Source of the DNA: Eubacterium coprostanoligenes
Lineage (GTDB): Bacteria; Bacillota; Clostridia; Oscillospirales; Acutalibacteraceae
NCBI RefSeq assembly: GCF_900167205.1
Contig: NZ_FUWW01000002.1
Location: 1 to 64,000 of the forward strand
Direction: 5' to 3'
Length of the DNA stretch: 64,000 nucleotides
Within the stretch, counting starts at the first letter, position 1; every line of letters starts with the position of its first letter. This document shows, one piece after another, positions 1 to 64,000 of the stretch. A program made the translations under genes and the position numbers. The notes below the pieces were generated by a model. That model ran no database searches. It was not told the origin of the DNA and saw nothing but the letters and a program-made list of their open reading frames with translations.

Positions 1-300
1 TTCTGAATTTCGTTTTCTTGCGAACTTTGCTGTACCTCGTCAAAACATATTCCGTATAGAACAAAACAAAGTTTTGTAAGTATACTACATATGTTTTTCC
101 TCTTTCCAAAAAATCCACGGATTTTTTGGAAGCCTTATATATGCTTGTTCGCAAAAAGCGGAAAACGCCAAAAATGCGGTAAGTTCAATGCTTACAGCAT
201 TTTTAAAACCCTACCGTCAACACTTCGTGTTGCTACCTTTACTGCGTAGACGCCCCCTTTTGTATGCATTGTAGACATTTCCCTCGATTAACGGGGGAAT
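1..300 (-). repeat. Interspersed hairpin-rich repeat, copy 1 (MITE-like), open at left edge
   Basis: Read on the minus strand this stretch matches the repeat at 7103-7305. The shared blocks, in order, are a CCCCCGTTAATCG hairpin, a GTCT..AGAC hairpin, GGGGGCGTCTACGCAGTAAAGG, AACACGAAGTGTT, a GCTGTAAG..CTTACCGC hairpin and the end block GCAAGAAAACGAAATTCAG (bases 1-21 here). Copy 1 carries about 95 extra bases before the end block, including a long AAAAAATCC/GGATTTTTT palindrome near 107-133. No open reading frame is credible in it. It looks like a non-autonomous palindromic element; whether it extends past base 1 cannot be seen. Confidence 0.7.
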
Positions 301-376
301 CATCTTTTAAAAAATGGGAGGCACAATTCGGTTGATTATATTTTGGCGTGGTTCAGGGGCTTTATCGACAGTTTGA

Positions 377-402
377 AAAGGACATCCTCTCGGATGCCCT
401 TT
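377..402 (-). terminator. Rho-independent terminator of the first amino-acid ABC operon
   Basis: Hairpin with arms AAAGG.CATCC and GGATG.CCTTT and a TCTC loop, followed on the minus strand by a short T-rich run. It lies 19 bases after the ATPase stop codon at 421. A fragment ending CTTTATCGACAG just beyond it (358-370) resembles the tail of the local repeat family. Confidence 0.7.
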
Positions 403-420
403 AATGTATTTAATATATGA

Positions 421-1164
421 TTACAGTACCTTTGACAAGAACTCAACCAATCTTTGGTCTTTTGGATGATTGAAGATGTCGTCAGGTGTGCCTTGTTCAA
501 GAATTTTGCCCTCGTCCATAAAGATGACTCTTGTGGCAACTTCTTTTGCAAAGCCCATTTCGTGGGTTACGATAACCATTGTCATACCCTTGTTTGCAAG
601 CTCTTTCATAACCTGCAAAACTTCGCCTACCATTTCAGGGTCGAGCGCCGAGGTCGGCTCGTCAAAAAGCATAACTTCAGGTTCCATGCAAAGTGCTCTT
701 ACAATTGCAACTCTCTGCTTTTGACCGCCTGAAAGTTGGCTTGGATATGCGTCTGCCCTGTCACGAAGTCCGACTGCGTCAAGAAGTTCAAGTGCCTTTG
801 CCTCTGCGTCTGCCTGCGATTTTTTGAGCAATTTCATCGGCGCAATGGTCAAATTGCGGAGAATTGTCATATTTGGGAAAAGGTTGAAGTGCTGGAACAC
901 CATACCCATTTTTTGTCTGTGCTTGTTGATGTTGAGTTTTGGATTTGTCAAATCCTCACCGTCAAAAACAATGTGTCCGTCTGTCGGAACTTCAAGAAGA
1001 TTGAGCGAACGGAGCATTGTTGATTTACCCGAACCTGATGGACCGATAATAACAACAACTTCGCCTTTGTTGATTTCAAGGTTAACTCCGTCAAGAGCTT
1101 TTACCTCTCCACCGAGATAGTACTTTTTTACATTGTTTACGGCAATAAGTGCTTTATCGTTCAT
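421..1164 (-). CDS. Polar amino-acid ABC transporter ATP-binding protein (GlnQ family)
   Basis: Cytoplasmic ATPase that powers import of a polar amino acid. The 247-residue product has Walker [10 protein letters not shown], signature LSGGQKQR, Walker [13 protein letters not shown] and the switch His in VTHEMGF. This is the full PAAT/GlnQ-family set at the usual length. I start it at the ATG at 1164 because AGGAGG lies about 10 bases upstream; an in-frame upstream ATG at 1197 lacks such a site and would add 11 residues. The start overlaps the permease end by 11 bases, so translation is probably coupled. Last gene of a minus-strand trio: binding protein, permease, ATPase. Substrate is not decidable from sequence. 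Confidence 0.93.
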
Positions 1165-1912
1165 TCTTACGGAGCCTCCTTTCAAGCAATCCTGCAAGTT
1201 TTGTGAGGAGCATAACGATTACAAGGTAAACGAGAGCAACTGACAAAAGTGGCATATAATATGAATATGTTGCAGCCGAAATACTTGAACCTGCCTTTGT
1301 GAGGTCGGTTACGGCAACATAACCCGCAACAGATGTTTCCTTGAGGAGTGCAATGAACTCGTTGAGGAGGGTAGGCAATACAGCCTTGAACATCTGTGGC
1401 AAAATGATGTATCTCATAGTTTGGAAGTAGTTGAAACCGATTGAACGGCCGGCTTCAAACTGACCTTCATCAATCGACATAATACCGCCACGGAAGATTT
1501 CCGCAACATACGCACCGGAGTTGATACCAAATGCAAATATGGCAACGCCGACGCCGTTTGATGATGATGCAAATATGATGAAATATGTGATAAGGAGCTG
1601 AACTACAACAGGTGTACCTCTGATGACAGTGAGGTAAATTTTGCAGATGAAATTGAGAAATCTCATAATAAACCAAGTGAATCCGCCACGAATTTTGAGG
1701 GATTCCTCGTTTTTGTCGTATGAGGTACGAACTGCGGCGATAAGCACACCGATTACAATACCGATAATTGCGGCAACAGCTGTAATTTTAAGTGTGTTTC
1801 CAAGACCTGTAACCATATACTTCCATCGGTCTTTTTGTATAAAGTTGAGGTCAAACTGTTCTTTGAAGTTTTCCACAAAAGCGGGAGCCTTCATTAAAAT
1901 AATATCTAACAT
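1154..1912 (-). CDS. Polar amino-acid ABC transporter permease (HisM/GlnP family)
   Basis: Inner-membrane permease, 252 residues, with about five hydrophobic segments. It has the EAA loop typical of His/Glu/Gln permeases ([21 protein letters not shown]) that docks with the ATPase. A GGAG site lies 8 bases before the ATG at 1912. The gene sits between the binding protein (1983-2756) and the ATPase (421-1164). A hairpin in the gap upstream probably lowers its transcript level relative to the binding protein. One permease gene implies a homodimeric channel. Confidence 0.92.
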
Positions 1913-1929
1913 TTTGTATCTCCATAAAT

Positions 1930-1954
1930 AAAGGCGAACGATAGGTTCGCCTTT
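1930..1954 (-). terminator. Intra-operon hairpin (partial terminator) after the binding-protein gene
   Basis: Perfect 10-bp stem, AAAGGCGAAC and GTTCGCCTTT, with a 5-base loop, between the binding-protein stop (1983) and the permease start (1912). Such hairpins usually raise binding-protein mRNA over permease and ATPase mRNA; that role is inferred. Confidence 0.7.
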
Positions 1955-1982
1955 ATATTGTGTTTATGATGCCGAATTATTC

Positions 1983-2756
1983 TTATTCAGCTTTGATGTA
2001 CTTGTTAACGATTTCCTGAAGTGTGCCGTCTGCAATGAGTTCCTTGAGAGCACCGTTAACCTTTGTTTGAAGTTCTGTGTTGTCTTTCTTGAAGCAGATT
2101 GCATATTCTTCTTCAGCATATGATGTATTGAGGATTTCCAATCCTTCGTTTGATGCAACGAATGACTTTGCCGGCTCGTTGTCGATGATTACACAATCAA
2201 TCTTGCCTGCAAGAAGAGCCTGAACTGCGTCTGCACCCTTGTCGAATTCCTGAACTGCCTCGTCACCGAAGTCGTCCTTTGCATAGATGTCGCCTGTTGT
2301 ACCGAGCTGAACACCAATTTTTGTCTTTTCGCTGAGGTCGTCAACTGACTTGATGTCGCTGCCCTGCTTAACAATGATTGACTGAATGCCTGTTGCATAA
2401 GAATCAGAGAAAGCAACGCTCTGCTCACGCTCAGGAGTAACAGTCATGCCTGCCATACCCATATCGTACTTACCGCTTTGTACACCAGGGATGATAGCGT
2501 CAAACTTTGTGTCAACGATTTCGAGCTTCATGCCGAGCTTGTCAGCAATAGCCTGTGCAACATCTGCATCGATACCAACAACTTTGTCGCCCTCTTTGTA
2601 TTCGTATGGAGGGAACTCTGCGTTTGTTACCATTGTCAATGTTTCTTGTGTGTCTGTGTCTGTGTTTGTGTCATCTGATTTTTTCTCGCTTGAGCATGCA
2701 ACGAAGCTTACGCAAATCATCAATGCTGCAAGAAGAACCGCTAAAAACTTTTTCAT
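1983..2756 (-). CDS. Amino-acid ABC transporter substrate-binding lipoprotein (SBP_bac_3)
   Basis: Extracytoplasmic solute receptor of the minus-strand importer, 257 residues. The N-terminus is a lipoprotein signal with lipobox FVAC, so the mature protein starts at the Cys near residue 21 and is anchored in the membrane. It then has a Ser/Asp/Thr-rich linker and a family 3 solute-binding fold (EFPPYEY, GIDADVAQAIADKLG, FDAIIPGVQSGKYDMGMAGMT, IQSIIVKQ). GGAG lies before the ATG. It is first in its operon, as is usual, and divergent from a paralogous system at 3024. The family binds polar amino acids or cystine; I cannot choose. Confidence 0.92.
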   Translation of the reverse strand: MKKFLAVLLAALMICVSFVACSSEKKSDDTNTDTDTQETLTMVTNAEFPPYEYKEGDKVVGIDADVAQAIADKLGMKLEIVDTKFDAIIPGVQSGKYDMGMAGMTVTPEREQSVAFSDSYATGIQSIIVKQGSDIKSVDDLSEKTKIGVQLGTTGDIYAKDDFGDEAVQEFDKGADAVQALLAGKIDCVIIDNEPAKSFVASNEGLEILNTSYAEEEYAICFKKDNTELQTKVNGALKELIADGTLQEIVNKYIKAE

Positions 2757-2799
2757 AATCTTTGTCTCCTTTGTTGTTGTTTTCGTTTTCAGTGATTAC

Positions 2800-2828
2800 A
2801 CAATAACACATAATGTATTTTTTTGCAA
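2800..2828 (-). promoter_or_regulatory. Probable sigma-A promoter of the minus-strand amino-acid ABC operon
   Basis: Reading the minus strand: -35 TTGCAA (2823-2828), 17-base spacer, -10 TATTGT (2800-2805), about 45 bases upstream of the binding-protein ATG. Confidence 0.5.
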
Positions 2829-2960
2829 TAGTTATGCTAAAAATGAATATTTATTTATATTTTATACATTGCCCTGTATATTATTTACATCATATTATGG
2901 GCTGGCTTTATGCAAGTTGCACAAAAATACAAATTTTTTGAGATTTTATCGTGTTACCAC

Positions 2961-2989
2961 TTTACAACGCTAAAGAAATAAAGTATAAT
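2961..2989 (+). promoter_or_regulatory. Sigma-A promoter of the plus-strand amino-acid ABC operon
   Basis: -35 TTTACA (2961-2966), 17-base spacer, -10 TATAAT (2984-2989), 34 bases before the ATG at 3024. Near-consensus. The divergent promoter at 2800-2828 is about 130 bases away; no obvious shared operator was found between them. Confidence 0.75.
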
Positions 2990-3023
2990 GAACCCATCAA
3001 ATAAATTGAATGAGGTAGATATT

Positions 3024-3821
3024 ATGAAAACTATTAAAAAGGTTCTTGCAATTGTTTTGGCAGTGCTCACAGTATGCTTTGCTTTCACAGCGTGCTCGGG
3101 CAACAAATCAAACGATTCAAGCAAAACAGATTCGGAAAAGATTGTTGAATCAGGCAAACTCGTTGTAGGTATTACAGAATTTGCTCCTATGGATTATAAG
3201 GACGGAAACGGCAATTGGATTGGCTTTGATGCAGACTTTGCAAATATGGTTGCAGAAAAGCTTGGCGTTAAAGCTGAATTTCAGATTATTGATTGGGACA
3301 ACAAGTTCCTTGAACTCCAGACAGGTTCAATCGATTGCATTTGGAACGGTATGACAATCACAGATGAAGTTAAGAATAACTCATCGGTTACAGACGCATA
3401 TGCAATGAATCAGCAGGTTGTTGTTGCAAAATCTGAAGTTGCTAGCAAGATTAAGTCGGTTGATGACCTCAAAAATCTTTCTTTCGCAGCAGAGAACGGT
3501 TCGGCAGGTGCTTCGGCAGCAAAGGACAACGGTCTTAATGTAACAGCTGTTACAACACAGGCGGACGCTCTTTTGGAAGTTGCTTCAGGTTCATCGGACG
3601 CTTGCATCATTGACTCAACAATGGCAAAGGCTATGACAGGTGAGGGCACAGACTATTCAGACCTCAAGGTTGCACTTGTTCTTCTTGACGAGCAGTACGG
3701 TATCAGCTTCCGCAAGAATAGCGATATGACAGAAAAGGTTAATGAGATTATTGCAGAATACAAGGCAGACGGCACATTGCAAAAGCTTTCTGAAAAGTAC
3801 GGTATTCAACTTGCAGAATAA
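3024..3821 (+). CDS. Amino-acid ABC transporter substrate-binding lipoprotein (second system)
   Basis: Family 3 solute-binding lipoprotein, 265 residues. Signal with lipobox FTAC, then a Ser/Asn/Lys linker and the binding fold (EFAPMDYKD, GFDADFANMVAEKLGVKAEF, GSIDCIWNGMTITDE, YGISFRKN). I start at the ATG at 3024, 8 bases after GAGG; an ATG at 2988 would put the signal peptide behind 12 polar residues and overlap the -10 box. It is paralogous to the divergent 1983-2756 protein but clearly diverged, so the two importers probably differ in ligand. Confidence 0.92.
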   Translation: MKTIKKVLAIVLAVLTVCFAFTACSGNKSNDSSKTDSEKIVESGKLVVGITEFAPMDYKDGNGNWIGFDADFANMVAEKLGVKAEFQIIDWDNKFLELQTGSIDCIWNGMTITDEVKNNSSVTDAYAMNQQVVVAKSEVASKIKSVDDLKNLSFAAENGSAGASAAKDNGLNVTAVTTQADALLEVASGSSDACIIDSTMAKAMTGEGTDYSDLKVALVLLDEQYGISFRKNSDMTEKVNEIIAEYKADGTLQKLSEKYGIQLAE

Positions 3822-3844
3822 TTACACAAATTAATCACTTTAGG

Positions 3845-3876
3845 GGCAGTTGCTTAATTTTAGGCGACTGCCTTTT
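3845..3876 (+). terminator. Hairpin after second binding-protein gene (partial terminator)
   Basis: Stem GGCAGTTGC with GCGACTGCC (one G-U pair) followed by TTTT. It sits between the binding-protein gene and the permease, mirroring the hairpin in the divergent operon. Likely attenuates permease and ATPase expression. Confidence 0.65.
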
Positions 3877-3959
3877 GGTGAGTAATAGGCAATAATATCT
3901 ATTAAGACCGCCCTTGTTATAAGGACGGCAATATAATGTATTAGGAGATTAATTTTATT

Positions 3960-4604
3960 ATGTTTTGGACAGTAACACTTGAATTGCTCAAGGGTTTTGC
4001 GGAAACACTTAAGATTTTCGCACTCACCCTTGTATTTTCACTTCCGTTGGGGCTTGTGCTCAGCTTTTTCTCAATGTCAAAGTTCAAGCCACTTAAGTAT
4101 TTGACAAAAATTTTCATTTGGATTATTCGTGGCACACCGCTTATGCTTCAACTCATTATCGTTTATTTTGGTCCGGGCTTGATTTTCGGCTGGGATCTTA
4201 TGGAAAGATTTAATGCGGTTATCGTTGCGTTTGTTATCAACTATTCTTGCTATTTCAGCGAGATTTATCGTGGCGGTATCGAATCTATACCAAAAGGACA
4301 AACCGAGGCGGGTTTGGTGCTCGGTATGAGCAAAAGCCAAATCTTCTTTAGGGTAACACTTTTGCAGGTGGTCAAGAGAATTGTTCCGCCGATGAGCAAC
4401 GAAATCATCACTCTTGTAAAGGATACTTCACTTGCCCGTATCATTGCGGTGTACGAAATCATCTTTATGGGACAGAACTTTATCAAATCGGCAGGTCTTA
4501 TTTGGCCTCTGTTCTACACAGCCGCTTTCTATCTTATTTTCTGTGGAATTCTCACCGTTATTTTCCACTGGGCAGAAAAGAAAATGAGCTATTTTGAAGC
4601 GTAA
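3960..4604 (+). CDS. Amino-acid ABC transporter permease (second system)
   Basis: Membrane permease, 214 residues, HisM/GlnP family. About five hydrophobic segments; RGTPLMLQL after the second segment and EAGLVLGMSKSQIFFRVTLLQ as EAA loop. AGGAG precedes the ATG. It follows the binding-protein gene after a hairpin and is 12 bases ahead of the ATPase gene. Slightly shorter than the paralogue at 1154-1912, mainly at the N-terminus. Confidence 0.92.
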   Translation: MFWTVTLELLKGFAETLKIFALTLVFSLPLGLVLSFFSMSKFKPLKYLTKIFIWIIRGTPLMLQLIIVYFGPGLIFGWDLMERFNAVIVAFVINYSCYFSEIYRGGIESIPKGQTEAGLVLGMSKSQIFFRVTLLQVVKRIVPPMSNEIITLVKDTSLARIIAVYEIIFMGQNFIKSAGLIWPLFYTAAFYLIFCGILTVIFHWAEKKMSYFEA

Positions 4605-4616
4605 GGAGGGGACATT

Positions 4617-5375
4617 ATGGCTTTGTTGGAAGTAAAAGGAATTAAGAAAAACTTTGGAAAAACAAAGGTGCTCAAGGGCATTGATTTTGAACTTCAAAAG
4701 GGCGAAGTTCTCTCGATTATCGGTTCTTCGGGTTCGGGAAAAACAACACTTTTGCGTTGCGTAAACTTTTTGGAATTCGCTGATGAAGGCACAATTTCGA
4801 TTGACGGCAATGTGATATATGACGGCGTAAAAGATAAAAAAATCAAGGATAAGGAACTCAAAGCAAAGCGTAGGCACTTTGGTCTTGTGTTCCAGGATTT
4901 CAATCTTTTTCCGCAGTACAGCGTGCTTAAAAACCTAACTCTTGCACCGTCACTTTTGGGACTCGGCACAAAGGAAGAACTTGAAAAACAAGCAAGGGAA
5001 ATCATCGCAAGAGTGGACCTTTCCGAAAAAATCGATTTTTATCCGTGTCAGCTTTCGGGTGGTCAAAAGCAGAGAGTTGCCATTGCAAGAGCACTTATGC
5101 TCAACCCTGACATTTTGTGCTTTGACGAACCGACTTCAGCGCTTGATCCTGAACTTACAGGCGAGGTGCTTAATGTAATCAAAAACTTAAAGGATGAGGG
5201 CAGCACTATGATTGTTGTTACTCACGAGATGGAATTTGCCAAAAATGTTTCTGACAAGATTATGTTTATGGCAGACGGTGTTGTTGAGGAAATCGGCACA
5301 CCGGAACAGATTTATGAAAATCCGCAGAGCGAAAAGACAAAGACATTCCTTGCAAATTCGCTTGAAAAGTTTTGA
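4617..5375 (+). CDS. Amino-acid ABC transporter ATP-binding protein (second system)
   Basis: GlnQ-family ATPase, 252 residues: Walker A GSSGSGKTT, Q-loop QDFNLFPQ, signature LSGGQKQR, Walker [15 protein letters not shown], switch VTHEMEF. AAGGAGGGG lies 6 bases before the ATG. It carries a small charged insertion (KDKKIKDKELKAKRRH, around residues 75-90) ahead of the Q-loop that the 421-1164 paralogue lacks. Only 12 bases separate it from the downstream glycosidase gene, so the two are probably one transcript. Confidence 0.93.
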   Translation: MALLEVKGIKKNFGKTKVLKGIDFELQKGEVLSIIGSSGSGKTTLLRCVNFLEFADEGTISIDGNVIYDGVKDKKIKDKELKAKRRHFGLVFQDFNLFPQYSVLKNLTLAPSLLGLGTKEELEKQAREIIARVDLSEKIDFYPCQLSGGQKQRVAIARALMLNPDILCFDEPTSALDPELTGEVLNVIKNLKDEGSTMIVVTHEMEFAKNVSDKIMFMADGVVEEIGTPEQIYENPQSEKTKTFLANSLEKF

Positions 5376-5387
5376 TGAGGTAAATTT

Positions 5388-7043
5388 ATGAATTATAAAT
5401 TGAATTTCAGTTATAAAACAGGCAAAGAAATCAAAACTACCGAAATTTCAAACGATGATGTTTCGTTTGATTTGCGTCAGACAGAAAACGGGTTGACCTT
5501 GAGCGTTATCCCCAAAAAAGAAATCAGCGACATCTCTTTTTATCTTGAAAGGGGATACGAATATCCGCAGGACAGCAAGTTTTTTGCAAACGGCTTTCAG
5601 TCGTGGACTGATACAAAAGAATTCGCCAAAAATGAATTGATGGCAGATGAGGGAATCGTCGGCAAAGGTCTGTTCGGCAAAAGTCCGTTTGGTATGAATT
5701 TGGTAGGTAACTACACCTTTGTTGAACAGTCAAAAGAATGCGGTGTTTTTCATTCAAACTCATTCGCTTATGTCAGAAATGAGAAAAATATTGATTTCTT
5801 CGGTTCTCTCAACGACCGCACAGGATATACAATTATCTATGCAGATATGAACAAAAACACTCTCCGCTTTTCAAAAGATGTTGAGGGTATCACGATAAGT
5901 GAGCCGTATGAACTTCTTGATTTGTATTTTGACAATGGCGGTTATGACGAGGTTTTCGACAGATATTTTGCAAAGATGAATGTCAAGCCTTTGACCGACA
6001 AAAAGATAAAAGGCTACACTTCGTGGTATAATTATTATCAAAAAATCAACGAAAAAATTATTCTTCGTGACCTTGATGCAATCTCTGAAAAAACAGATAA
6101 GGTGAACACTTTTCAGATTGATGACGGCTATCAAACGGCGGTTGGCGATTGGCTTTCAATCAACAAAACCAAGTTCCCAAACGGTATGAAACCGATTGTT
6201 GAAAAAATCCACGCAAAAGGCTGGCAGGCGGGTTTGTGGCTTGCTCCGTTCGGTGCACAAAAGGGTTCAAAACTGGCTTCTGAACACTCCGATTGGCTTG
6301 TAAAAGGCAAAAACGGCAAGCCGATTATGGTCGGTGCAAACTGGGGTGGTTTTTATGCGATTGATATTGATAATACCGATGCAAGAGCATATATAAAAAA
6401 TGTGTTTGACACCGTGCTCAATGATTGGGGCTTCGACCTTGTCAAACTCGACTTTTTGTATGCAACTGCGGTTGTTCCGCTTCACAACAAAACAAGAGGA
6501 CAGCTTGCTTACGAAAGCATTGATTTTCTCCGTGAATGTGTAGGCAACAAGCAGATTTTGGGCTGCGGAGTTCAGCAAATGCCGTGCTTCGGCAAGGTTG
6601 AATATATGCGAATCGGTGCGGATATGGATCTCGGCTGGAAGCATAAGTTTTTCCGCAATCTCACTCACAGAGAAGATGTTTCAACCCCGAATGCCATCCA
6701 CAACAGCGTGTACAGAAGATGCCTGAACAATCGTGCGTTTTTATGTGATCCCGATGTGTTCTTGCTTCGCAGAAGCAACATTAAGTTCACTTTTGAGCAA
6801 CAAAAGGTGCTTGCAAAGTTCATCAAACTTTTTGGCTCTGTCCTCTTTATGAGTGACAATGTTGATGAATATGATGACGAGCAGATGGCTGTTTTCAACG
6901 ATACATTGGCTGATGACGACATGCAGATAGTTGCTATAAATGAAACTAACAATAAACTGTTTATAGATTACACTCAAAACAGCGAGCCGCACACACTTGG
7001 ATTCTGTGTCACAGACGGCAGTATTTATTCATCAGACTGTTGA
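5388..7043 (+). CDS. GH36-type alpha-galactosidase-like glycosidase
   Basis: Putative alpha-galactosidase, 551 residues, no signal peptide, so cytoplasmic. The N-terminal third is a beta-sandwich-like region (GFQSWTDTKEF). A TIM barrel follows: QIDDGYQ, then the nucleophile region VKLDFLY with Asp355, and MRIGADMDLGWKH with Asp412 as the likely acid/base, matching the GH36/melibiase layout. It is shorter than classical 700-residue GH36 enzymes and resembles the compact archaeal/Thermotoga type. It is fourth in an amino-acid importer operon, which is an unexpected partner. It could act on another alpha-galactoside or glycoconjugate; substrate is not shown by sequence. Confidence 0.8.
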   Translation: MNYKLNFSYKTGKEIKTTEISNDDVSFDLRQTENGLTLSVIPKKEISDISFYLERGYEYPQDSKFFANGFQSWTDTKEFAKNELMADEGIVGKGLFGKSPFGMNLVGNYTFVEQSKECGVFHSNSFAYVRNEKNIDFFGSLNDRTGYTIIYADMNKNTLRFSKDVEGITISEPYELLDLYFDNGGYDEVFDRYFAKMNVKPLTDKKIKGYTSWYNYYQKINEKIILRDLDAISEKTDKVNTFQIDDGYQTAVGDWLSINKTKFPNGMKPIVEKIHAKGWQAGLWLAPFGAQKGSKLASEHSDWLVKGKNGKPIMVGANWGGFYAIDIDNTDARAYIKNVFDTVLNDWGFDLVKLDFLYATAVVPLHNKTRGQLAYESIDFLRECVGNKQILGCGVQQMPCFGKVEYMRIGADMDLGWKHKFFRNLTHREDVSTPNAIHNSVYRRCLNNRAFLCDPDVFLLRRSNIKFTFEQQKVLAKFIKLFGSVLFMSDNVDEYDDEQMAVFNDTLADDDMQIVAINETNNKLFIDYTQNSEPHTLGFCVTDGSIYSSDC

Positions 7044-7102
7044 TAAATCTCCTGAAACATGCCAAAAGATAACTACATTTGCCTCCACTTGAAGCAAGGT
7101 TA

Positions 7103-7305
7103 TTCCCCCGTTAATCGGGGGAAATGTCTGCAACGCAGACAAAAGGGGGGGCGTCTACGCAGTAAAGGTGGCAACACGAAGTGTTGACGGAGGGGTTAAA
7201 AAAAGCTGTAAGTATCGAACTTACAGCTTTTTTGGCGTTTTTCGTTTTTTGCTCGGGGGTGGTACAATCGTACAGCTCCCACTCGCAAGAAAACGAAATT
7301 CAGAA
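7103..7305 (+). repeat. Interspersed hairpin-rich repeat, copy 2 (MITE-like)
   Basis: Inverted relative to copy 1 at the window start. Contains hairpins CCCCCGTTAATCGGGGG, GTCTGCAACGCAGAC, AACACGAAGTGTT and GCTGTAAG..CTTACAGC followed by TTTTTT, and ends in GCAAGAAAACGAAATTCAG. It begins 60 bases after the glycosidase stop and its last hairpin could serve as that operon's terminator. No coding potential. The rest of the 7044-7414 gap holds only the promoter of the next gene. Confidence 0.7.
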
Positions 7306-7353
7306 ACTTTCTCAACAGCCTGCAATGTGTCGATTCGTTTCGGCACTTTTTTC

Positions 7354-7382
7354 TTGAATTATAGCGTATATAATGTTATAAT
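7354..7382 (+). promoter_or_regulatory. Sigma-A promoter for rpe
   Basis: -35 TTGAAT (7354-7359), 17-base spacer, -10 TATAAT (7377-7382), 32 bases before the rpe ATG. Confidence 0.75.
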
Positions 7383-7414
7383 ATATCGACTATAAAAATG
7401 GAGCAGTATTACTT

Positions 7415-8068
7415 ATGAACAATAAAGTTAAAATCTCACCGTCAATTTTGGCGAGCGACTATGCAAATCTTCAGTCCGAACTTGAAAGAATTTCTACTTC
7501 GGATTTGATTCATGTTGATGTTATGGACGGGCATTTTGTGCCGAATATTTCAATCGGTGCACCTGTCACCGCTGCGTGCAAAAAGGTGTGCGATGTGCCG
7601 TTTGATGTGCATTTGATGATCAGCAATCCGCTTGATTACGCAGAGGATTTTGCAAAGGCAGGCGCCGACATTATCTGCTTCCACTCCGAGTGCGACAGCG
7701 ACACCGAGGAAACTATCAACAAGATTTTGTCACTTGGCAAAAAGGCAGGCTTGGCTATTAAGCCGGCAACTCCGATTGACGAAGTTGTAAAGTATCTTGA
7801 CAAGCTCTCTATGGTGCTTGTTATGACTGTTGAGCCTGGCTTTGGCGGTCAAAGTTTTATGGAATCGACTATGCCAAAGGTTGAGGCAATACGCAAGATT
7901 AATCCTGATATCGACATCGAGGTTGACGGCGGAATCAATGCCGAAACTATCAAAATTGCAGCAAAGGCAGGAGCAAATGTTTTTGTTGCCGGTTCAGCTG
8001 TTTTCAAGAGCGAAAACCCTGCTGAAACTATTGCTATTTTGAGGAAAAACGCACAAGACGCACAGTGA
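7415..8068 (+). CDS. rpe: Ribulose-phosphate 3-epimerase
   Basis: Cytosolic TIM-barrel enzyme interconverting D-ribulose 5-phosphate and D-xylulose 5-phosphate in the pentose phosphate pathway. The 217-residue length is normal. Family motifs are all present: SPSILASDYANL, DLIHVDVMDGHFVPN (metal-binding His and catalytic Asp), DVHLMI, MTVEPGFGGQ and EVDGGIN (second catalytic Asp). It has its own promoter and is followed 6 bases later by a membrane protein gene. Confidence 0.96.
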   Translation: MNNKVKISPSILASDYANLQSELERISTSDLIHVDVMDGHFVPNISIGAPVTAACKKVCDVPFDVHLMISNPLDYAEDFAKAGADIICFHSECDSDTEETINKILSLGKKAGLAIKPATPIDEVVKYLDKLSMVLVMTVEPGFGGQSFMESTMPKVEAIRKINPDIDIEVDGGINAETIKIAAKAGANVFVAGSAVFKSENPAETIAILRKNAQDAQ

Positions 8069-8074
8069 TTTGCT

Positions 8075-9163
8075 ATGAGTAAAAATCAGAAAAAAAGAAA
8101 ATTTTATACCAATGAGCACCGCAACGAGCATTGGACGGAAGAACCACAGGGCAGACCGATTGACTTTGCCGACAAATATACTGTTGAGGGCGAAGCGGGT
8201 AATGTTTATAATGACAAACGCCGTGCCGCTCAATATAAGGCTCAAAAAAGGAAAGAAAACAGACTTCGAGCAATAAAAATCGTTGTGTCATCATTGCTGA
8301 TTGTTGTGCTCCTTTTCGGTGGTTATACCGTGATGGATGTGCATATGATTCGCCAGGCAGAACCGGCTGAAAAATTGCTCAATCAGGACAATGCCGACAG
8401 CAATGCTTTATCGCAGTTGACCATCAATGTGTCGTCACTTATGACCGAATCCATCAGCCTTGACAATTCCGCAATGCTCACTTCTGTTATTAATGAGGTT
8501 CACGATACTTCTGCAAACAGCATCACTTTTGATGCAAAGCGTGATGACGGCACAATCGGCTATCGTTCATCGCTTGCAACCATTGACACTTACGGTGCAA
8601 TGAGCAATGTCGGCAGTGACAGCATCGGTTCAATCAAAAGACTTATAGAAAACGACATTATGCCAGTTGCAAGAATTTGTTGCTATAAAGACAATGTTTT
8701 GCCGTCGCACAACAAAGATTTGGCTGTAAAAAAAGGCAAAAAGCTTTATACCGACAGTCAGGGAAATAATTACCTTGACCCGAATAACGAGCAGGTGTAC
8801 AACTATATTCTCGATATTGTCAGAGAACTGAAAGGCTATGGCATTCAGGTGTTTGTGCTGTACGACTACAATCTTCCGAGCGATGTTTCGGACAAATATA
8901 ATGACGGCTATAAAACCTTGGCAAAGAGGCTTCAAAACGACCTTGGCGGTGATGTCAAATTGCTCAAAGAGGTTGATGTAAAAATCACAGGCAAAGATGC
9001 CGAAAGCGGAAATATAAAGAATTCCGCAATAGACAAACAAATAAAAAATCTTGATAAGTTAGGCAATAATCAAATTTATTATATTTCAACCGAGCTTGAT
9101 ACAACCCGTGTGTATGAACATCTTATCTCTTCAGGTATAGAACGCTTCATAATTGCGGACTGA
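8075..9163 (+). CDS. Membrane-anchored DUF4015/GHL13-like putative glycoside hydrolase
   Basis: 362 residues. A basic cytoplasmic N-terminus of about 68 residues precedes one membrane segment (VVSSLLIVVLLFGGYTVM) and an extracellular domain. That domain resembles the DUF4015 putative glycosyl-hydrolase barrel: NSITFDAKRDDGTIGYRS, IMPVARICCYKDNVL, YLDPNNEQVYNYILDIVREL, VFVLYDYN. Length after the anchor is somewhat short for the family, so the barrel may be reduced. It overlaps no gene but is 6 bases after rpe and 15 before a second envelope protein. Substrate unknown; a wall polysaccharide is the natural guess. Confidence 0.6.
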   Translation: MSKNQKKRKFYTNEHRNEHWTEEPQGRPIDFADKYTVEGEAGNVYNDKRRAAQYKAQKRKENRLRAIKIVVSSLLIVVLLFGGYTVMDVHMIRQAEPAEKLLNQDNADSNALSQLTINVSSLMTESISLDNSAMLTSVINEVHDTSANSITFDAKRDDGTIGYRSSLATIDTYGAMSNVGSDSIGSIKRLIENDIMPVARICCYKDNVLPSHNKDLAVKKGKKLYTDSQGNNYLDPNNEQVYNYILDIVRELKGYGIQVFVLYDYNLPSDVSDKYNDGYKTLAKRLQNDLGGDVKLLKEVDVKITGKDAESGNIKNSAIDKQIKNLDKLGNNQIYYISTELDTTRVYEHLISSGIERFIIAD

Positions 9164-9178
9164 TATAAAGGAGTAAAT

Positions 9179-10051
9179 ATGAAAAAAACGATTAAAGCAA
9201 TGCTGTGCGTGGCAATGATGCTTGCTGTTGTTGTGCCGTTCACCGTTTTTGCAGGTGACAAGGCAGAAAGCAAAACAGTCAAAGCACCAACCTTGCAATC
9301 AATAGAATTCAACGATGCCGAAATTGAGGGCGATTTTTCACCGACACAGTTTTACTATAACATCAATGTAAATTCTGACGGCGAAACACCGACTCTTAAA
9401 AAATACAAAGTCAGCAAAGGCGCAGAAATTTTTGTGACCTATAATCAAGACGGAGTGAACGGTATCAATGTTGAGGTTAAGAATGTTACACTTTCGGCAA
9501 ATTATTTCTTTGAATATAAGTATAATGATGTCAATGTAAACCCCAATTCAAACACAAATCTCAAGGAGCTTGATTGCGAACTTGGTTGTGTTTATCCGTC
9601 AATTAATAACGAGGAAACCTATTATCAGCTTTATATCCCAAAGGATATGACAGAACTGAAATTGACAGCTGTGCCTGAAGATTTGGGTGCGTCTTGCAAT
9701 GTTCCAAAGGAATTCAAGATGACAACCGAGCAGAATCCGATTATTGAGGCAAGTGTTGTTTCATCTGACGGAACGCTCAAATCGTATAAATTTGAAGTTA
9801 AGCGTCTTGACTTGACATCAAAGGAACTTAAAAAAGAACTAAAAAACAATTCTTATGAGGATATTATCAAAAACGAGGTGTTTCACAAATCACCTCAATT
9901 CAAGGTGATGCTTCTTGGAATTTTTGGCGGAATCGTCATTCTTGCGATAGCAGTCTTGATTCTTAAAAGAGTGGCTGTTAAGGCGCAGGACGATGACGAA
10001 ACTGAATTTTTTGACTGTTTGGATGAGCCTGAAAACGAGGACGAGGAATAG
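9179..10051 (+). CDS. Secreted, C-terminally membrane-anchored protein with cadherin-like beta-sandwich repeats
   Basis: 290 residues. Cleavable signal peptide (MKKTIKAMLCVAMMLAVVV..VFA), then two diverged beta-sandwich segments of the cadherin-like type, recognisable by LQSIEFNDAEI..FSPTQFYYNINV and LKELDCELGCVYPSI..YYQLYIP, the second ending DGTLKSYKFEVKR. A C-terminal membrane helix (MLLGIFGGIVILAIAVLIL) is followed by a very acidic cytoplasmic tail. GGAG precedes the ATG. No catalytic motif is visible. Probably a surface adhesion or scaffold partner of the upstream membrane-anchored hydrolase-like protein; that link rests on adjacency only. Confidence 0.6.
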   Translation: MKKTIKAMLCVAMMLAVVVPFTVFAGDKAESKTVKAPTLQSIEFNDAEIEGDFSPTQFYYNINVNSDGETPTLKKYKVSKGAEIFVTYNQDGVNGINVEVKNVTLSANYFFEYKYNDVNVNPNSNTNLKELDCELGCVYPSINNEETYYQLYIPKDMTELKLTAVPEDLGASCNVPKEFKMTTEQNPIIEASVVSSDGTLKSYKFEVKRLDLTSKELKKELKNNSYEDIIKNEVFHKSPQFKVMLLGIFGGIVILAIAVLILKRVAVKAQDDDETEFFDCLDEPENEDEE

Positions 10052-10096
10052 TCGTGTATATCTATAACAAATAAAACAACAAAGGCGGTGACAGTA

Positions 10097-11494
10097 ATGA
10101 AAGTGGATATTCAGGAAATGGATGAAGAAGAAATCATTGAAGAAATCCAAACATTATGTGAAAAAAGAGAGTTTGCAAAACTTAAAAATCTACTGTCGGA
10201 AATGAACCCCGCCGATATAGCGAGCGTTCTTGATGAAGTGTCAGCCAATCAGCGATTGCTTATGTTCCGATTGCTTGCCAAAGAAGAAGCGGCGGAAACC
10301 TTTGTTGAACTTGACAGCGACAATCAGGAGTCACTTATTCACGCATTTTCGGATAGCGAGCTTAAAGAAGTGCTTGATGAGCTTTACCTTGATGATGCCG
10401 TTGATGTCATTGAGGAAATGCCTGCAACTGTTGTAAAGAGAATTCTCCGCAATGCCGACAGCGAAACGAGAGAATCAATCAACACTTTGCTTAAATATCC
10501 GGAGGATTCAGCCGGCTCTATTATGACACCGGAGTTTGTTGACCTCAAAAAAGATATGTCGGTTGAGGCGGCTTTCAAGCGAATCAGACGAACAGGTATT
10601 GACAAGGAAACCATTTACACCTGTTATGTTTGCGACAGCTCAAGAAAACTAATCGGCGTTACCACCGTTAAGGAACTTTTGCTTCACGATTACGACGATG
10701 TTATCAGCGATTTTATGGAAACAAACATTATTTCCCTAAACACGCTTGATGACCAGGAACTTGCAACTCAGCTTTTTGACAAGTACAATTTTCTTGCTCT
10801 TCCCGTTGTTGATATGGAAGGCCGTTTGGTTGGTATCATCACGGTCGATGATGCTATTGATGTCATCCAAGAGGAAAACACCGAGGATATTCAAAAGATG
10901 AACGCTATGCTCCCTACGGAGAAAACATACCTTAAAACCTCGGTTTTTGAAACTTGGAAATCCCGTTTCCCGTGGCTGCTGCTCCTTATGATTTCGGCAA
11001 CATTCACAGGGTCGATTATCACAGGTTTTGAGGACAAATTGGCTGCAATGACAGTCCTCACCGCATTCATTCCTATGCTTATGGACACCGGCGGAAATTC
11101 CGGCGGTCAGGCAAGCGTAACGGTCATTCGTGCCATGAGCCTCGGCGAAGTAACATTCAGGGACTTCTTCAAGGTTATATGGAAAGAGATTCGTGTCGGT
11201 TTGGTTTGTGGCTTGAGCCTTGCTGCGGCAAATTTCATCAAGATTTGGCTTGTCGACCATTTGATTATGCACAACGATGATATAACCCTCATTGTTGACC
11301 TTGCAATTTGCCTCACCTTGGTTGTTGAGATCGTTTTTGCAAAATTCATCGGTTGCACATTACCTATGATTGCAAAAAAAGTCGGATTTGACCCTGCGGT
11401 TATGTCGTCACCGTTCATCACAACCGTTGTTGACGCCGTTTCACTTCTCGTATATTTCGGCATCGCAACCGCATTAATTCCACAGCTTCATTAG
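10097..11494 (+). CDS. mgtE: Magnesium transporter MgtE
   Basis: Mg2+-gated channel, 465 residues. An acidic MgtE_N superhelical domain (about 1-130) is followed by two CBS domains (about 130-255: AGSIMTPEFVDL, DFMETNIISL, FNFLALPVVD-type repeat) and a five-helix pore domain (from about residue 275: LLLLMISATFTGSII, GGNSGGQASVTVIRAMSLGE). The acidic N-terminal and CBS interface is the family's Mg2+ sensor. I start at ATG 10097, 8 bases after AAGGCGG; an upstream GTG at 10088 is less likely. No M-box riboswitch precedes it; the upstream gap is only 45 bases. Confidence 0.95.
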   Translation: MKVDIQEMDEEEIIEEIQTLCEKREFAKLKNLLSEMNPADIASVLDEVSANQRLLMFRLLAKEEAAETFVELDSDNQESLIHAFSDSELKEVLDELYLDDAVDVIEEMPATVVKRILRNADSETRESINTLLKYPEDSAGSIMTPEFVDLKKDMSVEAAFKRIRRTGIDKETIYTCYVCDSSRKLIGVTTVKELLLHDYDDVISDFMETNIISLNTLDDQELATQLFDKYNFLALPVVDMEGRLVGIITVDDAIDVIQEENTEDIQKMNAMLPTEKTYLKTSVFETWKSRFPWLLLLMISATFTGSIITGFEDKLAAMTVLTAFIPMLMDTGGNSGGQASVTVIRAMSLGEVTFRDFFKVIWKEIRVGLVCGLSLAAANFIKIWLVDHLIMHNDDITLIVDLAICLTLVVEIVFAKFIGCTLPMIAKKVGFDPAVMSSPFITTVVDAVSLLVYFGIATALIPQLH

Positions 11495-11502
11495 TTCATA
11501 TA

Positions 11503-11531
11503 TTGACATATAACGAAATAAGTGGTAAAAT
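11503..11531 (+). promoter_or_regulatory. Sigma-A promoter of the thiamine-transport operon
   Basis: -35 TTGACA (11503-11508), 17-base spacer, -10 TAAAAT (11526-11531), placing the transcript start just before the TPP riboswitch. Confidence 0.75.
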
Positions 11532-11545
11532 ATCGTTAACTTAAT

Positions 11546-11628
11546 AAGTCAGGGGTGCTGATTGTTTTTCAATCTTGGCTGAGATTATACCCTTCTAACC
11601 TGTTCGGTAATGCGAGCGTAGGAAGACG
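11546..11628 (+). promoter_or_regulatory. TPP (THI-box) riboswitch
   Basis: Conserved THI-box blocks are in order: AGGGGTGC at 11551, GGCTGAGATTATACCCTTC around 11577-11595, AACCTGTTCGGTAATGCGAGCGTAGGAAG to about 11625, with AAGTC and GAC ends able to close P1. Thiamine pyrophosphate binding should favour the terminator just downstream. The genes behind it encode a thiamine or pyrimidine importer, in agreement. Confidence 0.95.
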
Positions 11629-11646
11629 ATATAAATTTAGGATTTC

Positions 11647-11672
11647 AGCACCGATTTTTTCGGTGCTTTTTT
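11647..11672 (+). terminator. Riboswitch-controlled intrinsic terminator
   Basis: Stem AGCACCGA with TCGGTGCT, T5 loop and T-run to 11672, between the TPP aptamer and the first gene (ATG 11713). This is the expression platform. Confidence 0.88.
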
Positions 11673-11712
11673 CTTGACTTATCAAGAATATTATGAAAGG
11701 AAGTATTTTATT

Positions 11713-12012
11713 ATGAAAGCAAGTGTTGCTATTCAGGTTTTGCCAAGCGTAAAGGATGAGGACGAACTTATCCGCATTGTTGACGAGGTTATTGCATACA
11801 TCAAGTCAACAGGACTCAATTATTATGTAGGTCCGTTCGAAACTACCATTGAGGGCGAAAGCTATGATGAGCTTATGGAAATTGTTGCAAACTGCCAAAA
11901 GGTTGCAATCAAGGCAGGTTGCCCAAGCGTGAGCGCATATGTCAAGGTGGTTTACAATCCTGAGGGCGAGGTATTGACCATTGACAAAAAAGTTACAAAA
12001 CATCACCAATAA
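11713..12012 (+). CDS. Thiamine-binding MTH1187/YkoF-family small protein
   Basis: 99 residues, no signal peptide, ferredoxin-like fold expected. The beginning (KASVAIQVLPSVKDEDELIRIVDEVIAYI) and middle (GLNYYVGPFETTIEGE, VANCQKVAIKAGCPSVSAYVKV) match the MTH1187/DUF77 family, whose relative YkoF binds thiamine. Start chosen at ATG 11713 after GAAAGGAAG; an in-frame upstream start lies inside the terminator. First gene behind the TPP riboswitch; the next gene starts within its last 32 bases. Probably a cytoplasmic thiamine/HMP chaperone or sensor; exact role unproven. Confidence 0.82.
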   Translation: MKASVAIQVLPSVKDEDELIRIVDEVIAYIKSTGLNYYVGPFETTIEGESYDELMEIVANCQKVAIKAGCPSVSAYVKVVYNPEGEVLTIDKKVTKHHQ

Positions 12013-12766
12013 ACTTGCACCGCTCGGTGCGATAATTGTCATATTGCTGTTGTGGTTTTTGGCTTGCGATATGGAACTTGTGCCTGCATATATGTTGCCG
12101 TCACCGATTGATGTTGTCAAAGCGTTTGTTGACAATTTTTCAATTATGATGAAACAGGCGGCTGTCACTTTGCAGGAAACTTTTTACGGCTTGCTCATCG
12201 GCATTGCAATAGCCTTTGTCATTGCAAGCCTTATGGACAGATTTACCATAATCAACAAGGCTCTTTATCCTGTTTTGGTTGTTACTCAAACAATTCCGAC
12301 CATTGCAATTGCGCCTCTTTTGGTGCTCTGGATGGGCTTTGGTATGGCGCCTAAAATCACACTTGTTGTTCTCACAACATTTTTCCCTATTGCAATCGGA
12401 CTTCTCAACGGATTTGAAAGCGTTGATGCCGATGCGATAAATCTTATGCGTTCTATGGGAGCAACACGACTTCAAATTTTTAGAATAGTCAAATTGCCGA
12501 ATGCTACCGCTTCGTTCTTTTCGGGGCTTCGCATTTCTGCCGCCTATGCGGTTGTCGGCGCCGTTGTTTCGGAATGGCTCGGCGGATTTGAGGGACTCGG
12601 CGTTTATATGACAAGAGTAAAAAAGGCTTATGCCTTTGACAAAATGTTTGCCGTTATCGTGTTTATTTCGGCAATCAGCTTGGTGCTTATGGGCATTGTT
12701 ATTTTGCTTGAAAGAATTTCTATGCCGTGGGTACATAAAACAGAAAATTTGGGAGACAAAAAATGA
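11981..12766 (+). CDS. thiX: Thiamine/pyrimidine ABC transporter permease (ThiX-like)
   Basis: 261-residue inner-membrane permease with about six hydrophobic segments and the taurine/nitrate-type permease loop (LMRSMGATRLQIFRIVKLPN). YMLPSPIDVVKAF near the N-terminus is typical of this class. The best start is a TTG at 11981 preceded by GAGG, overlapping the small gene by 32 bases. Its stop overlaps the lipoprotein start as ATGA at 12763. By riboswitch and neighbours it imports a thiamine precursor such as formylamino-pyrimidine, as in the ThiXYZ system. Confidence 0.87.
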   Translation: MTKKLQNITNKLAPLGAIIVILLLWFLACDMELVPAYMLPSPIDVVKAFVDNFSIMMKQAAVTLQETFYGLLIGIAIAFVIASLMDRFTIINKALYPVLVVTQTIPTIAIAPLLVLWMGFGMAPKITLVVLTTFFPIAIGLLNGFESVDADAINLMRSMGATRLQIFRIVKLPNATASFFSGLRISAAYAVVGAVVSEWLGGFEGLGVYMTRVKKAYAFDKMFAVIVFISAISLVLMGIVILLERISMPWVHKTENLGDKK

Positions 12767-13791
12767 AAAAGTTTAAGAAAATAATCGCATTGTTGCTTGC
12801 GCTTTCTCTTGTTTGTGCATTTGCCGCTTGTTCAAAGACAAATTCGGATGATGCGTCAGACGACACAACAAAAGAATTAAAGGATGTTACACTCTGCCTT
12901 GATTGGACACCTAACACAAACCACACAGGTTTTTATGTTGCATTGCAAAAAGGCTATTACAAAGACGCAGGTCTTAATGTATCAATTGTTCAGCCACCTG
13001 AAAACGGTGCAACAGAGGCTTGTTCCGCAGGTCAGGCACAGTTTGCTATTGACGCACAGGATACAATCGCTTCTGCTTTCACATCTGCAACTCCAATGCA
13101 GGTTACAGCTGTTGCCGCTCTTCTTCAGCACAACACTTCTTGCGTTATGTCTAAAAAGGGTGCAGGCATCGACAGTCCAAAGGGTCTTGAAGGCAAAACA
13201 TATCTCACTTGGGATTCACCTATTGAACTTGCAATGTTGGAAAATGTTGTTAAGGCAGACGGCGGTGATTGGAGCAAGGTTAAGAGAATTCCAAACACTG
13301 TGACAGACGAAGCACAGGATGTAAAGCAAAATCCGGATCACGCAATTTGGGTGTTTGACGGATGGGGCGGAGTTAACGCTCAGGTAAACAATGTAGAAGT
13401 TGACAGGTTCTTCTTTAAGGATTTGAACCCTACATTTGACTATTACACTCCTATTCTTATTGCAAACAACGATCTTATCAAGAACGACCCTGAAACAGTT
13501 AAGGCATTCCTTTCTGCAACCAAAAAGGGATATGAATATGCTATCGAAAATCCTGACGAAGCAGCTCAAATCCTTATTGACGGTGACGACACAGGCTCAC
13601 TAAAGGGCAGTGAAGAACTTGTAAAGGCAAGCCAAAAGTATATGGTAGACCAGTATGTTGCAGATGCTCCGAAGTGGGGCTATATCGACCCTGCAAGATG
13701 GAACGCATTTTATAACTGGCTCGGCGAAGAAAAGATTGTAGAAGAAAAAATTCCTGAAAACACAGGTTTCACAAACGATTATTTGGCATAA
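12763..13791 (+). CDS. thiY: Thiamine-precursor-binding lipoprotein (ThiY-like, NMT1/THI5 family)
   Basis: 342-residue substrate-binding lipoprotein with lipobox FAAC. The family hallmark LDWTPNTNHTGFYVALQKG and the THI5-like IVQPPENGATE are present, then QFAIDAQDT and WVFDGWGGV. NMT1-type proteins bind pyrimidine precursors of thiamine; ThiY of Bacillus binds N-formyl-4-amino-5-aminomethyl-2-methylpyrimidine. Translationally coupled to the permease (ATGA), and 3 bases before the ATPase gene. Confidence 0.9.
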   Translation: MKKFKKIIALLLALSLVCAFAACSKTNSDDASDDTTKELKDVTLCLDWTPNTNHTGFYVALQKGYYKDAGLNVSIVQPPENGATEACSAGQAQFAIDAQDTIASAFTSATPMQVTAVAALLQHNTSCVMSKKGAGIDSPKGLEGKTYLTWDSPIELAMLENVVKADGGDWSKVKRIPNTVTDEAQDVKQNPDHAIWVFDGWGGVNAQVNNVEVDRFFFKDLNPTFDYYTPILIANNDLIKNDPETVKAFLSATKKGYEYAIENPDEAAQILIDGDDTGSLKGSEELVKASQKYMVDQYVADAPKWGYIDPARWNAFYNWLGEEKIVEEKIPENTGFTNDYLA

Positions 13792-13794
13792 TTT

Positions 13795-14532
13795 ATGGAA
13801 ATTTTAAAGGCTGAAAATATTTATAAAAGCTTCGGCGATAATAAGGTCTTAAAAGGTGCTTCGCTTACACTCAACAGGGGCGAGATTGTCAGCCTTTTGG
13901 GTGTCAGCGGCGGCGGAAAAACAACGCTGTTTAATGTCCTGTCGGGTATTCATATGCCCGACAGCGGCAAGGTTTGGTTAAACGGCGAAGATATTACGGG
14001 CAAACCCGGCAATGTCAGCTATATGCTCCAAAAAGATTTGCTTTTGCCTTACAGAAAGGTGATAGACAATGTTTCGCTTCCTCTTGTTGTCAAGGGCGTC
14101 AGCAAAAAGGATGCAAGAGCACAGGCAGAGCCTTATTTCAAAACCTTTGGTCTTGAGGGCACGCAGTACAAATATCCGTCACAACTTTCGGGAGGTATGC
14201 GTCAGAGAGCGGCTTTGCTCCGCACTTATTTGTCATCAAACGGCGTTGCACTTCTTGATGAACCGTTCAGTGCGCTTGACACGATAACAAAATCTGTCAT
14301 CCACAAGTGGTATCTTGATGTTATGCAGAACATTGATTTATCAACCGTATTCATCACTCACGACATTGACGAGGCAATTTTGCTGTCGGACAGAATTTAT
14401 ATCCTTGCCGACGGTGTGTGTGCAAACGAAATCAAAATTGATGCACCAAAGCCGAGAACAACCGAGTTCAATCTTACAGATGAGTTTTTGAATTACAAAA
14501 GGCAAATTGTTGAAATATTACATTTGTTGTAA
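13795..14532 (+). CDS. thiZ: Thiamine/pyrimidine ABC transporter ATPase (ThiZ-like)
   Basis: 245-residue cytoplasmic ATPase: Walker A GVSGGGKTT, Q-loop MLQKDLLLPYRK, signature LSGGMRQRAALLRT, Walker B VALLDEPFSALD, switch ITHDIDEA. This is the nitrate/taurine/pyrimidine ATPase class that pairs with the upstream permease. Last gene of the TPP-controlled operon, starting 3 bases after the lipoprotein stop. Confidence 0.9.
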   Translation: MEILKAENIYKSFGDNKVLKGASLTLNRGEIVSLLGVSGGGKTTLFNVLSGIHMPDSGKVWLNGEDITGKPGNVSYMLQKDLLLPYRKVIDNVSLPLVVKGVSKKDARAQAEPYFKTFGLEGTQYKYPSQLSGGMRQRAALLRTYLSSNGVALLDEPFSALDTITKSVIHKWYLDVMQNIDLSTVFITHDIDEAILLSDRIYILADGVCANEIKIDAPKPRTTEFNLTDEFLNYKRQIVEILHLL

Positions 14533-14583
14533 TCTGCACAAAAATCGACCTAAAATTTCTACGCATAATATATGAATTAGCTA

Positions 14584-14612
14584 TTTACTTTTATATTTAA
14601 TAGTATTAAAAT
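14584..14612 (+). promoter_or_regulatory. Probable promoter of the D-amino-acid/oxoprolinase cluster
   Basis: -35 TTTACT (14584-14589), 17-base spacer, -10 TAAAAT (14607-14612). Transcription would begin just ahead of the hairpin at 14622-14670. Confidence 0.5.
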
Positions 14613-14621
14613 TAAAAAAGA

Positions 14622-14670
14622 GGGCAAGGAAGTCTTTTCGTTTATTCGGAGTTTTCTTGCGCTTTTTTTT
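14622..14670 (+). terminator. Hairpin with T8 run in the leader of the D-amino-acid cluster
   Basis: Arms GGGCAAGGA and TTTCTTGCGC (one mismatch) enclose an AT-rich loop and are followed by eight Ts at 14663-14670, ending 28 bases before the aminotransferase ATG. It could end the thi operon transcript, or attenuate the downstream cluster if the promoter at 14584 is real. No known riboswitch consensus was recognised. Confidence 0.55.
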
Positions 14671-14698
14671 ATTGAAATCTATTTTTGGGGGAAATTTT

Positions 14699-15541
14699 AT
14701 GAAAAATTTAGGTTACTATAACGGTAAATATGACGAAATCGAGAATATGCAAATTCCGATGCTCGACAGAGTTTGTTGGTTTGGTGACGGTGTTTACGAT
14801 GCTACTTATGCTCACAACCATGTTGTTTTTGATATGGACGCCCACCTCACAAGATTTTACAATTCTGCAAAGCTCCTCGGTATGAACATTCCGATTGAGC
14901 GTGATGAACTCGACAAACTTCTTCGTGAACTTGTTTTGAAGGTTGATGACGGTGACCAGTTTGTTTATATGCAGGTTACAAGGGGTAACGGACTCAGAGG
15001 TCATATTTATCCTGAAGATATGCAGGGCAATTTGTGGATTACTCTCACTCCTGCTCATGTTGCAGATACATACAAGCCTATTGATGTTATCACTTATGAG
15101 GACAAGAGATTCTATTATTGCAATTGCAAAACCTTGAACCTTATTCCGTCTTGCCTTGCTGCAACAGCAGCAGACAGAGCAGGTTGTCAAGAGGCTATCT
15201 TCCACAGAGGAGATTTGGTAACAGAGTGTGCACACTCAAATGTTTCTATTTTCAAGGACGGCAAGGTTATCACTCATCAGCTTGATGACAAAGTACTTCC
15301 GGGTACTGCAAGAATTCGTCTTCTTGCTTTTGCAAAGAAACTCGGCTATAGCGTTGAAGAAAGAGATTACACTCTTGATGAACTTATGAATGCCGATGAA
15401 ATTATTGTTCATTCAACAGGTTCATTCTGTATTCCTGTAAAGACTGTTGACGGCAAGCCGGTAGGCGGTAAAGCACCTGAAATGCTCAAGACAATTCAGG
15501 ACGCTTTGGTTAAAGATTTTGAGGAGCAGTGCAAAGCATAA
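14699..15541 (+). CDS. dat: D-amino-acid aminotransferase (class IV, PLP)
   Basis: Cytosolic PLP enzyme moving the amino group between D-amino acids and keto acids, typically D-Ala + 2-oxoglutarate to pyruvate + D-Glu. 280 residues, normal length. PLP Lys144 is in CNCKTLNLIPS; phosphate-binding region VTECAHSN. VTRGNGLRGH supplies the Arg-x-His carboxylate trap that marks D-amino-acid transaminases over branched-chain enzymes. Start at ATG 14699 after GGGGGAA; the upstream in-frame start is inside the terminator. Its TAA overlaps the next ATG (TAATG). First gene of a D-Glu/5-oxoproline cluster. Confidence 0.88.
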   Translation: MKNLGYYNGKYDEIENMQIPMLDRVCWFGDGVYDATYAHNHVVFDMDAHLTRFYNSAKLLGMNIPIERDELDKLLRELVLKVDDGDQFVYMQVTRGNGLRGHIYPEDMQGNLWITLTPAHVADTYKPIDVITYEDKRFYYCNCKTLNLIPSCLAATAADRAGCQEAIFHRGDLVTECAHSNVSIFKDGKVITHQLDDKVLPGTARIRLLAFAKKLGYSVEERDYTLDELMNADEIIVHSTGSFCIPVKTVDGKPVGGKAPEMLKTIQDALVKDFEEQCKA

Positions 15542-16599
15542 TGAACAGAACAGAACTTACAAAACTTAATGTCGGCTACAATCTCGACTGGCTGATGAAT
15601 CTTGATCCGAGAGGATACGGTGTGTGCCGTATTCTTTATGACGGTGCAATTAAATACACAGGCAAGCCTCTTTCGCTCAACGGTGCAGAGGGACTTGTGC
15701 AGAACATCAAAAAGGGAGAAAAAGTGTTTATCCTCACAGGTTTTGTTCTTCTTCCGTGGAATGAGGCTGAAACAGACGGTATTATTTCTTCAACCGTGTT
15801 TGCTCGATTTGTTATGCGTGCTTTTGGCGCAAAGCCTGTTATGATTGTTCCTGACCAGTGCGAAAAATCAATCAAGGCTATGAGCGAGGTGCTCGGCGTT
15901 GATGTTACTTATGATATAGACAATATTCCGGACAACACAATTTGCATTGTCACCTTTACAAAGGACAAGGCAAAAGAGGCTGAACAAACAGCGGAAATTC
16001 TTTCTCACGGGCTTCCTTGTGCTATCATTTCAAACGAAGCACCGGGCAGAAACAAAAACGGCTATTATCACAACGCAGTCGGTGTAAACACAACTGATGT
16101 TGAGGCAAAATATGATGTCCTTTTCAGAGAATGTCAAAACAGAGGTGTGTACAATCTTTCTATCGGTGACCTTGGCAACGAGCTTGGCATGGGCACAATT
16201 GAGGAACACATCAGAAAATATATCCCATATGCCGAGGAGGGTGGTTGCAAGGCAGGCACAGGCTTTGGCATTTTGGCAGACACAGCTGCGGACAACATCA
16301 TCACTGCAACTGTCAGCGATTGGGGTATGAATGCTCTTATGGCTTGCACAGCTTTCCTTTTGGACGATGTTAGCCTTTTCCACACCGAGGAAGAGGAGTC
16401 GGCTGTTATGGATGCTGCCGCAAAGGCAGGTATGCTTGATATGTACGGCGAAGCAAGACCGTATATTGACGGTATCGGCAAAAACATTATTTTGCCTATG
16501 ATTTCCTTGATGAAAGGTCTTATCGAATATCCTCATACTGTTGAGGATAAAACAACCGCTTGGTTTGAAACAACACTTAAAAAAGGATTTTTCGGATGA
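15541..16599 (+). CDS. DUF4392 protein, D-glutamate cyclase C-terminal-domain family
   Basis: 352 residues, cytosolic. The whole protein looks like DUF4392, the C-terminal domain of the vertebrate D-glutamate cyclase DGLUCY: YNLDWLMNLDPRGYGV near the N-terminus, FVLLPWNEAETDGIISS, ISNEAPGRNKNGYYHNAVG, NLSIGDLGNELGMGTIEE and ILADTAADNIITATVSDWG. DGLUCY turns D-glutamate into 5-oxo-D-proline. Starts by 1-base overlap with the aminotransferase stop and ends by ATGA overlap with pxpB. The other DGLUCY domain (DUF1445) is encoded four genes on at 18262, so the two halves are separate proteins here. Activity is inferred. Confidence 0.82.
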   Translation: MNRTELTKLNVGYNLDWLMNLDPRGYGVCRILYDGAIKYTGKPLSLNGAEGLVQNIKKGEKVFILTGFVLLPWNEAETDGIISSTVFARFVMRAFGAKPVMIVPDQCEKSIKAMSEVLGVDVTYDIDNIPDNTICIVTFTKDKAKEAEQTAEILSHGLPCAIISNEAPGRNKNGYYHNAVGVNTTDVEAKYDVLFRECQNRGVYNLSIGDLGNELGMGTIEEHIRKYIPYAEEGGCKAGTGFGILADTAADNIITATVSDWGMNALMACTAFLLDDVSLFHTEEEESAVMDAAAKAGMLDMYGEARPYIDGIGKNIILPMISLMKGLIEYPHTVEDKTTAWFETTLKKGFFG

Positions 16600-17321
16600 T
16601 ATATTCATTTTTGCAAAACGGTGACAGTGCGGTTACCGTACAGTTTAAAAATGAAATAAGCAGAGAGGTCAATGCGTATGTGACCTCTCTTTGCGCCGAA
16701 ATCGAGCAAGCAGGGATAAAGGGTGTTACCGAATATATCCCAACATTTTGCTCGGTGTCGGTGCTTTATGATTGTACCGAAATCAGCGCAAAAAAGCTGA
16801 AAAATACCCTAGCAAAGATACTGAAAAATATCAAAGTCGCTTCAAGCCGAAAGGCAAGACTTTTTGAAATTCCTGTGTGCTATGACGATTGCTTCGCTCT
16901 TGATATGGGTAATGTTTGCGAACATTCGCACCTCACACGGCAGGAAGTTATTGAGCGACACAGTGGCAGAGATTATCTTATCTATATGCTTGGCTTTTTG
17001 CCGGGATTTGCTTATCTCGGCGGTATGGACGAAAGCCTTGCAACACCTCGCCTTGATTCGCCGAGGTCGGAGATTTTTGAGGGTGCTGTCGGTATCGGCG
17101 GTGAGCAAACAGGCATTTATCCCGTTGTTTCTCCGGGCGGATGGCAACTTATCGGCAAAACTCCCCTCAAGGTTTATGACAAGGAAAGAGAAAATCCGAT
17201 TTTGTATTCCGCAGGTGATTACATTCGTTTTGTGCCTGTTGATTTGGACGAATTCAAGCGAATTGAACAGCAGGTTCAAAGTGGCGAATATCAGGTTAAG
17301 GTTACGGAGGCAGAATTATGA
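16596..17321 (+). CDS. pxpB: 5-oxoprolinase subunit B (KipI-like)
   Basis: 241 residues. With PxpA and PxpC it forms the ATP-dependent prokaryotic oxoprolinase that opens 5-oxoproline to glutamate. Motifs: N-terminal GDSAVTVQF, EIPVCYDD, the signature YLIYMLGFLPGFAYLGG, ATPRLDSPR, GAVGIGGEQTGIYPVVSPGGWQLIGKTP. In Bacillus the homologue KipI also inhibits the sporulation kinase KinA. ATGA overlaps at both ends indicate strong coupling. Confidence 0.93.
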   Translation: MIYSFLQNGDSAVTVQFKNEISREVNAYVTSLCAEIEQAGIKGVTEYIPTFCSVSVLYDCTEISAKKLKNTLAKILKNIKVASSRKARLFEIPVCYDDCFALDMGNVCEHSHLTRQEVIERHSGRDYLIYMLGFLPGFAYLGGMDESLATPRLDSPRSEIFEGAVGIGGEQTGIYPVVSPGGWQLIGKTPLKVYDKERENPILYSAGDYIRFVPVDLDEFKRIEQQVQSGEYQVKVTEAEL

Positions 17322-18247
17322 TAGAGATTATTACTCCGGGAATTTTGACCACCGTGCAGGACTTCGGCAGGGTAGGGGTTATGAAAAACGGCTTCACCCA
17401 AAACGGCGCAATGGATAGATATTCTATGACGGTTGCCAACCGATTGTGTGGCAATTGCGACAGTGCGCCTGTTCTTGAAATGACTGTGCTCGGCGTTACT
17501 GCAAGATTTACGCAGGATACTGTGATTTGCGTTTCAGGTGCGGATTTTGGCGCAAAAATAAATGACAAGCCGATAAAAAGAAACAAGGCTTACAAGATAA
17601 ATAAAGGCGACATTCTTTCTATGGGTGCGGCAAAAAGCGGTATGCGTGCTTATCTTGCCGTTGCAGGCGGAATAGTCGGAGAATATGTTTTTGGCAGTAC
17701 TTCAACAAATTTGAAGTTTGCTTTTGGCGGATACAATGGCAGAAAACTGCAAAGCGGAGATGTTCTTTCAATCGGAACGGGTGCGTTCCACCTCGGCGAT
17801 ATTGACAAGTGGGAAATTCCTGAATCTGAATACAGCAAAGATGCTCAGCTTCGTGTTGTTTTAGGTCCGCAAAATGATATGTTCACAGACGAGGATATAA
17901 GGCTTTTCCTGTCGCAGGAGTATGAAGTTACTGCTCAGTCGGACAGAATGGGTATAAGGCTTTCAGGCGAACCGCTCAAGTCGAAAAACGGTATGGATAT
18001 TATATCCGACGGCATAGTTTTCGGTTCTGTTCAAGTGCCGAATTCGGGCGAGCCGATTATTCTTATGGCAGACCATCAAACAACGGGCGGTTATGCAAAA
18101 ATTGCAACTGTAATCAGCGTTGACTTGCCTCGTGCGTCACAACTTTTGGCAGGAAACACGGTCAGATTTAAGAGCGTTACCGTTGAGGAAGCAGAGCAAG
18201 AAGCCAAAAAACAAAAACGATTTTTTGATAATTTATATATGTTTTGA
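17318..18247 (+). CDS. pxpC: 5-oxoprolinase subunit C (KipA-like)
   Basis: 309 residues, biotin-dependent-carboxylase-like (urea amidolyase AHS2) domain over most of the length: ITPGILTTVQDFGRVG, NGAMDRYSMTVANRLCGN, LEMTVLG, ISVSGADFGAKIND-type region, MGIRLSG, SDGIVFGSVQVPNSGEPIILMADHQTTGGYAKIATV. Partner of PxpB; the pair contacts PxpA. ATGA overlap with pxpB at 17318. A sporulation-related role known for KipA cannot be inferred here. Confidence 0.93.
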   Translation: MIEIITPGILTTVQDFGRVGVMKNGFTQNGAMDRYSMTVANRLCGNCDSAPVLEMTVLGVTARFTQDTVICVSGADFGAKINDKPIKRNKAYKINKGDILSMGAAKSGMRAYLAVAGGIVGEYVFGSTSTNLKFAFGGYNGRKLQSGDVLSIGTGAFHLGDIDKWEIPESEYSKDAQLRVVLGPQNDMFTDEDIRLFLSQEYEVTAQSDRMGIRLSGEPLKSKNGMDIISDGIVFGSVQVPNSGEPIILMADHQTTGGYAKIATVISVDLPRASQLLAGNTVRFKSVTVEEAEQEAKKQKRFFDNLYMF

Positions 18248-18261
18248 TTTTAGGAGTGAAT

Positions 18262-19047
18262 ATGGATTATTCAGCAATGCACCCTCAGGAAGTGAAAAAA
18301 CTTATCCGTGAGGGCAAAATTGATTTTCAAACATCAGGTATGTGCGCAGGCTATGCGCAGGCAAATCTTTGCATTTTGCCAAAGGACTATGCTTTTGATT
18401 TTCTCCTTTTTTGTATGCGTAACCCAAAGCCGTGCCCAATTTTAGAGGTCGGCGATGTCGGCTCAAGAGAGTTCAAGGCTATGGCAAGCGAGGGAGATGT
18501 GTGCACGGATTTTCCAAAGTACAGAATTTGGAAAAACGGTGTACTTGAAAAAGAAGTTACAGACATTTCCGAATATTGGCAAGATGATTTTGTATACTTC
18601 CTCATCGGTTGCAGTTTCAGCTTTGAGAGCGAAATGCTCGAGGCGGACATTCCTGTGCGTCATATAGAGGAAAATGTAAATGTGCCGATGTTCAATACAA
18701 ATATTGAACTTGCTTCGGCAGGTGCATTCCACGGGAATATGGTTGTTTCAATGCGTCCGATACCAAATGATTTGGTTGTCAAGGCGGTTGAGGTTACGGC
18801 TGCAATGCCAAAAGTTCATGGTGCACCTATTCAAATCGGCAACCCTGAAGCCATTGGCATTTTGGATGTCAATCATCCTGATTATGGCGACAGCGTTACA
18901 ATCAACGAGGGTGAAGTGCCGGTGTTCTGGCCGTGCGGTGTAACCCCTCAAAATGCTGTTATGCAAACAAAGCCACCGATTGCAATTACTCACGCACCGG
19001 GGCATATGTTTATCACAGATGTAAAAAATGTTGCGTTGAAGTATTAA
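18262..19047 (+). CDS. DUF1445 family protein (D-glutamate cyclase/YcsI-like putative hydro-lyase)
   Basis: 261 residues after starting at ATG 18262, which has AGGAG 5 bases before it (an upstream ATG at 18244 sits over the pxpC stop). Family features: TSGMCAGYAQANLCILPKDYAFDFLLFCMRNPKPCPILEV-type start, DFVYFLIGCSFSFE, YGDSV..GEVPVFWPCGVTPQNAV and a C-terminal ITHAPGHMFITDV. DUF1445 is the N-terminal domain of vertebrate D-glutamate cyclase and neighbours pxp genes in Bacillus (ycsI). In this cluster it probably makes or handles 5-oxoproline together with the DUF4392 protein. Confidence 0.88.
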   Translation: MDYSAMHPQEVKKLIREGKIDFQTSGMCAGYAQANLCILPKDYAFDFLLFCMRNPKPCPILEVGDVGSREFKAMASEGDVCTDFPKYRIWKNGVLEKEVTDISEYWQDDFVYFLIGCSFSFESEMLEADIPVRHIEENVNVPMFNTNIELASAGAFHGNMVVSMRPIPNDLVVKAVEVTAAMPKVHGAPIQIGNPEAIGILDVNHPDYGDSVTINEGEVPVFWPCGVTPQNAVMQTKPPIAITHAPGHMFITDVKNVALKY

Positions 19048-19098
19048 TTTGCGTAGCGTTTATATCTGTTTTATTAGAATTTATTAAGGAGTTTATAG

Positions 19099-19854
19099 AT
19101 GTATTTTGTAGATTTAAACTCGGATTTAGGCGAGGGAGCTGCTTTTGATTCGCAGATTATTCCCTTGATTACTTCAGCAAATATCGCTTGCGGATTTCAC
19201 GCAGGTGACAGCAATATTATGAATACAACCGTTGCTTTGTGCAAAGAGAATTCCGTTGCGTTTGGCGCTCATCTGGGCTATTTGGACAAGGAGAATTTTG
19301 GCAGAACAAATATGACCTTGTCACCTGAAGAAGTGTACAACATCACTCTTTGTCAGCTTGGCTCACTTTCAGCCTTTGCAAAGGCACAAGGCGTGAAGAT
19401 GCAACATGTCAAGCCTCATGGAGCAATGTACAATATGGCGGCAAAGGATATGGAAATGTCGCTTGCCATTGCAAATGCAATCAAGGATTTTGATTCGTCA
19501 TTGATTTTGCTTGCTCTTTCAGGCTCAAAAATGATTGAGGCGGCAAAACAGGTCGGCATAAAATATGCCAGCGAGGTTTTTGCCGACAGAGCATACGAGG
19601 CTGACGGCTCGTTGCGTAAAAGAACACTTGAAGGCTCAATGATTACCGATGAAAACGAGGCTATATCTCGTGTTATTCGTATGATAAAAGAAGGCAAGGT
19701 TACCGCTTACACAGGCGAGGAAGTGCCTATTGAGGCTCACAGCGTTTGTGTCCATGGTGACGGCGAAAAGGCACTTGATTTTGTTCATGCACTCAACAAG
19801 GCTTTTGCCGAAAATGATATAAAAACAGTGCCACTTTCAGAGGTGATTGAATAA
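19099..19854 (+). CDS. pxpA: 5-oxoprolinase subunit A (LamB/YcsF family)
   Basis: 251 residues, the (beta/alpha) barrel subunit of the prokaryotic oxoprolinase. The start VDLNSDLGEGAAFD, ANIACGFHAGDSNIM, FGAHLGYLD, VKPHGAMYNMAA, EVFADRAYEADGSLRKR and SVCVHGD are all diagnostic. AAGGAG lies ahead of the ATG. Ends by TAATG overlap with the alanine racemase gene. With pxpB and pxpC present, the oxoprolinase set is complete. Confidence 0.95.
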   Translation: MYFVDLNSDLGEGAAFDSQIIPLITSANIACGFHAGDSNIMNTTVALCKENSVAFGAHLGYLDKENFGRTNMTLSPEEVYNITLCQLGSLSAFAKAQGVKMQHVKPHGAMYNMAAKDMEMSLAIANAIKDFDSSLILLALSGSKMIEAAKQVGIKYASEVFADRAYEADGSLRKRTLEGSMITDENEAISRVIRMIKEGKVTAYTGEEVPIEAHSVCVHGDGEKALDFVHALNKAFAENDIKTVPLSEVIE

Positions 19855-21005
19855 TGTACTTTAGAACACAGGCAAAAATTGATTTGGATGCCGTTGAATA
19901 TAATTACAACAACACTCGTGCCAAATTGCCGCAGGGTTGCAAACTTTTGGGAGTTATTAAAGCTGATGCTTACGGTCACGGTGCAGTTGAACTTGCAAAA
20001 TTTTTGCAGGGCAAATGCGATTTCTTCGGTGTTGCTTGCATCGAGGAAGCCGTTGAACTAAAAAAAGCCGACATAAAAACCCCGGTTTTAATTTTGGGCT
20101 ATGTCGCTCCTGCGTTTTATGATTTGGTTGTGAAATATGACATTCGTATTCCTGTTTTTTCATACGACACGGCAAAGGCTTTGTCTGATGAAGCGGTTAA
20201 GCAGGGCAAAACTGTTTTGTTTCATTTTTGCATTGATACGGGAATGAGTCGTATCGGTTTTCAGGTTAATGAGGAAAGTGCTGATGTTTGCAAAAAAATT
20301 TGTGCTTTGCCGAACATTGAAGCCGAGGGACTTTTCTCTCACTTTGCAACGGCTGATGAGACGGATTTGACAAAAGCACTTGCACAGCGAGAAAAGTACA
20401 AGGCTTTTGTTGAGATGCTTGAAAATAGGGGGATTCAAATCCCGATTAAGCACTTGAACAACAGCGCAGGCATTATGAATTTTGATGAATATTTCGATAT
20501 GTGCCGAATGGGAATTATTCTCTACGGTCTTTATCCGAGCGAGGAAGTTGACAAGTCGCTTCTCGACATCAAACCTGTTATGTCGTGGCTCACTCACATT
20601 TCGCACATTAAAACTCTTGAGGCGGGCAGAGAAGTGTCCTACGGCGGAACATTCAAAACAACCGAGCCGAGAGTGATTGCAACCATCCCTGTTGGCTACG
20701 CTGATGGCTATCCTCGTTGCCTTTCAAACAAGGGCAGAGTAATCATCAACGGTCAATATGCACCGATTGTCGGCAGAGTTTGTATGGATCAGTTTATGGT
20801 TGATGTCACCGATGTTGACGGCGCAGAACTTGACAGCACCGTAACTTTGGTCGGCAAAGACGGCGACGCTGAACTATCTATGGAAGAAGTTTCAAATTCT
20901 GCTTACTCGTTCAACTATGAACTTCCGTGTCGAGTTGCACGCAGAGTGCCGAGGACTTATTATAAAGACGGCAAATTTGTAAAAGCCACAAATTATATGT
21001 ACTAA
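19854..21005 (+). CDS. alr: Alanine racemase
   Basis: 383 residues, fold-type III PLP enzyme interconverting L- and D-alanine. PLP Lys36 in VIKADAYGHG; catalytic Tyr in EVSYGGTF; substrate/PLP region VCMDQFMVDVTD; C-terminal ELPCRVARRVPR. It is translationally coupled to pxpA, so here it is likely expressed with D-amino-acid catabolism instead of, or besides, serving peptidoglycan synthesis. A broader racemase activity is possible. Another alr elsewhere in the genome would support a dedicated role. Confidence 0.93.
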   Translation: MYFRTQAKIDLDAVEYNYNNTRAKLPQGCKLLGVIKADAYGHGAVELAKFLQGKCDFFGVACIEEAVELKKADIKTPVLILGYVAPAFYDLVVKYDIRIPVFSYDTAKALSDEAVKQGKTVLFHFCIDTGMSRIGFQVNEESADVCKKICALPNIEAEGLFSHFATADETDLTKALAQREKYKAFVEMLENRGIQIPIKHLNNSAGIMNFDEYFDMCRMGIILYGLYPSEEVDKSLLDIKPVMSWLTHISHIKTLEAGREVSYGGTFKTTEPRVIATIPVGYADGYPRCLSNKGRVIINGQYAPIVGRVCMDQFMVDVTDVDGAELDSTVTLVGKDGDAELSMEEVSNSAYSFNYELPCRVARRVPRTYYKDGKFVKATNYMY

Positions 21006-21022
21006 TATGATATTGAAAAAAG

Positions 21023-21058
21023 AAAAAATGCTGTAAGTTTGATGCCTACAGCATTTTT
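21023..21058. terminator. Bidirectional terminator, remnant of the interspersed repeat family
   Basis: Stem AAAAATGCTGTA with TACAGCATTTTT, T-runs on both strands, between the convergent alr and LCP genes. The hairpin (AAATGCTGTAAG..) and the following ACTTTATCGACAGCC resemble parts of the repeat copies at 1-300 and 7103-7305, so the terminator may derive from one. Confidence 0.8.
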
Positions 21059-21092
21059 GTTTATATAAGAGACTTTATCGACAGCCTTATTT

Positions 21093-22442
21093 TTAGTCAA
21101 TTTGAATATAATATGTGTTCAACACAGCTTCCATAACACTGTCCTCATCAGGAGTGAATTCGGCAATAACAGCATCAGGATATTTGGTGTGCTTGGTTTC
21201 GGTCATTGAACCAGTGATAGTGTAGGTTTCAAACGAGTCGATACCTTTGTCAAGCACGGTTGATGCAAGATAGGTTGCGTTGTTCAATGTGATGTTTGTT
21301 TTGCTGTATTTTGATGCTGTGTTGTACAAATCGGTAACAACACCAAAATCTTTCTTAACTGCAGGAATAAGCTGTTGCGCAAATGCTTTTACATATTGCT
21401 CAATTCTTGCAGAGCGGTTGAGCGAAGCTTCAAGATAGTCCATATCTCTTGTTCTGACATATGCTTCTGCCATATCACCTTTGAGTGTAACGGTTTGTCC
21501 CTTGATTATGCCCTTGTCAGGCACGCTGTATTGTGCTTCAAGAGTAACACCGCCGATTGCATCATTGATTGGTGCAACACCCTCAAGGTCAAGTGCAAAA
21601 TACTTGTTGATAGGCACATTGTATAGAATTCTGCTGATAGCCTTTGTCACATTTTCACAGCTCTTTTCCTTGCCGTCACCGTAGGCATATGCAAGACAAA
21701 GCTGAACATTGTCTGTGCTCAAGAAAACGCCTGTGTCATTGTAGACATCAACATCTACCATTGTGTCACGAGGAATGTTGATGATTTTGACAGCTCCGTT
21801 TCCGGTGTCAACCGTAACAACAACATCTGCGTCTGCACATCCCACAAAGTCTGCATCGTTTTTGCTCAACATCTCTCTTTGGTCAATGCCCATAAATGCA
21901 ATAGACACAACATTTTCGTTGAATGCGTATTTGTGACCTTTGTATGTGATGATTTCATCGTGATTTTTGTCGGTAATTGTCGCAGAAACAAAATCATTTT
22001 TACCCTTGTATTTTATATAGGATAACGCACCCTCGATTCCGCCGACCAAAATTGCAATTATCAAAATTATGACAAACGGAACTTTAATCCATTTGCTCAT
22101 ATTCTTCCACTTTCTTTTCAACTTTCTTGAAGCTGATGATTTGTGCTTGTGACTTTTGTGATGTTTTGATGAATGTGACGAGTGGTGTGAATGAGAATGA
22201 CGGTGCTCACCGCTTGATGAATGATGGTGGTGATGGTGGTGATGGTGTCTGTGCTCCATTTCGTCAGCAGTTTTTTCAACAATTTTGTTTAATTCGTTGG
22301 TTTGAGTTTGAATATCATTTTGCGTTTTATTGCTGATTGACGACTGTTCAACTTCTATGATTTTGTTTTCATCATATCCGCCGTTGAAGAGTATATCCTC
22401 ACTCTCGTTTGAATTTAAATTTGGATCAATTGGTTTTTTCAT
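21093..22442 (-). CDS. LytR-CpsA-Psr (LCP) family protein with His-rich cytoplasmic tail
   Basis: 449 residues. LCP proteins attach wall teichoic acids or capsule to peptidoglycan at the outer membrane face. A long cytoplasmic N-terminus (about 1-120) holds nine consecutive His after MEHR and many more His/Ser/Lys. One membrane helix follows (VPFVIILIIAILVGGIEGAL), then the LCP domain (SIAFMGIDQRE, DVVVTVDT, INIPRDTMVDV, YAYGDG, ALDLEGVAPINDAIGGV, AYVRTRDMDYLEASLNRSARIEQYV), with the usual Arg and Asp residues retained. The His-rich tail is unusual and could bind metal. Overlaps the sortase gene end by 17 bases. Confidence 0.87.
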   Translation of the reverse strand: MKKPIDPNLNSNESEDILFNGGYDENKIIEVEQSSISNKTQNDIQTQTNELNKIVEKTADEMEHRHHHHHHHHHSSSGEHRHSHSHHSSHSSKHHKSHKHKSSASRKLKRKWKNMSKWIKVPFVIILIIAILVGGIEGALSYIKYKGKNDFVSATITDKNHDEIITYKGHKYAFNENVVSIAFMGIDQREMLSKNDADFVGCADADVVVTVDTGNGAVKIINIPRDTMVDVDVYNDTGVFLSTDNVQLCLAYAYGDGKEKSCENVTKAISRILYNVPINKYFALDLEGVAPINDAIGGVTLEAQYSVPDKGIIKGQTVTLKGDMAEAYVRTRDMDYLEASLNRSARIEQYVKAFAQQLIPAVKKDFGVVTDLYNTASKYSKTNITLNNATYLASTVLDKGIDSFETYTITGSMTETKHTKYPDAVIAEFTPDEDSVMEAVLNTYYIQID

Positions 22443-23211
22443 TCTTAACTAATACTCCGCATACTAAATATCTGTTGCTTTTTTGTCCTGTAAAGCAAGT
22501 GGACAATACCACAATATTATCGTCTATCGTGATTTCTTTGTCAAGAGAATTTGAAACATTTTTGTTAGAAGATGTTGGATTTTGAACCATTTCAATGAAT
22601 TCTTTGAAAATGTTGTCATCGTGGAAATCAAAACTGTTCATGATATGCCTGTCGTCATATTTAAACGCAGATACAATTCTGTATGTCAGTTTTTCGTTAG
22701 CTGTGTAAATCACGAATTTTTTGTGCTTTTCAAAGAAATCTTGCTTTTCAAATCTGTGAAGCGTTGTGAAATAGGTGTCGCCGTAGCCGTTGTGACCGTA
22801 AATAACCGTCACTCTGTCGGTAAAATCCTTTTTGTTCATACTTTGTGTATATACAGCACCGCTTGATGAATAGCTTTTGTCTGTTGCGCTGTGCTTGAGA
22901 TAAAATGCGTCATCCGTGCTGCTTTGAACAATAGGGTAGTTTACCTTTGTTCCCGGCACTTTTATCCAAGCGTAGATTTCTTTATTCTTCTTTTTTAATG
23001 AATCAAAATCAATTTTGTTCGCAACTGTTGCTTGTTCAGTTGATGTTTGAGTTGTTGTTGATGATGTAAGTTCGGCATCTTTATTTTTTGCATTTTGGAT
23101 TGAAATAGCTTGAAACAGCATTATTCCAACTCCTACAACAATCAAAATAACTGCCAAGAGGACAATTATTTTTCTTGTGCGACCGCCCGAACTTTTGTTG
23201 TCGTTATTCAT
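22426..23211 (-). CDS. srtB: Class B sortase
   Basis: 261-residue membrane transpeptidase that cuts a sorting signal and joins the protein to the cell wall. N-terminal membrane helix (IIVLLAVILIVVGVGIML), then a sortase B domain with VNYPIVQ, DRVTVIYGHN (His140), a helical insertion typical of class B, catalytic Cys239 in LSTCFTG and Arg247 in SNRYLV. Start at ATG 23211 after AAAGGTGAG; a GTG at 23220 is possible. Its likely substrate, with an SPATG motif, is encoded directly upstream at 23273-23818. Downstream it overlaps an LCP gene. Confidence 0.92.
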   Translation of the reverse strand: MNNDNKSSGGRTRKIIVLLAVILIVVGVGIMLFQAISIQNAKNKDAELTSSTTTQTSTEQATVANKIDFDSLKKKNKEIYAWIKVPGTKVNYPIVQSSTDDAFYLKHSATDKSYSSSGAVYTQSMNKKDFTDRVTVIYGHNGYGDTYFTTLHRFEKQDFFEKHKKFVIYTANEKLTYRIVSAFKYDDRHIMNSFDFHDDNIFKEFIEMVQNPTSSNKNVSNSLDKEITIDDNIVVLSTCFTGQKSNRYLVCGVLVKNEKTN

Positions 23212-23228
23212 TGTACTCACCTTTAAAA

Positions 23229-23258
23229 AAGAACCCGTAACAATTGTTACAGGTTCTT
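23229..23258 (-). terminator. Hairpin terminator between wall protein and sortase genes
   Basis: Near-perfect 30-base palindrome (core GTAACAATTGTTAC, flanks AAGAACC/GGTTCTT), followed on the minus strand by TTTTTT. Read-through would give a low sortase:substrate ratio. Confidence 0.8.
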
Positions 23259-23272
23259 GATTGATTTAAGAA

Positions 23273-23818
23273 TTAGTCTTTTTTCTTCTTTGAAATTGCA
23301 AGCAATGCTACACCTGTACCTGCCATAGCGATACCAGCCATTGCAGCACCTGTTGCAGGTGAAGTGTTGCTGTTGTCTTTGTTTGCTGTGTCGTTGTCGT
23401 TTTCGTCAACTTCACCGTCTTCTTTTGAAGCGGTTGAGTTCTTAACAACAGCGTTTGCAACAAGTTTCTTTTTCTTACCTGATTCGGTAAGTTCGATTAC
23501 AATCTTGCTGTTGTCATCAGACATTGAAAGAACAGAGTAGTCAACGCCTTCAATCATGTTAGGAAATTCCCAGTCAATAACTTCGCCCTTACCTGAATAA
23601 GAGAAAGTGTATTTGTAATCTTCTTTTGTATAGGTGACATCTGATGATTTTTCTGAGTTAACTGTAATAATAACAGGCTCTGTATCAACTGCAGGCTTTG
23701 TTGTAACCTCTGATGAACCAGGGCTTGATACACCGGCTGCCATAACAGGCATTGCACTGATAGCGCCTGCTGAAATCAACATAACTGCTGACAAAGCAAT
23801 AGAAATAAACTTTTTCAT
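23273..23818 (-). CDS. Small cell-wall-anchored protein with SPATG sorting signal
   Basis: 181 residues, function unknown. Signal peptide (MKKFISIALSAVMLISAGAISAMPVMAA), Ser/Thr/Pro linker, a compact central domain (about 45-125, strands VTYTKEDYKYTFSYSG, VIDWEFPNMIEGVDYSVLSM), an acidic Asp/Asn/Glu spacer, then SPATG at 153-157, a hydrophobic stretch and a KKKKD tail. That is a cell-wall sorting signal of the SPxTG kind used by clostridial class B sortases. Strong promoter and GAGGTG site suggest high expression. Likely the substrate of the adjacent sortase. Confidence 0.8.
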   Translation of the reverse strand: MKKFISIALSAVMLISAGAISAMPVMAAGVSSPGSSEVTTKPAVDTEPVIITVNSEKSSDVTYTKEDYKYTFSYSGKGEVIDWEFPNMIEGVDYSVLSMSDDNSKIVIELTESGKKKKLVANAVVKNSTASKEDGEVDENDNDTANKDNSNTSPATGAAMAGIAMAGTGVALLAISKKKKD

Positions 23819-23881
23819 AATAACACCTCAATAAACATTAAATATTCATTCGTATACATTTACTCACTATAAGTTAACTTG

Positions 23882-23910
23882 ATTATAACACGAAGTCTAT
23901 TATTTGTAAA
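23882..23910 (-). promoter_or_regulatory. Sigma-A promoter of the wall-protein/sortase/LCP operon
   Basis: On the minus strand: -35 TTTACA (23905-23910), 17-base spacer, -10 TATAAT (23882-23887), with a roughly 55-base leader to the ATG. Confidence 0.75.
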
Positions 23911-23954
23911 GGTTTTTTTTAATATTTTGTAAATTGTAAATATTTTTTTACTTT

Positions 23955-25805
23955 TTACGATAATTGTGCTTTTCCGGTGCAAAGTTCATAGTATCTGCCT
24001 TTGAGCGCAAGCAGGTCGTTGTGGTCGCCACGCTCAATGATTTCGCCGTTTTCAAGAACCATAATTGCGTTTGAATTTCGAACAGTTGAAAGTCTGTGGG
24101 CAATTACAAATACCGTTCTGCCAATCATAAGTCTGTCCATACCGTGCTCGATGTGCGCCTCCGTTCTTGTGTCGATTGATGAGGTCGCCTCGTCAAGAAT
24201 CATAACAGGCGGGTCTGCAACCGCAGCTCTTGCAATTGCAAGAAGTTGGCGCTGACCCTGGCTGAGGTTTGCACCGTCTGATGTAATGACTGTGTTGTAG
24301 CCGTCCGGAAGATGCTTGATGAATGAATGTGCACTTGCGAGTTTTGATGCTTCGACACATTCTTCATCGGTTGCGTCAAGTCTGCCGTAGCGGATGTTAT
24401 CCATAATCGTGCCTGTGAATAGGTGAGTGTCTTGAAGCACCATTGCAAGAGAACGGCGCAAATCAGATTTCTTAATTCTCTTGATATCGATTCCGTCATA
24501 GGTTATTGTGCCCTCTTGAATGTCGTAGAATCTGTTGATGAGGTTTGTGATTGTTGTTTTGCCTGCACCTGTTGAGCCAACAAACGCAATCTTCTGTGCC
24601 TGCTTTGCGTAAAGATTGATGTCGTGGAGAACAATTTTGTCTTCAACATAGCCAAAGGTTACATCCTTGAAAACAACTTCGCCCTTAACAGGAATTTTTT
24701 TGTCGCCGTCAATCCAGTTCCAAATCTTGCCGTTTTCGGTTGCTTCTTCTTCAAGAGTAACAGTGCCGTTGTCAATTTCACTTTCGGTGTCCATAACAGC
24801 AAATACTCGTTCTGCACCTGCAAGGGCAGAGAACACATTGTTCATTTGGTTCATAATTTGGTTGATAGGTTGGGTGAACTGTTTTGAATAGCTGAGGAAG
24901 GTGAAGAATGTACCTATGCTCATACCTTTTGTCAAAACAAGAAGTCCGCCCGCAAGAGTAACGCTTGCATATGATGCGTTGTTGATTCCTGTTGAAACAG
25001 GTCCCATAATTCCGCTGTAATAGTTTGCCTTTGTGGCAACTTCACGGAAATTTTCGTTGAGCTGTTCAAAGTCGTCTTTTGCCTGTTCTTCGTGGTTGAA
25101 CACCTTGACAACCTTCATTCCTTCAACTGTTTCTTCAATGTTGCCGTTCATTTCGCCAAGCGCCTTTTGTTGAGCCTTGAAGTATTTTCTTGTGCTCTTT
25201 GCAATTCTCATTGTGTTCACAATCATTATGATGAGGAACACAAGCGCAACGATGAACAATCTCCATTCAAGCGCAATCATCATAACGATGATTCCGATGA
25301 AGCTGAAAACTGATGAAACAAGCTGAACAATTGATTGCTCAAGCATCATTTGAATGTTGTCAACATCGTTTGTAAAACGGCTCATGATCTCGCCGTGTGT
25401 TTGCCCGTCAAAGAATTTCAGCGGTAATGTTTGCAAGTGGTCAAACAAATCTTTTCTTATGATGTTTGATGTTCTGTATGCAAGTTTTACCATAATTTTT
25501 GACTGCAAGAATATAAACAGTGAAGCACCAATGTAAAATGCCGAAACAATTACAAGGTTTTTAATCAACTGTTTGATACCCTCTGTGGCAAAATTGCCTG
25601 CTTGGATTGATGATGCAACATCGTCCAAAATCGGCTTTAGCCAATAAGATGCTGCCATTTGGCAAACGGTTGCCATAATGAGAGAAAGAAATACTACGAA
25701 TAACAGTGCCTTGCTTTTGCCGATATATGACAAAATACGCTTTAAAGTCTTTTTTGCGTCCTTGGGCTTTTGTTCAGGCACGCCGCGTCTTTGTGGTCCC
25801 GGCAT
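23955..25805 (-). CDS. ABC exporter half-transporter, catalytically complete subunit
   Basis: 616-residue fusion of six-helix membrane domain and ATPase, multidrug/lipid exporter type. The ATPase part has Walker A GSTGAGKTT, signature LSQGQRQ (Gly to Gln at the third position), Walker B VMILDEATSSID with catalytic Glu, and switch AHRLST. Starts on the last base of the partner gene's stop (TAATG). The partner (25805-27544) has a defective Walker B/switch, so the two should form a heterodimer with one active hydrolysis site, like BmrCD or TM287/288. Confidence 0.92.
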   Translation of the reverse strand: MPGPQRRGVPEQKPKDAKKTLKRILSYIGKSKALLFVVFLSLIMATVCQMAASYWLKPILDDVASSIQAGNFATEGIKQLIKNLVIVSAFYIGASLFIFLQSKIMVKLAYRTSNIIRKDLFDHLQTLPLKFFDGQTHGEIMSRFTNDVDNIQMMLEQSIVQLVSSVFSFIGIIVMMIALEWRLFIVALVFLIIMIVNTMRIAKSTRKYFKAQQKALGEMNGNIEETVEGMKVVKVFNHEEQAKDDFEQLNENFREVATKANYYSGIMGPVSTGINNASYASVTLAGGLLVLTKGMSIGTFFTFLSYSKQFTQPINQIMNQMNNVFSALAGAERVFAVMDTESEIDNGTVTLEEEATENGKIWNWIDGDKKIPVKGEVVFKDVTFGYVEDKIVLHDINLYAKQAQKIAFVGSTGAGKTTITNLINRFYDIQEGTITYDGIDIKRIKKSDLRRSLAMVLQDTHLFTGTIMDNIRYGRLDATDEECVEASKLASAHSFIKHLPDGYNTVITSDGANLSQGQRQLLAIARAAVADPPVMILDEATSSIDTRTEAHIEHGMDRLMIGRTVFVIAHRLSTVRNSNAIMVLENGEIIERGDHNDLLALKGRYYELCTGKAQLS

Positions 25806-27544
25806 TATTCCATTACTCCTTTCTGCTGTGTTTTATAAATTTCCTGATAGATTTCGCTTGTTTGCATAAGTTCTTCGTGGTTGCCTACGCTGTCGATTTT
25901 GCCGTCATCAAGCACGATGATTTCGTCTGCTTGAGCAACCGATGAAATTCTTTGTGCAATAATCAAAACTGTTGTGTCTTTGAGTTCTTTGTAGAAACAT
26001 TCTCTGATTTTTGCTTCGGTTGCTGTGTCAACGGCAGAAGTTGAGTCGTCAAGAATAAGAATTTTTGGTTGTTTGATAATTGCTCTTGCGATACAAAGTC
26101 TTTGTTTTTGACCGCCCGAAAGGTTCAAACCGCCTTGCGAAAGTTCTGTGTCGTATCCGTCAGGCTGGCTCATAATAAAGTCGTGTGCCTGTGCAGCCTT
26201 GCAAGCGGAGATGATTTCTTCATCTGTTGCGTCTTGCTTGCCCCACTTGATGTTCTCCTTGATTGTACCTGTGAAAAGTACATTCTTTTGAAGCACAACG
26301 CCTATCAATTCACGGAGAGCCTCGATGTCGTAGTCCTTAACATTGACACCGTCAACAAGAATTTCACCGCCTGAAACATCATAAAGTCGAGGAATGAGGT
26401 TCACAAGACTTGATTTGCCGCAGCCCGTTGAGCCGATAATTCCCACAACACTGCCTGCCTTTGCCTTGAAGCTGACATCTGTGAGAATGTCCATTCCGTC
26501 ATTGTAGCCAAACGAAACATTTTTGAACTCAACCTCGCCCTTTGATTCTGTAGGCTTGAAAGGATTTTCAGGATTAACAATGTCAATTTCGGTGTCGAGG
26601 ACTTCAACAACTCTGTCACCGCAAGCCTTTGCTCTTGTGAGCTGAAGCATAAGCATAGATACCATCATTATGTTCATAAGTACCTGTACAATGTAGTTTG
26701 CCAAAACCGAAATTTGACCCACATCCATAAGTTTGTTACTTGCGTCAATCGAGCCTTTGTAATAGATGTAAATAATTACAAAGTTCATAAGCAACATCAT
26801 AATAGGCATAACCGTGATGATAAGTCCCGATGCTTTTGAGCCTTGATTTGCAAGGTCGTCGGACGCTTCGTGGAATTTATCTTTTTCTCTGTCCTCACGA
26901 ACATAAGCCTTTACAACTCTGATGCCTATGAGGTTTTCCTGTACAACACGGTTGATGTTGTCGATTTTCTTTTGCATCTTTTGGAACATAGGAAAACCGA
27001 ATTTGAGAATAACCGCAATGATAACAATCATAACAGGGAAGAGAACAAGCAAAATCATTGATAGCTTTGCGTTGATTGAAAATGCAAAAACAGCCGATAC
27101 AATGAGTAATGCAGGTGCTCTGACTAAAATACGAAGTCCCATCATAAGTGTGTTTTGGAGCATTGTCACATCATTGGTCAATCTTGTTGTGAGTGATGAT
27201 GTTGAAAATGTGTCAATGTTCTTAAATGAAAATGATGAGATTTTGTCGTACATCGCTTTTCTTAATCTGTATGAAAATTTTTGGCTTGCAACAGATGATG
27301 TTTTCATTGTCATTAAGCCACCGCAAAATCCGACAATTGCCATTATGAGCATAAGCAATCCGATTTTTCCTATTTTGAGTTTTAGGTCGGCAGGGTCGCC
27401 TGTGGAGGTTTTTACCATTTCGTACACGCTGTTTGCAACTGACGGAAGTGCAAGTTCGCACATGGCTTCAACAATCATACCCAGGGCACTTGCCACACAA
27501 AGCCAACCCAAACCTTTGAGATATTTGGATAGTTTTTTTATCAT
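25805..27544 (-). CDS. ABC exporter half-transporter, degenerate-site subunit
   Basis: 579 residues, six-helix membrane domain plus ATPase. Walker A GSTGCGKSS and signature LSGGQKQR are canonical, but Walker B is ILILDDSTSAVD (catalytic Glu replaced by Asp) and the switch is AQRISS (His replaced by Gln). Those are the marks of the non-hydrolysing half of heterodimeric exporters; its intact signature completes the active site built on the partner's Walker motifs. Overlaps the MarR gene by 4 bases and the partner by 1. Confidence 0.92.
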   Translation of the reverse strand: MIKKLSKYLKGLGWLCVASALGMIVEAMCELALPSVANSVYEMVKTSTGDPADLKLKIGKIGLLMLIMAIVGFCGGLMTMKTSSVASQKFSYRLRKAMYDKISSFSFKNIDTFSTSSLTTRLTNDVTMLQNTLMMGLRILVRAPALLIVSAVFAFSINAKLSMILLVLFPVMIVIIAVILKFGFPMFQKMQKKIDNINRVVQENLIGIRVVKAYVREDREKDKFHEASDDLANQGSKASGLIITVMPIMMLLMNFVIIYIYYKGSIDASNKLMDVGQISVLANYIVQVLMNIMMVSMLMLQLTRAKACGDRVVEVLDTEIDIVNPENPFKPTESKGEVEFKNVSFGYNDGMDILTDVSFKAKAGSVVGIIGSTGCGKSSLVNLIPRLYDVSGGEILVDGVNVKDYDIEALRELIGVVLQKNVLFTGTIKENIKWGKQDATDEEIISACKAAQAHDFIMSQPDGYDTELSQGGLNLSGGQKQRLCIARAIIKQPKILILDDSTSAVDTATEAKIRECFYKELKDTTVLIIAQRISSVAQADEIIVLDDGKIDSVGNHEELMQTSEIYQEIYKTQQKGVME

Positions 27545-28005
27545 TCGGACTCCTCCTTTATAAAGTTTTCTATTATTTTGTCAAGCAAATCCGACAAAGT
27601 CGCAATTTCTTCATCCGTAAGACCGTTTGTGAGCATTTCCTCTTCTGCGTCCATCTTTTGCCTGATGTTTTCAGGAACGGCATTGCCCTTTTCAGTTAGA
27701 TAAATTTCTATTCTTCTTCCGTCTGTTTTGCTTTCTCTCTTTTTAACAAAGCCGGCTTTTTCCATTCGTTTGATGCTGACCGATACGGTCGATGGTGCTG
27801 TGCCTGTTTCTTCGGCTATCTGTCCGATTGTTGCACTGCCCTGAATTTTCAGGAACATAATGATTTTGTGCTGACCGGCAAACAGTCCTTCATCGGCAAC
27901 GGCTTTGTTAAAATTTACTCTTTCCATTCTCGCCACCATACCGATTCTTGGGGCAATATGTCCCTTTGGCGGAGGTGGTGGACAACAACATTTTTTCTTG
28001 TTCAA
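27541..28005 (-). CDS. MarR-family transcriptional repressor with Cys/Pro-rich N-terminus
   Basis: 154 residues, winged-helix regulator: GLFAGQHKIIMFLKIQGSATIGQIAEETG, recognition helix APSTVSVSIKRMEKAGFVKKR, wing KTDGRRIEIYLTEKG, C-terminal dimer helices. Unusually it opens with KKKCCCPPPPPKG, three adjacent cysteines and five prolines, which could bind metal or sense thiol stress. First gene of the exporter operon; a perfect inverted repeat over its own promoter (28026-28054) is the expected operator, so it is probably autoregulated and controls the exporter. Confidence 0.9.
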   Translation of the reverse strand: MNKKKCCCPPPPPKGHIAPRIGMVARMERVNFNKAVADEGLFAGQHKIIMFLKIQGSATIGQIAEETGTAPSTVSVSIKRMEKAGFVKKRESKTDGRRIEIYLTEKGNAVPENIRQKMDAEEEMLTNGLTDEEIATLSDLLDKIIENFIKEESE

Positions 28006-28025
28006 AATAACAACTCCGAAAATTA

Positions 28026-28054
28026 TTTAGTCGGCTAATATTTAGCCGACTAAA
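28026..28054. promoter_or_regulatory. Probable MarR operator, perfect inverted repeat
   Basis: 13-base arms TTTAGTCGGCTAA and TTAGCCGACTAAA with a 3-base centre, directly downstream of the -10 box (28058-28063) and 20 bases before the regulator ATG. Binding there would block transcription start. Confidence 0.8.
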
Positions 28055-28057
28055 GGT

Positions 28058-28085
28058 ATTATAGCACAAAAAACATCAAAGTCAA
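28058..28085 (-). promoter_or_regulatory. Sigma-A promoter of the marR-ABC exporter operon
   Basis: On the minus strand: -35 TTGACT (28080-28085), 16-base spacer, -10 TATAAT (28058-28063), immediately upstream of the palindromic operator. Confidence 0.78.
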
Positions 28086-28169
28086 CACTTTATTTTTGTA
28101 AACCGCCACACTTGATATAGTATATATAATATGGTAAAATATACGGCGAAATTATCGGGAGGGCAGACT

Positions 28170-29030
28170 ATGGATTACAATTTGTGCGATTACAACACGG
28201 TGAAAAAGATACTTTCAGCCCACGGCTTCAATTTTTCAAAAGCATTGGGTCAGAATTTTATAATTGATGACAGCGTTTGCCCAACTATGGCAGAGATGCT
28301 CAAGGCTGATGAAAAAACAGGCGTTCTTGAGGTTGGACCGGGTGTCGGCGTCCTCACAAAAGAGCTTTGCAAAAGGGCAGGCAAGGTTGTGTCTGTTGAA
28401 CTTGATGAGCGTCTTTATCCTGTTTTGGAGCAGACTCTTGCCGATTATGACAATTTTGAGCTTGTCAAGGGCGATGTTATGAAAATCGACCTAAAACAGC
28501 TTATTGCGGAAAAATTTGCGGATTGCAAAACGGTCAAAGTTTGCGCAAATTTGCCGTACTATATCACTTCTCCTGTTATTATGATGCTTTTGCAGAGCAG
28601 ACTTCCCGTATCGGAGATTGAAGTTATGGTTCAGCAGGAGGCGGCGGAGCGACTTTGTGCACCTATCGGCTCAAGAGAAGCCGGTGCGGTCAGCGTTGCG
28701 GTTAATTATTATGGCGAAAGTGAAATTCTTTTCAATGTCGGCAGAGAGTGCTTTATGCCAAGTCCAAAGGTTGATTCAAGCGTTATCAAGATTATAGTCA
28801 GGGATGAGCCTGAATTTGAAGTCAAAAACGAAAAGCAGTTTTTCTCGCTCGTAAAAAGTGCCTTTGCACAGAGAAGAAAAACTCTTGTCAATTCGCTTTC
28901 AAACTCACTCGGCAAGTCAAAGGCAGATGTCACAAATGCACTTGCACAGCTCGGTCTTGCTTCAACCGTAAGGGCAGAAAATCTTAAAATGGAGGATTTG
29001 GTAAATTTAACAGATTTACTTTTTGGTTGA
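28170..29030 (+). CDS. rsmA: 16S rRNA (adenine1518/1519-N6)-dimethyltransferase
   Basis: 286 residues. SAM-dependent enzyme that dimethylates two adjacent adenines in helix 45 of 16S rRNA late in 30S assembly. Family motifs: KALGQNFIIDD, VLEVGPGVGVLTKEL (SAM site), VVSVELDERL, KGDVMKID, catalytic NLPYYITSP, FMPSPKVDSSVIKI, FAQRRKTLVNSL. Start at ATG 28170, 5 bases after GGGAGGGC; an upstream ATG at 28131 has no ribosome site. The next gene starts 3 bases after its stop. Confidence 0.95.
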   Translation: MDYNLCDYNTVKKILSAHGFNFSKALGQNFIIDDSVCPTMAEMLKADEKTGVLEVGPGVGVLTKELCKRAGKVVSVELDERLYPVLEQTLADYDNFELVKGDVMKIDLKQLIAEKFADCKTVKVCANLPYYITSPVIMMLLQSRLPVSEIEVMVQQEAAERLCAPIGSREAGAVSVAVNYYGESEILFNVGRECFMPSPKVDSSVIKIIVRDEPEFEVKNEKQFFSLVKSAFAQRRKTLVNSLSNSLGKSKADVTNALAQLGLASTVRAENLKMEDLVNLTDLLFG

Positions 29031-29032
29031 TT

Positions 29033-30442
29033 ATGGCAAAAGAAAGAAAAAACAACACACTCGTTTTTACCGATTATTCTGTGCCAAAGGCTGTCGGAAC
29101 TTTGGCAATTCCAAGTATGCTCGGTATGCTTATAAATGTTATATACAATCTTGCAGACACCTTTTTCGTAGGTCAAACAGGCGATAAAAATCAGGTAGCC
29201 GCCGTTTCGGTTGCAATGCCTGTGTTCTTGTTTTTTCTTGCAGTGGGCAACCTTTTTGGTGTAGGCGGATGTGCGTATATCAGCCGTTCACTCGGTGAGG
29301 GTAAAAAAGAAAAAATCAAGTCGATTTCATCATTTTGTACTTATATCGGTATAATCGTTGCGGCTGTGTTGTCTGCAATTTTCATTGCTTTCAAGCGTCC
29401 GATTTTGTACCTTGTCGGTGCAAGTGATTTCACAATCGACTTTGCTTGCGATTATATGTTTTGGATTGCACTCGGCGGTGTTTTCAGCGTAACAAGTATT
29501 GTTACGTGCAATCTTGTAAGAGGTGAGGGCGCTGCAAAGGAATCAATGATCGGTATGGTAATCGGTCAGGTTATAAATATTATTCTTGACCCGATTTTCA
29601 TCCTTGCTCCGGGCAATAAACTTTTCGGCATAACATTGCCTTTTGGTTTTAATATGGGCGTAAAGGGTGCAGCTATTGCAACCGTTATCGGCAATATAGC
29701 TTCCGTTCTCTATTTTATTGTTTACTTTATGAGAGGCAAGTCGATTTTGTCGATTTCGACAAAAAGATTTTCGGCAAAGAACGGCATCATTAAAGGCGTT
29801 GTCAGCGTCGGACTCCCTGCTTCCCTCAACAATTTGCTTATGTCGCTTTCTAATATTGTTGTAAACATTTTCCTTGCAAAGTACGGCGACAATGCCGTTG
29901 CTGCAATGGGTGTTGCAATGAAGGCAAATATGCTTGTTGTTATGCTTCAAATCGGTCTTGCGCAAGGTATTCAGCCACTTGTAGGTTATTGCTACGGTGC
30001 AAAGAATTATCAGAGAATGAAGAAAAGTATTCGTTTTGGTATGATGTGCAATGTCCTTATCGGTGCAAGTGTAACCGTGTTCTATCTTGTTTGCAGACGA
30101 CAGGTTATCGGTGTGTTCATTGATGACGAGGCTGTTATTGAATACGGTGTAAAAATGATTACCGCACTTATGGCTCCGGGCACATTCCTTGGCATAATGT
30201 TTATCATCAACTTTGCGTTTCAGGGAATGGGCAAGGGTGCTCAATCACTTGTTCTTGCAGCAGGCAGACAGGGTTTGATTTTCTTGCCGATGATGTTTAT
30301 TATGAACAAGGTTGCAGGTCTTGAGGGCATTATCTGGGCACAGCCGGTTGCAGATGCTTTTTGCATTGTTTTGGCTGCTGTTATGTTCCGTGCCACAACC
30401 AAAAAACTTGAAAAAGAAGCAAAGCTCAAAACTATGGATTAA
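29033..30442 (+). CDS. MATE-family efflux transporter
   Basis: 469 residues, about 12 membrane helices in two related halves (VPKAVGTLAIPSMLGMLINVIYNLADTFFVG and VVSVGLPASLNNLLMSLSNIVVNIFLAKYG). Cation-coupled antiporter exporting drugs or cationic metabolites; the DinF/NorM-like class cannot be fixed further. I use ATG 29033; a TTG at 29027 overlapping the rsmA stop is an alternative. Substrate unknown. Confidence 0.93.
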   Translation: MAKERKNNTLVFTDYSVPKAVGTLAIPSMLGMLINVIYNLADTFFVGQTGDKNQVAAVSVAMPVFLFFLAVGNLFGVGGCAYISRSLGEGKKEKIKSISSFCTYIGIIVAAVLSAIFIAFKRPILYLVGASDFTIDFACDYMFWIALGGVFSVTSIVTCNLVRGEGAAKESMIGMVIGQVINIILDPIFILAPGNKLFGITLPFGFNMGVKGAAIATVIGNIASVLYFIVYFMRGKSILSISTKRFSAKNGIIKGVVSVGLPASLNNLLMSLSNIVVNIFLAKYGDNAVAAMGVAMKANMLVVMLQIGLAQGIQPLVGYCYGAKNYQRMKKSIRFGMMCNVLIGASVTVFYLVCRRQVIGVFIDDEAVIEYGVKMITALMAPGTFLGIMFIINFAFQGMGKGAQSLVLAAGRQGLIFLPMMFIMNKVAGLEGIIWAQPVADAFCIVLAAVMFRATTKKLEKEAKLKTMD

Positions 30443-30457
30443 TGAAAGAGTGAATGT

Positions 30458-31039
30458 ATGTTAATTAACAGTATTGATAAAAAAACGCTTGATGCGGTTT
30501 CGGCTCGGTTTGGCAAGCAATTTATCAAAGAGCCGTTGTTTATGTATTTTTGCAGTGATATAAACAAGCGTTCGCAGTTTATTGAGGATTATATGAAATA
30601 TTATATTCCTCGCCTTGCAGATGACGAAATCGTGTTTGTTGACAAGTTAGCAACCGCAATGGTCACTCTTGTTGACCCGCAGGATTTTGAATATAAGTTC
30701 AAAGGCTTGTCGGGGCAAAGAATGAAAAAGTATAGCTTTTCATCGAAAATTTTTGTTCACAGAGAAAATTTGGAAAACATTTGTGAAATACTGTTGTCGT
30801 ATGTAAAACCGGCAAGAGTTATGACTTTTTATAATGACCCTAACGGCGATTTTGATAATCTGAAAGAATTGATTGACGAGGCAATTGCTTATGCCGAAAA
30901 AGAGGATGTAACGCTTGTGTACGACACATTCAGCAAAAGATATATTGATTATATGATTTCAAAAGGTTTCACAGTTGCTTACAGCAAGCCGTTTATGGAA
31001 ACAAGATTTATAGAAACTGTAATGACATATAATGTGTGA
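30458..31039 (+). CDS. Hypothetical protein, possibly GNAT-like
   Basis: 193 residues, soluble, no signal. I do not recognise the family with confidence. The alternating strand/helix pattern (EPLFMYFCSDINKRSQFIEDYMKYY at the N-terminus, VTLVYDTFSKRYIDYMISKGFTVAYSKPF at the C-terminus) recalls acetyltransferase folds, but the acetyl-CoA loop is not evident. 15 bases after the MATE gene and probably in the same transcript. Followed by a terminator at 31054. Confidence 0.6.
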   Translation: MLINSIDKKTLDAVSARFGKQFIKEPLFMYFCSDINKRSQFIEDYMKYYIPRLADDEIVFVDKLATAMVTLVDPQDFEYKFKGLSGQRMKKYSFSSKIFVHRENLENICEILLSYVKPARVMTFYNDPNGDFDNLKELIDEAIAYAEKEDVTLVYDTFSKRYIDYMISKGFTVAYSKPFMETRFIETVMTYNV

Positions 31040-31053
31040 TAGCACTAAAATCA

Positions 31054-31085
31054 AAAGGCGAGGAATGATATTGTTCCTCGTCTTT
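31054..31085 (+). terminator. Terminator of the rsmA-MATE transcript
   Basis: Stem AAAGGCGAGGAA with TTCCTCGTCTTT (one mismatch) and an 8-base loop, 15 bases after the hypothetical gene stop. Confidence 0.75.
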
Positions 31086-31116
31086 ATTTGTGTTGTGTTC
31101 ACTTTGCAGGCAACAA

Positions 31117-31144
31117 AAAAGCTACGGAATTTTCCGTAGCTTTT
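31117..31144. terminator. Bidirectional terminator between convergent genes
   Basis: Perfect stem AAAAGCTACGGAA/TTCCGTAGCTTTT with a 2-base loop; ends the minus-strand lipoprotein transcript (stop at 31172) and backs up the plus-strand one. Confidence 0.8.
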
Positions 31145-31171
31145 AGTTTGTATTCACTTATAATCGGTTGA

Positions 31172-32155
31172 TTATAATCTTGTGATACCTCTTCTTTCCT
31201 TGAGGTATTCATCAGATGCAGGATATTCGTTTGTGTAAGTGATCTTAACAGATGCGCTCTTGTCCTTGATGATTGCGATACATGCGTGTGTAACATCAAC
31301 ATTAGCAACCATTGTGTAGTGAGCAGAAACGATTTCCTTTGTCTTTGTATCAATAGTTACAGAACCTGTACCACCCTTGTACATAACCTTTACGTTATCT
31401 GAAGCGTCACCCTCTGTGAATGAAAGTACGGTGATGCTCTTAACAGCACCTGTGATGTCGCCGAGAACTTCAAAGAATGAACCCTGAGGACCTTCACCAC
31501 GGAAAGCAAGTTCTTCCTGCTTAGGCTGAATTGTCAATGTGATTGTGCCGTCGCCGTTGTCAACAACATTTGCGTCAAGAATGTACTCAGCCTTGAATGC
31601 AGATGTTCTGTAGTCGTTGTCGTTCTTTCTTGTGTTGTCATCGAGGTTGTTGTCGTATTCAGGCTCTCTGCTTCCGCTTGGAACAAGGCTCCATGAGTTA
31701 GCGTCAAACATAGGACCAACGATGCTTGGAACAAGGCTGTTGATTGTGCTGTTTGCTTTGCCGTCGATCATAACATCGCCAACCTGCAAATCTTCAGTAC
31801 CGAGCAATTTGTAGAATGTCTTTGTGTTGCCGTCAGCATCCTTGTACTGAGCGGTAAGTGTCTTTGTGTAGTTGTAAGCTTCAACATAGTAGTTTGCAAC
31901 ATCTTCAAGGCTCTTGAATTCAACACCGCCGTATGTGCCTGCTTCAAATGGCTTGTCAAGAACAGATACATCTTCTTCAGCTGCTGCGTCTGCTTCGCCG
32001 TCTTTGCCGGCATTCTTCCAGTCGCCTGACTTTACTTCTTGAATTGCTGTGATTGTTCCGTTTGTTACATAGTTAAGCTTTGCACATCCTGCGAGAGAAG
32101 CTACAAGAGCAGCAACCAAAGCCAAACATGTAATACTTTTGATTAGTTTCTTCAT
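31172..32155 (-). CDS. Lipoprotein of unknown function
   Basis: 327 residues. Lipobox LAGC after MKKLIKSITCLALVAALVAS; mature Cys near residue 24. The body is acidic and mostly beta-strand-like, with a lone acidic/Ala stretch (GKDGEADAAAEEDVS) followed by FEAGTYGGVEFKSLEDVANYYVEAYN. It ends in a two-strand-rich domain with GTGSVTIDTKTKEIVSAHYTM. I recognise no family. Monocistronic between a shared terminator and its own upstream region; the 32156-32378 gap otherwise holds the next gene's promoter. Codon use is like the neighbours. Confidence 0.75.
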   Translation of the reverse strand: MKKLIKSITCLALVAALVASLAGCAKLNYVTNGTITAIQEVKSGDWKNAGKDGEADAAAEEDVSVLDKPFEAGTYGGVEFKSLEDVANYYVEAYNYTKTLTAQYKDADGNTKTFYKLLGTEDLQVGDVMIDGKANSTINSLVPSIVGPMFDANSWSLVPSGSREPEYDNNLDDNTRKNDNDYRTSAFKAEYILDANVVDNGDGTITLTIQPKQEELAFRGEGPQGSFFEVLGDITGAVKSITVLSFTEGDASDNVKVMYKGGTGSVTIDTKTKEIVSAHYTMVANVDVTHACIAIIKDKSASVKITYTNEYPASDEYLKERRGITRL

Positions 32156-32324
32156 TTATGGGGATCCCCTTTCCTTAATCTGCTTCCGTCTTTACAGAAA
32201 ACATTTACACCATAAATTTATTACAAATCAGGATAAAAGTCAATAGGTAAATGCAAAATAATTCAAAATTAATTAAAAACTAATACTTTTTTTGTTAAAA
32301 ATTTATGATAAAATGATAATCGTA

Positions 32325-32353
32325 TTGTACTAAACCATTATATGTGTTATAAT
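32325..32353 (+). promoter_or_regulatory. Sigma-A promoter for the zinc-ribbon membrane protein gene
   Basis: -35 TTGTAC (32325-32330), 17-base spacer, -10 TATAAT (32348-32353), 25 bases before the ATG. Confidence 0.65.
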
Positions 32354-32378
32354 TATCAAAAATGCGGAGGTATGCATT

Positions 32379-33080
32379 ATGAGATGTAAGAATTGCGGAA
32401 GCGAAAACGACGATAATTTATATATATGCCAAAATTGTGGTTCTCCTCTTTATGATGATGAAGATAATGATAATGAAATAATTAATGAGGACGATATGGG
32501 CAAAACAAGGGTTGCGCCTGTTGTTCAGTCCAATCAAAGACAGTCTGCCCCTCAACAAAGAAGCACTCAAGGTGCACCTGCAAAATCAGAGCAGGATAAG
32601 AAAAAAGAAAAAACCGTTATAATAATAGTTGTGCTTGCAGTTGTTCTTGCAATTGCCGTCACGGCTCTTGTGGCTGTTCTTGTCAGCAATTCAAAAAAGA
32701 ATAACAATGTTGAGGACACATCAATTCCGATTGCTTCAACTTCCGAAGCACCGTCAACAACAGTTGCTCCTCCAACAACCGAGCCGACAACAGAATCAAC
32801 CACTCAACCTACAACCGAGTCAACAACCGCCGCTCCTGTTGAGTACACTGTAACCGTAAGTTGTTCGCAGGGTGGCGAGGTCGAAGGTGACGGCTCTTAT
32901 GCAGAGGGCGAGAAGTGCACCGTTATTGCCAGAGCTGATGATGATTTTGAATTTGACGGTTGGTACAAAAACGGCAAGAGAGTTTCATCAAACGAGGTGT
33001 ATACTTTCGCTGTTAAGGATAACACGGAGTTAGAGGCTGTGTTTACCGATATTACAGATGTTTCAGAGGATTACGAATAA
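32379..33080 (+). CDS. Zinc-ribbon membrane protein with extracellular InlB-like repeat
   Basis: 233 residues. N-terminal zinc ribbon MRCKNCGSENDDNLYICQNCGS (four Cys in two CxxC pairs, cytoplasmic), acidic then Gln-rich linker, one membrane helix (VIIIVVLAVVLAIAVTALVAVLV), a Thr/Pro/Glu-rich extracellular stalk, then a bacterial repeat domain (VSCSQGGEVEGDGSYAEGEKC..FEFDGWYKNGKRV..AVF). Similar repeats occur at 49626 and 50174. GGAGG before ATG; stop overlaps the next start (TAATG). Role unknown; probably surface sensing or adhesion. Confidence 0.7.
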   Translation: MRCKNCGSENDDNLYICQNCGSPLYDDEDNDNEIINEDDMGKTRVAPVVQSNQRQSAPQQRSTQGAPAKSEQDKKKEKTVIIIVVLAVVLAIAVTALVAVLVSNSKKNNNVEDTSIPIASTSEAPSTTVAPPTTEPTTESTTQPTTESTTAAPVEYTVTVSCSQGGEVEGDGSYAEGEKCTVIARADDDFEFDGWYKNGKRVSSNEVYTFAVKDNTELEAVFTDITDVSEDYE

Positions 33081-33538
33081 TGTCAAAGGGCGATATTGCA
33101 AAGGAATATTTTGAGCAGGGCTATAATTGCTCACAGTCGGTGGCTCTTGCTTTTGCCGATGAAGTCGGAATGGACAGCAAACTGATTGCCCGTCTTACAG
33201 GCGGATTTGGCGGCGGAATGGGCAGAATGAGAGAGGTTTGCGGAACAGTCAGCGGAACTGCGTTTGTTTTGTCCGCACTTTACGGCTATTCAGACCCAAC
33301 CGATGCCGATGCAAAGGCACAACTCTATGCCGATGTTCAAAAGGTGGCAGGTGAATTTAAGGATAAAAACGGCTCGGTCGTTTGCCGTGATTTGTTGGGA
33401 TTAACTCAAGACGGCTTTGATAATCCACAACCCGAAAAAAGAACGGATACCTATTATAAAAAGCGTCCATGCGGTGACCTTGTAAAGATGTCGGCAGACT
33501 TTCTTGAAAAGTTCATTGCAGACAATCCGCAAAAATAA
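33080..33538 (+). CDS. C_GCAxxG_C_C family protein
   Basis: 152 residues, soluble. Shows the family's spaced cysteines: GYNCSQSV near residue 17, the glycine-rich GGFGGGMGRMREVCGTVSG, VVCRDLLG, and RPCGDLV near the C-terminus. The family is common in anaerobes and is thought to be redox- or metal-related, without a firm biochemical role. Coupled by TAATG to the zinc-ribbon protein. Confidence 0.87.
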   Translation: MSKGDIAKEYFEQGYNCSQSVALAFADEVGMDSKLIARLTGGFGGGMGRMREVCGTVSGTAFVLSALYGYSDPTDADAKAQLYADVQKVAGEFKDKNGSVVCRDLLGLTQDGFDNPQPEKRTDTYYKKRPCGDLVKMSADFLEKFIADNPQK

Positions 33539-33632
33539 TATAAAAATTATTTAGCATATTTGCAAAAAAATGCTTGCATTTTATTGTGCAATGTGTTATA
33601 GTAATTTGCGCAAGTGAAAAACACTTGCATAT

Positions 33633-33709
33633 GCGCTGGTAGCTCAGCTGGATAGAGTGACTGGCTACGAACCAGTAGGTCGGGGGTTCGAGTCCCTTCC
33701 AGCGTACCA
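33633..33709 (+). tRNA. tRNA-Arg(ACG), CCA encoded
   Basis: Cloverleaf reads cleanly: acceptor GCGCTGG with CCAGCGT, D-arm AGCTCAGCTGGATAGAG, anticodon stem ACTGG/CCAGT around loop CTACGAA (anticodon ACG, wobble A normally becomes inosine), T-arm with GGTTCGAGTCC. Discriminator A then encoded CCA. No repeated 3'-end copy was noticed nearby, so no integration at this tRNA is evident. Confidence 0.95.
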
Positions 33710-33710
33710 A

Positions 33711-33748
33711 AATAGCGAAGTAGATATTTATCTGCTTCGCTATTTTTA
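33711..33748 (+). terminator. tRNA gene terminator
   Basis: 16-bp stem AATAGCGAAGTAGATA/TATCTGCTTCGCTATT (one G-U) with a 2-base loop and T-run, directly after the CCA. Confidence 0.85.
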
Positions 33749-33757
33749 TTTTTGTGC

Positions 33758-33786
33758 TTGACAAATTTGGTTTATTGTTATAGACT
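33758..33786 (+). promoter_or_regulatory. Promoter of the BlaI/BlaR1-like pair
   Basis: -35 TTGACA (33758-33763), 17-base spacer, -10 TAGACT (33781-33786). ACTACAAGTGAGGTCGATAGT over the start region is only an imperfect dyad, a weak candidate for the repressor site. Confidence 0.6.
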
Positions 33787-33828
33787 ACAAGTGAGGTCGA
33801 TAGTTATAAACCGAAATGAGGTGATGTT

Positions 33829-34188
33829 ATGGATTTGAAATTGTGCGAAAGCGATTATAGGTTTATGAATGTGATTTGGGAAAATGAGCCTTTGACCTCG
33901 CACGAATTGGTCGAAAAATGCGAAAAAGCACTCGGATGGAAAAAATCCACCACTTATACCGTGCTTAGAAAAATGTGCGAAAAAGGTTTTGCGCAAAATG
34001 AAAATTCGCATATAAAATCGCTTGTTGAAAAAAGAAATGTTCAGGAATATACAAGTGCAAGATTTGTTGAAAATTCCTTTGGCGGGTCGTTGCCGAGTTT
34101 TTTGACAGCATTTTTGAACGGACGAAAAATCAGCAACGGAGAAGCAGAGGAATTGAAAAACCTTATTGATTCATACAAGGAGGAATGA
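33829..34188 (+). CDS. BlaI/MecI-family transcriptional repressor
   Basis: 119-residue winged-helix repressor: ESDYRFMNVIWENEPLTSHELVEKCEKALGWKKSTTYTVLRKMCEKG matches the BlaI/MecI DNA-binding domain, followed by a C-terminal dimer helix. GAGGTG precedes the ATG. It overlaps or abuts the membrane peptidase gene, the classical regulator/sensor pairing. No beta-lactamase or penicillin-binding protein gene is adjacent, so the regulon is unknown. Confidence 0.88.
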   Translation: MDLKLCESDYRFMNVIWENEPLTSHELVEKCEKALGWKKSTTYTVLRKMCEKGFAQNENSHIKSLVEKRNVQEYTSARFVENSFGGSLPSFLTAFLNGRKISNGEAEELKNLIDSYKEE

Positions 34189-34190
34189 CT

Positions 34191-35141
34191 ATGACCGATT
34201 TGTTTATAGGTGTTCTGAATATGAGCATAACCGCAAGTTATGTCATATTGGCGGTGCTTGTTGTTCGCTTTTTCCTGAAAAATCTGCCTAAAAAATATTC
34301 CTATTTGCTTTGGAGTGTTGTGGGATTTAGGCTTGTTTGCCCTGTCAGTTTTAAGTCGATTGTCAGTCTGTTCAGCTTGAAGCCGTTTGATATGACAAGG
34401 GTCCAGTCGGACGATACATCATCTATGGATTATATCAAATCCGCTCCAAATCAAACAGCAAATAATGTGAGCGTAGGCTTGCCTAATACAGATTCTGTCA
34501 TTGGGGATATTACTTCAAGCTATTTGTATTGGGCAAATGTTGATTGGGTATTGTTGGTTTTGTCTTCTGTATGGGCAATCGGTATATTTTCGCTTGTCAT
34601 TTATTCTGCGGTAAAATATATTCGCCTCAGAAAAAGCCTCAATACAGCTGTTTTGTTTAATGATAATGTATATCAGGCAGAGGGAATATCGTCACCGTTC
34701 ATAATAGGAGCTTTTAAGCCGAAAATATATATTCCGTACAATGTAAGTGATGATTTTTTGCAATATGTGTTGCAACACGAAAAATATCATATCAAGCGTT
34801 GTGATAATGTGCTAAAAATAATTGCGTATCTTCTTTTGATATTGCATTGGTTTAATCCGCTGTGTTATTTGGCGTTTTACACATTGAAATATGTTTATTC
34901 AAAGTTTTTGCAGGGTAATCAAAAAGGCTTGTATGCAGATATGTATCTTTCTGTTTTGATTGAAATGCTTGGCGATGAGGCAATAAAAGCAAATCCGAAT
35001 AATCCGCAGGAATACTTTAATGATTTTTACAGTCATATAAAAACTGTTTTTGAGAAAAACGATGAGGATTTTGTCAAAGCAAATTATCCAAAATCCTATG
35101 TTTTGCTGAAAATGACTGTGTTGAATGAATCCAAAGAATAA
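34191..35141 (+). CDS. BlaR1/MecR1-like M56 membrane metallopeptidase, atypical C-terminus
   Basis: 316 residues, several membrane helices, then an M56 peptidase core: PFIIGAFKPKIYIPYN and HEKYHIKR (HExxH zinc motif). The usual extracytoplasmic beta-lactam sensor domain is absent. After HWFNPLCYLAF, where the family normally has a downstream acidic zinc ligand (D-M-E..C-D-E), the sequence diverges to a Lys/Tyr-rich helical tail. It may be a reduced signalling peptidase or have lost activity. ATG 34191 is 7 bases after AAGGAGG; ATG 34185 is too close. Confidence 0.78.
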   Translation: MTDLFIGVLNMSITASYVILAVLVVRFFLKNLPKKYSYLLWSVVGFRLVCPVSFKSIVSLFSLKPFDMTRVQSDDTSSMDYIKSAPNQTANNVSVGLPNTDSVIGDITSSYLYWANVDWVLLVLSSVWAIGIFSLVIYSAVKYIRLRKSLNTAVLFNDNVYQAEGISSPFIIGAFKPKIYIPYNVSDDFLQYVLQHEKYHIKRCDNVLKIIAYLLLILHWFNPLCYLAFYTLKYVYSKFLQGNQKGLYADMYLSVLIEMLGDEAIKANPNNPQEYFNDFYSHIKTVFEKNDEDFVKANYPKSYVLLKMTVLNESKE

Positions 35142-35167
35142 ATGTGTGGCAATTGTTTTGAGTGCAG

Positions 35168-35200
35168 AGGTGAGGCAGAGGCGAAACTGCTTCACCTTTT
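35168..35200 (+). terminator. Terminator after the M56 peptidase gene
   Basis: Stem AGGTGAGGCAG/CTGCTTCACCT with an 8-base loop, then TTTT. Confidence 0.75.
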
Positions 35201-35210
35201 ATTTATCCCT

Positions 35211-35238
35211 TTGATTTTCGTGATGAATGTGGTATGAT
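35211..35238 (+). promoter_or_regulatory. Promoter of the dipeptidase gene
   Basis: -35 TTGATT (35211-35216), 16-base spacer, -10 TATGAT (35233-35238). Confidence 0.55.
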
Positions 35239-35279
35239 TATCACATAATAATTATTTACACTAACATTGAGGGATGAAT

Positions 35280-36638
35280 ATGAATACAAGAGAACAAATC
35301 CACGCTTTGTCCGATGAAATGCTTGAAAATCTCGGCAAGTTAGTAGAAATTGATTCGCAACTCGGCACTCCGTCAGAGGGTAAGCCTTTTGGTGACGGTC
35401 CGTCAAAGGCACTTGAGGTTGGACTCAAAATTGCCGATGATCTTGGCTTCAAAACCGTAAATCTTGACAATTACTGTGGTTATGCAGAAATGGGCGAGGG
35501 CAAAGAAATTGTCGGCATTGCAGGGCATTTGGATATTGTTCCTGTCGGCGGTGATTGGAGCTATGACCCGTTCCAACTCACTCGTGACGGCGACTGCGTT
35601 TACGGTCGTGGCACAACTGATGATAAAGGTCCTGTAATCGAGGCTTTGTATGCTATGAAATTGCTTCGTGAATCGGGCGTTGAATTGAACAAGCGAGTTC
35701 GTTTGATTATGGGTTGCAACGAGGAAACAGGCTCAAAGTGTATGGAGCATTACAATCAGGTCGAGGAGGAGCTGTCTTGCGGTTTTACTCCCGATGCAAA
35801 TTTCCCGTGTATTCACGGCGAAAAAGGTCATCTCACAATGATGGCTTATTCGAAAAAGACAAAGATAATTTCTATGAACGGTGGCTTTGTTTCAAACGCA
35901 GTTTGCGACACTTGCACCACGGTTGTTCCGTCAGAAATCGGACTTAAAGAAAAGTTGGAACAGGCACTTTCCGAATCAAAGTTGCAGGAATACAAGGCTA
36001 CCGATGAAAACGGGCAAATCACGATTTATGCCAAAGGTGTGCCGGCTCACGCAAGCACTCCGAACTTCGGTGTCAATGCAGCAGGTGTGACTATGGAATG
36101 TCTTGCAAAGGTAGGTTTTGAGGACGATTTCGTGAAGTTCTACAATCAGCATATCGGCACAGCTTGTGACGGCGAGGGAGTCGGTCTCAAAATTTCCGAT
36201 GAATTCGGCGAGTTGACATTCTGCAACGGAATTGTAAAAACCGCTGACGGCGTGATTTCTTGCTCGATTGATATTCGTGTGCCTGTGACATTCAAAAAAG
36301 ACGACATTTTGAAATTGGTAGACGGCAAATTGGAGGACGAAAACGGTCGAATTGAAATCACCGAAATCGGCGAGGCGTTGTTTTATCCGAGGGAATCTCC
36401 GCTTGTAAATGCACTGTACAAGGCTTATGTGGATGTGACGGGCGACACAGAAAACGAGCCGATGGTTATCGGTGGCGGAACTTATGCAAAGTCGCTGAAA
36501 AATATCATTGCATTTGGCCCCGAAAAGTTGGGAGTGGATTATCGTATCCACGGTGCAGATGAATACATCCTTGTTTCCGAAATGGAGGAAGCAGTGGAAA
36601 TCTATATGGAAGCAATCAAAAACTTGCTTGCAATTTGA
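35280..36638 (+). CDS. pepV: M20 family dipeptidase (PepV-like)
   Basis: 452-residue cytosolic zinc dipeptidase/carnosinase-like enzyme. Motifs: GHLDIVPVGGDWSYDPF (zinc His and Asp), YGRGTTDDKGP (bridging Asp), CNEETGSKCMEHY (catalytic Glu pair), FTPDANFPCIHGEKG, and a C-terminal His in RIHGADE. Length and order match PepV, which includes a lid domain. ATG 35280 sits 8 bases after GAGGG; ATG 35274 is adjacent to it and less suitable. It is the last ordinary gene before cas12a. Confidence 0.93.
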   Translation: MNTREQIHALSDEMLENLGKLVEIDSQLGTPSEGKPFGDGPSKALEVGLKIADDLGFKTVNLDNYCGYAEMGEGKEIVGIAGHLDIVPVGGDWSYDPFQLTRDGDCVYGRGTTDDKGPVIEALYAMKLLRESGVELNKRVRLIMGCNEETGSKCMEHYNQVEEELSCGFTPDANFPCIHGEKGHLTMMAYSKKTKIISMNGGFVSNAVCDTCTTVVPSEIGLKEKLEQALSESKLQEYKATDENGQITIYAKGVPAHASTPNFGVNAAGVTMECLAKVGFEDDFVKFYNQHIGTACDGEGVGLKISDEFGELTFCNGIVKTADGVISCSIDIRVPVTFKKDDILKLVDGKLEDENGRIEITEIGEALFYPRESPLVNALYKAYVDVTGDTENEPMVIGGGTYAKSLKNIIAFGPEKLGVDYRIHGADEYILVSEMEEAVEIYMEAIKNLLAI

Positions 36639-36678
36639 ACTAAAAGGTGTTGATTGTTTAGCATATCGTTATAATTAT

Positions 36679-36711
36679 AGGCTCAAGGATTTTTTCGTTG
36701 AGCCTGATTTT
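36679..36711 (+). terminator. Terminator of pepV
   Basis: Stem AGGCTCAA/TTGAGCCT with an 11-base loop and GATTTTTT after it; isolates cas12a from read-through. Confidence 0.78.
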
Positions 36712-36845
36712 TTATTATATAGAAATATATGGGACAATTTATGGACTTTTTTAAAAATGATATGTACTTTTTGTGCATAAATGGTATAATTGTTATATCG
36801 AAACTTTTTGCATATTTATTTTTAATGTATAAAAGAGGTGTTGTT

Positions 36846-39800
36846 ATGATAAAAGATAACTTCGTAAATGTGTATAGTTTGTCAAAAACAATCAGAATGG
36901 CGTTGATTCCTTGGGGGAAAACTGAAGATAACTTTTACAAAAAGTTTTTGCTTGAGGAAGATGAGGAGCGTGCAAAAAACTACATTAAAGTAAAAGGTTA
37001 TATGGATGAATACCATAAAAATTTTATTGAATCTGCATTGAATTCGGTTGTTTTAAATGGTGTTGATGAATATTGTGAGCTTTATTTTAAGCAAAACAAA
37101 TCTGATTCCGAAGTAAAGAAAATTGAGTCTCTTGAGGCTTCCATGAGAAAACAAATCTCAAAAGCAATGAAGGAGTATACTGTTGATGGTGTAAAAATAT
37201 ATCCTTTGTTATCAAAAAAGGAGTTTATCAGAGAGTTGTTGCCTGAATTTTTAACCCAAGATGAAGAAATAGAAACCTTGGAACAATTTAATGATTTTTC
37301 TACATATTTTCAAGGCTTTTGGGAAAATAGAAAAAACATTTATACTGACGAAGAAAAAAGCACGGGTGTGCCATATCGTTGCATAAATGACAATTTGCCT
37401 AAATTCTTGGATAATGTTAAAAGTTTTGAAAAGGTTATTCTTGCTTTGCCACAAAAAGCCGTTGATGAGTTAAACGCCAATTTTAATGGTGTTTATAATG
37501 TTGATGTTCAAGATGTCTTTTCTGTTGATTATTTCAATTTTGTGTTGTCACAGTCAGGAATTGAAAAATATAACAACATTATAGGTGGATATAGCAATAG
37601 CGATGCGTCTAAAGTTCAGGGATTAAACGAAAAAATAAATCTTTATAATCAGCAAATTGCCAAATCAGATAAAAGCAAAAAACTTCCGTTGTTAAAGCCG
37701 TTGTATAAACAAATATTGAGTGATAGAAGTTCGTTGTCATTTATACCTGAAAAGTTCAAGGATGACAATGAGGTTTTGAATTCAATCAATGTTCTTTATG
37801 ACAATATTGCTGAATCTTTGGAAAAAGCTAATGATTTGATGTCGGATATTGCGAATTATAACACAGACAATATCTTTATTTCATCAGGTGTGGCAGTGAC
37901 AGATATTTCAAAAAAGGTGTTTGGTGATTGGTCGCTTATCAGAAATAATTGGAATGATGAGTACGAATCGACTCATAAAAAAGGTAAAAATGAAGAAAAG
38001 TTTTATGAGAAGGAAGACAAAGAATTTAAAAAGATAAAGAGCTTTTCTGTTTCTGAATTACAAAGACTTGCAAATTCGGATTTAAGTATTGTGGATTATC
38101 TTGTGGATGAATCTGCATCCTTGTATGCTGATATAAAGACTGCATATAATAATGCAAAAGATTTGTTGTCAAACGAGTATTCGCACAGCAAAAGATTGTC
38201 AAAGAATGATGACGCAATTGAATTGATTAAGAGTTTCTTGGATTCAATCAAGAATTATGAAGCGTTTTTGAAACCTCTTTGCGGAACAGGAAAAGAGGAA
38301 TCAAAAGATAATGCTTTTTATGGTGCGTTTCTTGAGTGCTTTGAAGAAATAAGACAAGTAGACGCAGTATATAACAAGGTGAGAAATCATATTACTCAAA
38401 AGCCATATTCAAATGACAAGATAAAACTTAATTTCCAAAACCCTCAATTTTTAGCCGGTTGGGATAAAAATAAGGAGCGAGCTTATCGTTCTGTATTGTT
38501 AAGGAATGGCGAAAAGTATTATTTGGCTATTATGGAAAAGGGTAAAAGCAAATTGTTTGAAGATTTTCCGGAGGACGAAAGCAGTCCGTTTGAGAAAATT
38601 GATTATAAGTTGTTGCCTGAGCCAAGTAAAATGTTGCCAAAAGTATTTTTTGCAACAAGTAATAAAGATTTGTTTAATCCTTCGGACGAAATCTTAAATA
38701 TAAGGGCGACAGGATCGTTCAAAAAAGGCGATAGCTTTAATTTGGATGATTGCCATAAATTTATTGATTTTTATAAAGCGTCTATTGAAAATCATCCGGA
38801 TTGGTCTAAATTTGATTTTGATTTTTCAGAAACAAATGATTATGAGGATATTTCAAAATTTTTTAAAGAAGTGTCTGACCAAGGATATTCAATTGGATAT
38901 AGAAAAATATCCGAATCATATTTGGAAGAAATGGTTGATAACGGAAGTTTGTATATGTTCCAACTTTACAACAAAGACTTTTCTGAAAATCGCAAGAGCA
39001 AAGGTACTCCGAATTTGCATACTTTGTACTTTAAAATGTTGTTTGATGAGCGTAATCTGGAAGATGTTGTTTATAAGCTTTCAGGTGGTGCAGAAATGTT
39101 CTATCGTAAGCCGAGCATCGACAAGAATGAAATGATCGTTCATCCAAAAAATCAGCCTATTGATAATAAAAATCCTAACAATGTTAAAAAGACAAGTACT
39201 TTTGAATATGATATTGTAAAGGATATGAGATATACAAAACCGCAATTTCAACTTCATTTGCCGATTGTTCTTAATTTTAAGGCAAATAGCAAGGGTTATA
39301 TAAACGATGATGTCCGTAATGTCTTAAAAAATAGTGAGGATACATATGTTATCGGAATTGACAGAGGTGAAAGAAACCTTGTTTATGCTTGCGTTGTTGA
39401 CGGAAACGGCAAACTTGTTGAACAAGTGCCTTTGAATGTTATCGAAGCAGATAACGGATATAAAACCGATTATCACAAATTGCTCAATGACCGAGAAGAA
39501 AAAAGAAACGAAGCAAGAAAAAGCTGGAAAACTATCGGAAATATTAAAGAGCTAAAAGAAGGTTATATCAGTCAGGTTGTTCATAAGATTTGTCAGCTTG
39601 TTGTAAAATATGATGCTGTTATTGCTATGGAAGATTTGAATTCAGGTTTTGTTAACAGCCGAAAAAAGGTTGAAAAGCAAGTTTATCAAAAGTTTGAAAG
39701 AATGTTAACCCAAAAGTTAAATTATCTTGTTGATAAAAAACTTGATCCAAATGAAATGGGCGGTTTGCTGAATGCTTATCAGTTGACGAATGAGGCAACC

Positions 39801-40526
39801 AAGGTCAGAAATGGCAGACAGGACGGAATTATATTCTATATCCCTGCTTGGCTTACAAGTAAGATTGACCCAACAACAGGTTTTGTTAACTTGCTCAAGC
39901 CAAAGTATAATAGCGTTTCTGCTTCAAAAGAATTTTTTAGTAAATTTGACGAAATCAGATATAACGAAAAAGAGAATTATTTTGAGTTCAGTTTTAATTA
40001 TGATAATTTCCCAAAATGTAATGCTGACTTCAAGAGAGAATGGACGGTCTGCACATATGGTGACAGAATCCGAACATTTAGAGATCCTGAAAATAACAAC
40101 AAATTTAATAGTGAAGTTGTTGTCCTTAATGATGAATTCAAGAACTTGTTTGTTGAATTTGATATTGATTACACTGATAATTTGAAAGAGCAGATACTTG
40201 CTATGGATGAAAAGAGCTTTTACAAAAAACTTATGGGCTTGTTGTCGCTGACACTTCAAATGCGTAACAGCATTTCAAAAAATGTTGATGTTGATTATTT
40301 GATTTCTCCTGTGAAAAATTCAAATGGTGAATTTTATGACAGCCGTAATTATGACATTACATCTTCTCTCCCTTGTGATGCCGATTCAAACGGTGCATAC
40401 AATATCGCAAGAAAAGGTTTGTGGGCGATTAATCAAATTAAACAAGCAGACGATGAAACCAAGGCTAATATTTCAATCAAAAATTCTGAATGGTTGCAAT
40501 ACGCACAAAATTGTGATGAAGTATAA
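36846..40526 (+). CDS. cas12a: CRISPR-associated endonuclease Cas12a (Cpf1), type V-A
   Basis: RNA-guided DNA nuclease that also processes its own pre-crRNA. 1226 residues, usual length. Start: ATG 36846 behind GAGGTG, so the N-terminus VYSLSKTIRMALIPWGKT fits the family; an in-frame ATG at 36729 has no ribosome site. Seen: KMLPK (595-599) in the PAM-reading region, NLHTLYFKMLFDERNLEDVVYKL, crRNA-processing residues His766, Lys775, Lys792 with the same 9/17 spacing as FnCas12a His843, Lys852, Lys869, RuvC Asp839 (GIDRGERN), Glu929 (AMEDLN), Asp1180 (DADSNGAY), and Nuc Arg1140 (LQMRNS). All predict an active enzyme. More AT-rich than neighbours; no cas1/cas2/cas4 nearby. A TATAAT at 36785-36790 is a possible -10 box. 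Confidence 0.97.
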   Translation: MIKDNFVNVYSLSKTIRMALIPWGKTEDNFYKKFLLEEDEERAKNYIKVKGYMDEYHKNFIESALNSVVLNGVDEYCELYFKQNKSDSEVKKIESLEASMRKQISKAMKEYTVDGVKIYPLLSKKEFIRELLPEFLTQDEEIETLEQFNDFSTYFQGFWENRKNIYTDEEKSTGVPYRCINDNLPKFLDNVKSFEKVILALPQKAVDELNANFNGVYNVDVQDVFSVDYFNFVLSQSGIEKYNNIIGGYSNSDASKVQGLNEKINLYNQQIAKSDKSKKLPLLKPLYKQILSDRSSLSFIPEKFKDDNEVLNSINVLYDNIAESLEKANDLMSDIANYNTDNIFISSGVAVTDISKKVFGDWSLIRNNWNDEYESTHKKGKNEEKFYEKEDKEFKKIKSFSVSELQRLANSDLSIVDYLVDESASLYADIKTAYNNAKDLLSNEYSHSKRLSKNDDAIELIKSFLDSIKNYEAFLKPLCGTGKEESKDNAFYGAFLECFEEIRQVDAVYNKVRNHITQKPYSNDKIKLNFQNPQFLAGWDKNKERAYRSVLLRNGEKYYLAIMEKGKSKLFEDFPEDESSPFEKIDYKLLPEPSKMLPKVFFATSNKDLFNPSDEILNIRATGSFKKGDSFNLDDCHKFIDFYKASIENHPDWSKFDFDFSETNDYEDISKFFKEVSDQGYSIGYRKISESYLEEMVDNGSLYMFQLYNKDFSENRKSKGTPNLHTLYFKMLFDERNLEDVVYKLSGGAEMFYRKPSIDKNEMIVHPKNQPIDNKNPNNVKKTSTFEYDIVKDMRYTKPQFQLHLPIVLNFKANSKGYINDDVRNVLKNSEDTYVIGIDRGERNLVYACVVDGNGKLVEQVPLNVIEADNGYKTDYHKLLNDREEKRNEARKSWKTIGNIKELKEGYISQVVHKICQLVVKYDAVIAMEDLNSGFVNSRKKVEKQVYQKFERMLTQKLNYLVDKKLDPNEMGGLLNAYQLTNEATKVRNGRQDGIIFYIPAWLTSKIDPTTGFVNLLKPKYNSVSASKEFFSKFDEIRYNEKENYFEFSFNYDNFPKCNADFKREWTVCTYGDRIRTFRDPENNNKFNSEVVVLNDEFKNLFVEFDIDYTDNLKEQILAMDEKSFYKKLMGLLSLTLQMRNSISKNVDVDYLISPVKNSNGEFYDSRNYDITSSLPCDADSNGAYNIARKGLWAINQIKQADDETKANISIKNSEWLQYAQNCDEV

Positions 40527-40604
40527 TGGAAAATCCTAATTGCAAAAATTGATAAATGTGGATACGCAAAAAATGAAGATACAGATTGTTTCGTGATTAG
40601 TTAG

Positions 40605-40634
40605 TTGCAAAACTCGGTGTTAATGTGATATAAT
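40605..40634 (+). promoter_or_regulatory. CRISPR leader promoter
   Basis: -35 TTGCAA (40605-40610), 18-base spacer, -10 TATAAT (40629-40634), about 105 bases before repeat 1. A second candidate is TTGACA at 40718-40723 with TTTAAT (40742-40747) inside repeat 1, spacing 18. No terminator separates cas12a from the array, so read-through is also possible. The 40527-40740 leader holds no gene. Confidence 0.65.
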
Positions 40635-40740
40635 TAAGAACGTAAGGGTTGTTAAATTGAAAATGTATAGACTTTTTTGTAAAAACATCAAATATCAAGA
40701 GAATATATACTTATCTTTTGACATATATAACAAATTAAGG

Positions 40741-41014
40741 ATTTAATAATCCTTATTAATTTCTACTATTGTAGATTCCGACAGTTGACCCGATTTTATC
40801 CGCATATTTAATAATCCTTATTAATTTCTACTATTGTAGATATGTTAAATCAAATGTCATAATCGTCATATTTAATAATCCTTATTAATTTCTACTATTG
40901 TAGATGCAAGTTGAGGTATGTTGTTCATCCAATTTAATAATCCTTATTAATTTCTACTATTGTAGATTTTTTCAGTTAGAACTTCTAACCGTTGTATTTA
41001 ATAATCCTTATTAA
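40741..41014 (+). CRISPR. Type V-A CRISPR array: four 36-bp repeats, four spacers, decayed last repeat
   Basis: Identical 36-base repeats at 40741-40776, 40806-40841, 40870-40905 and 40932-40967; spacers of 29, 28, 26 and 28 bases. The repeat begins ATTTAATAATCCTTATTA and ends in the Cas12a handle AATTTCTACTATTGTAGAT, whose TCTAC/GTAGA arms form the recognised stem-loop. A fifth repeat (40996-41014) keeps only its first 19 bases and has lost the handle. Handle orientation and the degenerate distal end both put transcription on the plus strand with the leader on the cas12a side. No tracrRNA is expected. Confidence 0.98.
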
Positions 41015-41057
41015 AGAAAACTACATTCAATGATGACGGCACTCGTAAATGAAAAAT

Positions 41058-41091
41058 AAGACTCAAGGTTTTTTGTCCTTGAGTCTTTTGC
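41058..41091 (+). terminator. Terminator downstream of the CRISPR array
   Basis: Stem AAGACTCAAGG/CCTTGAGTCTT with an 8-base loop and TTTT; closes the cas12a/CRISPR transcript. Between 41015 and 41057 nothing else is recognisable. Confidence 0.82.
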
Positions 41092-41185
41092 TGTCTATAT
41101 TCTATTATATTGTTTTAAATTATTTAAAACAAAAGCTGAAGTCCCATTGAAAATCATTTTGGTTAATTCTGTCTATAAATATTTC

Positions 41186-41214
41186 TTGATAAACTCCTGA
41201 ACATTTTATATAAT
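41186..41214 (+). promoter_or_regulatory. Sigma-A promoter of the two-component operon
   Basis: -35 TTGATA (41186-41191), 17-base spacer, -10 TATAAT (41209-41214), 51 bases before the response-regulator ATG. Confidence 0.75.
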
Positions 41215-41265
41215 AAAAATTAGATTAGTATAAAAAAACGACTGATTATTATGAGAGGGTAAATT

Positions 41266-42849
41266 ATGTACAGTGTTCTTGTTGTTGACGATGAAGCTCG
41301 TCAGAGAGAGGCAGTTATAAAAAGTGTTGACTGGCAGGGTGCAGGTTTCAATGTTGTCGGCGATGCCGAAAACGGAATTGAAGCACTCGAACAACTCGAA
41401 AAACTTGAGCCTGTCCTCATTTTGACAGATATAAAAATGCCACTTATGACAGGACTTGAGCTTGCACGCAAGGCTCGAGAGGTTCGTCCTGCCACAAAAC
41501 TTGTTATTTTGAGTGGCTACGATGATTTTGAATACGCACAGGAAGCATTCAAATATAATGTTATCCGCTATCTTTTAAAGCCGATTTCCGCACAGGAACT
41601 CGGTGACGAACTCGTAAAAATCAGAGAGGAAATGGATTATGAGTTCGAACAACTCAAAAGCGGAACTTCTGATGAAAATACATCAATCAGGCTTGAAAAG
41701 GCAGAGTTTTTGCTTCCTCTTCTTCTCGGAACAGGTGATGACAATTACCCTGATGAAGTGCTTCTTCAAACCGCCAAGAGGCTTGGAATTGTCAAAAGTG
41801 ACGGCGACTGTTTCAGCGTTGTTGTGTCAAAATTCAAAAATTTGCAAGGCAAGAATGTAACCGAAAGTCATCATATGGATTTTGTTAATGCCATTGTCGG
41901 CAAGTATGCAGACTGCGAGAGTTTTCTTGTAAACGGCAGAATTGTAACTCTTGTTACAAGCACTCCGGCGGATATGTCAACGAAACTTCGACTTCCTGTT
42001 ATTGAAATGGTGCAAAGTGCAAAGAAACTTCTTTCTCAAAAATGCACAATCGGTATCAGCCAAACCGTTGACCGTCCGTCATTGCTTGCATTTGCATGCA
42101 CACAGGCCATCACTGCCAGACGATACACTTCTGACGGTGCGGGCGATATTAGATATATCAATGACCAAGAACCGAAAAGTTCTTTTGAATACGAGGCTGT
42201 TGACAAATCGGTTGACAGGCTTGAACAGTTGCTCAAGGTTGGCACAAAGCAGGAAATCAACGATTATCTTGAAGAAATGTTTGCCGGCAAAAGCAGGGGC
42301 GGTATTGATTATCTCATTATTCAGATTCTTGCAACTGCCCACAGATGTGTCAGCGTTTTGTCGGATGCAAATGCTTTGTCGGAACTTTTTTCGTCAAATA
42401 ATTTCATCACTTCCCGTCTTTCGTTTGATTATAATGAGAGATACAAAAAGGAACTTATCTCACTTTGCCTTAATGCAAGAGATATGATTTCTCGCTCACA
42501 AAGACATGAGAGCGAATCTATTTGCGACAAGGCTCTTCAAATCATTAATAATGAATATATGAATGAGGACTTGTCTTTGACCGATGCAAGCGAAAAACTC
42601 GGAGTAAGTCCAAACTATTTGAGTGCACTCATCAAAAAAACCAAGTCGCAAAACTTTGTTTCTCTTGTTACGGAACGCAGGATGAAGGCGGCAAGCGATT
42701 TGCTTTTGTGCACTTCTATGAAGATATTTGAAATATCGCAAAAATGCGGATACAGCGACCAGCATTATTTCAGCTATTGCTTCAAGCGATATTACGGTAT
42801 GTCGCCTAATAAATACAGAGAGGAGCATTTAGGTTCAGGCAATGTTTAA
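41266..42849 (+). CDS. Response regulator, receiver plus AraC-type DNA-binding domain (YesN-like)
   Basis: 527 residues. Receiver domain (1-125): VVDDEARQRE with Asp8/Asp9, phospho-acceptor Asp55 in ILTDIKMPLMTG, Lys105 in YLLKPIS. A long middle region of unclear fold is followed by an AraC double helix-turn-helix (from about 425: EDLSLTDASEKLGVSPNYLSALIKKTK, KIFEISQKCGYSDQHYFSYCFKRYYGMSPNKYR). Overlaps the sensor kinase start by 8 bases. By position it should activate the galactoside importer at 45745-49576. Confidence 0.93.
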   Translation: MYSVLVVDDEARQREAVIKSVDWQGAGFNVVGDAENGIEALEQLEKLEPVLILTDIKMPLMTGLELARKAREVRPATKLVILSGYDDFEYAQEAFKYNVIRYLLKPISAQELGDELVKIREEMDYEFEQLKSGTSDENTSIRLEKAEFLLPLLLGTGDDNYPDEVLLQTAKRLGIVKSDGDCFSVVVSKFKNLQGKNVTESHHMDFVNAIVGKYADCESFLVNGRIVTLVTSTPADMSTKLRLPVIEMVQSAKKLLSQKCTIGISQTVDRPSLLAFACTQAITARRYTSDGAGDIRYINDQEPKSSFEYEAVDKSVDRLEQLLKVGTKQEINDYLEEMFAGKSRGGIDYLIIQILATAHRCVSVLSDANALSELFSSNNFITSRLSFDYNERYKKELISLCLNARDMISRSQRHESESICDKALQIINNEYMNEDLSLTDASEKLGVSPNYLSALIKKTKSQNFVSLVTERRMKAASDLLLCTSMKIFEISQKCGYSDQHYFSYCFKRYYGMSPNKYREEHLGSGNV

Positions 42850-44569
42850 GTATAAAAAAACAAAACTTTCTCCTCTTATCATTGCGGTTGTTGTTTGCGG
42901 AATACTGTTTTCGGTGTTTGCATCGACTGTGTTCTTTGGTATGTTCCACCAAAAGTTGATGATTAACTCGGCGGCTGTGTCATCCAAACAAACGGTGTCG
43001 CAGGCGGATGTTGCAGTGTCGGGATATATGTCCTCCATAAAGAAAAAACTCAACAATCTTTGTGATGAAGCAAACAGCTGTGAAAGTGAAAAGGAACTCC
43101 AAAGTGTTTTGTCAACATCGGCAAGACTTGAGGATGATGTTTACAGCGTTATGATTTATGACGATGACGGGCGACTTCTTTTGTACGGCAACGAAACCAA
43201 CGACAAGGCAAAGGACAGCGCAACCGATATGCTTCTTGACAAGGCGGATTTCTTTGCGGCGTCAAGCGGTTTTGCGGTTACCGACCCTCATGTCAACGCA
43301 ATGTACAGGAACAAGTATCCTTGGGTGGTAACCATTGTAAGGCAGGAATATTCAAGCCTGTTCAAACAGCAGGTTTATGTTGCTGTTGATTACAAGTTTT
43401 CGCAGATTGCAACCTATATTGACAATATCAGTATCGGTCAGCGAGGCTATTGCTATATCATCAATTCAAAGGGTGATGTAGTTTATCATCCGCAACAGCA
43501 GATGTTGTTTTCGGGTATAAAGAAAGAAAATACAGACAGGATTGCAAAGATGACTGACGGCACTCACATTGAAAAGGATAATATTTATTGTCTTATGTCA
43601 ATGAGCGGTTGCAATTGGCGAATTGTCGGCGTCAGCTATAATGATGAGGTCACAAAATCGGTAAGGGAACAACTGCTTGTCGGATTTTTGTTTGCGCTTC
43701 TTTTCAGTATGCTTATTTCTCTTGTGATTTATTTGATTTTGTCACGAACCGTTACCCGACCTGTAAGACGACTTGTTTCATCTATGCAGGATTTTGAAAA
43801 GCAGGCAGAAACCTTTAAGTACAATGCTGATATGAGTAATGTTGTTGAATTCCAAACGCTTTCAGCATCGTTTGAGCATATGGTTGGTATGATTCAGTCG
43901 CTTATGGAAAAGGTGCACAACGAGGAAATTATTTTGCGCAAGACGGAACTCAAAGCCTTGCAGGCACAGATTAATCCTCACTTTTTGTACAATACCCTTG
44001 ATTCTATCCAGTGGATGTGCGAGCAGGACAACAGCAAGGACGCTGTCAAGATGGTTGGCGCACTTGCAAAGCTCTTTAGAATCAGTATCAGCCACGGAAA
44101 TGAATTTATTACAATCGGTGACGAACTCAAGCACGCAGAAAGCTATTTGATTATTCAAAGTTATAGATATAAAAATCAGTTTACTTATTCGTTTGATGTT
44201 GACGAGGATTTGCTCAACTGTATGTGCAACAAAATCACAGTTCAACCGTTTATTGAAAATGCAATTTATCACGGACTTGACCGAATGGTTGACGAGGGCG
44301 AAATCAAAATCACCGTTAAGCGAGACGGTAAGGATATTTTGATTATTATTGCCGACAACGGACTTGGTATGACCGAGGAGCAGTGCAGAAAAATTCTTGA
44401 AAAGGGCAGAAGCGATTCGAGAGGTATAGGAGTTAAGAATGTTGACGACCGCTTGAAAATCTATTTTGGCAAACATTACGGTATTAAGATTGAAAGCGAG
44501 CTTGATGTCGGCACAACCGTTACTGTCAGAATCCCGATGATAGAGAAAGGACACGAAAATGAATATTAA
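42842..44569 (+). CDS. Sensor histidine kinase (YesM/LytS-like, HPK7)
   Basis: 575 residues. Two membrane helices (about 9-33 and 285-305) bracket an extracellular Cache-type sensor (EDDVYSVMIYDDDGRLLLYG, GQRGYCYIINSKGDVVYHPQ). A HAMP linker, His-kinase domain with the phospho-acceptor His in INPHFLYNTLDSIQWM, and an ATPase domain with NAIYHGLDRM, IADNGLGMT and GIGVKNVDDRL follow. Partner of the YesN-like regulator. The next gene, a sugar-binding lipoprotein, overlaps it by 11 bases and may present ligand to this sensor. Confidence 0.93.
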   Translation: MFKYKKTKLSPLIIAVVVCGILFSVFASTVFFGMFHQKLMINSAAVSSKQTVSQADVAVSGYMSSIKKKLNNLCDEANSCESEKELQSVLSTSARLEDDVYSVMIYDDDGRLLLYGNETNDKAKDSATDMLLDKADFFAASSGFAVTDPHVNAMYRNKYPWVVTIVRQEYSSLFKQQVYVAVDYKFSQIATYIDNISIGQRGYCYIINSKGDVVYHPQQQMLFSGIKKENTDRIAKMTDGTHIEKDNIYCLMSMSGCNWRIVGVSYNDEVTKSVREQLLVGFLFALLFSMLISLVIYLILSRTVTRPVRRLVSSMQDFEKQAETFKYNADMSNVVEFQTLSASFEHMVGMIQSLMEKVHNEEIILRKTELKALQAQINPHFLYNTLDSIQWMCEQDNSKDAVKMVGALAKLFRISISHGNEFITIGDELKHAESYLIIQSYRYKNQFTYSFDVDEDLLNCMCNKITVQPFIENAIYHGLDRMVDEGEIKITVKRDGKDILIIIADNGLGMTEEQCRKILEKGRSDSRGIGVKNVDDRLKIYFGKHYGIKIESELDVGTTVTVRIPMIEKGHENEY

Positions 44570-45530
44570 AAAAATATTGGCTTCGCTTTTGGTGTTGGTT
44601 TTCGCTGTCGGATGCTTGATTGGATGCACAAGCACTGCAAAAACATCTGTTCACGGCAAGGTTGCCGTCATCACAAAGGGCAGTGATTCCGATTTTTGGA
44701 GCGATTTGAAAAATGGTGCCGTATCTGCCGGAACGGAATATAACCTTGATGTCACTGTTGAAGGCCCTGACAACGAGTCGGATTGCAAGGCGCAAAACAA
44801 GATGATAAAAAATGCCATTGCACGCAATGTTGATGTTATTGTTTTGTCTGCGATAGATTACGAAAAAACCGCACCTGTTGTGCAAGATGCGGTTGACAGC
44901 GGAATAAAGGTTATTATGATAGACAGCAATGTTGCTGTGAAAAACACACAGGCGTTTATCGGAACAAATAATATTCAGGCCGGCAAAAAAGCAGGCGAGG
45001 CAGTTGAAAAATTGTGCAAGGATGAGAGTAATATATATATAGGTATAGTAAGTTCTGGTGAAAACACCGAGAACAATACCGAGCGTCAGCAGGGCTTTGC
45101 CGAATATATTGAAACTCTCGGCAATGCAAAAATTGTTGATACTGTTTATATTTCATCTGATGCGGACAATGCAACAGACAAAACAAAGAAACTTTTGAAA
45201 AATCATCCCGAAATCAATGCTCTCATCGGATTCAACGAATGGGCAACACTCGGTGCAGGCACAGCTATATCCGAGCTTGACCTTGCAGACAGCGTTTGTG
45301 TTGTCGGCTTTGACAGCAATATAAAATGTGTCGGTATGCTTGAAACGGGCGAGATTGACACCCTTATTGTGCAAAATCCGTTTGCAATCGGCTACATTGC
45401 GGTTTCAAATGCCGCACAGCTTATGGCAGGAAAGAGCATAGATCCTTTGACCGAAACTTCGGTTTGTGTTGTCAATCGCAAAAATATGTTCAACAAGGAT
45501 GTTCAAAAAGTTCTGTTTAGTTTTGAATAA
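44559..45530 (+). CDS. Periplasmic-binding-protein-like lipoprotein (auxiliary sugar sensor)
   Basis: 323 residues, lipobox IGC (MNIKKILASLLVLVFAVGCLIGC), then a Peripla_BP_4 sugar-binding fold: GSDSDFWSDLKNGAVSAGTEY, VDVIVLSAIDYEKTAPVV, VIMIDSNVAVKNTQAFIGTNN, ALIGFNEWATLGAGTA, VVGFDSNIKCVGMLETGEIDTLIVQNP. It belongs to the two-component operon and not to the importer operon, since a terminator (45573-45606) follows it. That fits a co-receptor feeding the sensor kinase. Confidence 0.88.
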   Translation: MNIKKILASLLVLVFAVGCLIGCTSTAKTSVHGKVAVITKGSDSDFWSDLKNGAVSAGTEYNLDVTVEGPDNESDCKAQNKMIKNAIARNVDVIVLSAIDYEKTAPVVQDAVDSGIKVIMIDSNVAVKNTQAFIGTNNIQAGKKAGEAVEKLCKDESNIYIGIVSSGENTENNTERQQGFAEYIETLGNAKIVDTVYISSDADNATDKTKKLLKNHPEINALIGFNEWATLGAGTAISELDLADSVCVVGFDSNIKCVGMLETGEIDTLIVQNPFAIGYIAVSNAAQLMAGKSIDPLTETSVCVVNRKNMFNKDVQKVLFSFE

Positions 45531-45572
45531 GGTTGGATATCATTTCCTGTTTTGTTAATATTGCATAAATAA

Positions 45573-45606
45573 AACCCCGATTTATTGGTAACAATATATC
45601 GGGGTT
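45573..45606 (+). terminator. Terminator of the two-component operon
   Basis: Stem AACCCCGAT/ATCGGGGTT with a 16-base loop; AACTTTTTA after it. The rest of 45531-45744 is AT-rich and holds a TATAAT at about 45696 with TTGACC too close to be its -35, as in an activator-dependent promoter. Confidence 0.75.
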
Positions 45607-45744
45607 AACTTTTTACACATAATTATTTTGTAAAATGATAAAATTTTATACATTTTGAATAAGATTTTACATTCTCATTTCAATTGACCAACGATATAAT
45701 GAAGATGCTAAATGACTTAACAATAATTTAAGGAGGTAATCTTT

Positions 45745-46851
45745 ATGAAAAAGATGAAAAAGTTATTTGCACTGCTTTTGGCAGTAGTGATGGTTGTCGG
45801 CTTTGCCGCATGCTCATCCAACAAGGGTGACGATTCAAAGACCGAAGCACCAAAGAACAAGGGTGAAATATCTGTATTCTATTACACATTCAGTGATGCT
45901 TATATTTCTACCGTTCGTTCTTCAATGGACAAAATCTTAAAGGATTCAGGCTACACCTTCAACGATTATGATGCTAACGGCAATCAGACAACACAGACCG
46001 AGCAGGTTCAGACAGCTCTTGCAAAAGGCTCATCAATGCTTATTGTAAATGTTGTTGATACAGGCTCAAACGACGCTGCACAGAACATCATCAATCTTGC
46101 AAAGGCAAAGAATGTTCCTGTTGTATTCTTCAACCGTTCAGTTGATCAGTCAGTTATCGAAAGCTATGAAAAGTGCGTATTCGTAGGTACAGACTACGAG
46201 CAGGCAGGTCATATGCAGGGTAAGATGATTGGCGAATATCTTGTTGAAAATTACGATAAGTACGACCTTAACGGCGACGGCAAGATCAGCTATGTAATGT
46301 TCAAGGGTCAAGAAGGTAACATGGAAGCTATCGCTCGTACACAGTATGGTGTTGAGGATGCAAACACAGTTCTCAAAGAAGCAGGCAAGCCTGAACTTGA
46401 ATTCTACGACAGCGCAAACAAGAACAAGTATCTTGTTGACCAGGACGGTCTTTGGTCATCAGCTGCTGCAACAAACTATATGAGCACAGCTCTTGCACAG
46501 TATACAGAAGCTAACAAGAATATGATTGAACTTGTTATTGCAAACAACGACGAAATGGCTCTTGGTGCAGTTTCTGCTCTCCAGACAGCAGGCTACAACA
46601 AAGAGGGCGGCAGATACATCCCTGTATTTGGTGTTGACGCAACAGACGCTGCAAAGTCAGCAATCAAGGCAGGCACAATGGTTGGTACAATCAAGCAGGA
46701 CGCTGAAGGTATGGCAACCGCAATCACAACAATTATGAAGAACTACCTTGACGGAGCAAACGCTCTTGACGGTATTGATACCGAAAATGTAGTAGGCACA
46801 TGGAGAGTTAACATCCCTTACTCTGCATACACAGCAGATAGTGCCGAATAA
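45745..46851 (+). CDS. mglB: Galactose/methyl-galactoside-binding lipoprotein (MglB-like)
   Basis: 368 residues, lipobox FAAC. Sugar-binding fold close to MglB: EISVFYYTFSDAYISTVRSSM, TQTEQVQTALAKGSSMLIVNVVD, VPVVFFNR, FVGTDYEQAG, and the Ca2+-binding loop DLNGDGKISYVMFKG characteristic of galactose/glucose-binding proteins; then ANNDEMALGAVSAL, PVFGVDATDAAKSAI. AAGGAGG before the ATG. First gene of a complete mglBAC importer. Confidence 0.92.
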   Translation: MKKMKKLFALLLAVVMVVGFAACSSNKGDDSKTEAPKNKGEISVFYYTFSDAYISTVRSSMDKILKDSGYTFNDYDANGNQTTQTEQVQTALAKGSSMLIVNVVDTGSNDAAQNIINLAKAKNVPVVFFNRSVDQSVIESYEKCVFVGTDYEQAGHMQGKMIGEYLVENYDKYDLNGDGKISYVMFKGQEGNMEAIARTQYGVEDANTVLKEAGKPELEFYDSANKNKYLVDQDGLWSSAAATNYMSTALAQYTEANKNMIELVIANNDEMALGAVSALQTAGYNKEGGRYIPVFGVDATDAAKSAIKAGTMVGTIKQDAEGMATAITTIMKNYLDGANALDGIDTENVVGTWRVNIPYSAYTADSAE

Positions 46852-46880
46852 TTAAATTCTACGGTGTCAATTAGAATCTC

Positions 46881-46909
46881 TACGGTTGGGGCTTTATGCC
46901 TCAACCGTA
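46881..46909 (+). terminator. Hairpin between mglB and mglA (partial terminator)
   Basis: Stem TACGGTTGGGGC/GCCTCAACCGTA (one mismatch) with a TTTAT loop and no strong T-run; likely lowers mglAC relative to mglB. Confidence 0.65.
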
Positions 46910-46935
46910 AATAAATGCAGATAGGAGAGATAGCT

Positions 46936-48468
46936 ATGCAGAAAAATGTAAACATATCCGATGCTGCTGACAAAGATGTATTGTTAAAAATGGTTGATAT
47001 AGAAAAGTCATTCCCCGGTGTTAAAGCTCTTGACCACGCCCAGCTTACGGTAAAGCGAGGCACGGTTCATGCTCTTATGGGCGAAAACGGAGCCGGCAAA
47101 TCAACACTTATGAAGTGCCTTTTCGGTGTTTACAGCAAGGACAGCGGTCAAATCTATGTTGACGGCAAGGAGGTTAACTACAAGAACTCCAAGGAAGCCC
47201 TTGAAAACGGCGTTGCTATGGTGCATCAGGAACTTAACCAAGCACTCAAGCGCAATGTTATGGATAATATGTGGCTCGGAAGATTTCCACAGGTGTCAAA
47301 ATTTGTTCCGTTTACAAGCGAAAAGAAAATGTATGACGAAACAATGAAGGTTTTTAAAGACCTTGATATAAATGTTGACCCAAAAACTGTTATGAGCACA
47401 ATGTCCGTTTCTCAAAGACAGATGGTTGAAATTGCAAAGGCAGTTTCGTACAATTCAAAAATTATTGTTTTTGATGAGCCGACCTCATCACTCACAGAAG
47501 AAGAGGTTGAGCATTTGTTCCGCATCATCAATATGCTTCGTGACAGAGGCTGCGGAATTATCTATATTTCTCACAAAATGGAGGAAATCCTCCGTATTTC
47601 CGATGAAGTCACCATCATGCGTGACGGCAAGTGGATTGCCACAAGACCTGCAAGTGAGCTTACAATGAACGAAATCATCAAGCTTATGGTAGGTCGTGAG
47701 CTTACAAACCGTTATCCTGAAAAGGATAATGTGATTGGCGATGTGCTTTTGAAGGTTGAAAATCTCAGTGCAGAATACACAAATCTCACAGATGTATCCT
47801 TTGAAGCAAATAGGGGAGAAATCCTCGGTGTTGCAGGACTTGACGGCTCCGGCAGAACCGAGCTTTTGGAACAGATATTCGGTATCACAACAAGACGCTC
47901 GGGCAAGATTTTCCTTGACGGTAAAGAGGTTAAAAACAAGCACCCTAACGAAGCAATCAAAAACGGCTTTGCTCTTTTGACAGAGGAGAGGCGTGCAAAT
48001 GGTATTTTCGGAATACTTAACATCAGGGAAAACACCACTATTTCAAGCTTGAAAAAATATCAGATAGGTCCGTTCCTCAACAAGAAAAAGATGAAGGATA
48101 CTACTGAAGAATATATCAAGTCATTAAGGGTAAAGACCCCTAATCAGGAAACAAAAATCAGTTCTTTGTCGGGTGGTAATCAGCAAAAGGTTATCCTTGC
48201 AAGATGGTTGCTTACCGACCCTACCGTGCTTCTTTTGGATGAGCCTACAAGAGGTATTGATGTAGGTGCAAAGTACGAGATTTATCAGCTTATTCTCGAT
48301 CTTGCCAAAAAGGGCAAAACCGTAATTATGGTATCGTCCGAAATGCCGGAACTTCTCGGCGTGTGCGACAAAATTCTTGTTATGTCGGGCGGTAGACTTT
48401 CGGGTGAAGTGGATGCAAAGACAACCACCCAGGAAGAAATTATGACCCTTGCGGCAAAATATGTATAA
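46936..48468 (+). CDS. mglA: Galactoside ABC transporter ATPase, two ATPase domains (MglA-like)
   Basis: 510 residues with two tandem ATPase domains, as in all sugar importers of the CUT2 class. Domain 1: [44 protein letters not shown]. Domain 2: degenerate Walker [10 protein letters not shown], but intact [15 protein letters not shown] and [14 protein letters not shown]. Start at ATG 46936, 6 bases after AGGAGAG. The permease gene follows 13 bases later. Confidence 0.95.
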
Positions 48469-48481
48469 GGAGGATTCCACT

Positions 48482-49576
48482 ATGGCTGAGCAAAATGTTA
48501 AAAAAATGAAAAAGCCGTCAAGAGTTTCCCTTTGGATAAATAAATTCAAGGAGGCAAGCCCTGACGATAAAAAAAGACTTATCACAGATTTGTTGTTCAA
48601 CAACGCAATGTACATCATCATCGCAATTGCAGTTATCTTTATTGCGGTAAAAGTTCCGGCGTTCTTGAGCGTATCATCAATCGTAAATATTATTTCGCTT
48701 ACAGCGGCAAAGTTGCCTATCGCACTTGGTATCGCAGGATGTATCGTACTTACAGGTACAGATATTTCTGCCGGTCGATGCGTTGGTCTTACTGCCTGCG
48801 TTGCGGCATCTCTTTTGCAGATGACGGATTATGCAAACAAAATGTTCCCTAACCTTAAGACAATGCCTCTAATCGTTGTGTTCCTTGCAGTAATTGCAAT
48901 CGGCGCAGTTGTCGGTGTTGTAAACGGTTTCTTTGTTGCAAAGTTCAAGCTTCATCCGTTCATCGTAACTCTTTTTACCCAGCTTATCGTATTCGGTACA
49001 GTTCTTATGTATCTTATGATCGGCGGTAACAACGGTCAAACTCTTTCAGGTCTTGACCCATCATACACAAGTTTCATCACAGGCACATTGTTCACAATCG
49101 GCGGTGTTGCCATTCCAAAATATGTCCTTTATTCCATCATCCTCACAGCAATTATGTGGGTTATCTGGAACAAGACAAAGTTTGGTAAGAATATGTTTGC
49201 AGTCGGTTCAAATGAAGAGGCTGCAAGAGTTTCAGGTGTAAATGTATTTATGACAATACTTATGGTATTTGTTCTTGCAGGTGTTATGTACGGCATCACA
49301 GGTTTCATTGAGGGCGCTCGTATTGCTTCTTGCTCTGCAAATACAGGTCTTAACTACGAATGTGACGCTATCGCAGCTTGCGTAATCGGCGGTGTATCTT
49401 TCGTAGGCGGTACAGGTAAAATCAGCGGTATCGTAATCGGCGTTCTTCTTTTGCAGATTATTTTCGCAGGTCTTAACTTCCTTTCTGTATCAGCAAATAT
49501 GCTTTACATCATCAAGGGTGTAATCATCCTTGTTGCGTGCGCAATTGATATGCGTAAGTATCTTGCACGCAGATAA
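48482..49576 (+). CDS. mglC: Galactoside ABC transporter permease (MglC-like)
   Basis: 364-residue CUT2 membrane permease with about ten hydrophobic segments: GIAGCIVLTGTDISAGRCVGLTACVAA, GVVNGFFVAKFKLHPFIVTLFTQ, NMFAVGSNEEAARVSGVN, ACVIGGVSFVGGTGKISGIVIGVLL. Start at ATG 48482 with AAGGAGG 7 bases upstream. Completes the mglBAC set; a small InlB-repeat membrane protein follows. Confidence 0.94.
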   Translation: MAEQNVKKMKKPSRVSLWINKFKEASPDDKKRLITDLLFNNAMYIIIAIAVIFIAVKVPAFLSVSSIVNIISLTAAKLPIALGIAGCIVLTGTDISAGRCVGLTACVAASLLQMTDYANKMFPNLKTMPLIVVFLAVIAIGAVVGVVNGFFVAKFKLHPFIVTLFTQLIVFGTVLMYLMIGGNNGQTLSGLDPSYTSFITGTLFTIGGVAIPKYVLYSIILTAIMWVIWNKTKFGKNMFAVGSNEEAARVSGVNVFMTILMVFVLAGVMYGITGFIEGARIASCSANTGLNYECDAIAACVIGGVSFVGGTGKISGIVIGVLLLQIIFAGLNFLSVSANMLYIIKGVIILVACAIDMRKYLARR

Positions 49577-49625
49577 TAATTATTCATTTTATCCCCCATT
49601 ATCTCTTTGAAAGGCAGTGAAAACA

Positions 49626-49994
49626 ATGGAAGATAACAACACAATGAGTCTAAATACTGAAAGAAAACCGGGCGGACTTTACAGAAATGTGAAGATGTCG
49701 GTTAAAACGGCGGACAGGTTGATTTTGATTGGTATTATCGTTCTGATTGCCTGTATGATTTTTGCGGTAAGTCACGCAGGCTTCACTGTCACTTTCAACA
49801 CCGACGGCGGTTCGCAGATAGAAAACCAAAAGGTTATGTACGGTCAGCTCGTTGAGGTTGAAGAAAACCCGGTTAAAGAGGGTTACACATTCACCGGCTG
49901 GTATACAGACAAAGATTGCAAAAATCAGTTTGATGTGACCAAAGATAAGGTCAGCGACAGTATGACTTTGTATTCCGGCTGGGAAAAGAAATAG
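49626..49994 (+). CDS. Small membrane protein with one Listeria-Bacteroides (InlB-type) repeat
   Basis: 122 residues. Polar cytoplasmic start, a membrane helix (LILIGIIVLIACMIFAV), then a single extracellular repeat FTVTFNTDGGSQIENQKV..EGYTFTGWYTDKDCKNQFDV..LYSGW. ATG 49626 lies 7 bases after AAAGG. 49 bases behind mglC, so likely co-transcribed. Probable surface protein of unknown role; repeats of this kind usually build adhesin stalks, and one copy alone is odd. Confidence 0.72.
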   Translation: MEDNNTMSLNTERKPGGLYRNVKMSVKTADRLILIGIIVLIACMIFAVSHAGFTVTFNTDGGSQIENQKVMYGQLVEVEENPVKEGYTFTGWYTDKDCKNQFDVTKDKVSDSMTLYSGWEKK

Positions 49995-50026
49995 CTATTG
50001 TCTTAATGATTTATATTAACGAAAAG

Positions 50027-50057
50027 CAACTTGGACTTCGTGTTTGAGTTGTTTTTT
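50027..50057 (+). terminator. Terminator of the mgl operon
   Basis: Stem CAACTTGGAC/GTTTGAGTTG (three G-U pairs) around a TTCGT loop, followed by TTTTTT. Confidence 0.7.
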
Positions 50058-50102
50058 GTTTGTCTAATTTATATAAATTAATTGCTTGTTTTCGAAATTG
50101 TG

Positions 50103-50131
50103 TTGTTAATTTTGTTGCAAAATGTTATAAT
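50103..50131 (+). promoter_or_regulatory. Promoter of the secreted leucine-rich protein gene
   Basis: -35 TTGTTA (50103-50108), 17-base spacer, -10 TATAAT (50126-50131). Confidence 0.6.
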
Positions 50132-50173
50132 TAAAATATAAGTGATTAATTCTGTGCTTTTTGAGGTGTACAA

Positions 50174-51718
50174 ATGAAAAAAATTCTTGCTTTAATATTG
50201 TCGATTACAATGCTTTTGGGTGTATTTTCCGCAAGCAGTGTTGCATATGCTTACTCTAATTTGCCAGATACGGAAATTCCGTGGGGCTTGGTCAGTGGCA
50301 AATGCGGAAACAATGTGAATTATGAGCTTAACAAGGAAACAGGTGAATTGAAATTCACAGGAACAGGCGAAATGTACAGTTATAATAACAGTACAAACAA
50401 ATCACCGTTCTTTCAAAGCAGTGATGTAAAAAATATTACTATTGCCGAGGGTGTAACTTCTATTGCTTCGTGCTTGTTTTATTCCTGCACCGCTATTTAC
50501 GATATTGCAATACCAAACAGCGTAACATCTGTTGGTGACAATGCGTTTTATGCTTGCAATTCTTTGGTGTCGATTTATTATTATTCAACACAGGAAAAAT
50601 GGAACGAAATGGCAATTGGCACAGGGAATGATTGTCTGTTTGAAGCAAATCTCTTCTTTGGACCCGATACAGAAGTTTTGGATTATTTGCTTTCAATTAT
50701 AGACGGATATTCGCCTGAAGATTTTTCAGATAGCACATATAACGAACTTATGAATAGGATTAATTCCATTCCCGATGATTTAACCAATCTGTCGCAAAAG
50801 CAGGTGGATTCAATTGTTGAAAATATTTTGGACGGAATGAACGGACTTGACCCTTATCTTGAATTTGAGGTCAACGCACCAAACGGAACTTTTACCGTTC
50901 AGTATGGGGATGAGTCGAATGTCAGAAATGAAAATTCTGTGTTGTACGGAACTTCAGTAACATTGACAGCCACTCCGAACGAGGGCTACAAGTTTGTCGG
51001 TTGGTACGACACGGTCAATAATCTCTATTTCAGTAAAAACAGCGAATATACATTTACTGTAATTGCCAACACATATTTGAAGGCTGTGTTTGTGAAGAAC
51101 GATTCTTCAACACTGACCTTCACAACATATACCAATTGGGTTAAATCGACCGTAACAAAAACTTTTGACGAGTGGAAAAATATGAATTCTATCGCCGATT
51201 TTGTACCTGAAGTTCCGTATAGATACGGTTATACAAACGGCAGATGGGTATATGATGAAGCCGATGTCCTTGCAAAATTGCAGGCAGGCGAGGATGTTTC
51301 AATTATTGCGGAATATGACAAAAAGAATGTGGAACTTCCTACTCCGCCGACACCTGTAAATAATGAACCTGCAACTGAATTGCATTATGATTTTGACGAA
51401 GAAACAAGCACAGCCTCTTTCTTGTTGGCAGTCGGATTGCCGGAAGATTGCAGAGTTGAATCAATGGGAATACTGTTTTATTACGATGATGCACAAACTT
51501 TTGACCCAACCAACTTTACGCTGTTTATCACAAATAAAATGATGGCGTCAAGATTCAATGTCGGAGAATTGAACGGTGTTTGCATTTCAAACATTCGCAA
51601 TATGTCGTCAGATTATAATTGGGTAGCAAGGGGATATGTTTCCTATTACGAGGATGACGGCAGTCTTGTTACGCTTTATTCAAACCAAATTGAAGTTGTT
51701 GACAGACAGCAGATTTAA
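50174..51718 (+). CDS. Secreted BspA-like leucine-rich and InlB-type repeat protein
   Basis: 514 residues. Signal peptide ending VAYAYS. Then a BspA-type leucine-rich region (VKNITIAEGVTSIASCLFYSC, IYDIAIPNSVTSVGDNAFYACNSLVSIYYYST; LxxIxIPxxVTxIGxxAF pattern). A helical segment follows, then a bacterial repeat domain (NAPNGTFTVQYGDES..GTSVTLTATPNEGYKFVGWYD), a linker rich in Pro, and a C-terminal beta domain. No LPxTG or transmembrane anchor is visible, so release or non-covalent attachment is likely. Probably a host- or glycan-binding surface factor. Confidence 0.75.
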   Translation: MKKILALILSITMLLGVFSASSVAYAYSNLPDTEIPWGLVSGKCGNNVNYELNKETGELKFTGTGEMYSYNNSTNKSPFFQSSDVKNITIAEGVTSIASCLFYSCTAIYDIAIPNSVTSVGDNAFYACNSLVSIYYYSTQEKWNEMAIGTGNDCLFEANLFFGPDTEVLDYLLSIIDGYSPEDFSDSTYNELMNRINSIPDDLTNLSQKQVDSIVENILDGMNGLDPYLEFEVNAPNGTFTVQYGDESNVRNENSVLYGTSVTLTATPNEGYKFVGWYDTVNNLYFSKNSEYTFTVIANTYLKAVFVKNDSSTLTFTTYTNWVKSTVTKTFDEWKNMNSIADFVPEVPYRYGYTNGRWVYDEADVLAKLQAGEDVSIIAEYDKKNVELPTPPTPVNNEPATELHYDFDEETSTASFLLAVGLPEDCRVESMGILFYYDDAQTFDPTNFTLFITNKMMASRFNVGELNGVCISNIRNMSSDYNWVARGYVSYYEDDGSLVTLYSNQIEVVDRQQI

Positions 51719-51756
51719 CTTTTAAAAACATAAATTATTAAACAAAGGGTGATATT

Positions 51757-52677
51757 ATGCCGGCATATTCAACGCATTATTTGTTTGCTTATGAGTTGAT
51801 GGATGAGGTAAAGAAAAATGTGAATTTTGCAATTGATGAACAGGCGGTTTATATTGGCACGCAAGGTCCGGATATATTTTATGACCACAGAATTTTGCCG
51901 TGGATGTGTGGCAAAAGTTTGCGCAAGGTTGGCTCGATTTTGCACCGTGCAAAGCCGAGTGCTCTCTTTGACGCAATGCGTAGCTATGTAAACCAAAATC
52001 CGAATGACGATATTGCAAAATCATATGCGGTCGGTTTTGTTTTGCACTATGCACTTGACAGGGTGTGCCATCCGTACATCTATTTTATGCAGTATCGTTT
52101 TGAAAAATTGTATAGCGGTATGCACCATTTCACGGCGCACAATATGGCAGAATTCGGACTTGATTCGTATTTGCTGTATAAACGCTTGGGCGTGCAAAAT
52201 CCCGCTTCGTTTGATACCGAAAAAACGCTTAATTATACCGATTTAACTCGCATGCATTGTGCAAAAATCATAAGTAGTTTTGTTTCAAACGCTACGGAAA
52301 AATTTGTCAGCACGGCAGATGCAGAGCAGGCAATTGATGATTTGCGATATATTCAGGCGGTAACTTTTGACCCAAAAAATAAACTTCGCAGAGTGATGAA
52401 ACCGCTTGAAAATGTCGTTTCTCCGCTTGTAAAAGGTTTCAAGCCGTCATCAATGTTCAGAGTCGATGATATGCAGTATGCCGTTAAATTTGCAAATGTC
52501 AATCACGGTGCGTGGTCGTCACCGTTTAATAATATGAAAAGAAACGACAGCTTCGAGGATTTGTTTGAGCAGTCAAAGGCAGATGCAATCAAGCTGATTA
52601 AAGGCTTTTTTGATAATACCGATTTGGTCGAGTTGACAGAAGATTTGTCATTCTTGACAGGCGAAAGGGTGGAGTAA
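51757..52677 (+). CDS. Zinc-dependent phospholipase C-like protein
   Basis: 306 residues, no signal peptide. The first 160 residues match the Zn_dep_PLPC family: MPAYSTHYLFAYELMDEV, QAVYIGTQGPDIFYDHR, SYAVGFVLHYALDRVCHPYIYFM, HHFTAHNMAEFGLDSYLLYKR, with the His/Asp pattern expected for zinc. In bacteria many such proteins are uncharacterised; phospholipid hydrolysis is only suggested. GTGATATT-type ribosome site AAAGGGTGA before ATG. TAATG overlap with the downstream GH5 gene signals a joint task. Confidence 0.75.
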   Translation: MPAYSTHYLFAYELMDEVKKNVNFAIDEQAVYIGTQGPDIFYDHRILPWMCGKSLRKVGSILHRAKPSALFDAMRSYVNQNPNDDIAKSYAVGFVLHYALDRVCHPYIYFMQYRFEKLYSGMHHFTAHNMAEFGLDSYLLYKRLGVQNPASFDTEKTLNYTDLTRMHCAKIISSFVSNATEKFVSTADAEQAIDDLRYIQAVTFDPKNKLRRVMKPLENVVSPLVKGFKPSSMFRVDDMQYAVKFANVNHGAWSSPFNNMKRNDSFEDLFEQSKADAIKLIKGFFDNTDLVELTEDLSFLTGERVE

Positions 52678-54083
52678 TGTTTTATAAAGACGGGCTTGCG
52701 ATTCGTGATGAATACGGCAGACAATGTATATTTAAGGGTGTAAATGTTTGCATAAAAAAAGATCATTTTAATTATTTTGTTTATAGAATGGAAAAGAAGT
52801 TTGACAAAATGTTTGCCGAGTATGTTGAAAACGGAATAAACATTATTCGTCTTGGCTTTAATTGGTCGGCGCTTGAACCTGAAAAGAATTGCTTTGACGA
52901 GCGTGCTTTCGGATTTTTGAAAAAGTTTGTCAGTACGGCACAGGATAATAATATTTATGTTCTTTTGGATGTGCATCAAGATTTGTATTGCAGCAAGTTC
53001 CGTTTTGGCGATGGTGCTCCAAGTTGGGCGACAAAGGATTATCCTCGCAAAAGACCTGTTGCAATTTGGGCAGAGGGATATTTCTATTTCAAGGATGTTC
53101 AAAGAGCGTTCAACGATTTTTGGCGAAACAAAAACAATGTGCAAACGGATTTTTCGGAATTCTGGGATAAAATTGTGCTTGAATTCAAAGGTTTTGATAA
53201 TGTTATCGGCTACGACTTTCTCAATGAGCCGATGATTACCGATTATTCAAACAAAATCTTTTGCCGAATTGCAAGCAACGGTCTTAAAGAGGGCACAAAT
53301 GAGGAATTCTGTGCCGAAAATTATTTTAAGAATGGCAGAGAAAGACGAGGATTTATCCGTATGTTTTTTGCCTTTATGTACAGGGTGAACAAACACGGCG
53401 GACTAAAGAAATTCTTGAACAAACTTGACAGCTACGAGGCTTTTGGCAATGCTGTTAAAGGACTTGAAAAATACACCGAGGGCTTCAACAGGGAATATTA
53501 TCAGCCATTCGTTGATTCTATGGCAGATAAAATTGATGATGACAAACTTGCATTTTTTGAGCATAATTATTATTCAAATTTGGGTATTCCGTTTGAAATT
53601 CAAACAAAGGATAACTACATATATTCGCCTCACGCATATGATTTGTTCATTGATTCGCCACTGTACAACGATTATTCAAGCAACTCAAGAATAAAGTACA
53701 TCATTGATTCAATCCGCAAAAATCAGCTGAAAATGAATGTTCCCGTTGTTATGGGCGAATGGGGCGGAAGCGCCCATAACGGTCATAAATGGGTTGAACA
53801 TATTGATTACATTTATTCGCAGTTTGAAAAGTATCAGTGGTCGAGTATCTATTGGAATTATCGAATTCACGACAAAAAGTTCACATCTGTTATCAACCGA
53901 CCATATCCTTGTGCCGTGTGCGGAAACATAATTGAATATTCAACCGATAACAACGGCAGAAGTTTTAGACTTGAATATGATTGTCAGGAAAACACTGCAC
54001 CTACTGTGATTTATGTTCCGAATAAGGGCTATATCGAATTTGAAAATAAAATCGGAAGAAACATTATAACGCTGAATTATTAA
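52677..54083 (+). CDS. GH5-family endoglycoceramidase-like hydrolase
   Basis: 468 residues, no signal peptide. TIM barrel: FKGVNVCIKK, NGINIIRLGFNWSALEPEK, IYVLLDVHQDLYCSKF, GYDFLNEPMITD with the acid/base Glu, and VPVVMGEWGGSAHN with the nucleophile Glu. A C-terminal beta-sandwich follows (GRSFRLEYDCQENTAP). The DVHQD and NEP context resembles endoglycosylceramidases, which cut the sugar chain from ceramide; GH5 beta-glucosidase of other specificity is possible. Coupled by 1-base overlap to a phospholipase-C-like gene. Confidence 0.78.
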   Translation: MFYKDGLAIRDEYGRQCIFKGVNVCIKKDHFNYFVYRMEKKFDKMFAEYVENGINIIRLGFNWSALEPEKNCFDERAFGFLKKFVSTAQDNNIYVLLDVHQDLYCSKFRFGDGAPSWATKDYPRKRPVAIWAEGYFYFKDVQRAFNDFWRNKNNVQTDFSEFWDKIVLEFKGFDNVIGYDFLNEPMITDYSNKIFCRIASNGLKEGTNEEFCAENYFKNGRERRGFIRMFFAFMYRVNKHGGLKKFLNKLDSYEAFGNAVKGLEKYTEGFNREYYQPFVDSMADKIDDDKLAFFEHNYYSNLGIPFEIQTKDNYIYSPHAYDLFIDSPLYNDYSSNSRIKYIIDSIRKNQLKMNVPVVMGEWGGSAHNGHKWVEHIDYIYSQFEKYQWSSIYWNYRIHDKKFTSVINRPYPCAVCGNIIEYSTDNNGRSFRLEYDCQENTAPTVIYVPNKGYIEFENKIGRNIITLNY

Positions 54084-54110
54084 TTATAAAAAATCTTCTG
54101 TGTTTCCTGC

Positions 54111-54139
54111 TTGACTTGATGAAAAAAAGCAGTTACAAT
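54111..54139 (+). promoter_or_regulatory. Promoter of glpP
   Basis: -35 TTGACT (54111-54116), 17-base spacer, -10 TACAAT (54134-54139), 45 bases before the ATG. Confidence 0.68.
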
Positions 54140-54184
54140 TATGTTGAAAATAGATGAAAATCCGTACAAAAGGGGGAACAGTGT

Positions 54185-54748
54185 ATGGGATTTTTGGAAA
54201 ACATCTTGGAGGACAGCCCTATAGTCGCTGCCGTCAAGGACGAGTCGGAACTTGAGCAATGTTTGAAAAGTCCGTGCCGAGTAGTGTTCGTGCTGTTTGG
54301 CGATTTGAACTCTGTGCCGGGAATTGTTGCAAAGTTGAAGGCATCGGGCAAAACAGTGTTTGTTCATGCCGATTTGGTCGAGGGTCTATCTGCTCGAGAG
54401 GCAGCGGTTGATTATTTGGTTCAAACTGCACAGCCGGATGGAATAATTTCCACTCGATTGCCGCTTCTTCGTTTTGCAAAGGCAAAAGGCTTGCACACAA
54501 TTTTACGATTCTTTTTGATTGATTCCATCGCTATGGAAAACATCACTTCTATGAAAAACGAAAGATGCGTTGATATGATTGAAGTTATGCCGGGTCTGAT
54601 GCCGAAAATTGTCAAACGAGTCAGTGCGTCCTGTGGCAAACCGATTATTGCAGGCGGACTTGTGACAGAAAAATCCGATGTTGTCAGTGCTCTTGAAGCA
54701 GGTGCAATTGCGGTTTCATCCACTAATATCGGCGTTTGGAGTATGTGA
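54185..54748 (+). CDS. glpP: Glycerol-3-phosphate-responsive antiterminator GlpP
   Basis: 187 residues, TIM-barrel-like RNA-binding regulator. GlpP bound to glycerol 3-phosphate prevents early termination in the leaders of glp genes. Seen: PIVAAVKDESELEQCLKSPCRVVFVLFGDL, VFVHADLVEGLSAREAAVDYL, DGIISTRLPLLRFAKAKGL, RFFLIDSIAMENI, DMIEVMPGLMPKIV, PIIAGGLVTEKSDVVSALEAGAIAVSST. The next transcription unit has a terminator-bearing leader (54867-54955) and encodes GlpAB-like enzymes, its expected target. Confidence 0.93.
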   Translation: MGFLENILEDSPIVAAVKDESELEQCLKSPCRVVFVLFGDLNSVPGIVAKLKASGKTVFVHADLVEGLSAREAAVDYLVQTAQPDGIISTRLPLLRFAKAKGLHTILRFFLIDSIAMENITSMKNERCVDMIEVMPGLMPKIVKRVSASCGKPIIAGGLVTEKSDVVSALEAGAIAVSSTNIGVWSM

Positions 54749-54837
54749 AAAAATTAACAATAAATATGTGAAAAATATAACAATAATGTGTTAAAAAATT
54801 AACGAAAAAATAATTTGTAGTTTATTATCTTTTTGTA

Positions 54838-54866
54838 TTGACAGCACCGAAACTTTGTGTTATATT
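54838..54866 (+). promoter_or_regulatory. Promoter of the glpAB-DUF1667 operon
   Basis: -35 TTGACA (54838-54843), 17-base spacer, -10 TATATT (54861-54866). Confidence 0.75.
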
Positions 54867-54902
54867 GATGGTACATCAAGTGCATAACAACCGAGAGATT
54901 TG

Positions 54903-54955
54903 AGCAACGGTAAAAAATGGAGAGGTTTACTCCATCTTTTTCCGTTGCTTTTTTG
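54903..54955 (+). terminator. Leader terminator, probable GlpP antitermination target
   Basis: Stem AGCAACGG/CCGTTGCT extended inward by AAAAATGGAG/CTCCATCTTTTT, followed by TTTTTT, 37 bases downstream of the promoter -10 and 37 bases before the first glp ATG. The single-stranded stretch CATAACAACCGAGAGATTTG just before it is the likely GlpP contact region. Matches the layout of Bacillus glpD/glpFK leaders. Confidence 0.82.
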
Positions 54956-54991
54956 TTTTGTTGATATGCAAAATTAAGGGGGAAAACAAAA

Positions 54992-56428
54992 ATGTATGAT
55001 GTAGCGATTATAGGCGGCGGTATTGCCGGATGTGCTTGTGCCTATCGTTTGTCACGCTGTAATCTGCAAGTAGTAATGTTGGAGAAAGAGAACGACATCT
55101 GTATGGGTGCTACTCGTGCAAACAGTGCAATTATGCACGCAGGATACGACCCGCTTCCGGGCACACTTATGGCAAAGCTCAATGTTGAGGGCAATGCTAT
55201 GAGCAGAGAGATTTGCAAAAAACTCAATGTATCTTGGAAAGACACGGGTTCATTGGTTTTGGCTTTGTGCGATGAGGATATGGACACATTGCAAAAACTT
55301 TTGGAGCGTGGTGTAGAAAACGGTGTTCCGGGATTGGAAATTTGGGATGCTGACAAGGTTCGTGAAAAAGAACCGAATGTAACAGAGAACACAAAGGGTG
55401 CTTTGTGGGCACCGACAGCAGCAATCGTAAATCCTTGGGAATTCGGGTTGGCTATGGCAGAGGTTGCAGTGCAAAACGGCTGTGAACTTCGTCGTCGCTT
55501 CACTGTTTCAAGCATTTCAAAGACAGACGGCGGATATGCTTTGTCAAATGGCGCAGACACAGTCGAGGCTCGTTATGTCATCAACGCTGCAGGCGTTTAT
55601 TCAGACAAGATTAATAATTTGGTTGCAAAGCCATCATTCACAGTTGAGCCTACAGTCGGCGAATACTATTTGCTTGACAAGTGCGAGGGCACAAGAGTTT
55701 CAACAGTTATTTTCCAATGTCCCGGCAAAGAGGGCAAGGGTGTTTTGGTTTCACCTACCGTTCACGGCAATTTGATTGTCGGACCAAATGCTGTTGTTCG
55801 TCAGGACCCTGAAGACACTTCCGATACACCTGAAGGTCTTGCAGAGGTTAAGGCAAAGTCTGTTCGTATTGTTCCGGGCGTGGATTTCCGTCAGAACATC
55901 CGCAACTTTGCAGGCATGCGTGCAAACTCGACTGTTGATGATTTCATCATTGAATTTGCAGAAGAAAACTTCCTCAATGTAGCCGGTATTCGTTCACCGG
56001 GCTTGACCTCGGCACCTGCCATTGCACAGTATGTTGCAGAGCTTCTTGGTGAGGCAGGACTTGACCTCACAGAAAAAGAAGATTACATAGATTCTCGCAG
56101 AAAGGTTCATTTCAACAAAATGACACCTGAAGAGAAAAAGGCTTTGATTGCAGAAAATTCATCATACGGTCGAGTAATTTGCCGTTGCGAAACTGTAACA
56201 GAGGGCGAAATTTTAGACGCTATTCATTCACCGATTACACCGGTTTCCGTTGACGGTGTTAAACGACGCACAGGCGCAGGAATGGGACGCTGTCAGGGCG
56301 GTTTCTGCGGACCTCGTGTATTTGATTTGCTTGCTCGTGAGCTTGGTGTTTCACCACTCGAAATTTTACAAGATAAGGACGGCAGCGAAATTCTCACTGC
56401 TTGTACAAAAGAGGAGGTGCGTGCATAA
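54992..56428 (+). CDS. glpA: FAD-dependent glycerol-3-phosphate dehydrogenase-like protein with BFD iron-sulfur domain (GlpA-like)
   Basis: 478 residues. FAD-binding DAO domain: VAIIGGGIAGCACAYRLSRC, EKENDICMGATRANSAIMHAGYDPLPGTL, GLTSAPAIAQYV. C-terminal [2Fe-2S] BFD-type domain: VICRCETVTEGEILDAI and RRTGAGMGRCQGGFCGPRV supply four Cys (CxC and CxxxxC). Together with the next two genes it should form the anaerobic GlpABC-like dehydrogenase oxidising glycerol 3-phosphate to dihydroxyacetone phosphate. TAATG overlap with the next gene. Under GlpP leader control. Confidence 0.9.
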   Translation: MYDVAIIGGGIAGCACAYRLSRCNLQVVMLEKENDICMGATRANSAIMHAGYDPLPGTLMAKLNVEGNAMSREICKKLNVSWKDTGSLVLALCDEDMDTLQKLLERGVENGVPGLEIWDADKVREKEPNVTENTKGALWAPTAAIVNPWEFGLAMAEVAVQNGCELRRRFTVSSISKTDGGYALSNGADTVEARYVINAAGVYSDKINNLVAKPSFTVEPTVGEYYLLDKCEGTRVSTVIFQCPGKEGKGVLVSPTVHGNLIVGPNAVVRQDPEDTSDTPEGLAEVKAKSVRIVPGVDFRQNIRNFAGMRANSTVDDFIIEFAEENFLNVAGIRSPGLTSAPAIAQYVAELLGEAGLDLTEKEDYIDSRRKVHFNKMTPEEKKALIAENSSYGRVICRCETVTEGEILDAIHSPITPVSVDGVKRRTGAGMGRCQGGFCGPRVFDLLARELGVSPLEILQDKDGSEILTACTKEEVRA

Positions 56429-57681
56429 TGTATGATTTGATAGTTATCGGTGGTGGTCCTGCAGGTTTAGCAGCGGCTTACGCAGCTTGGAATAAAGGAT
56501 TGAAGAACATCGCTATTTTGGAGCGTGACAAGGAGCTTGGCGGTATTCTTAATCAGTGTATACACAACGGCTTCGGTTTGCATTACTTCAAGGAGCAGTT
56601 GACAGGTCCTGAATACGCATCTCGTTTTGCAGAAATGGTTGCAGACACAGGCGTTGAGGTTTTCTTGGACACAATGGTGCTTCAGGTAACTCCTGAAAAG
56701 CAGGTTCACGCCGTAAGCAAAAAAGAGGGCTATCGTGTATTGGAAGCAAAGAGTATTGTGCTTGCAATGGGATGCAGAGAGCGTACCCGTGGCGCAATCT
56801 CTATTCCGGGCACTCGTCCGGCAGGCGTTCTTACAGCCGGTGCCGCTCAAAGATATGTAAATATTGAAGGCTATATGGTCGGAAAAAAGGTTGTTATTCT
56901 CGGTTCAGGCGACATTGGTTTGATTATGGCTCGCCGTATGACTCTTGAGGGTGCAAAGGTTCTTGCTTGCGTTGAGGTTATGCCTTATTCAGGCGGTTTG
57001 CAGCGTAATATTGTTCAGTGCCTTGAGGACTTCAACATTCCACTTTATCTTTCGCACACAATCACCGACATTCGTGGCAAGTCAAGAGTTGAGCAGGTTG
57101 TTGTTTCTGAAGTTGACGAACAGCGCCGTCCTATTCCGGGCACAGAAATGACCTTTGATTGCGATACAGTTTTGTTGTCGGTTGGTCTTATCCCTGAAAA
57201 TGAGCTTACTCGTGACGCTGGAATTGAAATGGATTTCCGCACAAACGGTGCTTTGGTATACGAAAACAGAGAAACTTCTGCTCCCGGCATCTTCGCTTGT
57301 GGCAACGCACTTCATGTGCACGACCTTGTTGACTTTGTAACAGCAGAAAGTATGGCTGCCGGTGAAGCTGCTGCCGATTATGTTCAAAACGGCGAACTTG
57401 ACCGTGAAAATACAATTAAGGTAGAAACAAATGCAAACATCAGCTACACCGTTCCTCAAAGATTCAGAGCAGACAGCAACGGAGTAGAATTCTATTTCCG
57501 TGTTCGCCGTGTGTTCAAGGAGAGCAAAATTCAAGTAATGTGTGGCGACAATGTGATTGCTTCGTTCAAGAGAGAGCATATGGCTCCGGGCGAAATGGAA
57601 AACATCAAAATTCCAAAAGCATTGTTGGATAGAATTGACGGCAACAGCATTACAATTTCAGCAGAGGAGGTTCAAGCATGA
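56428..57681 (+). CDS. NAD/FAD-dependent oxidoreductase, GlpB-like partner subunit
   Basis: 417 residues, pyridine-nucleotide-disulfide oxidoreductase fold: DLIVIGGGPAGLAAAYAAW (FAD), LAMGCRERTRGAISIPGTRPAGVLTAGAAQRYVN, KKVVILGSGDIGLIMARRM (NAD), TVLLSVGLIPENELTRDAG, FACGNALHVHDLVDFVTAES. Start at ATG 56428 overlapping the glpA stop, with GAGGAGG upstream. Accepts electrons from the GlpA-like subunit in clostridial glycerol-3-phosphate oxidation. Ends in ATGA overlap with the DUF1667 gene. Confidence 0.9.
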   Translation: MYDLIVIGGGPAGLAAAYAAWNKGLKNIAILERDKELGGILNQCIHNGFGLHYFKEQLTGPEYASRFAEMVADTGVEVFLDTMVLQVTPEKQVHAVSKKEGYRVLEAKSIVLAMGCRERTRGAISIPGTRPAGVLTAGAAQRYVNIEGYMVGKKVVILGSGDIGLIMARRMTLEGAKVLACVEVMPYSGGLQRNIVQCLEDFNIPLYLSHTITDIRGKSRVEQVVVSEVDEQRRPIPGTEMTFDCDTVLLSVGLIPENELTRDAGIEMDFRTNGALVYENRETSAPGIFACGNALHVHDLVDFVTAESMAAGEAAADYVQNGELDRENTIKVETNANISYTVPQRFRADSNGVEFYFRVRRVFKESKIQVMCGDNVIASFKREHMAPGEMENIKIPKALLDRIDGNSITISAEEVQA

Positions 57682-58028
57682 CAAATTTAATTTGTATTAT
57701 GTGCCCAAAGGGCTGTCATTTGAAAGTTGACGAAAAGCACGATTATGCAGTTACAGGCAATAACTGTCCAAAGGGTGCCGAATATGGCCACAATGAGTTG
57801 AAGAACCCAACAAGAGTAATCACCTCAACTGTTAGATTGAACAGCAAAAACGCTTGCCGTTTGCCTGTTAAAACAGATGGCGAAATTCCAAAATATATGA
57901 TGGAAGAAGCAATGCGCCTGCTCGATAAAGCAGAAGTAACAGCACCTGTAAAGGTTGGAGATGTTGTGATTGACAATGTTTTCCGCACAGGAGTTAACTT
58001 TGTTGCAACTAAAACAGTAGAAGAATAA
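57678..58028 (+). CDS. DUF1667 protein, third subunit of the Glp dehydrogenase operon
   Basis: 116 residues. N-terminal CIMCPKGCHLKV and a later NNCPKGAEYG give four Cys suited to an iron-sulfur cluster or zinc, then RVITSTVRLNS..RLPVKTDGEIPK. DUF1667 regularly follows GlpA/GlpB-like genes in Firmicutes and is thought to be an electron-carrying partner; this is not established. Followed by a strong terminator. Confidence 0.88.
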   Translation: MTNLICIMCPKGCHLKVDEKHDYAVTGNNCPKGAEYGHNELKNPTRVITSTVRLNSKNACRLPVKTDGEIPKYMMEEAMRLLDKAEVTAPVKVGDVVIDNVFRTGVNFVATKTVEE

Positions 58029-58052
58029 TTGCTGAATATATTTTGACAAACA

Positions 58053-58085
58053 AAAAACCGAGATTTACATTGTGAATCTCGGTTT
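58053..58085. terminator. Bidirectional terminator between glp operon and minus-strand genes
   Basis: Perfect stem AAAACCGAGATT/AATCTCGGTTTT with a 9-base loop. Confidence 0.85.
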
Positions 58086-58108
58086 TAAATATTCTGTTTT
58101 GCAATGGC

Positions 58109-58660
58109 TTATACAAAATGTCTGAGTGCGTTGTCGAGGCTCAAATCATCCATTGCTTCAAGCTCTGTTTTGCCACTCATAACTTTGTTGTCTTTTACTT
58201 CAAAGGTAAATGACGAATCAGGGAATTGGTCAGGTAAATCCTTGATTGTTATTTTGCCGTTTGAGTAAGAATAAACGCTGTATCCCTTGGTGTATTCGGC
58301 GTCAAGACCGCTGATTGTTTCGTTGCCGAAATATGCAAGGTTCACTTGGTTGTTTTTGTCAAACTGAAAAACATACACTGTCAGTTTTTCATCATCGTAA
58401 AGGTACCAATATTTGCCTTGTACGGCTTTTGGGACTTCTGCCGAAGTCTTTTTTGTTGATTCTTCGGTGATTGTGACAACTTCATCTTCTTTTTGCAAAG
58501 GAGATGTTGCCGGAACAGTTGTGTCCTTTGTTACGGATTGTGATACTTTGGTTTCAGGTTGTTTATCGTTTTTTGACGCCTGGGTTGAATATATCACAAC
58601 ACCGACTGCAACTGCAAAAACTATGGCAAGTATAATTGCCAAAATTTTTTTGTTTTTCAT
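58109..58660 (-). CDS. Hypothetical membrane-anchored protein
   Basis: 183 residues. N-terminal hydrophobic anchor (ILAIILAIVFAVAVGVVIY) with no lipobox, a Thr/Ser/Lys/Glu-rich stalk (about 30-85), and a small beta-rich extracellular domain (KYWYLYDDEKLTVYVFQFDKNNQVNLAYFGN..YSVYSYSNGKITIKDLP). The domain resembles the fold of small secreted 'DUF-type' lipocalin-like strands but I recognise no family. It lies 1 base after the DUF1858 gene, so they are co-transcribed. Confidence 0.7.
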   Translation of the reverse strand: MKNKKILAIILAIVFAVAVGVVIYSTQASKNDKQPETKVSQSVTKDTTVPATSPLQKEDEVVTITEESTKKTSAEVPKAVQGKYWYLYDDEKLTVYVFQFDKNNQVNLAYFGNETISGLDAEYTKGYSVYSYSNGKITIKDLPDQFPDSSFTFEVKDNKVMSGKTELEAMDDLSLDNALRHFV

Positions 58661-58661
58661 T

Positions 58662-58862
58662 TTATTTATTTGCCAAGTAGTCCTGAATGTTCTTCAATAC
58701 TTTGTCAGAATCAAGACCGTGCACTTGGCATGCCTCCTCGAGTGATTCGCCGATTGATGCAGGGCAACCTACACAGTGCATACCTGCTTCCATAAGAACA
58801 ACAGCAATGCCTCTGTCGTATTCAATCATATCGCCCATTGTGGTTTGCTTTGTAATTTCCAT
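58662..58862 (-). CDS. DUF1858 domain protein
   Basis: 66 residues: TTMGDMIEYDRGIAVVLMEAGMHCVGCPASIGESLEEACQVHGLD is the full DUF1858 domain with its CxxC (CVGC). The domain occurs alone or fused to hybrid-cluster-like proteins in anaerobes; probable redox or iron-sulfur-linked role. GGAAG site before the ATG; only 72 bases to the luxS stop. Confidence 0.9.
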   Translation of the reverse strand: MEITKQTTMGDMIEYDRGIAVVLMEAGMHCVGCPASIGESLEEACQVHGLDSDKVLKNIQDYLANK

Positions 58863-58934
58863 ATTCTAAACTTCCTTTCGTCTGCTATTATTATCTGTCT
58901 TTAAGACAATTGTATACTATCATATCTTTTATTG

Positions 58935-59438
58935 TTAGTCAACAGGATTGTCTGTTGTTTTTTCGTCATCTTCAACAGGAGCAACAGGGTATGCAAGGTC
59001 ATCTTTTGTCCAATCCTTGATGACATTCAAAAAGTGCTTTGCTTCTTCCTTGGCTTGAGGAAGATTGTGCTCAAGGCAGTTTCCGCATTCGTTTGGAGAT
59101 GCGTTTGGAATTCTGCCCCAAAAATCAAGAACATAGTTGAACGCATCCTTGATGAGTTCAACAGAATATTTGTCGCTCAAATTCTTTGTGAGAAGATAAA
59201 ATCCTGTTCTGCTTCCCATAGGTCCAAAGAAAATAATGTTGTCCGCAAATTCAACAGTTTTAAGATAAGTGTTGATGATGTGCTCAAGAGTGTGGATTGC
59301 AGAATTTGTGAGCACTTGCTCCTTGTTTGGAGCTTTCATTCTGATGTCATATGTTGTAATATCGTCATTTATTTTGTAAAGGTAAATACCTTCCTCAAGA
59401 ATGTTGTAGTCAAGGTCTTCACTTGGATTGAGTTTCAT
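58935..59438 (-). CDS. luxS: LuxS-family S-ribosylhomocysteine lyase with catalytic Cys replaced by Ser
   Basis: 167 residues. LuxS splits S-ribosylhomocysteine to homocysteine and the AI-2 precursor DPD. Zinc motif HTLEH at 49-53 (with the general-base Glu52) and the third ligand Cys118 in NECGN are present, as are YDIR and PN near residues 30-38. The family's active-site Cys in PMGC(R/Q)TGFY is Ser76 here (PMGSRTGFY; codon AGC at 59211-59213 on the minus strand). Substitution should reduce or abolish classical activity, unless this lineage uses Ser. GGGAGG precedes the ATG. Confidence 0.9.
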   Translation of the reverse strand: MKLNPSEDLDYNILEEGIYLYKINDDITTYDIRMKAPNKEQVLTNSAIHTLEHIINTYLKTVEFADNIIFFGPMGSRTGFYLLTKNLSDKYSVELIKDAFNYVLDFWGRIPNASPNECGNCLEHNLPQAKEEAKHFLNVIKDWTKDDLAYPVAPVEDDEKTTDNPVD

Positions 59439-59513
59439 AATTATCCCTCCATATATGATTGATTATTTATATTTTACCACATTTGGTATATTTTTTCTAC
59501 TGTTAATTTAAAA

Positions 59514-60359
59514 TTATACAAGATTTTTCATATCGTTTGGAAAATCGCAGGTGATGTGCATGGGCTTTTCTGTTATCGGATGTGTAAAGCAAATGTCTTT
59601 ACAGTGTAAAGCCTGTCTGCTTATCATTGAACAGTCGCCTCCGTACAGTTTATCTCCGAGCAAGCTGTGCCCGATGTGTTCCATATGCACTCTGATTTGG
59701 TGTGTTCGCCCTGTTTTCAGGTTGAATTTTATAAGAGTTGCGTTGCCGTTTGATTTGATAGGGAAGTATTCGGTAATTGCCGTTTCTCCGTTTTCATCAA
59801 CCTTGCGTTTTATGATGCTGTCACCGCATCGTGCAATCGGAGCGTTAACAATTCCGTCATTTTCTATCGTTCCGTCAACAACCGCATAGTAGTCTTTTTT
59901 GATTTTGCCTGCAAGTTTTGCGGCGGCAAGTTCATTTTTTGCAACAAGCACAAGTCCGCTTGTGTCACGGTCGAGCCTGTATACAGCCCTAAACGCCATA
60001 TTCTCTCCGCAGTGATATGCCACAAAATTTGAAAGTGTGTCGCCGATGTGATTTCTGCTTTCGTGAACCGGCATAAGCGGAGGTTTGTTTAGTACAATTA
60101 TGTCCTCGTCCTCATACGGAATTTCAATATCAATGCACATCGGTCGGGCAATAGAACCTGAATTCTCGATTTTTATTGTAAGAGTGTCGCCGGTTGATAA
60201 TTCTTCTATCGTTTTTGCAAACACTCCGTTTTTTGTTATTCCGTTTTCGGTGTGCTTCAGTTTTGTGAGCAATGAAGCAGACACGCCGAATTCTCGCAAA
60301 AAAGTTCTTATTGGTTTTTTGTCATCTTTTTCGGTGATTTCAAAATTGATTATTCTCAT
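59514..60359 (-). CDS. RluA-family RNA pseudouridine synthase
   Basis: 281 residues. Short S4-like N-terminus (RTFLREFGVSASLLTKLKHTENGITKNG), then the synthase domain with catalytic Asp in YRLDRDTSGLVLVAKN, CKIIVLNKPP-type start IIVLNKPPLMPVHES, LKTGRTHQIRVHMEHIGHSLLGDKLYGG. Isomerises uridines in rRNA or tRNA; whether it is RluC-, RluD- or TruC-type is not decidable. Between DegV and luxS on the minus strand. Confidence 0.93.
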   Translation of the reverse strand: MRIINFEITEKDDKKPIRTFLREFGVSASLLTKLKHTENGITKNGVFAKTIEELSTGDTLTIKIENSGSIARPMCIDIEIPYEDEDIIVLNKPPLMPVHESRNHIGDTLSNFVAYHCGENMAFRAVYRLDRDTSGLVLVAKNELAAAKLAGKIKKDYYAVVDGTIENDGIVNAPIARCGDSIIKRKVDENGETAITEYFPIKSNGNATLIKFNLKTGRTHQIRVHMEHIGHSLLGDKLYGGDCSMISRQALHCKDICFTHPITEKPMHITCDFPNDMKNLV

Positions 60360-60401
60360 AGTTAAAAAATATCCCTGCCGAACTAACGACAGGGTGTTTT
60401 G

Positions 60402-61253
60402 TTATTTTGTAAATGAAACGATAAGACCGCCGTTTGCAGCATAAACGGAGTTAAGTCCGCTGGCTTTTACGATTTCGATTGAACCAAAGCCGGCACTCTC
60501 GAGCTTTTCTGCAACAAGTTTTGCCTTGTCCTCGCAACAAACATGAGAAAGAATGATTCTTTGCTCGCTTGGATTGCTGTCTTTAACCTCGTTTGCAATG
60601 ATTGTTGCCATTTTAATCAACGCTCTGTTTGCGCTGAATTCTTGACCTGCAAGTTTTACAGAACCCTCTTGTGTTCTTTCGCAGATTAATTTGAGCTTAA
60701 TCTTTTTGAGAATTGTTGCAGCCATAGCGTAAAGTCTGCCGTTTTGGTTGAGAACATCTAGTGACTCAAGACAAAAATAAAGTGCTGTGTGGTTAACAAT
60801 AAAGTCCTCAACAGTGGAAACTATTGTGTTGAAGTCTGCACCGCTGTCGCCAAGCTCCTTGATTTTTTCTGCAATGAGGCTTTCAAGTCCTGATGTTGCA
60901 AGGGAATTGAACACATGAACATTTTTGCCTGAATGTTCCTCCTCAAAGAGCATTTTGCCCCGAAGAGCACTGTTGTATGTGCCTGAAAGTTTGTCTGTGA
61001 TTGTCAAAACATAGATGTCGTCCTCGTCACAATCCATTGCACTTGCAAATGCTTCCGGTGACGGACAAGCTGTTTTTGGAACATTCTTTGATTCAAGCGT
61101 TCTTCTGATGAAGTCGTCTTGGTCAAAATTCTCATCATCTTGTATGGAGTAGTCGTCAATGTTGAGTGTCAACGGAACAAATGTGATGTTGTCCCAATCT
61201 TTCATTCTTTCGGTTCTGTCGCAGCAACTGTCTGCAATTATTCTAAAACTCAT
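60402..61253 (-). CDS. DegV family fatty-acid-binding protein
   Basis: 283 residues: RIIADSCCDRTERM near the start, PSPEAFASAM, VLTITDKLSGTYNSA, VFNSLATSGLESLIAEKI and a C-terminal SHVCCEDKAKLVAEKLESAGFGSIEIVKASGLNSVYAANGGLIVSF. DegV/FakB proteins hold a fatty acid for phosphorylation by FakA kinase, feeding exogenous fatty acids into phospholipids. Ser/Thr positions that contact the carboxylate (TSGL) are present. No fakA is in the window. Confidence 0.92.
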   Translation of the reverse strand: MSFRIIADSCCDRTERMKDWDNITFVPLTLNIDDYSIQDDENFDQDDFIRRTLESKNVPKTACPSPEAFASAMDCDEDDIYVLTITDKLSGTYNSALRGKMLFEEEHSGKNVHVFNSLATSGLESLIAEKIKELGDSGADFNTIVSTVEDFIVNHTALYFCLESLDVLNQNGRLYAMAATILKKIKLKLICERTQEGSVKLAGQEFSANRALIKMATIIANEVKDSNPSEQRIILSHVCCEDKAKLVAEKLESAGFGSIEIVKASGLNSVYAANGGLIVSFTK

Positions 61254-61325
61254 AGGTTATCTACCTTTATATTTATTGATTTGTGTTTTTATTATATTCA
61301 TTATTGTCTGCATTGTCAATAATAA

Positions 61326-63749
61326 CTAAAAGCCTATTCTTCTTAATTTTGACACGGCAAGCACAAATGCACTCCAAACAATTTGGCTGACAATAATTGC
61401 AGTGTCGGTAATTTGGCTGTACCAACCCACAATTCCGAGTGTGGCAACGGTTGCAAAGCCGAGAGTACTGCCAAAAGTTGTTAAAAATGCAATTATTCTT
61501 TTTGTGCTGTTTACGGTGAGTGCACCTCGCATTGAAGAAATAAGACCTTTCGCCGTGCCGTTGTGCACAACATAAGCCGGTGATTTTTCAACCTGCATAT
61601 CAGAATATTTTTCAAACACTCTTGCCGCTTGTCTGTTCATCACCTTGATGTAGCCTTTTGGCAAATCAAAAAGATTTGCAAGGCTTTCTTCATTGATGTA
61701 TGGGTCACTGCTCTTTACAATCAGCGTTATTCCTGTTTTTTCAAGCTTAATGAGTTCTCGCTTGAGGTCAGGGTCGGCACTGTACGACACAACAAACATT
61801 GCCATAATTTTGCCGTCTACAGCAAGGTACAGAGCTTTTCTGTTGCGTCGTGTGTATTTTTGTTCAAAGCTGATTTTTGGAACATTTACGCCGTGATTTA
61901 TGAGCAAGTTTCTGTTGCCCACAAGAACTTTTTTGTGATAAACCCAGGCGGAAGTGCCCATTTGTTCTTCGTATTGAACGCTGTCAACCTTTGGCAAAAT
62001 GGATTGTTTGCCAATGATAACATCGTCAAAAACATGGGCAAGCGGACTTTTTGTTTTTATGATTACTGCCGCCGCATAGATAATAGCGTCATCAATTTTT
62101 GTGTTGTTAAAAACCTTTATTCCGTGCAAATCACAGCCTTGTGAGCCAAAAAGATTTGCCGCTTCAAGCACAATTGCATCGGTTGAGGCTGCCATTTGTG
62201 CACCCTCAAATCCGCACACTCGTGCACCGTATTTGTCAAGCTCTGCCGACATATCGGTGAGCACATTGTTCATAATGAACAGCAGTGATACAGGGGTTGA
62301 AATTGTCAATGCACACACGGCAGTGTTGATTCCTGTGCCCCAATTGTCCTTTAATCCGATAATAACAAGCAACAATCCGCTGAGCAAAAACATAAGCGGT
62401 GTGAGTACTCTTGCTGTTTTGTCCGATGGCTCGCTCTTGCAACTGATTTCCATAAAGTTTGTCGGCAAATCGGTTTTTACGCTTGTTTTGATTATTGCGT
62501 CATCTTCGTCAACATTGCCTCTGCACAGCACCTTGACATCAAGCACATTTGCAATGTTTTCAAGGCAGTAAATTTCACCGCTGTTGATGATGAAATCAAA
62601 GTTGTCAATGATTCTTATAAGAATTTGTCGTTTGCCAAGCAGTGCCAAAATATATGCAAATGCAAGTGCCGAACCGAGGAACACACCGTTGTTCAGCCAC
62701 AAATCCTCATGGGCTGCAAATGCAATTGTTTGAGCCGACACAACAAGGCTTAACAGCGAAACGGAAAAGTCGCTGTTTATTCCTTTTTTAAAATTGAAGC
62801 CGTGTATGAAAATGTTAAAGTTCACAACAATTGTGAGCAGTGACAAAACAGATGCAGTAATGAAGAATTTGTCATTTTCTGCAATTGATTGTGGCAGGTA
62901 CTCTGTGTCTTTAAACACGGTTAACAACAGCAGAATTCCAAACAAAACACAAGAAATGATTGTTTGAATACCGATTCTTGATTTCTTCTTTAGCAGGGAG
63001 GTGAGTATAGCCTGCCTGTCGTCTTTTGTTTTGTAGTCTTTTTCTTCGTAATCTCTGTCGCCAAGCTCCGTGTCTGTTTCGTCAGGACCGAAAAGACGGA
63101 ATTTGTTGACCTTTTCTTTTCGTTGCTCGTTGAGTAGCTTTTCGGCTTCTTCTTCGTCAATGGTGGGAACTTCTTCCGTCATATCGTCAAAGCCCTCAAA
63201 GCACATCTGAATTCCTGTTTCTTCTTCGAGGTCGTCATTGCCGTCAAGGTATTTGCTCAAATTCTCTCTTGCAACAATAGTCGGAACTTCCTGCAATCTG
63301 TCAGGACTTTTGTTTTCGCTTTTCGGCGTGAGGATAACAGGTCGTGTTTTGTCTGTCGGAATAATAGGCTTTTCAAAAATCTCGTCATCGTCCGAATCGA
63401 GCACCTTTGTTTTGTTGGCGGATTTCGGAAGTATTTGAGTGTGTTCTTTTACATCGAAATCATCGTATGTTTTAATTGGTTTTTTCTTGCTGAATTTTGG
63501 GAATGCAATTGTCTTTTCCGATGCTTTTTTCGATTTTGACGGCACAAATTCCTTTATGTCCTCTTCCTCGTCGCTTAACTCCTCAACCTTTTTCATAACC
63601 GCTTCGCTGTCAATGGTAACCTCGTCAATAGCCGAGCGAGCCATCTCGTCCAAATTTTTTTGGGCGTCTTTTAGCTGTTGTTCAGCTTGAGCTTTGATTA
63701 TTTCTGCTTTTTTAATGATTTCGTCAATAGAAAGATTATTGTCGCTCAT
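61326..63749 (-). CDS. P-type-ATPase-like membrane protein lacking the phosphorylation motif (pseudoenzyme)
   Basis: 807 residues. A long charged cytoplasmic N-terminus (about 1-240, coiled-coil-like start then very acidic/Lys-rich) precedes six to eight membrane helices and a region laid out like the phosphorylation and nucleotide domains of metal P-type ATPases. TPVSLLFIMNNVL stands where CPC-type motifs lie. STDAIVLEAANLFG aligns with the DKTGT region, but the aspartate position is Glu529 and K-T-G-T is lost; the hinge (YSADPDLKRELIKLEKTGITLIVKSSD) resembles the GDGxND-side Rossmann fold without GDG. So ion pumping by the standard cycle is unlikely. Role unknown. Confidence 0.72.
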   Translation of the reverse strand: MSDNNLSIDEIIKKAEIIKAQAEQQLKDAQKNLDEMARSAIDEVTIDSEAVMKKVEELSDEEEDIKEFVPSKSKKASEKTIAFPKFSKKKPIKTYDDFDVKEHTQILPKSANKTKVLDSDDDEIFEKPIIPTDKTRPVILTPKSENKSPDRLQEVPTIVARENLSKYLDGNDDLEEETGIQMCFEGFDDMTEEVPTIDEEEAEKLLNEQRKEKVNKFRLFGPDETDTELGDRDYEEKDYKTKDDRQAILTSLLKKKSRIGIQTIISCVLFGILLLLTVFKDTEYLPQSIAENDKFFITASVLSLLTIVVNFNIFIHGFNFKKGINSDFSVSLLSLVVSAQTIAFAAHEDLWLNNGVFLGSALAFAYILALLGKRQILIRIIDNFDFIINSGEIYCLENIANVLDVKVLCRGNVDEDDAIIKTSVKTDLPTNFMEISCKSEPSDKTARVLTPLMFLLSGLLLVIIGLKDNWGTGINTAVCALTISTPVSLLFIMNNVLTDMSAELDKYGARVCGFEGAQMAASTDAIVLEAANLFGSQGCDLHGIKVFNNTKIDDAIIYAAAVIIKTKSPLAHVFDDVIIGKQSILPKVDSVQYEEQMGTSAWVYHKKVLVGNRNLLINHGVNVPKISFEQKYTRRNRKALYLAVDGKIMAMFVVSYSADPDLKRELIKLEKTGITLIVKSSDPYINEESLANLFDLPKGYIKVMNRQAARVFEKYSDMQVEKSPAYVVHNGTAKGLISSMRGALTVNSTKRIIAFLTTFGSTLGFATVATLGIVGWYSQITDTAIIVSQIVWSAFVLAVSKLRRIGF

Positions 63750-63757
63750 TATTTCTC

Positions 63758-64000
63758 CTACTTATCAAGTCGTTGTCTTGCGATTTCGTACATCAATATG
63801 CCTGCCGCAACGGAAGCGTTCAGGCTGTTTACCTTGCCGAGCATAGGCAAGCTGACTGTGACATCGCATTTTTCTTTGATGAGTCTGCCGACTCCGTCAC
63901 CCTCGTTGCCCACAACAAGGCACGCACCGCCCGAAAAATCGGTCTTGTCCCAACGCTGACCGTCCATATCTGCGGCATATACCCATATGTTTTTCTTTTT
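63758..64000 (-). CDS. rlmB: TrmH/SpoU-family RNA 2'-O-methyltransferase, 3' end (runs off the window)
   Basis: Partial: the last 80 residues, open to the right edge on the minus strand. IWVYAADMDGQRW continues upstream of an internal Met; then CLVVGNEGDGVGRLI (motif 2), VSLPMLGKVNSLNASVAAGILMYEIARQR (motif 3), the SAM-binding trefoil knot. RlmB-type (Gm2251 of 23S rRNA) is most likely, TrmH-like is possible. 8 bases ahead of the P-type-like gene, so same transcript. Confidence 0.9.
   Translation of the reverse strand, partial: KKKNIWVYAADMDGQRWDKTDFSGGACLVVGNEGDGVGRLIKEKCDVTVSLPMLGKVNSLNASVAAGILMYEIARQRLDK

Follow-up and report, generated by a model that had tools for sequence, protein, structure and literature searches.

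A type V-A CRISPR locus of Eubacterium coprostanoligenes with an intact Cas12a and four spacers, probably restricted to interference after an apparent loss of its adaptation genes

Introduction

Type V-A CRISPR loci usually contain the adaptation genes cas4-cas1-cas2, although these are not required. Within this type (TIGR04330), LbCas12a and Lb2Cas12a share with the Cas12a described here their domain make-up, the repeat handle and the RuvC, Nuc and crRNA-processing residues. Identity is 44.9% for the Lachnospiraceae MA2020 protein (L052), which we take to be Lb2Cas12a. The likeness extends to Cas12a proteins of uncultured Clostridia (loci L006, L007, L009, L010, L012 and L030), which display 54-59% identity and similar repeats. 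Five of them (L006, L007, L009, L010 and L012) lie on the same tree branch as the present protein, L030 being absent from the tree, and a similar leader element is found in L006, L007, L009 and L010. Unlike the locus described here, L006, L007 and L010 retain cas4-cas1-cas2 and, unlike its gene, those of L006 and L030 are interrupted.

One report describes Cas12a loci from gut metagenomes without Cas1 or without any adaptation proteins, the enzymes of which cut DNA; it is thus already known that adaptation genes can be missing and that the enzyme can be active all the same (PMC9718762). In that report, mgCas12a-1 and mgCas12a-2 from human gut, which resemble the present system in that adaptation genes are partly or wholly missing, are reported to be active in vitro; they differ from it in having seven repeats and six spacers, in contrast to four full repeats and four spacers (PMC9718762). 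A literature search aimed at adaptation-gene loss returned no papers.

The locus lies in a window of 64,000 nucleotides, the whole stretch of DNA analysed here, from a genome assembled to 1.82 Mb in 35 contigs with 99.01% completeness. We consider it likely, with a probability of roughly 0.85, that this type V-A locus has been reduced to effector and array and serves interference only, with a fixed set of spacers.

Results and discussion

The cas12a gene and its product

36846..40526, + strand: cas12a, 1226 aa, intact (stop-free translation; family, domain and alignment matches)

The reading frame starts with the ATG at 36846, ends with the stop codon 40524-40526, comprises 1226 codons with no internal stop and is immediately preceded by a ribosome-binding-like AGAGGTG. 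Its product matches TIGR04330 (NCBIfam) over its full length (residues 4-1222; 1344.2 bits, cutoff 300) and the PADLOC Cas12a model with 1518 bits, and contains the Pfam domains REC1, REC2, PI-like, RuvC_1 and NUC, agreement far beyond chance. The complete Cas12a of 1226 residues proposed in the first-pass annotation of this DNA is thereby confirmed, and the protein is an ordinary member of the known family.

Across 79 aligned Cas12a proteins, one of which is that of the window, the RuvC residues Asp839 and Glu929 are invariant (79/79), and RuvC Asp1180 and Nuc Arg1140 are present in 75 rows, the other four being gaps. His766, Lys775 and Lys792, the presumed crRNA-processing residues corresponding to His759, Lys768 and Lys785 of LbCas12a, are all in place and are shared by 67, 66 and 71 of the 79 rows, respectively. 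Catalytic and processing residues thus occupy the very positions assigned to them by the first-pass annotation, which had also correctly noted a KMLPK motif, found at residues 595-599, and the low GC content of this gap (32.4% in the gene, whereas the window has 40.4% and sampled flanks 40-41%).

Its view of the N-terminus as diverged holds only in part: the divergence is moderate, since FVNVYSLSKTIRMALIPWGKT aligns without gaps to the N-terminus of LbCas12a. A PAM or temperature behaviour peculiar to this enzyme, which it had also suggested, finds no support. We take Gly532, Lys538, Tyr542 and Lys595 of LbCas12a to be PAM-contact positions; in an alignment to the structure-chain sequence, the two lysines and the tyrosine are unchanged in the window protein (Lys543, Tyr547 and Lys599), whereas Gly532 is replaced by Ala537; alanine occupies this position in 12 of the 79 aligned proteins, that of the window included. 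Because the lysines and the tyrosine are as in LbCas12a, a T-rich PAM is to be expected, and the sequence offers no sign of unusual enzyme behaviour.

Relatedness to other Cas12a proteins

Relatives were taken as the best 80 of 155 loci in genome_contigs, and PDB chains and plasmid and phage records were also searched. Among these best 80 of 155 relatives, the highest identities to the window protein span 54-59%, with L030 at 59% (best segment of an interrupted gene), L006 at 58.8% over 1125 aligned columns, L007 at 57.2% and L012 at 55.4%. The closest solved structures are those of ReChb (8qwd; 1315 bits) and LbCas12a (6nm9 and others; 1259 bits). The protein is therefore not near-identical to any Cas12a in the sets searched (the best 80 of 155 genome_contigs loci, PDB chains, plasmid and phage records), in agreement with the initial suggestion that it may be an uncharacterized orthologue, which within these sequences it apparently is. 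Carriage of this Cas12a by plasmids or phages was considered and rejected, as the plasmid records contained a single distant match (25.6% identity) and the phage records none.

Two other loci deserve mention. One is a Clostridia-like Cas12a (L013) recorded under Paracoccus salsus: its contig measures 4 kb and has a low stated coverage, and the protein groups in the tree with Lachnospiraceae and is probably contamination. In L041, a second large open reading frame of about 1066 codons (11739-14936) lies 3' of the Smithella cas12a and before cas4-cas1-cas2, and may encode another type V effector.

The CRISPR array

An array occupies 40741-41014 and begins 214 bases 3' of the cas12a stop codon. 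The first-pass annotation had overlooked it, as it had the cas2 scar described below and the lack of cas1 and cas2 throughout the genome. The array consists of four identical 36-nt repeats (40741-40967), a half terminal repeat and four spacers.

40741..40776, + strand: CRISPR repeat 1, 36 nt, ending in the Cas12a handle AATTTCTACTATTGTAGAT
40777..40805, + strand: spacer 1, 29 nt
40806..40841, + strand: CRISPR repeat 2
40842..40869, + strand: spacer 2, 28 nt
40870..40905, + strand: CRISPR repeat 3
40906..40931, + strand: spacer 3, 26 nt
40932..40967, + strand: CRISPR repeat 4
40968..40995, + strand: spacer 4, 28 nt
40996..41014, + strand: terminal half repeat, first 19 nt (5' part), handle lost
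41060..41086, + strand: hairpin GACTCAAGG...CCTTGAGTC, then T (sequence and fold); likely terminator of the array transcript

All four full repeats adjacent to cas12a end in the TTTCTAC-loop-GTAGAT pattern, and folding of the handle AATTTCTACTATTGTAGAT gives the stem usual for Cas12a. The 21-nt handle core occurs genome-wide solely in these four copies, even with up to three mismatches allowed. Loss of the handle from the terminal repeat is a known habit of Cas12a arrays, and one study reportedly concerns the terminal repeat of FnCas12a arrays. The end of the leader and repeat 1 (40736-40755) can also be folded into an 8-bp hairpin, TAAGGATT/AATCCTTA, the repeat alone giving 7 bp; hairpins formed between leader and repeat have been reported in Cas13 systems (PMC13187072).

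Apparent loss of the adaptation genes

Family searches of the whole genome returned no match to Cas1 (control positive in 9 of 14 genomes) or Cas2 (control positive in 7 of 14), and a search confined to the window returned none to cas4. At this locus cas4-cas1-cas2 is absent and only a cas2-like tail is left.

40545..40604, + strand: cas2 remnant, 18 codons KIDKCGYAKNEDTDCFVI (40545-40598), then S and a stop (protein and DNA alignment)
40605..40634, + strand: leader element TTGCAAAACTCGGTGTTAATGTGATATAAT, with a promoter-like TTGCAA-N18-TATAAT, directly 3' of the remnant stop

The order in the full relatives L007 and L010 is cas12a-cas4-cas1-cas2-array; L006 also has cas4-cas1-cas2, its contig stopping where the array would start. 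The remnant KIDKCGYAKNEDTDCFVI occupies the 214-base gap, the site of these genes in the full relatives, and lies on the same strand. Aligned to the C-terminus of the L007 Cas2, it scores 57, compared with a mean of 36.6 for first-order shuffles, one in 300 of which scored as high; in the same scan, the opposite strand of L030, on which cas2 is unexpected, reached 51 by chance. At the DNA level, remnant and leader align to L006, L007, L010 and L141, the first three of which share this alignment while keeping cas4-cas1-cas2. On protein score, place, strand and DNA alignment taken together, 40545-40604 reads as a cas2 scar.

The DNA alignment continues past the remnant stop into TTGCAAAACTCGGTGTTAATGTGATATAAT, in which TGCAAA..C...GT.TTAAT is common to the intact L006, L007, L010 and L141 and to the scarred L009, L011 and L014. 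The TATAAT that ends the element is found in the window, L006, L009 and L010, is TAAAAT in L007 and is absent from L011, L014 and L141; the element reads as a promoter. A remnant of the cas2 tail followed by a conserved leader indicates that the adaptation genes were deleted, an event that we infer from comparison with the relatives.

Adaptation genes are borrowed in some CRISPR systems, and Cas1 and Cas2 provided in trans from a second CRISPR system of the cell could in principle still let the array grow. The present assembly contradicts this, having no Cas1 or Cas2 family match; only genes within the roughly 1% of the genome that it is estimated to lack could rescue the idea, which we regard as very improbable.

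Recurrence of the loss and distribution among relatives

Five of the nine near relatives (L006-L012, L014 and L030) have lost the module, three are full (L006, L007 and L010) and one (L008) is cut by a contig end. The traces left behind differ: L009 keeps the start of cas4 and the tail of cas2, in L011 the start of cas4 adjoins the end of cas2, L014 retains a cas2 tail, and in L012 and L030 a cas4 stub lies close to the array, with no leader seen. In a FastTree tree of 79 of 81 proteins, from which L030 and L023 were left out because their genes are split, the set of nine rows that includes the window (local support 96) comprises five lost and three full loci and one assigned to neither class.

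Over the whole tree, the loss label requires nine changes, all forced by well supported branches, compared with a mean of 11.1 after shuffling, 27 of 500 shuffles being as low; module loss is thus scattered across the Cas12a tree and only weakly clustered. The labels behind these numbers were assigned by hand and are coarse: 54 rows are full, a label given wherever the fetched stretch matched cas1 at all, even in truncated form (L034, L047 and L077); 12 are lost, as judged from the fetched stretch rather than the whole genome; and 13 are unlabelled, among them L029, L042, L048 and L076, which have no cas1 and at most one handle in the stretch.

The array persists in all six loci judged to have lost the module (the window, L009, L011, L012, L014 and L030), and the leader element persists in four of the six. 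It is conceivable, if doubtful, that this Clostridia branch has repeatedly deleted its adaptation genes and kept the array as a stable, inherited and non-updating immunity, as opposed to undergoing simple decay.

Cas12a is sporadic in this group, with matches in four of 300 family genomes and three of 80 genus genomes, the present genome counted in both. One of the family matches, G159, is evidently on the L012 contig, the two having equal length. In the other two genus members cas12a is split or interrupted (G316:C27 3066-6766 and G453:C25 33771-37450), as it also is in L006 and L030; L030 may come from the G453 genome. Such interruptions represent either decay or assembly error and, with both of the other genus genes affected, one or the other must be common in the branch. 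Together with the lost adaptation genes, this sporadic occurrence and these broken genes would suit a locus on its way out, in which the loss is too recent to have damaged Cas12a, yet the system no longer protects the cell. We find this somewhat unlikely, as the gene retains 1226 stop-free codons and its active-site residues, the four repeats are identical and accompanied by a conserved leader element, and a Cas12a whose metagenomic locus lacks adaptation proteins is reported to be active (PMC9718762).

Pfam domains mark the nine flanking genes that were scanned as ordinary; sugar-binding proteins, a two-component pair, an M20 peptidase and proteins resembling BlaI and BlaR are among their products. 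A comparison with 40 other genus genomes drawn from a larger group, aimed at an empty site, yielded only partial, low-identity matches for either of the flanking genes compared.

Spacer targets

No exact match to 21-25-nt pieces of any of the four spacers was found in viral_contigs, and spacers 1 and 3, with up to three mismatches, matched only the array itself in 398 family genomes. Compared with phages at E values of up to 10, the array returned only repeat-handle and chance-level matches, and the arrays of three array-bearing relatives (L007, L011 and L012) had no phage match at E 0.01. BLAST of the array against its own genome revealed no convincing self-target; one candidate (C25:61900-61941, 81% over 42 nt), antisense within a BspA-like leucine-rich-repeat gene, covers the half repeat and tail and was taken as chance.

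Spacers for which no phage target was found would also be compatible with crRNAs that do not cut invaders but control host genes to which they match in part. The candidate just described is, nevertheless, the sole match outside the array with E < 0.1 in the own genome and does not correspond to a spacer guide, which makes such a role for the four crRNAs highly unlikely.

Solitary Cas12a handles in phages

Two capybara gut microviruses each carry one intergenic Cas12a handle, single in a 1.2-kb stretch: TTAATTTCTACTGTTGTAGAT in MK496734.1 (L142, 601-651) and TTAATTTCTACTTTTGTAGAT in MK496751.1 (L143, 601-631). The BLAST matches leading to them were weak (E 0.02 and 0.08, respectively). RNA anti-CRISPRs (Racrs) against type V-A have been published, in a paper whose main text contains no word beginning 'microvir' (PMC10651486), and the two microviral handles may be viewed as candidates for this class.

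In IMG/VR, 24 contigs (L147-L170) contain the handle TTAATTTCTACTNTTGTAGAT, forming about 14 groups by eye, with a single handle per stretch in 23 of the 24 and a position outside ATG-started open reading frames of at least 50 aa in 22; a stem-swapped control pattern had no match in IMG/VR. These occurrences are consistent with the published solitary repeat units of phages.

Conclusions

If the locus is indeed an interference-only remnant, its ancestor would have had the order cas12a-cas4-cas1-cas2-leader-array, and a deletion that began where cas12a ends and stopped shortly before the end of cas2 would have taken the adaptation genes and spared leader and array. With these genes removed, the four spacers could not be updated by the cell's own machinery. 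Expression of the array would start at the leader promoter, and Cas12a would process the transcript by cutting it 5' of each handle, giving rise to four crRNAs. By extension from the family, interference would involve binding of double-stranded targets flanked on their 5' side by a T-rich PAM, both strands of which the RuvC site would cleave with a staggered cut.

The locus adds one more intact Cas12a as a candidate tool enzyme; the nearest of the best 80 of 155 relatives differs from it by about 40%. The cas2 and cas4 scars in this branch allow one to follow how adaptation genes vanish while effector and array persist.
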